A model generated the notes under the pieces. It saw only the letters and a program-made list of their open reading frames with translations. It had not been told where the DNA came from and searched no databases. From positions 1 through 38,307 of the forward strand of contig QHNT01000274.1 in assembly GCA_003218515.1 (NCBI GenBank): a DNA stretch of 38,307 nucleotides, given 5' to 3'. Within the stretch, counting starts at the first letter, position 1, and each line of letters opens with the position of its first letter. This document shows positions 1 through 38,307 of this stretch, one piece after another. Source of the stretch: Verrucomicrobiota bacterium (GTDB taxonomy: Bacteria > Verrucomicrobiota > Verrucomicrobiia > Limisphaerales > AV2). The translations under genes and the position numbers were made by a program.

Positions 1-1384
1 CGCACACCTCCACCTCCAGATCAAATTCGGACCCGCTTCGGCGCAGGCCGCGAGTCGCATAATGCGTGGGAGCGGCCTCGCTGTTCGCCCGGCGCCGCAT
101 GTCTTCCCGAACGAATTCCCTGTGCGACGCCGCGATAAGTTCCAGCACCGATGTTCCCAACAGTTGTTCCGACCGGCCATAGCCAAACAATTTCAAGTAA
201 GCGGGATTCACCATCACATGATTTCCGGCTTTCGACACACAAATGGCATCGACCGAGTTGTCAAAAATGGCCTGCAGCTTAGTCTGGCTTTCCCGCAACG
301 CCTCCGCCGTCCGTTTGTGCTCCACAATTTCTGCCAGGAACGCGTCGTTCGCGGCGGCCAGTTCCGCCGTGCGTTCCTGAACCCGTTCTTCCAACTCGCA
401 GCGCGCCTTGGCCAGTTCGGCGGTGCGCTCCTTGACTCGCAGCTCCAACTCGCCATGCGCTGTTCGCAGTGCTTCCTCGGCTCGCCTGCGGTCCGCGACG
501 ACCGCAGCAACCGCCACGGCCGTAATACCGACCACCCCCATGAACGACTGCAAAAAAATGAGCGACTCGTTCTGCGAGTCTCTCACAAAGGGTCCGTGGC
601 CGTGCAGCGTCCCCCAGATTGCAATCCCCGAAAGCACACAGGTCACTGTCACCGTTTCACGCTCCCCAAGCCGGAACGCCGCCCAGATCAGCGGTGGAAT
701 GCACAGAAATGAGAGCGGATAACTTTTGACTCCGGCAGGCAGCAACCCAGCGAAGACGACTTCACAAACCAGGAACAAAACCACCAAAAATAGAGCGGCT
801 TCAACCGCCTTGGCCCGGCTCCATCGCAAGCGCGGTTTCGCGCTCCAGAGGATGAAAAACGGGGTCACGATCAGGGCGCCGACGGCGTCCCCCAACCACC
901 AGGTCAGCCAGATAGCCCCGTAGTTGGACCCGGTGGCAGAGCCGCCCAGCGAAAGGCTGGCCACACCGATTGTGGCGCTCACCGCTGTGCTCGCCGTCGC
1001 GGCCAGCACCGCAAATTTGAAAACAGTTCGCGGGTGATCGAAGGCCGCCCGGCCGCCGGCGAATCTGTTCACCAGGCACGCGCCCAACAATGCTTCCAGG
1101 GTGTTGCCGGCGGCGATGCCGAGTGAGGTCACAACCGAGCCAGCCGTCGTGATGTTCACCAGGAAAGCTCCCAGAAAAATCACAGGCCAAACGCGATACC
1201 CAAGCATGAGTAGGCCCGCGAGAGCGATTCCCGTGGGCGGCCATACCGCCGTCGCGTTCGCATGGACGAAGGCCAACCTCAGGCCAAGCTTGCCCGCGAC
1301 GAAGTAAACGGTCAGCAACACCAAGAGGGCTCCAAGACTTTCCGACCTCCGTGCAAAAGGACTTTCGCTTTTTGTCACTTGCAC
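1..1384 (-). CDS. MASE1-domain / PAS sensor protein (probable sensor kinase), C-terminus beyond window edge
   Basis: Minus-strand frame open to the window edge and absent from the ORF track. Translation reads ...[37 protein letters not shown]... (MASE1-like), then a coiled coil ([30 protein letters not shown]), then a PAS domain ([61 protein letters not shown]). Start probably GTG near 1384 or 1378. Confidence 0.8.
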
Positions 1385-1420
1385 AACCTCAGTGTTGGGA
1401 AAAGCTCATCGCCGGGTTAC

Positions 1421-1457
1421 GATGGGGGAGAGGGTGGCCTTCAGGCCGGGTGAGGGG
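1421..1457. repeat. Partial copy of the CCCTCACCCGGCC..GGCCACCCTCTCCCC palindromic repeat family
   Basis: gatgggggagagggtggccttcaggccgggtgagggg is the reverse complement of part of the repeats at 32944 and 37492. Confidence 0.7.
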
Positions 1458-1635
1458 AATACCTGCCGAGTTGCGCCCCTACACCGCCGCATCCGCTAAC
1501 CATATACGCTTTCAAAAACATGCGACCCGGAACCGTATAAGAGCGCAATCGATTTGGCTTGTTTACACCGCCCTCGGGCGCCATCCTATCAGCTGTCAGT
1601 CCGGCACAAGCGATTTGAGTGTTCTAAAAAATTTT

Positions 1636-2532
1636 ATGGCCACGCAGACAAATACGACCAATCTGAAAACGCCACTCCAAAATCTCGAGGAGTGGGAGGA
1701 TTTTTTGAAAGAACGCTATCCGGAAGTGCCGGAGAAAACCGGAGCCTTCAACCCCGGCAAAAAAAAGGAAGAATTTCGCAACTACGAAGCCACCGCGCGG
1801 CCCACGGTGCGGGAATTCTATCGCCTGAACCATCGCTATCAGACGTTTGATTTCGTGCAGTCGAAGAAACGCGAATTTTTGTCGCTCGACCGTCGGAAAA
1901 TGGGGATTTGGGAGGCGATGGAGTTTTTGAACACGCTGGTGGACGACAGCGATCCCGACACCGACTTTTCTCAGCTCGAGCATTTGTTGCAGACCGCGGA
2001 ACAAATCCGCAAAGACCGCCATCCGCGCTGGTTCATCCTCACCGGGTTGATTCATGACCTGGGGAAAATCCTTTGCCTGTTCGGCGAACCGCAGTGGGCG
2101 GTGGTGGGCGACACTTTCCCTGTCGGTTGCGCCTGGTCGGAGCAAATCGTTTTCCACGGGTTTTTCGCCGACAACCCGGACAGCCGTGAGCCGAGGTATC
2201 AAACCCGGCTCGGCGTTTACGAAGAAGGCCGCGGTCTCGACCAGGTTCAGATCTCCTGGGGCCACGACGAATACTTGTACCAGGTCGTGAAGGATTATCT
2301 GCCTGAAGAGGCGCGCTACATGGTCCGCTACCACTCCTTTTACCCGGCGCATCGCGAGGGCGCTTACACCTACCTGATGAACGACGGTGACAAGGCCATG
2401 TTTAAATGGGTTCGAGCCTTCAACCCTTACGACCTTTACACCAAAAGCCACGAACGACCAAATGTGAGCGAACTGCGGCCGTTCTACGAAGAGTTGATCG
2501 CCGAATATTTCCCGGCTCAACTGCGCTGGTAG
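1636..2532 (+). CDS. Inositol oxygenase (MIOX family)
   Basis: Highly characteristic motifs: [107 protein letters not shown] at 1636 preferred over the longer ORF start at 1351. Confidence 0.95.
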
Positions 2533-2620
2533 GTTTCCAACTCGAACAAAATCCGCAGCGAACACCTGGGGTCCAGATTTGGCTTTCCACTTAGCCCTGA
2601 CGCTGCTAAAAATTGCCGCC

Positions 2621-3424
2621 GTGAAAAGGACAAAACTTTTAATCGCCCGGCTCATATTCTCAATTCTGTGTCTCTCCGCGTTGTCCATTTCAACCACGCT
2701 GGGCGACGACACGCGTGCCGGCGCCGCCGCTCCAAAACCGGTCAATGACGCCACAGAGCCGAAGAAAGAAGCCCCGGAACCAAAGAAGGAAAGCGCCGAA
2801 CCTGCGAAAGAGGACGCCGAGGCGAAGCTGCTGAAATTGTTTCAGGAAGAAAAGCCCATCACCAACAGCCTTGGCACGGTGATGGTGTGGTTGCCCGCCG
2901 GTTATCGTGTCGCTCAATATGAAGTCACCCAAGCCCAATACGAGCAGATCATGAAGGACAACCCAAGCAAATTCCCCGGCCCGCAGTATCCCGTTGACAG
3001 CGTGACGTTGAGCGAAGCGAGCCAGTTTTGCAAGAAACTCACCGACGGAGAAATTGAAGACCACAAACTGCCCAAAGGCTACTCTTATTCTCTTCCCTCG
3101 GAACAACAATGGGAGTACTACGTGGATGAGGCCGACTTGAAGCAGGCCGTGACCAGTTACTACGGCGATCGCAAGAACCCGGAAAGCGTGGGCCTGTTTC
3201 CACCCAATCAATTCGAGCTTTACGACACGCGAGGCAACGTTTGGGATTTGTGCAACGACAACGTCGCCCGCGGAGGGTCGTGGCGCAGCTATGATGACTA
3301 CGTGTTCATCCCGTTCCGTTACGTGGCGGAACCAGACAAGAGGTACGACGACGTCGGCTTCCGCGTCGTGCTGCAAGGAGAAGGTGGCGTCGTCCAGCCG
3401 AGCGCGCAGTCGCCAGGCAAGTAG
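2621..3424 (+). CDS. Secreted SUMF1/FGE-sulfatase-domain protein
   Basis: GTG start at 2621 gives signal peptide VKRTKLLIARLIFSILCLSALSISTTLG. Domain motifs YEVTQAQYEQIMKDNPSKF, PVDSVTLSEASQFCKKL, YSLPSEQQWEYY, LYDTRGNVWDLCND, RGGSWRS, GFRVV. Confidence 0.85.
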   Translation: MKRTKLLIARLIFSILCLSALSISTTLGDDTRAGAAAPKPVNDATEPKKEAPEPKKESAEPAKEDAEAKLLKLFQEEKPITNSLGTVMVWLPAGYRVAQYEVTQAQYEQIMKDNPSKFPGPQYPVDSVTLSEASQFCKKLTDGEIEDHKLPKGYSYSLPSEQQWEYYVDEADLKQAVTSYYGDRKNPESVGLFPPNQFELYDTRGNVWDLCNDNVARGGSWRSYDDYVFIPFRYVAEPDKRYDDVGFRVVLQGEGGVVQPSAQSPGK

Positions 3425-3466
3425 CGGAGAAATTCACTTCGACCCGGTTGGCGAACACAGTCAGGA

Positions 3467-3541
3467 TGGTGCGCGCTGCAGGATTTGAACCTGCGACCCC
3501 CAGTGTGTGATACTGATGCTCTACCGCTGAGCTAAGCGCGC
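3467..3541 (-). tRNA. tRNA-Val (anticodon CAC), CCA encoded
   Basis: Minus strand GCGCGCU-UA-GCUC-AGCGGUA-GAGC-A-UCAGU-AUCACAC-ACUGG-GGGUC-GCAGG-UUCAAAU-CCUGC-AGCGCGC-A-CCA folds as a full cloverleaf. Loop AUCACAC gives anticodon CAC. Confidence 0.95.
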
Positions 3542-3749
3542 TTTGGAGGCCGAAAAACCGATGAGAACTGGTGGTTTTTATAGTCTTCCTGCCATTTGTG
3601 GCGCGTCGGAAAGTGCTCCATTCGTCAACCGCTTTCAAGCAAAAATGATGCAGAAAGGTGTTCGCTGCGCTTAGAAACAGGCGGCCGTGCGTTCAAACGC
3701 ACACCCTCTTCGATAGGTGGCGGCATGAGATGTGCGGTTTTTGACACGC

Positions 3750-3938
3750 ATGAATGGTGATAGCTTGGGATGTCCGGTGTGCGGTGGAATTATGAATCGG
3801 GTGAAAGTGTTGCCGAACAAATTAGTGCGGTTCACATGCACCTGCGGTCACTGTGAAGATGTGAAGGAAAACAAGCCATCGCGTCGCGACCACGAACGGA
3901 AACCTCTCGCCGTCGAAGGCTTCCACGAATTGCCGTGA
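3750..3938 (+). CDS. Small zinc-ribbon-like hypothetical protein
   Basis: MNGDSLGCPVCGGIMNRVKVLPNKLVRFTCTCGHCEDVKENK... has a CPVC...CTCGHC arrangement. Alternative GTG start at 3732. Confidence 0.5.
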   Translation: MNGDSLGCPVCGGIMNRVKVLPNKLVRFTCTCGHCEDVKENKPSRRDHERKPLAVEGFHELP

Positions 3939-4072
3939 TGCCTCCAGTGAAGAAATTCACACGCTTAGTCGACTTTCGTGGGCAGAGAGCCAAGAAAACC
4001 GACCAGGTCGTCGGCCACAGCATTCAGCGCTTCCGAAGCCGCCTCTTTTTCCGCCCGCCGCAAGGCTAGCAG

Positions 4073-4151
4073 GGTAGGGCGCGTCACTCCGTGCGCGCCG
4101 CTCGGGGAACGGATTCGAGTCTGCGGCGCGCACGGAGTGACGCGCCCTACC
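4073..4151. repeat. Perfect 29-bp inverted repeat, ~21-nt loop
   Basis: ggtagggcgcgtcactccgtgcgcgccgc (4073-4101) and gcggcgcgcacggagtgacgcgccctacc (4123-4151) are exact reverse complements. Confidence 0.9.
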
Positions 4152-4274
4152 TGACATGCATCGAAATTTCTTCGTCACTCGTCGTAATCTCATAGGCTGC
4201 CGCTCTCCATCTCTGATTTCTCTCATCAGCGTTGTTGTTGCCGCCGGGCCAATTCCCTGCTAGCGTGCCACGCA

Positions 4275-6236
4275 GTGAGACCAAAACGATTCTTCGCTGC
4301 TCTGTTACCGGGCTTTTTGCTTGTCACCCATTCATACGCGCAGCCAACACAGTTGATGATCGAACGCAACTCCGGCCCTGCCAGGCTGGGCGTCATCGGT
4401 GAAGCGAACCACGACTACGTGCTGGAAGTCTCCGCCGGTGATATCAGTTCCAATGGTTGGCAGCCGCTGATCACCGCGACATTGACGAACTCGCCTTTGA
4501 TGTGGTTTGACTCGGCCTCCGCACTTATGCCGCAGCGCTTCTACCGCGCAGTGAAACTGACCGACCCCGCCTCTCCCGTGGTTGCGCCGGATTTTCGTCT
4601 GATTGACCATCTGGGCCGCTCGCGCGAACTCAAGTATCACCTCGCTGACACGAACGTCCGTTCCATTGTGCTCATTTTCGCCGGCAACGACTGCGGCAAA
4701 GTCCTGGAAATGGTCTCGGCCATCAAATCGTTGCGCGACCAGTTCGGTCCTCAAGGCGTCCTGTTCTGGATGGTGGACGCCAACGCCGCGGACAACCGCT
4801 CCAACATTGTCGCCGAAGCCAACGCGCGGGGGATTGACCTGCCCATCCTGCACGACCGGGCTCAACTGGTCGCGCGCGAGTACGGCGCCCGAACAACGCC
4901 CGAGGCCTTCGCTCTGAAGAAAGTTTCCGACCCCTGGACAACCAACTGGGCCGTCTTTTATCGCGGCGCGATTGACGATCGCGTCGGTCCATCGCCGACC
5001 AGCACCACGCAATATTATCTCGCGAACGCGCTCACCGCTCTGCTGGTCGGGCAGCCGGCCGCGATCACCAGCGCCAGGGCCGACGGTTGCACCATCACAT
5101 TCAATCCGCCACAAAACGCCGCCTATTCATCGGACATCGCGCCGCTGCTTCAGGCAAGGTGTGTGCAATGTCATAGCCCGGGTAACATCGCGCCCTGGGC
5201 GATGACGAACTACGACATCGTTCAAAGCTACGCGGGATTGATCAAAGACAACGTCCTCAACGGTGAAATGCCGCCGTGGCACGCCGATCCGTTCTACGGC
5301 TCCTTTGCCAATGATTTTTCGTTGACACCACAGGAGGCGGCGATGCTGGTGCAGTGGATCAACGACGGCGCGGCCCGCGGCAGCGGTCCGGATCCGCTCG
5401 CCGCCACGCCGCCACCGCCGACGAACTATCCGTTCGCCTGGCCTGCGTCACTAGGCCAACCGGATTTAGTGCTCTCCATCCCCGCGCAAAGCATCCCGGC
5501 CACCGGCATCGTTGACTACCGGTACCTTAACGTCACCACGACCTTTCCGACGGATGCGTGGATTCGCGCGGCGGTAATCCGCCCGGGAAACAGAAAGGTG
5601 GTCCATCATTCCCTGGTCTTTTTTGGATCGGACAGTTTCTTCAAAGGGCTGTTGGGCTTTTTTGCCGGGTATGTTCCCGGTTACGATCCGGTCGCGTTTC
5701 CCGAAGGTACGGCGAAGCTTTTGCCCCAGGGAACCGTGCTGCAATTCCAGATGCATTACATCACGACGGGGCAGGCGGAAACCGACCAGACTGAAATCGG
5801 CCTTTATGTTTCACCGACTCCGCCGACTTACGCGCTGCAAACCAAATCCGCTCCGAACACCGGTTTCAGCATTCCGCCCGGTTCCTCCGAAAGCGTGGCG
5901 ACGGCAAGTTACACCTTTAATACCAACGTCCGGCTTTACGAGATGGCGCCGCACATGCACCTGCGCGGGTCGTGGTTCCGTTATGACGCGCTGTATCCGG
6001 ACAACACAAGGGAAATCCTGTTGTCCGTGCCGCACTACGAGTTCCACTGGCAGACGCTCTACCGGCTGGCGCAACCGAAGTTCCTGCCGGCAGGCACGCA
6101 ATTGATCTGCACCGGCGCCTGGGACAACTCCACTCAGAATCCGGAAAACCCCGATCCCACAGCCACGGTCACGTTCGGCGAACAGACGTTCAACGAAATG
6201 TTCATCGGCTATTTCAACTACGCCCAGGTCCCGTAG
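4275..6236 (+). CDS. Redoxin-like + CxxCH heme motif + copper type II ascorbate-dependent monooxygenase-like fusion, secreted
   Basis: GTG start and signal peptide MRPKRFFAALLPGFLLVTHSYA; thioredoxin-like block APDFRLIDHLGRSRELKYHL...GVLFWMVDANAADNRSNIVAEA...; CVQCH heme c motif; PHM-like copper motifs VVHHSLVFF, MHYITTGQ, APHMHLRG and FNEMFIGYF. Confidence 0.82.
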   Translation: MRPKRFFAALLPGFLLVTHSYAQPTQLMIERNSGPARLGVIGEANHDYVLEVSAGDISSNGWQPLITATLTNSPLMWFDSASALMPQRFYRAVKLTDPASPVVAPDFRLIDHLGRSRELKYHLADTNVRSIVLIFAGNDCGKVLEMVSAIKSLRDQFGPQGVLFWMVDANAADNRSNIVAEANARGIDLPILHDRAQLVAREYGARTTPEAFALKKVSDPWTTNWAVFYRGAIDDRVGPSPTSTTQYYLANALTALLVGQPAAITSARADGCTITFNPPQNAAYSSDIAPLLQARCVQCHSPGNIAPWAMTNYDIVQSYAGLIKDNVLNGEMPPWHADPFYGSFANDFSLTPQEAAMLVQWINDGAARGSGPDPLAATPPPPTNYPFAWPASLGQPDLVLSIPAQSIPATGIVDYRYLNVTTTFPTDAWIRAAVIRPGNRKVVHHSLVFFGSDSFFKGLLGFFAGYVPGYDPVAFPEGTAKLLPQGTVLQFQMHYITTGQAETDQTEIGLYVSPTPPTYALQTKSAPNTGFSIPPGSSESVATASYTFNTNVRLYEMAPHMHLRGSWFRYDALYPDNTREILLSVPHYEFHWQTLYRLAQPKFLPAGTQLICTGAWDNSTQNPENPDPTATVTFGEQTFNEMFIGYFNYAQVP

Positions 6237-6322
6237 TGTCCCTCCGGCCGCTCCCTTCAATCAACGCAGTAGCAGCCAGTCAAAGCTTGGCGGTGGGTAG
6301 AGGGCTTGGTTAACTCCGCGCC

Positions 6323-7333
6323 GTGTTTTCCGCAAAAGCATTCCTTGCCGGTTTTGGTGCGCTCAGTCCGTGGATGCTGCTGGCCTCGTTTATCGCTTCG
6401 TCGTTTCTGCTGATCTGGCGGCTGGAACACATGACCGAAACCGGCGTGGAAGGAACAGTCCTGGGCACCCTCGTCATGCCTTACTGCTCCGGCATCGGCA
6501 ACTTGATCTTCGTCTTTTTCGTTTATACCACCGGCCAGCCCGCCGCGGAAGTGATGACGAACTGTCTCGTCAACAACATCACCAACATGACTCTGATGAT
6601 CGGCCTGCCCGCCATTTTCTGGGGCATGAGAATCATCCCCAAACCCGGTGCCAAGGCGAAACAAAAAAGAAGAAACAACAAAAACGAGCAGGGGCACCGC
6701 AACAACCGCCTGTCCCTGCAACTGACGCTGAGCGCCGTGTTGTTCTTCACCGGGGCAGTCTGGGCGTTGGCACGCGATGGCAAACTCGACCGGAGCGACG
6801 GGCTGGTGCTGGTCGGGCTGTTCCTCTTCTGGCAATGCTTTCACGTCTTCGACGTTCTGAAGACCAAGGTGCGAAAGAACAAGTCATGGAGCTGGTTGCT
6901 CGTCGTGGATTTTATTCTGTTGCTCATCGGCGCTTACGGCACCTACGTCAGCATCGACGGACTGGTCACCTGGATATCCAACATTCACACCGGTTTCATC
7001 AGCGCGAAATATCTCGGCTGGCTCAGCGGTTGGCTGATGGTGCTGCCGAACGGACTCCTGGCACTTTACTACGGTTGGAGACGCCGCCCCGAAGTCGTTT
7101 ACGCCTCTCAGGTCGGTGACGGGCACATTTGCATCCCTCTGTGCGTCGGACTCTCCGCGCTGATGACGGACATCCCCCTTCCGCCATTTTTTCAGGCCGG
7201 CGCACTGATTCTGGTCGGCGCGACGCTGATTCACCTCCTGTTCGTGAGTGTGTTCGGTCAACTCCCTCGCTTTATCGGCTGGATTTTGACCGGGGCGTAC
7301 GCATTCTTCCTCTACCGAGGATTGTTCAGTTAG
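6323..7333 (+). CDS. Polytopic membrane protein, possibly sodium/calcium exchanger-like
   Basis: About 10 hydrophobic segments with an alpha-repeat-like block LGTLVMPYCSGIGNLIFVFFVYTTGQPAAEVMTNCLVNNITNMTLMIGLPAIFWG and a central hydrophilic loop KAKQKRRNNKNEQGHRNNR. Confidence 0.55.
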   Translation: MFSAKAFLAGFGALSPWMLLASFIASSFLLIWRLEHMTETGVEGTVLGTLVMPYCSGIGNLIFVFFVYTTGQPAAEVMTNCLVNNITNMTLMIGLPAIFWGMRIIPKPGAKAKQKRRNNKNEQGHRNNRLSLQLTLSAVLFFTGAVWALARDGKLDRSDGLVLVGLFLFWQCFHVFDVLKTKVRKNKSWSWLLVVDFILLLIGAYGTYVSIDGLVTWISNIHTGFISAKYLGWLSGWLMVLPNGLLALYYGWRRRPEVVYASQVGDGHICIPLCVGLSALMTDIPLPPFFQAGALILVGATLIHLLFVSVFGQLPRFIGWILTGAYAFFLYRGLFS

Positions 7334-7344
7334 AGCAGGACGGC

Positions 7345-7770
7345 TTACATCGGAAACACCAGCGGATCGGACCGGAACCTGTCGCTCAATTCAACAAACG
7401 GCACCTGCGCGCTCAGCCAGAGCGGATCTTTCGTGAGGGAATTCATCGATTGCGCTGTGTTGTTGCAAATCAGATAAAGCCCGTCGCCCACAACCAGAAA
7501 GGCCTCGACCTTTGTGCCGACGCCATGACGGGCAAATTCAAAGTCGCCAATCTCCTGCTGGTTGCTCAACAGCTCCGCGCGGAGCTCCTGCACATCCGTC
7601 GAAAAGTTCTTTTGAAAATCGTCTTTCCGCGGACCGAGGTAGGACAGGATTTTGATTTTGTGTTGCATCAGCGACACAATCGCCCACTCGTCGAACACGG
7701 TTTTCTTGTAAAGCTCGTTCATCCGGTTGGCACAGCCGCGGATCAGTTGGTTGGCTTCGTCCAGCGTCAT
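7345..7770 (-). CDS. Hypothetical protein (141 aa)
   Basis: Internal ATG at 7770 gives MTLDEANQLIRGCANRMNELYKKTVFDEWAIVSLMQHKIKILSYLGPRKDDF...; non-repetitive coding-like composition. Confidence 0.55.
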   Translation of the reverse strand: MTLDEANQLIRGCANRMNELYKKTVFDEWAIVSLMQHKIKILSYLGPRKDDFQKNFSTDVQELRAELLSNQQEIGDFEFARHGVGTKVEAFLVVGDGLYLICNNTAQSMNSLTKDPLWLSAQVPFVELSDRFRSDPLVFPM

Positions 7771-7861
7771 AATCAAGTCACTTCGTCGGTTCGGTGAAAG
7801 CAAAACAAGTTTGCTGTTGGGAGACAAGTGAATTCACGACCTGGCGCTCCCAATTGAGGAT

Positions 7862-9459
7862 TCAATCGGGCTTTCTTACGGCCGTGTCGCGCTGCGCCCA
7901 GGCCGGGTCGGAGTTCGGATAATCCAGGTTGTAATGCAGCCCGCGGCTCTCCAGACGCATCAGCGCGGAGGTCACGATGAGCTCGGCGACGGTCGCGATG
8001 TTGCGCAGTTCCAGCAGATCGCTCGTGACGATGAAGTCCCAGTAATACTCCCGTATCTCTTCCTGGAGGTGGACGATGCGTTTCTGCGCGCGTTGCAGAC
8101 GTTTGTTGGTTCGCACGATACCGACATAGTCCCACATCAACCGCCGGATCTCGTCCCAGTTGTGCGAGACCACCACCAGTTCATCCGCGTCCGTCGCATG
8201 ACCGGATCGCCAGGGCGGGATTTTGGAGTCAACCGGATGCGCCGGGTGCGCAAGCACTTTCATCGCCGCGCGATGAGCGCAGACCAACGCTTCGAGCAAC
8301 GAGTTGCTCGCCAGCCGGTTCGCGCCGTGTACTCCGGTGCAGTGATGTCGATCCCGTAACGCAGACAGGTTTGATAGATGTTCGGAAAACGCTCGGTAAC
8401 GAACTGCGCCGGTTTGTGTGTGATGTCGAGCAACACGTGGTCGGCGCCGCTCTTTTTCATCTCGCTGTCAATGGCGCGGGCCACCACGTCGCGCGGCGCG
8501 AGGGATTTCAACGGATGATATCTGTCCATGAACTCCACGCCTTCGACGGTCTTGAGGACGCCGCCTTCGCCGCGGACGGCTTCACTGATGAGAAATGACT
8601 TTGCCCGGGGATGATACAGGCAGGTCGGATGAAACTGAACAAACTCCATGTTCGCGATGGCCGCGCCTGCGCGATAAGCCATCGCCACACCGTCGCCGGT
8701 CGCGATGTCCGGATTGGTGGTGTAGAGATAAACCTTGCCGCAACCACCCGTGGCCAGCAGAACGGAGCGCGCAGCAAAAGTCTCGACCTGGCCAGTTCTT
8801 CTATCCAACACGTAAACACCCACACAACGGTTCACGTAGCGCGCGCTTCCAGCCTGCTCCTTTTTTCCCGCGACAACAGAAGCGGAACCTGCGTCCGGGT
8901 TCTGAACATTTGCCGCCACCGATTGGACGGGCGGGACGCCCGTTCCACCTTGTTCCAGCTTCTGCGTGGTAATCAGATCGATGGCAATATGGTTTTCAAA
9001 GATTTCAATGTTCGGCCGCTGAGCGATGGCCGAGAGCAACGCGCGCTCAATTTCCCGGCCGGTGACATCCTTGGCGTGCAGAATGCGACGCTTCGAGTGT
9101 CCCCCTTCCCTGCCCAGGTCCAGCTCGCGAGCGCCGTTCGGTCCCGGGCCTTCCCGCTCGGAAAACTTCATTCCCAACTCGATCAATTCGGCGATTCGCT
9201 CCGGCCCTTCCTGAACAATTGTCCGGACCACTTCCTCTTTGCAGAGTCCCGCGCCCGCTTGCAGCGTGTCACGCACGTGCAGCTCGAACGAGTCCTCCTT
9301 CGAGGTGACCGCCGCGATGCCGCCCTGGGCATAGTTCGTATTCGATTCGGCGCGGTTTTTCTTCGTGATGATGGCCACGCGCCCGTGCGACGCGACTTTC
9401 AGCGCGAAGGTCAAGCCCGCGATGCCGCTGCCGAGGACGAGAAAATCGAATTGCTTCAT
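7862..9459 (-). pseudogene. nadB: L-aspartate oxidase, split by internal deletion and frameshift near 8335-8345
   Basis: N-part [34 protein letters not shown]...[12 protein letters not shown]...; [35 protein letters not shown]-part in another frame [25 protein letters not shown]... The HYTCGG...GLYA.GEV block between YGIDIT and TGVHGAN is absent. Confidence 0.85.
8829..8957. repeat. In-frame palindromic repeat insertion within nadB
   Basis: Contains gacgggcgggacgcccgt and gtagcgcgcgcttccagcctgct. Encodes [41 protein letters not shown], extra sequence relative to typical NadB between IDLI..KL and CVGVYVLD. Exact ends uncertain. Confidence 0.7.
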
Positions 9460-9559
9460 TCGTCAATTATCCCTGCGTTATTCGTTAAAGTGTTAACCGG
9501 TTGAATCGTGACGGCTCAAGATTACCTCGACGATTTAGCGTTTTTAACGATTCAACGAC

Positions 9560-10342
9560 TCACAGTCGCCCATTATCAATCAACCTCGTCTTTCCCACAA
9601 ACACCGCCAGCGCGATATGCGCGCCGGGTTGCACATTCGCCGCCGGCTGAAGTGTTTGCGGGTCGAAGAATTCGATGTAATCCACGCGCGCGGCCGGACG
9701 AGTTTCAATCAGCCATTTCAATTCGGCCTTCAACCGGCTCGAAGGGATAGCCTCTTTCGAGGTCCGCACCGTTTGTCGGGCCAATTGGATTGCCTGCCAC
9801 AATGCCACGGCTTGTTCGCGCTCCTCCGCCGACAAATATTTGTTCCGTGAGCTCAGGGCGAGGCCATCGGCTTCGCGAACGGTCGGCGCGACGACAATTT
9901 TCACCGGAAAATGCAAGTCGCGCGCCATCCGTTTCACCACCGCCGCTTGCTGAAAATCCTTCGCGCCGAAAACGGCTACGTCCGGCAGAACGATGTTGAG
10001 CAGCTTCGCTACGACCGTCGTCACGCCGCGAAAATGCGTGGGCCGCGATTCGCCTTCCATCCCGCGCGACAGACCTTCCTCGACAACGTAAGTGCTGAAA
10101 CCTAGTGGCACGTGTGTCTCGCCCGTCTGTTCCGGGTGCAAACTCACGGGCGAGACGCCCGTGCCAGTATACATCTGCTTGTCCCCGGGCACGAACAACA
10201 CGTCCACGCCGGCGTCGCGGCAGAGTTTTTTGTCACGCGGCAGGTCGCGGGGATAATTGGCGAGGTCTTCGGTGGGCGCGAACTGTGTCGGGTTGACGTA
10301 AATGCTCACCACCATCGTCGACACCGAAGTCACGATTCGCAT
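9560..10342 (-). CDS. panC: Pantothenate synthetase with anomalous N-terminus and an in-frame insertion
   Basis: VVSIYVNPTQFAPTEDLANYPRDL, GESRPTHFRGVTTVVAKLLNIVLPDVAVFGAKDFQQAAVVKRMARDL, DGLALSSRNKYLSAEER, TRLIDNGRL. The expected PTMGxLHxGH segment is absent, so function is doubtful. Confidence 0.88.
   Translation of the reverse strand: MRIVTSVSTMVVSIYVNPTQFAPTEDLANYPRDLPRDKKLCRDAGVDVLFVPGDKQMYTGTGVSPVSLHPEQTGETHVPLGFSTYVVEEGLSRGMEGESRPTHFRGVTTVVAKLLNIVLPDVAVFGAKDFQQAAVVKRMARDLHFPVKIVVAPTVREADGLALSSRNKYLSAEEREQAVALWQAIQLARQTVRTSKEAIPSSRLKAELKWLIETRPAARVDYIEFFDPQTLQPAANVQPGAHIALAVFVGKTRLIDNGRL
10107..10165. repeat. Palindromic element inside panC coding sequence
   Basis: Arms ggcacgtgtgtctcgcccgt (10107-10126) and acgggcgagacgcccgtgcc (10146-10165) pair at 18/20. 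Encodes TGTGVSPVSLHPEQTGETHVP in the PanC frame. Confidence 0.88.
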
Positions 10343-10410
10343 AACGGCAAGTTAGCGGCGGGAGCAAGATTCTGTCGAGCCGTCAGACGGTCGCCGGGCG
10401 CGAGCGGAGG

Positions 10411-10517
10411 CTCGTAGCGCAGCCATCCTGGCTGCGAGTTCTGCGGGCATCCTTGCCCGCAGAACCCTTGGGCGGCGGTGATGCCGCCCGAACCGGCAGG
10501 CGAGACGCCTGCCCTAC
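10411..10517. repeat. String of consecutive hairpins (modular palindromic repeat)
   Basis: cagcca-tcc-tggctg; ttctgcgggca-tcct-tgcccgcagaa; gggcggc-ggtgat-gccgccc; ggcaggcg-aga-cgcctgcc, back to back. Confidence 0.88.
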
Positions 10518-10587
10518 GTTGTCAGCGTCGCGGTTCATGGCTCCGATACGCGTCCAACTTTTGCAGATCCTCCTATCCATGACCCGA

Positions 10588-10658
10588 GTGGGGCGAGACT
10601 CCGTCGAGCCCTAATTTCTATCCATTAGAGACCAGGGTTCGACGGAGTCTCACCCCAC
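10588..10658. repeat. 71-bp palindromic element, homologous to 23888-23958
   Basis: gtggggcgagactccgtcgagccct / agggttcgacggagtctcaccccac arms (23/25) around spacer aatttctatccattagagacc. Confidence 0.92.
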
Positions 10659-10697
10659 CGTTCGCGGGCGCAAGGCAGGTGAAAATTCAGGGAGTTG

Positions 10698-13600
10698 TCA
10701 CGGAAGAACCATCACGCGGTAAAAACGCTTCGCCGCAGCTTGGGTCGTGCTGTCGAGCTTCAGGCCCGTTGCGCTGGCGGCGACGACATCGCCGGGAAGG
10801 TCCGTCCAGTCCTGGTCTTCGATTCCGTTTTTGTATTGCACGCGATACGTTCGTCCGGGCACGGCGTTCCAGAGCACCACCAAACTATCGACGGGGTTTG
10901 AACTCGAAAGCGTAAACGCGCGGAAGATGGAAGCGTTTTCCGTCGGGTTTGTCCCCGCCCGAAACTCGGCCAAATCGCTGAGGCCGTCACCGTCAAAATC
11001 ACCGCTCCCGTCGCGAGACAAATCGCCGAAGTAAGCCATCTCCCAATCGTCCGCCATGCCGTCCCCATCCGCATCTCCGGCACTCAGTCGAAATACAAAG
11101 ATGTCCTTGGCCTCGTTGAAATCTCCAACCGTAAGGTCGGAAGAATAACTTTCAAACACGACCACATTGCCGTCCGCGCTCAGGACGGGATTGGCCGACA
11201 ACCGGTTGCTGCTGGCTGAGCCGTTGAAATTGACACTCAGCAACAGCGTCGTTCCCGCAACCAGATCGCGGAGGAAAACGTCCGTGAACCCATTGGTGTC
11301 ATTCGCCACTAGGTCGGAAGCCTGGCTCATGAAAACAACGTAACGACCATCGGGACTGATGAGTGGCGACGTGGATTTGCCGTTGCCGCTTTTGCTCCCG
11401 TCGAGGTTCACGCTGGCCAAGGCAACCGTGTTTGAAATCCGATCAAGAACGTAAATATCGGCAAGCCCGTTGGTGTCGTTGCCTGCCAGAACACTGGTGC
11501 TTTCGAATGCGATGAACCGGCCATCGGCGCTCACCGAAACCGCGGAAGCGCTGGTTACAATCAAGTCAACGGTGTGCAACGTCAGGTCGCAGAGGTAAAG
11601 GTTGGTTTGATTGAGAAACGCCGTGAAGTGCCCATCAGCGCTCAGCGCGGGCTGCCTGGCCCGATTCAATCCGCCGCCGTTGATCGAACCGCTGACGAGG
11701 ATATTGCTCCTGGTCGCGGCGTCCCAAAGAAACAGGTTTGTGCCGAACACGATGTTCGTGACCAGATCAGTCGCGCTGCTCAGGAAAACCACGCGCGCGC
11801 CGTCGGCGCTAATCAAAGGATTCCAGGACAGTTTGTTGCCTCCGGCATTGCCTGCTTGATTGAGGCTCACCGGAACATTCGTGTCTTGGGTCAAGTCGCG
11901 AAGGTAAACCTGGCCGAGCGAACTGTTCGGAATCGCCGGGTCGGGCCAGGAACTTTGGAAGGCCAAATAACGGCCATTCGCGCTCCAGACCGGCGTCGCG
12001 GGGGCGCCGGGCTTGTTAGTCGGACTGACGCTGGTGATGAACCAGTTCGTGTGCTCAACCCGATCGTAAACGCACAAAGTAAATTGATTGTTCAGGCCGC
12101 TCACCAATGGAGGGTTCAGCCCGTTGGTTGCCACCTCGGTTCCCACGACCGCTTCAAAGGCGACCCGTCTGCCGTTTCCGCTGATCGCCGGTAGGCGCGC
12201 TGGCGCGAGGCTGAAGAGCATCGCCGGCGTCGACCCGCCGTTCCCGCCGCGCGCATCCAACAAAAAATTCGCGTTGAGCCACTCATTCGATCCGGTGATC
12301 AAATCCCGCACAAAGACATCGCTCGTGCCGTTGGTGTCGCCGATGGTCAGGTTGGACGCAAAACTTTCAAACGCGATGAAACGACCATTGGCGCTCATTG
12401 AATTGGGGGTCAACTGGCTCATGGCGTTGCCGGTGAGCGAATCCAAAAGGGAATCACGGCGGGAAATCAATTCGACTAAATCATTCGCCAGTTCGCGCGC
12501 GAAGATGTTCACAACGCCGCGGGCACTGTTCGCCAACTGGTCGCCGGCCGCAGCTTGAAACGCGACGACCTGGCCATCCTCGCTCAACGCCGGGAACCGG
12601 GCGGAACCGACCCGCGTGCGCGTGCCGGTAGCTTGATCAAAAATATACGTGCCTGGCAGATAAGTAAAAGTCGTCGAACCGCTTTCGCTGGAGCCGCCCT
12701 TTGGCGCGGTGATCGTTTCGTCGCTGCCTTCGCTCTGGAAGACAATCCAGCGACCATCGCGGCTGATCGAAATCGGCAAGGCGCTGCGTTCATTGCTCGT
12801 CGTCGTCCAGTTGGTGAAGGTCACCGAATCGCCGTTGGTTTGACCGGAGTGTAAACTTGCCAAAATGGTTGTGCCCATTTGCAAATCGCGCACGAATACA
12901 TCCAACGCCGGAACGGCGCTGGTTGGAAGATTATCGTCACTCACCAGATCATTCGCCAGACTCTGAAACGCGACGTAACGGCCATCCGCGCTGATGACCG
13001 GCCCGAACGAACTGTTCGTGGGGTTAAACCCGCCCGTTTGATTCACGCTCACCAAAGCGGTCGTTCTCGCCACCAGATCGCGCACGTAAACGTTGCTTGT
13101 CACGAGCAGATTATTGACGACGAGATTGTTGGCCGGGCTTTGGAAGGCCACATATCGCCCATCGGCGCTCATGGCTGGGTTGCTGGAGTTGTTATTGGCG
13201 GAGATGCCATTCGTGGCGACACTGACCAGGATGTTGGTGCGGTTCAACAAATCCCGCACAAAGACGTCGCTCTTTTGGTTGTTGTCGTTAGCAATCAGAT
13301 TGCTGGCGGCGCTGGTGAAGGCCACCCAGCGCCCGTCGTCACTGATCCGCGCCGTGTCGGCAAAGACCGGTCCTCCGCCCAGCGCGCTGGCAGAGCCAAA
13401 ACGATCGCGCGTGACCAACGTCGTGACACCGGAAACCAGGTCGCGAACAAACAAGTCACTGGCGTTGTTGAGATCGTTCAAAGCGAGATTGCTCGCCCGG
13501 CTCTCGAACAGAACAAAGCGTCCGTCGGGAGTCATCACTGGCCAGGACGAAGCCTGATTGCCCGGCGACACGCCGTCGAGTGAAACGCTCACGAGTATCG

Positions 13601-14042
13601 TCGTGCCGGCGACGAGATTGCGCACGAAAATGTCCGAAGCATTGTTGGTGTCGTTCGCGACGAGATCGGTGGCCGAGCTTTCAAAGGCGACAAACCGCCC
13701 ATCCGCGCTGATGGAAGCGGCCAGGGAACCACCGTTCCCGCTGCGCGTGCCGTCGCGGTTCACGCTCACCAGAATCGTTTTGCCGAGGGTTCGGTCCCGC
13801 ACGAAGACGTCAAACGTGCCGTTGCTGTCGTTGCGAACCAGATTGTCCGCACGGCTAACGAAAACGACGAGGCGCCCGTCCGCGCTAACGCCGGCGTCGT
13901 GGCAATCGGCCGCCGCGCTTTCAACAGTGACGGCGGGAACGGGGACTGTTTGCGCCGCGCGGCCATTTTGGCCGGCGCCGAGCCACACCAGCGCGAGCAG
14001 AGCAACCGCCAACATTACTTGTGGTTTAAAGAAGCTTTTCAT
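10698..14042 (-). CDS. Large secreted PD40/TolB-like beta-propeller repeat protein with calcium-binding-type C-terminal repeat
   Basis: Signal peptide MKSFFKPQVMLAVALLALVWLGAGQNGRA. Many repeats of the type SADGRFVAFES.ASDLVANDTNNASDIFVRDLVAGTTILVSVS. C-terminal DADGDGMADDWEMAYFGDLSRDGSGDFDGDGLSDLAEFRAGTNP. Confidence 0.88.
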   Translation of the reverse strand: MKSFFKPQVMLAVALLALVWLGAGQNGRAAQTVPVPAVTVESAAADCHDAGVSADGRLVVFVSRADNLVRNDSNGTFDVFVRDRTLGKTILVSVNRDGTRSGNGGSLAASISADGRFVAFESSATDLVANDTNNASDIFVRNLVAGTTILVSVSLDGVSPGNQASSWPVMTPDGRFVLFESRASNLALNDLNNASDLFVRDLVSGVTTLVTRDRFGSASALGGGPVFADTARISDDGRWVAFTSAASNLIANDNNQKSDVFVRDLLNRTNILVSVATNGISANNNSSNPAMSADGRYVAFQSPANNLVVNNLLVTSNVYVRDLVARTTALVSVNQTGGFNPTNSSFGPVISADGRYVAFQSLANDLVSDDNLPTSAVPALDVFVRDLQMGTTILASLHSGQTNGDSVTFTNWTTTSNERSALPISISRDGRWIVFQSEGSDETITAPKGGSSESGSTTFTYLPGTYIFDQATGTRTRVGSARFPALSEDGQVVAFQAAAGDQLANSARGVVNIFARELANDLVELISRRDSLLDSLTGNAMSQLTPNSMSANGRFIAFESFASNLTIGDTNGTSDVFVRDLITGSNEWLNANFLLDARGGNGGSTPAMLFSLAPARLPAISGNGRRVAFEAVVGTEVATNGLNPPLVSGLNNQFTLCVYDRVEHTNWFITSVSPTNKPGAPATPVWSANGRYLAFQSSWPDPAIPNSSLGQVYLRDLTQDTNVPVSLNQAGNAGGNKLSWNPLISADGARVVFLSSATDLVTNIVFGTNLFLWDAATRSNILVSGSINGGGLNRARQPALSADGHFTAFLNQTNLYLCDLTLHTVDLIVTSASAVSVSADGRFIAFESTSVLAGNDTNGLADIYVLDRISNTVALASVNLDGSKSGNGKSTSPLISPDGRYVVFMSQASDLVANDTNGFTDVFLRDLVAGTTLLLSVNFNGSASSNRLSANPVLSADGNVVVFESYSSDLTVGDFNEAKDIFVFRLSAGDADGDGMADDWEMAYFGDLSRDGSGDFDGDGLSDLAEFRAGTNPTENASIFRAFTLSSSNPVDSLVVLWNAVPGRTYRVQYKNGIEDQDWTDLPGDVVAASATGLKLDSTTQAAAKRFYRVMVLP

Positions 14043-14077
14043 TGAAGTGATGCCGGCAGGAAGATTTGTCGTTAGAC

Positions 14078-14905
14078 TCAATGCAGATAGGTGGTAACGC
14101 TTTGAAGCCAGGCGACGTCAAGGTTGCGCGGCGAAGAAACATTCAGGCTCAGGCTGTTATTGTAGTGCGGGGGCGGAGTAGTGCGTGGATCAACCCACTG
14201 GCGGTACCGCACACTCCCGTCCGCGAAGCTCAGATTGGCGCCGAGATAGTGGTAGGCTGCGGGATAGTCAATGATCCGGGTCGCGGGTCCGGTACTGACC
14301 ATGTCAACATACAACATTCCGTCGTTGATGCTGTCGGGGTGTTCTTCTATGAACACGAAAGTTTGATCGGGCTGGCGAACCTGGGAACGGTTCGTCGCCA
14401 TTTGAAACGCGCCGGTCGGGCTGCCTATCCATCCGGAAGCGCCGTCTCCAATCCAGGCGTTCATTGAATAGCTTCGTACCCGCAACTGGCCCCGAACCGA
14501 GCTCACATCGTCAGGGCAGTGGTAAATCTCCACCGCCTTGTTGTACGGATACAACTTCGCCTGCGTGATTTTCGACAGGTTTGTGGCATCTGTGCCTGAA
14601 TAATCCAGGAACCCGGTCACCCAATTGTTCGTCACTGGGAACGGGTCCGACCGATTCGGCGCCAGTCTGCCGAGATTGTCGTCCGCATACATCAGCCAGG
14701 AAAGGGCCAGCCGGCGCAGATTGTCCGCGCACAAGGCGCGATGTGAATTGCCTTTGTTATGCGCGAAGGCGGAGATTTGCAGGAGAAGCAGCAAAGACAA
14801 AACCCCAAGAGCCATCAACAGATCAGAGAATGAAAAACCGGCCGCCGCTTTTTGCCAGCCACTGCCGCGCACGAACAATTCCTGTGATTCAGGAAGAATC
14901 CTCAT
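14078..14905 (-). CDS. Prepilin-like protein with H-X9-DG motif (tandem copy 1)
   Basis: GFSFSDLLMALGVLSLLLLLQISAFA N-terminal helix; RALCADNLRRLALSWLMYADDN; YHYLGANLSFADGSV (H-X9-DG). ATG at 14905 preferred. Confidence 0.82.
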   Translation of the reverse strand: MRILPESQELFVRGSGWQKAAAGFSFSDLLMALGVLSLLLLLQISAFAHNKGNSHRALCADNLRRLALSWLMYADDNLGRLAPNRSDPFPVTNNWVTGFLDYSGTDATNLSKITQAKLYPYNKAVEIYHCPDDVSSVRGQLRVRSYSMNAWIGDGASGWIGSPTGAFQMATNRSQVRQPDQTFVFIEEHPDSINDGMLYVDMVSTGPATRIIDYPAAYHYLGANLSFADGSVRYRQWVDPRTTPPPHYNNSLSLNVSSPRNLDVAWLQSVTTYLH

Positions 14906-14943
14906 GAGCGTGCCGTTTCGGTGAAAGCAATTCGGTGGATAGC

Positions 14944-15717
14944 TCATTTGCGGCAAGTACTCACACTCTTCAGCCAGGTGACGTCCGGGCCTCTGATGGG
15001 TGGGAAGATCGGACCGATGGTTGCTGGTATGTTGAGCCATTGGTGATAGACTACGCTGCCGTCAGCAAAACCGAGATTGGCGCCCGAATAGTGGTAAGAC
15101 GCGGGATCGTCAACCAGGGAGGCCGACGCGGACATATCAACGACGAATAATCCGTCGTTGATACTGGCCGGATGCTCTTCGATAAAAACAAACGTCTGGT
15201 CCGGCTGCCTGATCCGGGACCGATTGGTCATGATTTGGAAGCCGCTGGTCCACTCGGATGTCCCATCACCCACCCAGCCGTTCATCGAATAACTCCGGAT
15301 GCGCAACTGGCCGCGGTAAGCGCTGAGATCGTCCGGGCATCGATAAATCTCCACCGCCTTGTTATAGGGGTACAACTTTGCCCCGGTTATCATGGCCACG
15401 TTTGTGTTGTCAGTGCGGCTGGCAAAGTCGAGCCAGCCAGCAACCCAATTGTTGGTGATTGGGAACGCGTCCGACCCATTCGGCGCCAGCCTGCCGCAAT
15501 TGTCGTCGCCGTACATGAGCCAGGAAAGAGCCAGGCGCCGCAGGTTGTCTGCGCAGAGAGCGCGATGGGAATTGCCTTTGGTGTGGGCCAGTGCCGAGAA
15601 TTGCATCAAAGCCAGCAACGTCAACACTGTCAGCATCGCCAACAGATCGACACGCGAAAATGCCGCGTCTTGTCCCTGGGAACGTGAGACCCCACACTTC
15701 ACCTTGGCTCCTGACAT
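14944..15717 (-). CDS. Prepilin-like protein with H-X9-DG motif (tandem copy 2)
   Basis: AAFSRVDLLAMLTVLTLLALMQFSALA; RALCADNLRRLALSWLMYGDDN; YHYSGANLGFADGSV. Strong paralogy to the neighbouring ORF. Confidence 0.82.
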   Translation of the reverse strand: MSGAKVKCGVSRSQGQDAAFSRVDLLAMLTVLTLLALMQFSALAHTKGNSHRALCADNLRRLALSWLMYGDDNCGRLAPNGSDAFPITNNWVAGWLDFASRTDNTNVAMITGAKLYPYNKAVEIYRCPDDLSAYRGQLRIRSYSMNGWVGDGTSEWTSGFQIMTNRSRIRQPDQTFVFIEEHPASINDGLFVVDMSASASLVDDPASYHYSGANLGFADGSVVYHQWLNIPATIGPIFPPIRGPDVTWLKSVSTCRK

Positions 15718-15841
15718 GACTACGTATTGATTGGAAGGCTTATACCCTGAACCTCCTCGCTTCGCAAGCCAATTTAAAGTCACCGGCCCGATGCGGGCGT
15801 ATCTTCAAAGTACCACCGTGAGTGACTGGCGTGCGATGGAA

Positions 15842-15950
15842 CGCGGGGCTTGGAAGCCCCGCGAACTTGCAGCCGGGACGGCTGTGCTACGTAGCGCAGG
15901 CCTCCGGCCTGCGAGTTCCGGCGGCTTCCAGCCGTCCGGTTCGGTGGTGC
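15842..15950. repeat. String of consecutive hairpins sharing syntax with 10411-10517
   Basis: cgcggggctt-gg-aagccccgcg (perfect); agccg-gga-cggct; gcaggcc-tcc-ggcctgc within gtagcgcag...gcgagttc. Confidence 0.85.
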
Positions 15951-15972
15951 TGCCGTCCGATGCGCCCAAACA

Positions 15973-16003
15973 AAAACGCGAAGGCTTTTGACCTTCGCGT
16001 TTT
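15973..16003 (-). terminator. Probable intrinsic terminator downstream of the glutaredoxin remnant
   Basis: aaaacgcgaagg / ccttcgcgtttt inverted repeat. Minus strand reads ...aaaacgcgaaggtcaaaagccttcgcgtttttgttt, with a T-rich tail. Confidence 0.65.
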
Positions 16004-16025
16004 CAGCGCGATGAAAATAGCGATG

Positions 16026-16242
16026 CTATTTTTGAACGAACTGAATGCCCGTGCCTCGCGGCATTTCGTCCGCACATGGCTGGTTGGTAGGCGCGTCGGG
16101 CGCCCGCTCATTCGGCGCCACCAGTTTGTTCGCCAGCAAATATGTCTCAACTTCATCCCCGCTGATGTCCGCGCACCGCACGCACGCCGTTGCTCCAGCC
16201 GCACGATGGTTTCAGATAGGCAATGATTTTCGGTTTGTTCAT
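16026..16242 (-). pseudogene. Glutaredoxin-like protein remnant with internal deletion and frameshift
   Basis: MNKPKIIAYLKPSCGWSNGVRAV, then in another frame DISGDEVETYLLANKLVAPNERAPDAPTNQPCADEMPRGTGIQFVQK*. Middle of the fold absent; junction near 16170-16178. Confidence 0.7.
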
Positions 16243-16385
16243 AGTTTTCAAAATTCCGCCCATAAACTGCCATAGTCCGGTCGTTTGGCAATACTTTCCT
16301 TTGCCGGTTAATTCCCTCCGCCTCGGCGGCTGCGCGGAACCAGTTTCCGATTGCGGATTACAGATGACCGATTGTTAAATCCGTC

Positions 16386-17516
16386 ATGCCGCTGAACGTC
16401 TTGATCGTCCCTGACAAATTCAAGGGCACGCTTACGGCTCAGGCCGCCGCCGAATTGATTGCCGAGGGATGGCATGAGGCGCGCCCTCAAGACAAACTGG
16501 AACTGTTGCCCATGAGCGACGGGGGCGACGGTTTTGGCGAGGTTCTGAGCCGGCTGTTGGATGTGCAAGAGCAAACGATTGCGACTCTGGACGCGGCGCA
16601 CAGCCCGCGGGAAGCAAAATGGTGGTGGGACCCGAAGGCCAGGACCGCGATCATCGAATCGGCCAAAATCATCGGGCTGGCACTCCTGCCTCCCAACAAA
16701 TTTCATCCGTTCGATCTGGACACCTACGGTTTGGGGGCCGCGCTGCAGTCGGCCGCCGACATCGGCGCGAAGCACTGCCTAATGGGCATCGGCGGCAGCG
16801 CCACCAACGACGGCGGCTTTGGCCTCGCGCGCGCGCGCGGGTGGATTTTTCTGGACGAGCACGAGCACCAGATCGAACAGTGGCGACAATTGTCCTCATT
16901 GCAGTCGATTTATCCGCCAGCACCGCAAAAAGACCTGCCCGATCTGCTCGTGGCGGTCGATGTCCAGAATCCGCTGCTTGGCGCGACCGGCGCCACCCGT
17001 GTTTACGGGCCACAGAAGGGACTCCGACCCGAAGATTTTGAGCACGCAGAAAAATGTCTCAGCCAGTTGGCCGAAGTGGTCGAGCGGGACCTGCGTTTGG
17101 ACGTAGCGGCGGAACCCGGCACCGGAGCGGCCGGTGGACTCGGTTTTGGTTTGCGTTGTTTCCTCAACGCGCGGTTGGATTCCGGTTTTGACATCTTCGC
17201 GCGTTACGCCCGATTGAAGGAACGCATTCGGGCGGCTCAATTGGTCATTACCGGCGAAGGCGCGATTGACGCGTCCACCCTGATGGGCAAAGGCGTCGGC
17301 GAAATCGCCAAAATGTGCCACGAAGCTGAGGTACCTTGCATGGCCCTGGCGGGCACCTATGGCAGTTCCGAACAGATGGAACAGCGTGAACACTGTTTTG
17401 CCCGGATATTCGGCATGTCACCGCATCTGACGACAACGGAACTCGCCATGCGCGATCCCGGGTTTTGGCTGCCGCGTCTGGCAGCGGACGTGGCGCGAAA
17501 CCACATCGACAAATGA
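16386..17516 (+). CDS. Glycerate kinase (GlxK/GarK-type family)
   Basis: VLIVPDKFKGTLTAQAAAELIAEGW, MSDGGDGFGEVL, MGIGGSATNDGGFGLARARG, DVQNPLLGATGATRVYGPQKG, GTGAAGGLGFGLRCFL, LVITGEGAIDASTLMGKGVGEIAK. Confidence 0.94.
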   Translation: MPLNVLIVPDKFKGTLTAQAAAELIAEGWHEARPQDKLELLPMSDGGDGFGEVLSRLLDVQEQTIATLDAAHSPREAKWWWDPKARTAIIESAKIIGLALLPPNKFHPFDLDTYGLGAALQSAADIGAKHCLMGIGGSATNDGGFGLARARGWIFLDEHEHQIEQWRQLSSLQSIYPPAPQKDLPDLLVAVDVQNPLLGATGATRVYGPQKGLRPEDFEHAEKCLSQLAEVVERDLRLDVAAEPGTGAAGGLGFGLRCFLNARLDSGFDIFARYARLKERIRAAQLVITGEGAIDASTLMGKGVGEIAKMCHEAEVPCMALAGTYGSSEQMEQREHCFARIFGMSPHLTTTELAMRDPGFWLPRLAADVARNHIDK

Positions 17517-17700
17517 TAATCGGCTTGTCGCGGCCGGCACATCCTACTATGTTACCGGCGTGTTCCTGAAGCTCCGCCGCCCGCCCGGCATCGTTGCGAC
17601 GATCCTTTCTCACCCGGCGTTGCCCGACAATCCAAAGAATTTCGCGGAGCGAAGCGGTGTCGGGCGTATCTCGATGCCACCACCATCGTGGAAGCCTCCG

Positions 17701-17830
17701 CTTCCTCTCCCTGCGAGGCACGAGCGGGGAGAGGGCTGGGGAGAGGGGCACCTTCCATTCGAATTGGCGCGGCTAACTGGAATCCCCTCTCCCTTACCCT
17801 CTCCCCACTCCTCCGTCGTGGTGAGAGGGA
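17701..17830. repeat. Degenerate CCCCTCTCCC-type palindromic repeat, intergenic
   Basis: cttcctctccctgcgaggcacgagcggggagagggctggggagaggggc ... cccctctcccttaccctctccccactcctccgtcgtggtgagaggg. Confidence 0.65.
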
Positions 17831-17940
17831 ATCGACCAGCGGCAGGGTGGTGGTGTCAAGATGCGGCCAGCGGTGCCGGCCCAGGTGAAAAATAATTTTC
17901 AGTCATTCGTGACTGCGGTATATTAGGCGCGCCGTAATTG

Positions 17941-18714
17941 ATGAACAAAAGGACGAAAATCGCGTTATACGTTTTGCTGGCGCTAAGCGCCTGCCTGTTC
18001 ATCTGGCGTTTCCAGAGCAACTACGCGCGGTTGATGAAGGAAGGCGAAACAAAAACCGACACCGACCTGGTCAATATCAAGGTGCCGGATTACCAGAGAA
18101 TGGCTGCGCCCGCCAAAACCGATTATCACCTCGGCGGCTGGGGCGCGGGAATGGTGCTCTCGCTGGTCGGACTGGGGCTGATGGTGGCCCATGACATTTC
18201 GGGTTTGGTCGGCGGCCGCGCGCTCAAAGTCATTTACAACGACGAAGGCGAAGGCATGGCCAATCCCGACTACGAAAAGGCCGAGGAGAAATGGGCCAAC
18301 GGCAATTTCCTCGAAGCCATTCAACTCATGCGCGATTACCTGAAACAAAACCCGCGCGAACAACACGTCGCCTTGCGCATCGCCGAGATTTACGAAAAGG
18401 ACCTCCAGAATTTTCTCGCGGCCGCCCTGGAATATGAGGAAGTCCTGAAACAGAAACTGCCGCCGGAACGCTGGGGCTGGGCGGCCATTCATCTCTGCAA
18501 TCTTTACACCAGCAAACTGAATCAATCGGACAAAGCCATCGCCCTGCTCCAACGCATCGTCGCCGACTATGGCGCGACCGGTGCCGCGGAAAAGGCCCGC
18601 AAACGGTTGGCACAACTTGAAGACGAAGGCGTGGCATTGCCCTCCGCCGAACCGCCGCCCGCCCCGGCGGCGCCGGCTTCCAACCTTCCTCCAGGATTCG
18701 CGCCAAAGAAGTAA
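17941..18714 (+). CDS. Membrane-anchored TPR-repeat protein
   Basis: N-terminal TM segment IALYVLLALSACLFIW; TPR-like DYEKAEEKWANGNFLEAIQLMRDYLKQNPREQHVALRIAEIYEKDLQNFLAAALEYEEVL. Confidence 0.75.
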   Translation: MNKRTKIALYVLLALSACLFIWRFQSNYARLMKEGETKTDTDLVNIKVPDYQRMAAPAKTDYHLGGWGAGMVLSLVGLGLMVAHDISGLVGGRALKVIYNDEGEGMANPDYEKAEEKWANGNFLEAIQLMRDYLKQNPREQHVALRIAEIYEKDLQNFLAAALEYEEVLKQKLPPERWGWAAIHLCNLYTSKLNQSDKAIALLQRIVADYGATGAAEKARKRLAQLEDEGVALPSAEPPPAPAAPASNLPPGFAPKK

Positions 18715-18851
18715 GCCAAGGTGGATCGTATGCGGGGAAGCAATTGCAATCTTTTCGGGAATAAATTGCCTACAAAACCCTGCTTCAGGTGAAGCAAAGT
18801 TTTGTAGGGCGACGTTGAGGCCTTTCGTAGTGCTGGTCTTTCGAACCGAAA

Positions 18852-21800
18852 TCACTCGATCTTCACCCGATAAAACCTGGCCTTCGCCGCAGACAACGGC
18901 TCTAAGATATTGTACGGACCTAAAAAAGTTCCAACATGCGCCGGCAGGTCAAACCAGTCCCTCAGGTCCGCCGAAGCCTGGATCGTATATTGCGCGGAAT
19001 CCAGCCCATGGATCCGGAGATTCAGTTCGCCACCTGCCGTGCGGGTGAAGCTCAGGACCTGGCCGGTGCCGGCGGGAACATCGAATGAAACGGTGTGCAC
19101 CACCACACCGTCGGCCATGAAATGAAACTGATAACTGCCCGGCGGCAGCCCGCCCAGCGGCAAAACGTGTGAAGCGTTCGTGCTGACTCCGGCGCAGTTG
19201 GGGTCCGGCCGTTCGCTCAAGGTTTGGAAGAGTTCCTGCCCCTGGCGCGTGACCCCGCCGGTCGGCTCGACGATGACACAAGGATTGGTGACGGCCAACG
19301 TGTAGGGCAGATAGCTGATCCCGCCAACCGTCATGACGTTGCTCGACTGAATCTGTCCTTGCAGCGGCGTCACGAACACACCGTCGTTGAGCGCGACTAG
19401 AGAGATGTTCGTGCCATTCGTATTGACGTTGAACCGAAAGTCCGGAGTAAGGTTTTTAACTTCGACAGTGGCGAATCCGTTGCTCACGGCGCCGCCAACT
19501 TGCAGGAAATTGAACGTGTCACCCTGCTTCGGAGCGAAACCGTTCACGAACCGCAATTCGAGCGCGCCATCGAGTGTTGCCGCCTTCGAGACAATCAATT
19601 GACCGTAGTCGTTCGAATTCGTCCCGTAGATCGGGATGACCAGCCGCCCTTTGGCCGCCTGCTTATAGTTGCCGAGAATGGTCAGAGTGTTGGTTGAAGA
19701 ACTGCCACCTTCTTTGCCCAGTCCGGTCCGCCCTTCTGCTTTTCGCAGGCCGCCCGTGTGACCCGGCGCGTTTTGCGGCGAAAGCGGTGGCAGTGGCACC
19801 TCCTGAACCAAAGAATCCGGCTCGACATAACCCCCGTCACCCACCTCGACGTCGTTCCCAAGCAAATAACCGAAGCCTCGGACGACACCATTGAGTCCGA
19901 CAAAAACTCCGGCCTGCGCCTTGACAGTGCCGCCGAGCAGCGTGACGAAAGCTCCGGTGTTGCCATTACCGCCGACCTTCAAGCCGCCTGTATCCAATTC
20001 AGCATCCGCTCCCGCAATCTGAATCTCGCTCGGAGTCGTTCTTAACTCGCTGAAAACAAGGGTCAACCCCGGGGTCTCGACCAGGCCGCCACCCTCGATC
20101 ACCAGTGTGCCGGCAGAATGACCGCCAACGTTGAAAAATGACAAGGTTGGGTCTGCCAGATCTGAAACAGTGAGGGTTGATCGCGCGTCCCCTGCGGCGT
20201 TGCTTCCGCTGACCGTCACGGTCCCGATACCGCTCGTTTCACCGATGTCGGCCTGCCCCGCTTCGACGAGGCCACCGCCTTCAATCGTCAATTCGCCCAC
20301 TCCCGCGTCTCCGACATTCAGATAGCCCGTCGAGATTTCAGACGGCGCGGAGTTCGCGCCCACCCCGCTCACCTTCACCGACCCGGTCACCCCCGGCTGC
20401 CGTGCGATCCTGAGCGTAAGTGCATCGACCAACGCGCCGTCTTTCACCGCGAGTTGTCCAGTTCCCGCTCCGCCAACTTCCAGGGCGGCAACATGCCAGG
20501 CGGAAGGTCCCGCACCCGCCACCCCTTGAACGATGACCTTGTTTCCGAGTCCCGGTTGCTGGCCGATAAAAGCTCCATCACTGTTCACCTGCCCGCCACT
20601 TTCGATGGTCAACTCGCCGGTTCCACCCGCCCCGATCGCAATGTTGCCCGTGGTCCAGACCGAACCGCCGCCATTCACTGTGGCCTTTCCGTGTCCCGTG
20701 CCGTTTCCGATGCGCGCCTCGGCGCTATGCACCAGAGACCCAGTGCCAATTGAAAGCGTGCCGTCTCCGTCCCTGCTGACTTCGATGCGACCCTGGTTGG
20801 TCCATTGCGCCGCCGTCAGGGTCACGGCCGAAGACCGGGTGGTGCCAATCCAGGCGTGCGAGCTCTTCAAAATACTGTTGTCGAGCGTCAGGCTCGCATC
20901 GTTGAGTTCAACCGAGGGTGGGATATCTTCCAACGATGCCGCGGTAAACTCGCCGCCGCGAAAGATCACGTTCCCGCAACTCAGAAACAGACGGTCTGCC
21001 TTCTCAGTCCCCAGATTGACCAGGTTATTTGCGCACGACGCGAAGAGAGCCGTGTCGCTCACTCTATCGGTCTTCTCCGGCACCCGCGGCGGATCACCGT
21101 TGGCCGGTTTCCAATTGCTCGCGTCCCCAAAAGAGCCGTCGCTTCCAGCTACCCATTCAACGAATGTTCCACCCGAGGCTGGATCAGCGCGGACAATCAA
21201 AGAGGTGAAAGGTCCGCTCGCGCCTCCCACCGTAGCCAAGAATGCCACCTGGCTCTGGTTATTGAAACCTACTCGCCAAAAGATGGCATTTCTAACGGTT
21301 GCTCCAAAAAGCGAGTCTCCCGTGGCGATGACCTTGTCGTTGACCAGGTCCGGTCCGGTGAACAGGCCATACTGATCCACGTCGTTGGCGTCTTTGAATT
21401 TCGCCTCGAAGAGAATTGTTCCGTTGTCGTTGATCGAGAGAGACCCCACGCCCAGGTTGCCTGCCAAAAAACTGATGGCCGGTGTCACTCTCGTATCAAT
21501 GACCGTGCTCACCGAAGCGCCACGGATTTTGAGGAGACGTTGAAAGACGCCATTATTGTCCGAAATGGTCACGATACACGCTACGTCCCCATTATTATTT
21601 GCCGCAAACGCTTCGATGGAAGTTGCAACTACGTTGTCGGGATTCGAGAGGTCCGCGCCTTCGAATACGAGCAGCGTCGGGTCGCCGCCGTTAAGGCTTC
21701 CCTGCAGAAGACCAAACAGGCCGTCGGGTTCACGGGCAGGTTTCGAAACCCGCCCAAGAAAATGAGAGTGCCGCCGTCGGCAACCTGCAGATTTCCATCA

Positions 21801-22402
21801 CGACGATCGAGTATGCCGGTGCACTCGAGCTTGCCCCGTGTAACCGTGGCGGGGACGCTGTAGATCGTGCGCGACGAGCCATTCTGGGCGACATCAAGGC
21901 CGCCCCTACCTGCGTTGCCTTTGCTAACATAGGCGATTTGTCCGAGGCGATTCATCAAGATCGGAAAGGAGCTTCCCTGTTGTCCAACACCCAAACCTCC
22001 CAAAATGAGCTGCGGAGTGAAACCGTCCGAGCTGAAGATGCTGAGGCGGGGTGTCGCGTTCGTAGCGACTACAGCGTAGGCGACATGTGAACCGACATAC
22101 GATCCGAGCCCGGTAACGACAACCGGCGGTTGATTCAGCGCAATGGCAGTATAGTCACTCAACTCATTCTCGCCGCCGCGCCCAACGAACACGCCATGAC
22201 CTCCGTCGCTGGCAGTCGCGATGAACGCAACCGCGCCTTCATCATTCAGAGACGGTCTTGTTAAAAGCGGAGACGAAAAGATGTTCGTGTCGGCAATTTT
22301 GGTGAAGGTGTAGGTGGTCTGAGCAGGAGCCGTTGGCGACAAGCTGATCGAGCCTAGAAAAACCACCGTCGCCGAAAGAAGCCTTCGGTTTGAGTTTCGC
22401 AT
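18852..22402 (-). CDS. Secreted repeat protein with T5SS/PEP-CTERM-associated repeats; frameshifted near 21715-21755
   Basis: N-part 21629-22402 (MRNSNRRLLSATVVFLGSISLSPTAPAQTTYTFTKIADTN...LNDEGAVAFIATASDGGHGVFVG) continues in another frame as DGLFGLLQGSLNGGDPTLLVFEGADLSNPDNVVATSIEAFAANNNGDVACIV into the 906-aa ORF, whose middle has repeats such as GGTGELTIESGGQVNSDGAFIGQQPGLGNKVIVQGV. Confidence 0.75.
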
Positions 22403-22634
22403 ATAACCTTTGAACGATCGCGAGACTTGCGCTCGTTTTCGGTTGTCTTTTATCGGGAACTATCATCATGGGAGCACAAAGAGGCATCGGACACAAGCCA
22501 AATAGGAGCGCACCCAATGTTGCCACTCACTACCGAATGCTTGCCTGATTTGTCTCCCTGCACTACCTTCCGCGCTTTGATGTCCGTGCGACCCCTGCAA
22601 CAGGCCACTGACAACAAACCACGGACCATCGAGC

Positions 22635-23873
22635 ATGGCTTACCTGAACGATCATTATCTGAAACTGAAAGCGGGCTACCTGTTCCCGGAAATCGCCCGA
22701 CGCGTTAAAGTCTTTTGCGACCAAAACCCCGGGGCCGCCAAACGCCTGATTCGCTGCGGCATCGGCGATGTGACCGAACCGTTGCCGCCGGCGGTCATCA
22801 CCGCCCTGCACAAGGCCGTGGACGAAATGAGCAACCGGGAAACCTTCCACGGTTACGGCCCCGAACAAGGCTACGACTTTTTGCGGCGCGCGATTGCCCA
22901 AAACGATTATCGCGACCGCGGGTTGGACATTGCCGACGACGAAATTTTTGTGTCCGACGGCTCGAAATGCGATTGCGCAAACATTCTCGACATTCTCGGC
23001 CACCAAAACAAAATCGCCCTGCAGGACCCGGTCTATCCGGTCTATGTGGATACCAACGTCATGGCCGGCCACACGGGTCCGGCGGACGAATCGGGGTCTT
23101 ACAAGGAACTGGTTTATTTGCCGTGCACCCCGGCCAACGATTTCGTGCCGGAAATTCCGAAGGACAAAGTGGACCTCGTCTACCTTTGTTATCCAAACAA
23201 TCCAACCGGCGCCGTTGCCAGGCGCGAACAACTCGCCGCCTGGGTCGATTACGCGTTGAAGAACAAAACGATCCTCCTCTACGACGCCGCTTACGAGGCG
23301 TACATCTCCGACCCGCAAGTTCCGCATTCGATCTACGAAATCCCAGGCGCGCGCGAGTGCGCGATTGAATTCCGCAGCTTTTCGAAGAACGGCGGGTTCA
23401 CCGGCACGCGTTGCGCCTTCACCGTGGTGCCGAAAACCTTGCTGGCCTCCACCAGCGACGGCCGGTTCACGAGCCTCCATCCGCTGTGGCTGCGGCGCTC
23501 GACAACCAAGTTCAATGCGGTGAGCTACATCGTCCAACGCGCCGCCGAAGCGCTTTACACACCCGAAGGCGAGGCGCAGGTCAAGGCGCTGATCGAGCAT
23601 TATCTGGGCAACGCCAGAGTGCTGCGCGAAGGCGCGCAAGCCGCGAGCCTGAGTACCTTCGGGGGCGTCAACGCGCCTTATCTCTGGGTGCAGGCGCCGA
23701 ATAGTGTCACAAGCTGGCAGGCGTTCGACAGGATTTTGCGCGAAGCGAACGTGGTCATCACTCCGGGGAGCGGTTTCGGCTCGAAGGGCGAAGGTTTCTT
23801 CCGCATCTCCGCCTTCAACAGCCGGGCGAACGCGGAGGAGGTCGCGCGCCGTTTGCAGGCTTTGAAGTGGTAG
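22635..23873 (+). CDS. dapL: LL-diaminopimelate aminotransferase
   Basis: [108 protein letters not shown]. Full length. Confidence 0.95.
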
Positions 23874-23887
23874 AACTGGTTCATGAG

Positions 23888-23958
23888 GTCGGGCGAGACT
23901 CCGTCGAGCCCTAACTTCTATCCATTGGAGGTCAGGGCTCGACGGAGTCTCGCCCCAC
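23888..23958. repeat. 71-bp palindromic element, homologous to 10588-10658
   Basis: gtcgggcgagactccgtcgagccct / agggctcgacggagtctcgccccac arms, spacer aacttctatccattggaggtc. By hand, 64/71 identical to the other copy. Confidence 0.92.
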
Positions 23959-23983
23959 CTGGTTCATGGACCATGAACCCTGG

Positions 23984-24059
23984 CGTAGCGGCGTCTCGGC
24001 AGAGCGCCGCTGGCTGGTTGTTCCCAGGAATTGCGGCGCTCTGCCGAGACGCCGCTACG
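23984..24059. repeat. Perfect 27-bp inverted repeat overlapping a gene end
   Basis: cgtagcggcgtctcggcagagcgccgc (23984-24010) and gcggcgctctgccgagacgccgctacg (24033-24059). Confidence 0.92.
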
Positions 24060-27000
24060 GCTGCCAGGGAGTAACCACGCGATAATATCGCGCGTTGGAG
24101 TTGGTGGCCGACGGCACAGCCACGTCCATCATCCCGGAGACCAGCGGCGGCGGAACATTTGTCAGTTTCAGCCAGCTCCCGGCCGCGAGCGAGTTCCGGT
24201 ATTGGACGGTGTAGGTCCGGTCGGCGACCGCATTGAATCGGATGGAAATCGCTTGCGGCGTGCCGCTGCCTGTTGTGGTTGACTCAATCTTCAGGCAGCT
24301 TTGCCCGTCGCGCGGGTCGGTGCCGGCCAGATACTCCTGAAGGTTGGTTTCACCGTCTCCATCGGGATCCGCCGCGTCCCCGCTGATCGCCGGGTTGGCC
24401 AGCTCGTCCGCCGTGAAGTATCGCGTCTTCCACGATTCCACATTTTCCCATTTCTCACGGCCCGGCGTGCCCGGGCCGTAACTGGCGCGCCAGTTGATCG
24501 GGTCGTTGCCGTAAGCCGCGGCGTCCAACCGTTCCAAGGACGGTCCGACTCCGTCCGCATTCGTCGGCCACGGCTCTTTGTCATTGTACCGCACCACGTC
24601 CGCGTCAACGTAGGGAACAAAGATCGCCCCTGAGTTCGTATCGACATCCGGTGTGTCGGGCCGCTGCAACGCCAGTGTCTCGCCATTGTTCTGCAACACG
24701 CCCGGATACAACGCGAAGACGGGCACATTCGTGGGGACGTTGTATCTCAAACGGAACACTCCCGGATCGCTGGCGACCAACAGCAGCAGACCATTCGCCG
24801 GTATCTCGACGTTCGGCGGGAAAGTGAACCCGGCGCCATTGAGTTTCCACGTGACGACGATCGGCCCAACCCGCGGCCCCGCGTTCGGGCCGCCCAACGA
24901 GTTGGAAACTTGCGCGGGATATTGCGCCTCCCCAGTGCTGATGACGTAGCGCCCGAAACTTGCGCCGTTTTGGGCCGCGCCGAAGTTGAAGCCATCGCTG
25001 TACCCGGTCAGATTTCCGCTCGCGTCGGCGGAAAAGAGATAAACTTCCTCGCCATGCGAATCGAGCCGGAAGCTGTTCGACGAAGTCGGGTTGGCGTTCC
25101 AGTCATTCTCGGTGAAGACAAGGTAGCCCTGGGCCTGGAGGATCGTCTTCGGCGGAATGCGGAATTTCTGCGGCGCGGCGCGCTGGTCAGTCAGATACCA
25201 GTTGCCGATATCGACGGCGACCGATGTGGGATTGAAGAGTTCGATCGAGTCCTGTTGCGGCGGGTCGGTGTGGGTGAGCGCCTCGTTGAGGAGGACCCGC
25301 GGGATGTTGGACGGCGGATCGTCGGCGCCCGGCGAACCACCTGCCAACGCGCTCGCGCGCCAGTTCGTTCGCTTGTCCCATGCGCTCGGCGGCGCCTGTT
25401 CATCCGCCACGACCAGCGAGAAGCCAAATCCGTCGGTGGCCGGACACCAGGTGTCGTTGTAATCAAAATCCAAAATCGGCTCGCCGCTCGCCCCTTCCAG
25501 CGTCAGTCGTTCGCCTGCATTATCGAGGTTGCCGGAATATTCTCCGGCGATGTTCGGCACTGCGCTATAGCGCGCTGTGAACGCCGCCAGATTTTTGACG
25601 ATGACGACAAGTTGCCCCGAATCGAGACTGGTCACGGCGCTGTTGGCAAAGGAGAATTCGACGCCGTTGGTGAAATGAATACCGCTGAGGTCCAGCGTCG
25701 TTGTTCCGACATTCTTCAATTCAATAAACTCGAAATCCTCCGCCGTGTAAGGACTGCCCGCCGGCGGGCTCTGCGGGTGATACATGATTTCAGTGATGAC
25801 CAAGGGCGGCGTGCTGACCACGAACGTGCTCACCGCGGGCGGACTCCAGGCGGCGCCATTTCGCGCACGAGCAAAAACTCGGGCATTAGCCGACAGGGTG
25901 ATGGACGAACTGTAAATCGAAGCTCGCGGACTGATCCCCCCGCCGGGCAATCGCGGGTCGGTGCCGTCCAGGGTGCAATAAATGACGCCTTTGGGCGCGG
26001 TCATACTCAACGCGAAACCGGCTGTGATGGGGCCGCCCGCGCCGCTGAACACCGGAGCGGGAGTGTAATTGGTGTCAATCCACGCGAGCCGACTGGCGAT
26101 CCACTGCTTCATCCAATTGATTTCGTCCTGATACGTCTTGCCGATATACCAGTTGGGCCAGACATAGGTGCCCAGGATACGCCACTTCTGATAGTTTCGG
26201 ACCTGCGCCTCGTTCAAATACGACGCCAGTTGGTCCACACGCGCGAGGAGGTTTGACGTGGCAAAGACATCCTTGCGCAGTTCGCCCCAACGATCGATGT
26301 ATCGCTGATTGAAGTCCGGGTCCTGGAACAGACGACGGAACCAGGGATAATCTTGATCCGCTGTCTGCGTCCAATACCAGCCGCTGGTCAGCCAGCCGTT
26401 CAGGTAATTCGCGTTGCCAAAGGTCAGGTTCCAGTCCCAGATCGGATCCATTTTGAGTTTGCCGAGCCGATCCTTGTGCAGGTAATTGCTCAAGCGGTAG
26501 CCATCGATGTTCTTCGACATTTCGACGATCCATTGCTGGTCGATGAATGAATCGATATCGATGAATTGGGCGTAACCGTTGAGCGGGTCGCGGAAGTCCG
26601 CGCCATACAGCGCCGTCTCGAACTGGCTGAACCAAGCGGAAAGCCACACCGCCTGCGCCGGAGTGATGTCCTGTTCCTTGGGATCCACGTAGGCCAGAAC
26701 TCCCGCGTGCGGTGTCGAAAACCCGGAATCACCAGGGTCAAGTCGGTCCTTTTTGATGATATACCCGCCCGTGACTTCCGGTTCGTTATTGTCCGCGGGC
26801 GACAGGGCCGCGACGTCCACGCGGTCCTTGCCGCGTTTGATTTTTTCCTCGAACACATACACGCCCGCATAATCGCCCATCGTCAGTTTGCCCCGCGAAC
26901 TGTCCACGAACACTTCCACGAATTTGGTACGCACCGAGTAGTGACCCATTTTGCCGTGGAGTTCATAACCCAAAAAGTCGCGCATCAGCGTTTTGTCGGT

Positions 27001-28077
27001 GTACGGCGCGTACAGAACCCAATCGTTGTCCTTGGGAAACCCGAACACGGGCGCGTTCAAACCCTCCCCGGCTTCGTCCTGCGTTTCAAACGCGTAGGAA
27101 TGTTTGGGAAATTGAAGGGAACTCGAACCGCGCAAGGCGATGCCGGACCAACCGTCGTAGTCCGGCGCACCGGTCAATGAAGCGCGTCCGCCGAGCGTGT
27201 CGATGAACCGCGCATGGGCGCGAACTTTTACGCCGTCCGGGATGCCTCGGCCGAACGTGTTGATAATGATGAGCGGCAAATTGGAGCTGAAATTGACCAC
27301 GTCGCTGCCGAGCAGCGTGTAGTTCTGCGAAACTGTGGCGCCGGGTTGCAGGCCGGGATCAAAAACCTTCGCCCGCACGATTGTCGAGACGGTCATGACA
27401 ATCGACGTTGAATAAATGGCGCTGGCTTCAGTCGGCTGGCTGCCGTCCAGCGTGTAATAAATCACAGCCGTCGACGAACCGACGGAAAGCGTCAGGGACA
27501 GAGAATTGTTCGTGTAAACGCCGCCGGGAATGGAGAACAGCGAGTTTTCAGCAAACCCCGCGCTGCTTACGTCATTGGCCCAACCTGGAGTCGGATTGCT
27601 GAAAAAGAGCTGCGCGCCGGACTGCAAATCCAGCCCGTAGGAGACGTCGGCGCGCTGACGTGGAAATTGCGGAGCATATTGTGAAGTGACGGTCAGGCCG
27701 TCCGGCATCACCAACCCCAAATAATCGCCACTGCCATTCAGTTTGAAATTGGCGTGGAGTTCGGCCCCGGAAACGGCGCGGTCCTTGCCGGAGGCGAACA
27801 CTATCAGGTAACTGTCCGGAAAGAGGTCCGTCGCAGGAAAACGCCATTTGCTGAGATTCGCGGAACTGTCCGTCAGGCACCAGCCGTCGAGGTTCACGGT
27901 GTCGGCGCCGGAATTGTAAATTTCGATCCAATCCGAGTATTGCCCGTCCTGGTCCGTCAACATCGTGTCGTTGATGGCCATGAACTCAGTGATGAGCACG
28001 TCCGCGTTGCTTCGGACTGTAACCGCCGCCAACAACACCCACGCCATCCACCAGGCACGAACAATCATGCGTCGCAT
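24055..28077 (-). CDS. Secreted CotH kinase-family protein with lamin-tail and chitobiase-C-terminal-like domains
   Basis: VLITEFMAINDTMLTDQDGQYSDWIEIYNSGADTVNLDGWCLTD (LTD); YYTLDGSQPTEASAIYSTSIVMTVSTIVRAKVF (CHB_HEX_C-like); GIALRGSSSLQFPKHSYAFETQDEAGEG...DNDWVLYAPYTDKTLMRDFLGYEL...GVYVFEEKIKRGKDRV (CotH); further LTD modules. Confidence 0.9.
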   Translation of the reverse strand: MRRMIVRAWWMAWVLLAAVTVRSNADVLITEFMAINDTMLTDQDGQYSDWIEIYNSGADTVNLDGWCLTDSSANLSKWRFPATDLFPDSYLIVFASGKDRAVSGAELHANFKLNGSGDYLGLVMPDGLTVTSQYAPQFPRQRADVSYGLDLQSGAQLFFSNPTPGWANDVSSAGFAENSLFSIPGGVYTNNSLSLTLSVGSSTAVIYYTLDGSQPTEASAIYSTSIVMTVSTIVRAKVFDPGLQPGATVSQNYTLLGSDVVNFSSNLPLIIINTFGRGIPDGVKVRAHARFIDTLGGRASLTGAPDYDGWSGIALRGSSSLQFPKHSYAFETQDEAGEGLNAPVFGFPKDNDWVLYAPYTDKTLMRDFLGYELHGKMGHYSVRTKFVEVFVDSSRGKLTMGDYAGVYVFEEKIKRGKDRVDVAALSPADNNEPEVTGGYIIKKDRLDPGDSGFSTPHAGVLAYVDPKEQDITPAQAVWLSAWFSQFETALYGADFRDPLNGYAQFIDIDSFIDQQWIVEMSKNIDGYRLSNYLHKDRLGKLKMDPIWDWNLTFGNANYLNGWLTSGWYWTQTADQDYPWFRRLFQDPDFNQRYIDRWGELRKDVFATSNLLARVDQLASYLNEAQVRNYQKWRILGTYVWPNWYIGKTYQDEINWMKQWIASRLAWIDTNYTPAPVFSGAGGPITAGFALSMTAPKGVIYCTLDGTDPRLPGGGISPRASIYSSSITLSANARVFARARNGAAWSPPAVSTFVVSTPPLVITEIMYHPQSPPAGSPYTAEDFEFIELKNVGTTTLDLSGIHFTNGVEFSFANSAVTSLDSGQLVVIVKNLAAFTARYSAVPNIAGEYSGNLDNAGERLTLEGASGEPILDFDYNDTWCPATDGFGFSLVVADEQAPPSAWDKRTNWRASALAGGSPGADDPPSNIPRVLLNEALTHTDPPQQDSIELFNPTSVAVDIGNWYLTDQRAAPQKFRIPPKTILQAQGYLVFTENDWNANPTSSNSFRLDSHGEEVYLFSADASGNLTGYSDGFNFGAAQNGASFGRYVISTGEAQYPAQVSNSLGGPNAGPRVGPIVVTWKLNGAGFTFPPNVEIPANGLLLLVASDPGVFRLRYNVPTNVPVFALYPGVLQNNGETLALQRPDTPDVDTNSGAIFVPYVDADVVRYNDKEPWPTNADGVGPSLERLDAAAYGNDPINWRASYGPGTPGREKWENVESWKTRYFTADELANPAISGDAADPDGDGETNLQEYLAGTDPRDGQSCLKIESTTTGSGTPQAISIRFNAVADRTYTVQYRNSLAAGSWLKLTNVPPPLVSGMMDVAVPSATNSNARYYRVVTPWQP

Positions 28078-28156
28078 TGAGGAATGAATGCCAGCAACTT
28101 ACAGACCGGCTCCCCCCTCCGCAAGTTCGCGAAAATGACGGGAAACGCTCGCAAAT

Positions 28157-29464
28157 TCACTTGATTTTGCCGAGCATCTGGTAAATCCAAATCAAAGCAG
28201 TGTCCGCGACCCGCTCTCCGGCTCCAACTTCCGCCGGCGCGACCGCGTGGTCGGCTCCGTAACCTCCTTCCGAAACGGCTTCAATGGTCGGGAAATATTG
28301 ATGATAGCCGTTGCAGTAACCGAAGAAAAACAGCTGCTTTACCCGCGCCCGTTCCTTCAAGCGGATCGCGTGGTTGCAGAAGAATTCGCCCGACACACCC
28401 ACGAGGGCGATGTCGCCATTGAGCAAAGCCACGGTCAACCTCGGACGAACACCGTCGGCATATTCGTCCACGTAGTTGGCTACCAGTTCCGGAAAAAACG
28501 CGACTGAGTACGCGCCGCGAGTCAGTGGGTCCGACAAATCGGTCCGGGACGCAAACCTGAACCGTTCCTCGCGCACGGCCAGCGATGGACGGACGACTTC
28601 ACGAGTGGTCAGCGATGAAGTCAGTTTGACGGCCGCGCGGCCAAGCGCCCGGCCAAATGCCGCGTATCCGTTGTTTGTCCCTTCGTTCACGGACATATCG
28701 CCTGACGCGCCCTGCATAAAAATCGCCGCGGCTCCCATCTCCTGTTCGACCGCCGCCTTCATCGCCCCGACATAATCGGCGGAAAACTTCAGAGTGCTCG
28801 CGGGAATCATCGTCGGATGCGCGGCGAAGTTTATCAGCACAGCGATCGGTTTGCCGGACAAATCGTCAAACCGCATCAGGGCCAATTCATGGTCGATTGG
28901 CTTTGGTTCGATTTTTGTGTGACGATTGCGGTTGAAGCCGTCCAGCCTGACCGAACCGGTCGCTACTTTCGCGGGAGTCAATTTGGAGTTCGCTTCAACA
29001 ATGGCGGCCACAACCTTCTCCTCCATTTCCTTGTAGTAGCGCAACGCGGCATCGAATTTCCCTTTGCCTTCGCCTTCCTCGTCGGAAAGTTCCAGCACCG
29101 GCCCGTGGTGCGTGTGCGAGCCGGCGATGAAGGAGTGTTCTATACCGGCCGCGGATTTGATCCGCTGTCGAATGGTTTGCAACGAATTCTCGGACGGCGA
29201 CCGTCCCAGGTCCAGTCCCACAATCGCGAGTTTGTTGGTTCCCCCTTCAAGGACCAACGCACTGGCATAGAGCGGATCGAGCGCGCCGGTGGAAAGGGCG
29301 TCGTGCCGCGCGCCGTAGCCCCACATCGGCACCGCCTCCTTCGGGGTGATGTCGCGTTTGGCGGTTCCAACTTTGAACGCCGGGCTGGACGACTCGGCCC
29401 GGACGAAAGTCGAGACGGCGAGGAAGACTGCCGCACACACTCCGCGGCGAAACGAGGAATTCAT
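28157..29464 (-). CDS. Secreted neutral/alkaline ceramidase N-terminal-domain-like protein
   Basis: FKVGTAKRDITPKEAVPMWGYGARHD...DPLYASALVLEGGTNKLAIVGLDLGR...FIAGSHTHHGPVLEL...INFAAHPTMIP...GASGDMS. Confidence 0.85.
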   Translation of the reverse strand: MNSSFRRGVCAAVFLAVSTFVRAESSSPAFKVGTAKRDITPKEAVPMWGYGARHDALSTGALDPLYASALVLEGGTNKLAIVGLDLGRSPSENSLQTIRQRIKSAAGIEHSFIAGSHTHHGPVLELSDEEGEGKGKFDAALRYYKEMEEKVVAAIVEANSKLTPAKVATGSVRLDGFNRNRHTKIEPKPIDHELALMRFDDLSGKPIAVLINFAAHPTMIPASTLKFSADYVGAMKAAVEQEMGAAAIFMQGASGDMSVNEGTNNGYAAFGRALGRAAVKLTSSLTTREVVRPSLAVREERFRFASRTDLSDPLTRGAYSVAFFPELVANYVDEYADGVRPRLTVALLNGDIALVGVSGEFFCNHAIRLKERARVKQLFFFGYCNGYHQYFPTIEAVSEGGYGADHAVAPAEVGAGERVADTALIWIYQMLGKIK

Positions 29465-29562
29465 TCGAGAACCTTATGCAATTTGACCGGGTCGCCAAGC
29501 GTGATCTGGTCGGCTGAAACGGGTTCCGTGCGCATCAACCGCGACGAGTTGCCAGCACCGCG

Positions 29563-30738
29563 CTACGGACGCGTCCGGCGCCCGAGTCCAAACTGATCTC
29601 CGGCGCGAATCGGCTCGCCGTCCTTAAAATCGATCTCCAACATCTTCTCACTTTGCACGTCAGTGCCGTGCTCATCCTTCAGCCCGGCGACGATTTTCCT
29701 CGTCGCCACCTCAATGACATCCCCCGTGGAAGGGTAGGCAAATCTGCCCTCGAAGCTGAACGTCACCCAACCCGGTTGATCGCGCAACGCGATGCTGGCG
29801 ACCGGTTTCGGCGGCAGCACGGTCGCGTTTGTAGCCGCCGACGCAAGGAGGCGGACATCGAAGATGTGTAATCGGCTGTTGTGCGCGTCGGTCAGCCAGA
29901 GTTCCGTTTCATCCGGCGTCAGACCGATGCCGTGGCTCGGACAGCCGTGCCTTTTCGTCGGCCCTTTCTCGAACCCCTTCACTTCCACCCGGTGCAGTTT
30001 TTTGCCGCTGACCAGGTCGCCGACTTCAAAGCCCAGCAACTCGTTCACGTTTACGAAGCACAACGTCCCGCGTCCGTTCACCGTGAACGGACGGATGAAA
30101 TTACCGAACGGTCCGACCTCGCGAATCACCTCGTGCGTCCGGGTATCCGTCACGCGGAGGATGGGCGACGCCAGGCCGGCCAGATACGCATGAGCACCGT
30201 CAAGGCCGATGATCGTGTTGTGCGCGCCGGAGTTGGTCACGATCTTCCTGATGACCTCGCCGCTGCCCGCGTCCACGACATGCCAATGCGCTTTTTCGAG
30301 CGACGGGAGATAAATCACTTTGCCGTCCGGGGAGATCGCCATGCGATCGCATCCGCCTTCATAAACGTTTTCCCAAAGAGTTTTTTCGGTGATGAGGTCA
30401 AAGCAGGTGAGCGTCCTGGTCGTGCTGACGTAAAGCCGCTTGGTGACCGCGTTCGCGCAGATGCCCTTGACGTTCAGCGGCTGGCCCTTCTCGTCGAGTC
30501 CAGAGGAAGGAATGCGCTTCACGAAACGGTGGCCGTGGTCAATGTCGAACACGAGCACGCCGTGCCCGCCATATTCGAGGTAATTGCGAATGCCCGGTTC
30601 CGCCACGTAGAGGAATTTTCCGTCGGGTAGTTTTCCCTGAGTTGTTGCGGCAACGCTGTCGCCGCTTCGGGACAAAAACAACGCGCAGAGGCAAAGAGCG
30701 ATAAACTCCGGACGCCGGCCGTGCAGAACTGTTTTCAT
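29563..30738 (-). CDS. Secreted YVTN/WD40-like beta-propeller protein
   Basis: Signal peptide, then GKFLYVAEPG, AVTKRLYVSTTRTLTCFDLITEKTLWE, MAISPDGKVIYLPSLEKAHWHVVDAGSGEVIRKI, DETELWLTDAHNSRLHIFDV. Confidence 0.82.
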   Translation of the reverse strand: MKTVLHGRRPEFIALCLCALFLSRSGDSVAATTQGKLPDGKFLYVAEPGIRNYLEYGGHGVLVFDIDHGHRFVKRIPSSGLDEKGQPLNVKGICANAVTKRLYVSTTRTLTCFDLITEKTLWENVYEGGCDRMAISPDGKVIYLPSLEKAHWHVVDAGSGEVIRKIVTNSGAHNTIIGLDGAHAYLAGLASPILRVTDTRTHEVIREVGPFGNFIRPFTVNGRGTLCFVNVNELLGFEVGDLVSGKKLHRVEVKGFEKGPTKRHGCPSHGIGLTPDETELWLTDAHNSRLHIFDVRLLASAATNATVLPPKPVASIALRDQPGWVTFSFEGRFAYPSTGDVIEVATRKIVAGLKDEHGTDVQSEKMLEIDFKDGEPIRAGDQFGLGRRTRP

Positions 30739-30786
30739 AAGAAGAGCGGGTTTCTGCGTCTGACACTAGCCCGCCGCCGGCGGATG

Positions 30787-32079
30787 TCAGGCAGATTTTC
30801 GGAACACGACGATCCGATTCGTGTTCGTCCCTTTGGCGTTGTTATCCACGCCCCAGCAATTCGCGGTCTTGGTGAATTTCTGATCGTTGATGAGCACCAG
30901 CCGCGGCTCCAGTCCCGCTGCCACGCCGCACGTCAGCACTGCTTCCTCCAGCTTGATTTCACCGCCGCGGACTTCGCCGACTTCAAAAGCGACGTGACCT
31001 CCCCGCCGCAAGACGCGAACCAGCTCGCGCAAAACGTCCGTCATCGCCCGTTGCCACTCATCCAATTTGCTCGCGACGGTAATACTCACTGAATGCGGAT
31101 CAACCCCGATCAACCAGCACCGCAGCCAATTGTCGCCGGCATAGTCCACCACGTCCAGAAACGGCGGCGAGGTGACGACCAGCGAGACGCTGTCGCTGGC
31201 GATCTCCGGTGTCGCCGAGGAGCGTTGCGTCAGCAGGCGCGCCTGGCTGCCCGCCCGTGACAGGTCGCCGCGAACCCTTTGGTTGCAGTCCGCGAGCAAC
31301 TGTCGGGTCTTCCGACAAATCAGGTCGGGGACCTTTCTGCGCGGAGGCGTCTGGCTGCGTCTCTGGTTAATCCTCCTTTGGGACTTGATCGAAACGGCCT
31401 GATTGGGCGGCAAAGTGTAAACCGAGAAAAAGCCGGGCGAATGGCCGGTCAACCGATTCAACGCGACCATCCAGATCCATTCATCAACCGCATCCAGCAC
31501 GGCCCCGGCCTTTCCTTGCAACAGGTATTTCTTGAGTGAGCAGATTTCCTTCAGCGTTTCCGGATGATAAAAGACCAGCAGGTCTTCCGGGAATTCGTCG
31601 GTGTCAGTGAAGTCGATTATTTTCAGGCGTTCCGCGACCTGCTGCAACGTCGGCGGATTCAAACGTGGTCGCGTCAGGAACGAACTCAGCGGATTGATAT
31701 CGCAGCCGCACGGGACGCGGCCCAGCAAGGCGGCTTCGATCACCGTGGTGCCTCGGCCCATAAACGGGTCATAGACGACCTCGCCCGGTTCCGTGAGGTG
31801 CTCGATGAAAAATCGCGGGAGTTGTGGCTTGAAGCACGCGCGATATGAGATCTCGTGAAGGCTGCTCGCCGCTCTCTGCCGGGCCGTCCAAAACTCATTG
31901 ACGCAGGTCAGCACCTCGATGGAGTCGGCAGAGAAAGTTTGAGCCTTGGTTTGGATACATCGCGTCGCTTTTCCAAACTCCCGAAAAGAAAGCAGTTGTT
32001 CGGCGAACGGGCCTTTCCAGCGGGTCTCGGCGCGAGGCTCAAGAGGCAAATCGAATTCCAAGTTGTCTTCCAGCGGCAT
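30787..32079 (-). CDS. SAM-dependent DNA (N4/N6) methyltransferase
   Basis: GEVVYDPFMGRGTTVIEAALLGRVPCGCDINPLS (SAM site) followed by SVSLVVTSPPFLDVVDYAGDNWLRCWLIG (catalytic SPPF). ATG at 32079 preferred over 32274. Confidence 0.88.
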   Translation of the reverse strand: MPLEDNLEFDLPLEPRAETRWKGPFAEQLLSFREFGKATRCIQTKAQTFSADSIEVLTCVNEFWTARQRAASSLHEISYRACFKPQLPRFFIEHLTEPGEVVYDPFMGRGTTVIEAALLGRVPCGCDINPLSSFLTRPRLNPPTLQQVAERLKIIDFTDTDEFPEDLLVFYHPETLKEICSLKKYLLQGKAGAVLDAVDEWIWMVALNRLTGHSPGFFSVYTLPPNQAVSIKSQRRINQRRSQTPPRRKVPDLICRKTRQLLADCNQRVRGDLSRAGSQARLLTQRSSATPEIASDSVSLVVTSPPFLDVVDYAGDNWLRCWLIGVDPHSVSITVASKLDEWQRAMTDVLRELVRVLRRGGHVAFEVGEVRGGEIKLEEAVLTCGVAAGLEPRLVLINDQKFTKTANCWGVDNNAKGTNTNRIVVFRKSA

Positions 32080-32406
32080 CAAGTCAAGGATTGAACCTGC
32101 TCTGCCGCTTTCACGCGAGAAATTTTCGTGGATAATCCCGGGTTGATTGGACCTACATCCCGGTTCGATTGCACCAGGCGAAATTGCGACTGAAACGTAA
32201 CCCTCCGTTAATCTTTTCGACACAGTGCCGCATATTCTTACGCCATCCGATTCGTTGACTTGACTCAGACCCAAATCAGAGTCTCATCGCATTCACGATG
32301 GAATACTCATCCTCTCGCACAACAGCTTCTGTAACCTTCACTCCGGCGCCATCTCAAATGCTCGATCATGGTTGAACGCCTGAAATACTCCCGTGTCTGA
32401 CTCACT

Positions 32407-32907
32407 ATGCGCCTGGAAGACCATGCTCGCTTGGACGATTTGGTGGAATCGACGATTCTTTTGGTTGAAGATAACGAAGATGACATTCTGCTGTTAGAGC
32501 GTGCCCTCCGAAACGCGCGCCTGGCCAATCCACTGAAAGTGGTCAAGGACGGGGAGGAAGCCATCAAATATCTCTCCGGAGACTCCGCCTACGCTGATCG
32601 GACTCGCTATCCATTTCCGTTCCTCATCCTGCTGGATCTCAGGTTGCCGAGACTCTCCGGCTTCGAAGTGCTCGCCTGGATTCGCGACCAGCCGGACTTC
32701 GGTGAGTTGATTATCGTCGTGCTCACGAATTCCGATCACGTCCCGGACGTGAGCAAGGCGCGCGACCTGGGGGCCAACTCCTATTTGGTGAAGCCGGGAA
32801 CCTTTGAGGAACTGGTGGAAATGGTGAAACGGATCAAAGGCCGTTGGTTGCTGCTGAACCAGCTGCCCGAGGAACCTGTTTCAGGGGAGGCTCATCCCTC
32901 GGCTTAG
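32407..32907 (+). CDS. Single-domain response regulator (Rcp1-like receiver)
   Basis: TILLVEDNEDDILLLERALRNA...PFLILLDLRLPRLSGFEVLAWIRDQPDF...VVLTNSDHVPDVSKARDLGANSYLVKPGTFEELVEMV. Confidence 0.93.
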   Translation: MRLEDHARLDDLVESTILLVEDNEDDILLLERALRNARLANPLKVVKDGEEAIKYLSGDSAYADRTRYPFPFLILLDLRLPRLSGFEVLAWIRDQPDFGELIIVVLTNSDHVPDVSKARDLGANSYLVKPGTFEELVEMVKRIKGRWLLLNQLPEEPVSGEAHPSA

Positions 32908-32943
32908 CACAGAAATGCCCGTGCAATGTGGACGTTCCGAATT

Positions 32944-33004
32944 CCCCTCACCCGGCCTTCGGCCACCCTCTACCCATCCGATGGGGAGAGGGCAGGGTGA
33001 GGGG
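32944..33004. repeat. CCCCTCACCCGGCCTTCGGCCACCCTCT palindromic repeat
   Basis: cccctcacccggccttcggccaccctctacccatccgatggggagagggcagggtgagggg; near-identical to 37492-37551. Confidence 0.92.
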
Positions 33005-33072
33005 CGCTGTCCAGTTTGGCGTCGTCATCGTAAAGAAGCGTTACGGACAAATCCAGCGCGGGGAGCGAAGCG

Positions 33073-34566
33073 TTACTGACCGATCTCGATCCAGTCCACG
33101 TCATAGGGTTCAAGTTTCGTCCGGACAGGTTGAGCTTCCAACTCTCCAGCGCTTCCCTGGCGAATCACCGCCAGGTTGTTTACCGGCGCGCTCGCATCCA
33201 GCTTCATGAAGCGGAACTGGCCGCGCTGGCCTTTGGGAAAACGGACGACCGCTTCGACCACTTCGCCCGGGCCGGGAGACGGAAAATTCCAAAACACAAC
33301 GTGATTCCAGCTTCCGTTTCGCGCGGCAAAGGCTTTCACGTCCCCGCTGGTCCCGCTCACGGCGAGCTTTTGTCCTTTGATCAAACTGAGCAAGCGAAAG
33401 GCGTAGTAGGCCGGTCGCACGCGGCCCTGGTTGTCCCAGAGTCCGTCATACTGCGGCATGACGTTCCACCAGTGCGCCATGAAGTCTGTCCCCTGCGCGG
33501 ACATCCACGGGGAAAATCTCGAAGGGTCCACGAAAAAGTCCCGAATATGGTAATAGGCCGCGCGCGCGAGGCCCTCTTCGTAAAAGTCGTGCGTCGTCTC
33601 AAGCACGAACGCGGGTTGAAAGGCGGGCGTCAGCACGGGGTTCCCGAGCGACATGTTCCATTCGTCCAGAATAGTTTCCGTTCCGGCCAGTCGCAGGTGC
33701 TTGGCTAGTTTGGCTTTCACCTCTTTGATGCTCTGGCGGAGTTGACCGGGATTGTTGCTGTAAAGATGCCAGGAGAAAAAGTGGAGCGGCGCGCCGCCTT
33801 TGGCGCAGTGTTCAATCAGCGCATCGCCCAACCGACTCCGGTAACCCGCCAGGGCCGGTCCGCCCACTCTCGCTTTCGGATCAGCCCGTAGAATCGCGTT
33901 CGCCGTGTGCGTGTAATAAGCGACGTAATCTTCGGGCTTGAAGCGATAAGGGCAGCCGCCGTCCTCGCCGATGTCCGGCTCATTTCCCACCTCCCAATAC
34001 TCAACGCCGTATCGCCGGCGCTGATTGCAGTGTTTGACCAGCTCAAAGACCAGTTTCTCCCAGTCCTTGTAATGGGTGGGATGCACGACGTCCTGTTCGA
34101 TCTTCGGAAAGAGCACGCGCGGCTTGAAACACAGACACAGGAGCGGCCTCGCGCCCGTGGCGAGGATGGCTTCGATGCTGTGGTCCAGCGTGTCCCAATG
34201 GTAACGTCCGGGCTTTGGGTAAAGATCGAAGTATTCCTGGACAAAAAGACGGATCGTTCGCGGCTGAAGCTGGGCAAGCTGGTCAAGGTGCGCAGCGATC
34301 ATTGGCTTCTCTGAAAGCCCACCCTGGCCCAAGGCATAGCGCGTCAAATCGATCTCCCCGATGGTCTGCGTGGTATCGACGACCAACTCAACCGTGGCGG
34401 CGAGCGCAGACCGGTCGAGCAGCGACATTCCAAGCAGCAGAATCGCGCAGCGGGACCATGAACCCAATCGTCCTCGTGCTCGTCCTCGTGCTCGTCCTCG
34501 AAACCAAGAGGAGACGAATCGAGGACGAGGACGAGAACGACGAGGAGGACGAAGGGGCAGGTTCAT
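33073..34566 (-). CDS. Secreted GH39-like glycoside hydrolase (xylosidase/arabinosidase type)
   Basis: YGVEYWEVGNEPDIGEDGG (putative acid/base), TETILDEWNMS (putative nucleophile), FFSWHLYSNNPGQL, AHWWNVMPQYDGLWDNQGRVRPAYYAFRLLS. Best start is ATG at 34566 preceded by aaaggaggctctcc; other candidates TTG 34467 and ATG 34428; the ORF extends to 34848. Confidence 0.8.
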   Translation of the reverse strand: MNLPLRPPRRSRPRPRFVSSWFRGRARGRARGRLGSWSRCAILLLGMSLLDRSALAATVELVVDTTQTIGEIDLTRYALGQGGLSEKPMIAAHLDQLAQLQPRTIRLFVQEYFDLYPKPGRYHWDTLDHSIEAILATGARPLLCLCFKPRVLFPKIEQDVVHPTHYKDWEKLVFELVKHCNQRRRYGVEYWEVGNEPDIGEDGGCPYRFKPEDYVAYYTHTANAILRADPKARVGGPALAGYRSRLGDALIEHCAKGGAPLHFFSWHLYSNNPGQLRQSIKEVKAKLAKHLRLAGTETILDEWNMSLGNPVLTPAFQPAFVLETTHDFYEEGLARAAYYHIRDFFVDPSRFSPWMSAQGTDFMAHWWNVMPQYDGLWDNQGRVRPAYYAFRLLSLIKGQKLAVSGTSGDVKAFAARNGSWNHVVFWNFPSPGPGEVVEAVVRFPKGQRGQFRFMKLDASAPVNNLAVIRQGSAGELEAQPVRTKLEPYDVDWIEIGQ

Positions 34567-34799
34567 GGAGAGCCTCCTTTCGCTTTTGCGCGCGCATTGG
34601 GACCATGAACCGCTGCGCCTCACAGAGGCGCGGTCCGGACGGCGGGTCTGCGACCCGCAGCCTGCTCGGTTCACGGAAAGCCTACTTTCGTTTTTTCGCA
34701 TGTAGCGGGACCATGAACCAAATTGGCACCCCTCTCCCTGCCCTCTCCCCGCAAGGCGGGGAGAGGGTGGCCGAAGGCCGGGAGAGGGGCGGTTCATGG
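34456..34799. repeat. Cluster of three palindromic modules bracketed by CCATGAACC / GGTTCA(T/C)GG
   Basis: Cores at ~34465-34559 (cgtcctcgtgctcgtcctcg.../cgaggacgaggacgag...), ~34612-34667, and ~34720-34790 (cccctctccctgccctctccccgcaaggcggggagagggtggccgaaggccgggagagggg). Linkers 34560-34611 and 34668-34719 are homologous (42/52 by hand). Confidence 0.88.
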
Positions 34800-34961
34800 G
34801 AATCGTGGGAAGAAATCGGGCAGATTTCATAAACGGTTTGCCGGTCACCTTAGAAACTCCTGGTTGGAAGACAAGTTCAAGCAGCCGCCTGCGGGGTTGA
34901 ATCCCCTCCGCATGGAGGCTTGTCGTAAGGAGGGCCGTTCGTTAAGACTCTTGCTCAAGGC

Positions 34962-36443
34962 ATGACGCATTTCTCCTGGCTGGATGGCAGCATTGTGGGG
35001 CTTTACCTCCTCGCCACCATGATTGCCGGGGTCATGGTGCGGAAATACGTCGCCAGGGTGGAACACTTCCTGGTGGCGGGGCGCGAGATGAACGTTTACC
35101 TCGGCATCGCGTCGCTGGCGGCCACCGAGTTTGGCATCGTGACCTGTATGTACACGGCGCAAAACGGTTACGAGAAGGGATTCGCCGGCGCCATTCCCGG
35201 CATCTGCCAGGCCATCGCCATGGGATTCATCGGCCTGACCGGCTTCTGCATCAAACCGCTGCGCGATTCCGGCGCGATGACCATCCCGGAAATGTTCGAG
35301 AAACGCTTCGGTCCGCGCATTCGCTGGGCGGCGGGCGTGGTCATTGTCCTGGGTGGCTTGCTGAACATGGGCGTGTTCCTGCGGACGGGCGGCGAGTTTC
35401 TCGTGCTCGTGTGCGGGTTCGACGTGAAGTATCTGGAAATCGCCATGACCGCGCTGCTCGTCGGCGTGGCGGTTTACACCATCCTCGGCGGGATGCTCTC
35501 CGTGCTCGTCACCGACTTCCTACAATTCGTCGTCATGAGCGCCGGCCTGATTGTCGTCACTGCGCTCATCCTGGCAAATATCGGCTGGGGCAAACTGGTG
35601 AGCACTGTGCAAATTCATTACGGCGCCGGCGGTTTCAATCCGTTGCTGAACCCGAGCATGGGCTGGCCGTACGTGCTTTTCAATCTCCTGCTCAACACGG
35701 CCGCCACACTCACCTGGCAGGCGACCATCGCCCGTGTGCTGGCCGCCAAGGACAGCGCGACCGGACGAAAGATATACACGCGCACCGCGTTCTTCTTCGT
35801 CTGTCGCTTTCTCATCCCCGGCATCTGGGGCATCGCCGCGCTGGCGGCGCTCGGACCGGCCATGCCCGGCGACAACACGCTGCACGCCATGCCCAGGTTT
35901 CTCAGCACGTTCGTTCCTGTCGGTGTCATGGGGGTTCTGGTGGCGGCGATGCTCGCGGCGGACATGAGCACCGATTCGTCCTATATGCTCACCTGGGGCA
36001 GCGTCATGTACAACGACGTGCTCGCGCCATTCCGCAAGTCAGCCTGGTCCGAGCGCCAGGGGCTGCTGGTCAACCGGGCGATCATTGCGTTGATTGGCGT
36101 GTTCCTGCTGTTTTACGGGCTCTGGTATCCGCTCAAGGGCGACCTCTGGACCTACCTGGGTGTCACCGGGACAATTTACCTGTCGAGCATGACCATGCTG
36201 CTGATCGCCTGCTGCTATTGGCGCCGCGCGAACAACTGGGGTGCAGCCGCGGCCATCGTTTGCGGCGCGGTCGTGCCGATTTGTTATCTGATTATCGAAC
36301 AGGTCCCGAAAACGAAGCCTGTCGCGGCAAAAATCGGACCGTACTATTCAGGCATCGCGACTTATCTGTTGGTCGGTGCGGCAATGGTGGTCGGTTCACT
36401 GCTGAAACCGCGGGACGAACAGCGCGCTCAACCCGGCGTCTGA
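34962..36443 (+). CDS. Sodium:solute symporter (SSS family)
   Basis: Multiple TM helices; VARVEHFLVAGREMNVYLGIASLAATEFGIVTCMYTAQNGYEKGFAGAIPGICQAIAMGFIGLTGF; MTIPEMFEKRFGPRIRW. Confidence 0.93.
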   Translation: MTHFSWLDGSIVGLYLLATMIAGVMVRKYVARVEHFLVAGREMNVYLGIASLAATEFGIVTCMYTAQNGYEKGFAGAIPGICQAIAMGFIGLTGFCIKPLRDSGAMTIPEMFEKRFGPRIRWAAGVVIVLGGLLNMGVFLRTGGEFLVLVCGFDVKYLEIAMTALLVGVAVYTILGGMLSVLVTDFLQFVVMSAGLIVVTALILANIGWGKLVSTVQIHYGAGGFNPLLNPSMGWPYVLFNLLLNTAATLTWQATIARVLAAKDSATGRKIYTRTAFFFVCRFLIPGIWGIAALAALGPAMPGDNTLHAMPRFLSTFVPVGVMGVLVAAMLAADMSTDSSYMLTWGSVMYNDVLAPFRKSAWSERQGLLVNRAIIALIGVFLLFYGLWYPLKGDLWTYLGVTGTIYLSSMTMLLIACCYWRRANNWGAAAAIVCGAVVPICYLIIEQVPKTKPVAAKIGPYYSGIATYLLVGAAMVVGSLLKPRDEQRAQPGV

Positions 36444-36458
36444 AACGAGAATTCAATC

Positions 36459-36623
36459 ATGACTAAACACTGGTTCTGGCTGCTGCTGACGATGGTCGCT
36501 CTGGTTTGGTACTCCACCGTGACGGTTTACGTCGCTGTCCGAGGCACATTCGACATCCGGCAAATGCTACGACGGCTGAGGGACAGAGAAAGAGAGAAGC
36601 ATCCGCCTGGACCGAGCGACTGA
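36459..36623 (+). CDS. 54-aa single-TM protein directly downstream of the SSS symporter
   Basis: MTKHWFWLLLTMVALVWYSTVTVYVAVRGTFDIRQMLRRLRDREREKHPPGPSD*. Starts 15 nt after the symporter stop; below the ORF-track length cutoff. Confidence 0.7.
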   Translation: MTKHWFWLLLTMVALVWYSTVTVYVAVRGTFDIRQMLRRLRDREREKHPPGPSD

Positions 36624-36668
36624 TGGTCCGCGCGGGCAAGGACAAGGGGTCGGTCATACATCGCGGTT

Positions 36669-37313
36669 TTATCGTGCTGCCCCTCCCTTCTTCGAGATGT
36701 TCGCCTCTTTAGCGGGGTTGCGCACAAGCACTCCATGAATCTCTTTCGCAGCAAGCCTCCAGTACATGTCCCGAGGCAAGGTCGTGAGACATTCAGGATC
36801 ATAGGGAGTGCTGGTCATTCCAAGCCGTTGCAGGAACCGCCGCGCTTCCTCACAGCAGAGGCGGTCGAACCGCAACCGATTCCGCCGGATCCGAAGAACG
36901 CCGCGGCTAACGAGATGACCAACTGTCGCTTCTCGAATCAGCGCGGCGGCGAGAAGCTTCACCGCCATCTCTTGATCATCTGGGGAGTACCTAAAATCCA
37001 CCGAACAGACCCTCAGGGGCCGTCCATATGTAGATCCTGCGATTGCCAGAGCATTGACAATGCTGCGGATTTCGGCTCTTACCCTTTTGAATCTGATCGG
37101 CTCGCACTCGGCGATCAGGTGCACAGCAGCATCGGCCAAAGTTGAGGTATAGTGGCGCGTATCAGTCCAAGGATCCAAGATTCGAAATCCTTTTCTAATT
37201 TCGCACGGACAGAACCGACGGGTGGCCGCTTCAAAAAAGATTGCCGGAAGCCCTAACAGGTATTGGCGCCAGATTAGCGCGCAACAGTATCTCAATCCGC
37301 GCTTAGGTATCAT
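36669..37313 (-). CDS. Hypothetical protein
   Basis: ATG at 37313 gives MIPKRGLRYCCALIWRQYLLGLPAIFFEAATRRFCPCEIRKGFRILDPWTDTRHYTST... The upstream ORF extension to 37604 reads through a palindromic repeat (SPCPLPIGWGEGGRRPGEG). Confidence 0.5.
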   Translation of the reverse strand: MIPKRGLRYCCALIWRQYLLGLPAIFFEAATRRFCPCEIRKGFRILDPWTDTRHYTSTLADAAVHLIAECEPIRFKRVRAEIRSIVNALAIAGSTYGRPLRVCSVDFRYSPDDQEMAVKLLAAALIREATVGHLVSRGVLRIRRNRLRFDRLCCEEARRFLQRLGMTSTPYDPECLTTLPRDMYWRLAAKEIHGVLVRNPAKEANISKKGGAAR

Positions 37314-37491
37314 GTTGTTAACATATGGTTGCGTCGAATGTGTGCAAGCACCCGTTGAAGCTTTATTGGAACACTTCACTGAGAAATCGCGAAGCTGCTC
37401 CAACCCGCAATGAGCAAATTGAATAATGATTAGACGCGAACCCAATTCTGGACCCAATTCGGACCTCAATTTGCGCGGCTCGGCACGAATT

Positions 37492-37551
37492 CCCTCACCC
37501 GGCCTTCGGCCACCCTCTCCCCATCCGATGGGGAGAGGGCAGGGTGAGGGG
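37492..37551. repeat. CCCTCACCCGGCCTTCGGCCACCCTCTCCCC palindromic repeat
   Basis: ccctcacccggccttcggccaccctctccccatccgatggggagagggcagggtgagggg; differs from 32944-33004 by one substitution over the shared span, by eye. Confidence 0.92.
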
Positions 37552-37612
37552 GCGCCGACAAGCGGCTCGCCACTGACGCTTTTTTCTGCTCGCACAGGAA
37601 CCAAAGTTGGGC

Positions 37613-38307
37613 ATGATTATCCGCATGAAAACCTCTCTATCAGTTTCAAAAATTTCTCGTCGCCGTTTTATCGCCACCACGGCTACCGCTATCGCTGCGC
37701 CCACAATCATTCCAGCCAGTGCCCTCGGCGCAAACGGCCGCCCGGCGCCGTCGGAACGCATCACGATGGGCGTGGTTGGCTGGGGCATGCAAGGCCCCAG
37801 CAACACCGGGAGCTTCATGAGGGAGTCTGACTGCCAGGTGGTCGCCACCTGTAACATTGACAAGAAACACCTGGAAGCGTCGGTGAACTCGATTAACGGC
37901 CACTACAAAAACCAGGACTGCAAAACCTATCACGATTACCGCGAGATGATGGCACGCACGGACATCGATGCGGTGATGCTCGCCGTGCCGGACCACTGGC
38001 ACGCGCTCATCGCCACCGAGGCGGCCAGGAATAAGAAGGACATTTACGGGGAGAAACCGCTCGCCCGCACCATCACCGAACAACAAGCCATTGTGAGAGC
38101 TGTCCAGTCCAACCAGCGCATTTGGCAGACGGGTTCCTGGCAGCGTTCGGAACGGAACTTCCATTATGCCGCGGAAATCGTTCGCAACGGTCTGATCGGC
38201 AAAGTGACCCGCGTGGAGGTCGGGCTGCCCAGCGGCCACCATGACTTCGCCGGAACCGGCAAGCCCCTGTTGCAGAAGCTGGCGCAGCTCCCGGAGAAAG
38301 TCGAGGA
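37613..38307 (+). CDS. Tat-exported Gfo/Idh/MocA family oxidoreductase, truncated by window edge
   Basis: Open frame to window end, not in the ORF track. MIIRMKTSLSVSKISRRRFIATTATAIAAPTIIPASALG (twin-arginine signal), ITMGVVGWGMQGPSNTGSFM, CQVVATCNIDKKHLEASVNSIN, DIDAVMLAVPDHWHALIATEAARNKKDIYGEKPLARTITEQQAIV. Confidence 0.93.
   Translation, partial: MIIRMKTSLSVSKISRRRFIATTATAIAAPTIIPASALGANGRPAPSERITMGVVGWGMQGPSNTGSFMRESDCQVVATCNIDKKHLEASVNSINGHYKNQDCKTYHDYREMMARTDIDAVMLAVPDHWHALIATEAARNKKDIYGEKPLARTITEQQAIVRAVQSNQRIWQTGSWQRSERNFHYAAEIVRNGLIGKVTRVEVGLPSGHHDFAGTGKPLLQKLAQLPEKVE

Follow-up and report, generated by a model that had tools for sequence, protein, structure and literature searches.

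The three palindromic modules at the 5' end of a GH39-family gene are very likely each one unit of a large mobile-element family whose members are tiny and non-coding, and this is the best explanation of the data as a whole. The window (the whole 38,307-nucleotide stretch analysed) is contig C284 of a ~5.9-Mb (5.89-Mb) MAG, G000. We observed a genome-wide family with definable unit boundaries, insertion polymorphism between relatives, in-frame insertions within genes and a covarying hairpin, although the genomes compared are mostly MAGs.

Within the window, CCATGAACC is found at 34456, 34603 and 34711 and GGTTCA(T/C)GG at 34560, 34668 and 34791, bracketing palindromic cores of 95, 56 and 71 bp, all three different. 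This agrees with an earlier note made from the letters alone, as do the two diverged 52-bp linker copies (81% identity), the minus-strand glycosidase frame that stays open across all three modules and, through its PF01229 match, the GH39 identity. Overall, CCATGAACC occurs eight times in the window against 0.31 expected, a count that 0/100 shuffles reach. The array is longer than the three modules the note described, since its gene-proximal end runs on into half a linker (34441-34455). Intact relatives of this unit 3 linker read like TCCCGATGCGCGATTCTGAATTCGCGGAGGCT, whereas here the linker ends at its loop, probably through a deletion between CTG repeats, judging from the sequence; such a deletion may also have restored the GH39 frame. 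The 56-bp core c1 with its A1 linker, which forms unit 2, is the most frequent fixed pair genome-wide (Table 1).

Table 1 Positions of the array, its units and the host gene in the window.
Feature	Position	Strand	Basis or remark
Whole inserted array, three stacked units	34441..34799	-	Comparison with G004 orthologue L052, 95% identity
Unit 1	34677..34799	-	Core and linker families recur elsewhere in genome
Unit 1 parts: CCATGAACC; CCCTCTCCC-type core; GGTTCATGG; A-type linker hairpin	34799-34791; 34790-34720; 34719-34711; 34710-34677	-	
Unit 2	34569..34676	-	Core c1 + A1 linker
Unit 2 parts: CCGTGAACC; 56-bp core c1; GGTTCATGG; A1 linker	34676-34668; 34667-34612; 34611-34603; 34602-34569	-	
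Unit 3	34441..34568	-	Last unit, linker incomplete
Unit 3 parts: CCATGAACC; CTCGTCCTC-type core; GGTTCATGG; 15-nt linker stub	34568-34560; 34559-34465; 34464-34456; 34455-34441	-	
52-bp bracketed linker	34560..34611	-	Outer 9-bp stem GGTTCATGG/CCATGAACC and inner stem-loop
Second bracketed linker, diverged	34668..34719	-	81% identity to first
GH39-family gene, array inside signal peptide	33073..34830	-	PF01229, E = 7.8e-19
In-frame ATG within array, possible alternative start	34564..34566	-	SD-like AAAGGAGG 6 nt upstream

The orthologous GH39 gene in the relative G004 lacks the array and allows the insertion to be delimited. Its signal peptide is MRAARFLPTILSMLLLGMSLLDRSALAA; in the window, the array follows FLPTI, and its 359 bp take the place of 8 bp (TTTCCATG) of the empty site, a net gain of 351 bp or 117 codons, in frame. 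The earlier proposal of repeated insertion near the 5' end of the gene, with in-frame lengthening of the N-terminus, is thus supported by an orthologue without modules, but insertion at the start codon is not: the native start is the minus-strand ATG at 34830, upstream of the array and conserved in G004, and the modules lie inside signal-peptide codons. The SD-like sequence and ATGAACC start singled out by the note are indeed present (AAAGGAGG-CTCTCC-ATG, with the in-frame ATG at 34566), but the motif belongs to the linker family and the native start is intact. As read from the sequence, this ATG could possibly serve as an alternative start, which would give a long n-region before CAILLLGMSLL. 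The note also raised the point that an orthologue without modules might lack CCATGAACC; this is true in part, the empty site holding the partial match CTTTCCATG. The gene divergent from the GH39 gene encodes a sodium:solute symporter, in which about 95 bp (window ~35037-35131) are absent from G004 (L052 near 3110).

The components of the array recur throughout the genome. In the ~5.9-Mb MAG, CCATGAACC is found 540 times and the reversed pattern once; GGTTCATGG-N20-50-CCATGAACC identifies 96 exactly bracketed linkers (control 0) and CCATGAACC-N40-70-GGTTCATGG identifies 52 sites. On contigs chosen irrespective of arrays, linkers occur at ~47 per Mb. They fall into several families, including A (TCCCAATGCGTGCGCAAAAGCGAAAGGAGGCT), B (CCTCGATTCACGTCCGAATTTTGGAGGTGTCCCCT) and C (TCCCGATGCGTGATTCTGAAATCGTGGAGGCT), and the cores sort into about twenty clusters. 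The window linker is therefore not a local duplication but forms the 3' hairpin of ~120-bp non-autonomous mobile units, a family present throughout the genome.

Further traces of such sequences were seen elsewhere in the window. At 10532-10658, a degenerate bracketed linker followed by a GGGGCGAGACTCCGTCGAGCCC palindrome forms a remnant unit between the ORFs at 9560-10342 and 10698-14081. At 23878-24065, the brackets of two palindromic cores, one of GGGCGAGACTCC type and one of GTAGCGGCGTCTCGGCAGAGCGCC type, stand back-to-back as GGTTCATGG-A-CCATGAACC, a linker-less junction. Palindromes without brackets, several of them core-like, are present at 4073-4151, 15851-15930, 17704-17828 and 10103-10169, and may be either cores moving alone or independent repeats.

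Each unit has the order CCATGAACC, palindromic core, GGTTCATGG, linker hairpin and CT, and stands in front of a further NYCCATGAACC-like site. Cores range from about 40 to 110 bp, and linkers measure 33-38 nt, with CT and two variable bases at the end. In 1.06 Mb of G000, we counted 122 complete units (median core 67 bp, median unit 120 bp), none of which has a protein-coding core. Knowing a core allows its following linker to be predicted (mutual information 1.53, null 0.79 +/- 0.07, 0/3000 shuffles), whereas a linker gives no information on the next core (0.788 versus 0.792, 1497/3000), and therefore the moving piece consists of a core and its following linker. Arrays contain 1 to 8 units arranged head-to-tail, with adjacent units in the same orientation in 62 cases against 2.

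Covariation was assessed across 28 linkers that are less than 80% alike and come from several families of the order. Since the brackets were used for selection, the constancy of the outer 9-bp stem is no evidence, but the inner stem was not a criterion, and it covaries strongly across genera. The score for the whole linker structure is 0.266, against 0.088 +/- 0.013 for shuffled alignments (0/500) and 0.031-0.123 when the structure is slid; one stem pair takes four Watson-Crick forms and is paired in 28/28 sequences. This covariation points to recognition of the linker as a single strand.

Comparison of G000 with G004 indicates that the units are mobile. The flanks of 35 arrays were used to locate their counterparts in G004, and of roughly 20 orthologous array sites examined, most differ, being either empty or occupied by other units. 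L062 is a clean empty site: the host reads CCCTCT|CCATGAGCC, and the host variant base (CCATGAgCC) is kept in the right-hand copy. At L061, a single unit is inserted after ..CCT and before CTCCATGAARC, and at L254 the clean empty site is GGTCCGC-AGTCC, with a target that matches CCATGAACC partially. A CT two bases before CCATGAACC (NYCCATGAACC) is present in 79/89 and 98/122 junctions, which fits a cut before, after or across the intervening dinucleotide. At most orthologous sites this dinucleotide varies from strain to strain. Its association is clear for the upstream linker (0/3000) but weak for the downstream core (122/3000), which is not what one would expect from a simple cut after CT that places the dinucleotide in the left end of the element. 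One linker subtype, TCCCAATGCATGCGAAAAACGAAAGGGGGCT (at L033 and other G000 loci), is unlike the others in that TT always comes next (11/11) despite differing cores. Array orientation shows no significant bias relative to GC skew (p = 0.30), and lagging-strand insertion is therefore unsupported.

Four genes containing an array have an uninterrupted relative, and in all four the insertion is in frame and open. Besides the GH39 gene, these are a DnaE-type polymerase gene (+222 bp, IPLHEP-[74 codons]-SRRECLEWETDLFG), a DUF2752-like gene (+246 bp, 82 codons; named from its CPFCGSTRC motif, without a Pfam match) and a LuxE-like gene, whose site is empty in G001 and G002. About four of the 59 arrays examined are clearly intragenic, and most are probably intergenic. 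The in-frame cases alone are no evidence of adaptation, since genes that survive must be in frame. Stronger evidence is provided by the lengths and sequences of the units themselves. In 27/43 unit families, the modal length of the unit is divisible by three (binomial p = 7e-5, an optimistic value because these families, formed by single linkage, share linkers and are not fully independent), and units contain 3.05 open frames on average, against 2.50 +/- 0.16 in dinucleotide shuffles. The length bias may be due to selection or filtering for frame, and suggests that coding sequence is a real habitat of the units. Both unit mobility and in-frame insertion are well supported. In these genomes, gene prediction will read through such arrays and produce extended or fused proteins.

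Bracketed linkers were detected in 12/58 genomes of the order, with high counts in G000, G003, G004 and G055, while G002, which belongs to the same genus as G000 and is 95% complete, contains none. In G055, G043 and G007, from other families, the same unit architecture is seen with diverged sequence. A scan of 85,488 species genomes returned at least 100 stretches with the pattern. Among the matches listed, nearly all are from Verrucomicrobiota MAGs (soil, groundwater and lakes), on dozens of named contigs; the few Novosphingobium, Acidimicrobiia and Hydrogenedentota cases listed look like chance or unrelated repeats. A search of viral contigs with the linker pattern in its reversed-orientation form gave no match. 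Many units of a single family, with an 80-bp core and a 36-nt linker, are present in MAGs titled Akkermansia muciniphila (L145, L157, L158, L162 and others; CAMAWP/CAMAUY contigs), whose species label looks doubtful. In G055, a 141-bp unit forms a 6.7-copy tandem array with 96% identity (L281, G055:C258, 4975-5919), ~3.3 kb from an integron-integrase gene.

We infer a role of the 9-mer as a guide in pairing. In the proposed mechanism, GGTTCATGG can close the core hairpin by pairing with the left CCATGAACC of its own unit or, alternatively, close the linker hairpin by pairing with a CCATGAACC-like target sequence at the right. Insertion takes place beside a CT-NN-CCATGAACC-like site; such a site is regenerated by each unit, so that later units stack head-to-tail. 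Intragenic arrays that persist preserve the reading frame, and unit lengths and sequences are biased in the same direction. In the GH39 gene, three units entered the signal peptide and, together with a probable small end deletion, produced the in-frame extension. It is about an even call whether the units are moved in trans by a hairpin-recognising single-strand enzyme (Y1/HUH-like); this is the leading guess because CT dinucleotides are the cleavage sites of TnpA-REP and short guides lie 5' of the hairpins in IS200/IS605 (PMC8266576). Taken together, these steps would amount to a new single-strand, cassette-like transposition system of Verrucomicrobiota, in which one 9-nt guide (GGTTCATGG) pairs alternately with left end and target and moves site-specific, stacking, frame-adapted non-coding units. 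We advance this full scheme only tentatively.

Candidate enzymes were sought in the same genomes. Y1 transposases (PF01797) are present in 50/58 genomes of the order, including G002, which lacks bracketed linkers, and none of roughly 50 Y1-transposase loci scanned is flanked by units. One of these loci lies near a unit, but its transposase belongs to an unrelated IS with its own ends. At L123 (G055:C9, 950-1975), a 320-aa Y1 transposase with GGGTCAGTCCCACATATTGA inverted ends is apparently inserted in the core of a unit. All-against-all clustering of the ORFs near arrays revealed no recurrent recombinase, and neither 1.06 Mb of G000 nor the named loci yielded an autonomous element with these ends. 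Upstream of AGCAGGTCCG-type linkers, a stretch that looks like coding sequence proved not to be an autonomous element.

The main alternative to a Y1/HUH enzyme is a conservative double-strand recombinase that would move the same units with a two-base stagger, the dinucleotide being the exchanged coupling sequence. Two properties of the dinucleotide would suit such an exchange: at most orthologous sites it is not the same in different strains, and its link to either neighbour is loose. However, it leaves the strongly covarying hairpin without a reason and has no candidate gene, and we regard it as rather unlikely.

It is improbable that the units are miniature, gene-less cassettes with an attC-like hairpin moved by an integron integrase, even though the layout is integron-like in three respects: each body is followed by a hairpin site of its own, arrays run head-to-tail and the order of cassettes is random. 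An integrase (TIGR02249) scores over the curated cut-off in 20/58 genomes, including G001, G004, G007 and G055, and the 6.7-copy array is situated ~3.3 kb from the G055 integrase. Nevertheless, integrase presence does not track linkers across the 58 genomes, several of them incomplete MAGs: G003 has 85 linkers and no match over the cut-off (it is a 75% complete MAG), and 16 integrase-bearing genomes contain no bracketed linker. Moreover, the bracket CATGAAC/GTTCATG does not fit the attC R boxes RYYYAAC/GTTRRRY, the arrays are dispersed without a single platform, and crossover at the integrase point G^TT is excluded because the host variant base at L062 stays on the right copy.

A functional role as structural RNA or terminator modules, for example at mRNA ends, with the in-frame cases being accidental, is very improbable. 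The covarying hairpin and the apparently intergenic position of most arrays (about four of 59 being clearly intragenic) would suit it, but polymorphic occupancy, stacking and lengths divisible by three are features of mobile DNA, and an Rfam search of the window matched a tRNA only, with no match to the units.

The view of the earlier note that the linkers are copied ribosome-binding-site segments, arising by slippage or unequal crossing-over of the ribosome-binding-site and start region with palindromes inserted later, is hardly credible: one linker does combine SD-like AAAGGAGG with ATGAACC, the other has a diverged form and one ATG is in frame, but the search for the linker elsewhere showed that it is not confined to this site and belongs to a structured, covarying family spanning the genome and many Verrucomicrobiota genomes, the gene starts at another position and no linker is present at the empty site, which refutes this origin. 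The purine-rich GGnGG is part of the linker hairpin flank, and in the 37-nt (B-type) linkers it is too distant from the ATG to be fit as a ribosome-binding site.

A literature search found no earlier description of these units, which share features with several known systems. Like REP/BIME elements and REPINs mobilised by TnpA-REP (RAYT), they are palindromic and present in hundreds of copies, with a hairpin that would be recognised on one strand, and the CT at the unit boundary recalls the CT dinucleotides cleaved by TnpA-REP (PMC8266576). In contrast to REP elements, the linker hairpin has no GTAG tag (the A1 alignment shows no conserved GTAG) and apparently no CGTC tag, although some cores carry GTAG palindromes; unit arrays are directional whereas REP and iREP alternate; and no Y1 gene at the approximately 50 loci is flanked by units. 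Integron cassette arrays (attC, CALIN) similarly consist of a body with its own 3' hairpin site, head-to-tail and in unconserved order, but the units are non-coding and dispersed, have the wrong site consensus and show a crossover position inconsistent with IntI. The units thus belong neither to the REP elements nor to the integron cassettes. Compared with classical DDE MITEs, they have 9-bp inverted brackets, and the flanking direct CCATGAACC is the target itself, with no independent duplication seen.

IS200/IS605 miniature elements resemble the units in having a hairpin near each end, a short adjoining target without duplication and, as we infer for the units, guide pairing. However, IS200/IS605 uses separate 4-nt guides, whereas here one 9-nt bracket is common to both ends and the target, and no TnpA was found with unit ends. 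If guide pairing is true, the units would represent a hairpin-guided insertion chemistry with a target code both longer and simpler than that of IS200/IS605. The natural pairs of empty and filled alleles make insertion boundaries readable.

Rickettsia palindromic elements (RPE) are ~150-bp palindromic repeats that comprise several families and occupy intergenic sites as well as in-frame positions within unrelated genes (PMC10969869), and CGTC-type repeats, including RPE-4 and RPE-6, have no known dedicated transposase (PMC3733652). The units resemble RPE in being inserted in frame within protein-coding genes, here in four orthologue-checked genes. Compared with RPE as described, the Verrucomicrobiota units are composite, with two hairpins and an invariant 9-mer as both boundary and target; they stack head-to-tail in directional arrays; and they have no shared conserved peptide, several frames being open. 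Thus, in-frame palindromic mobile DNA, best known from Rickettsia, is now found to be dense in an environmental phylum, where the units work like RPE but with a new two-hairpin, bracket-targeted, stacking architecture.
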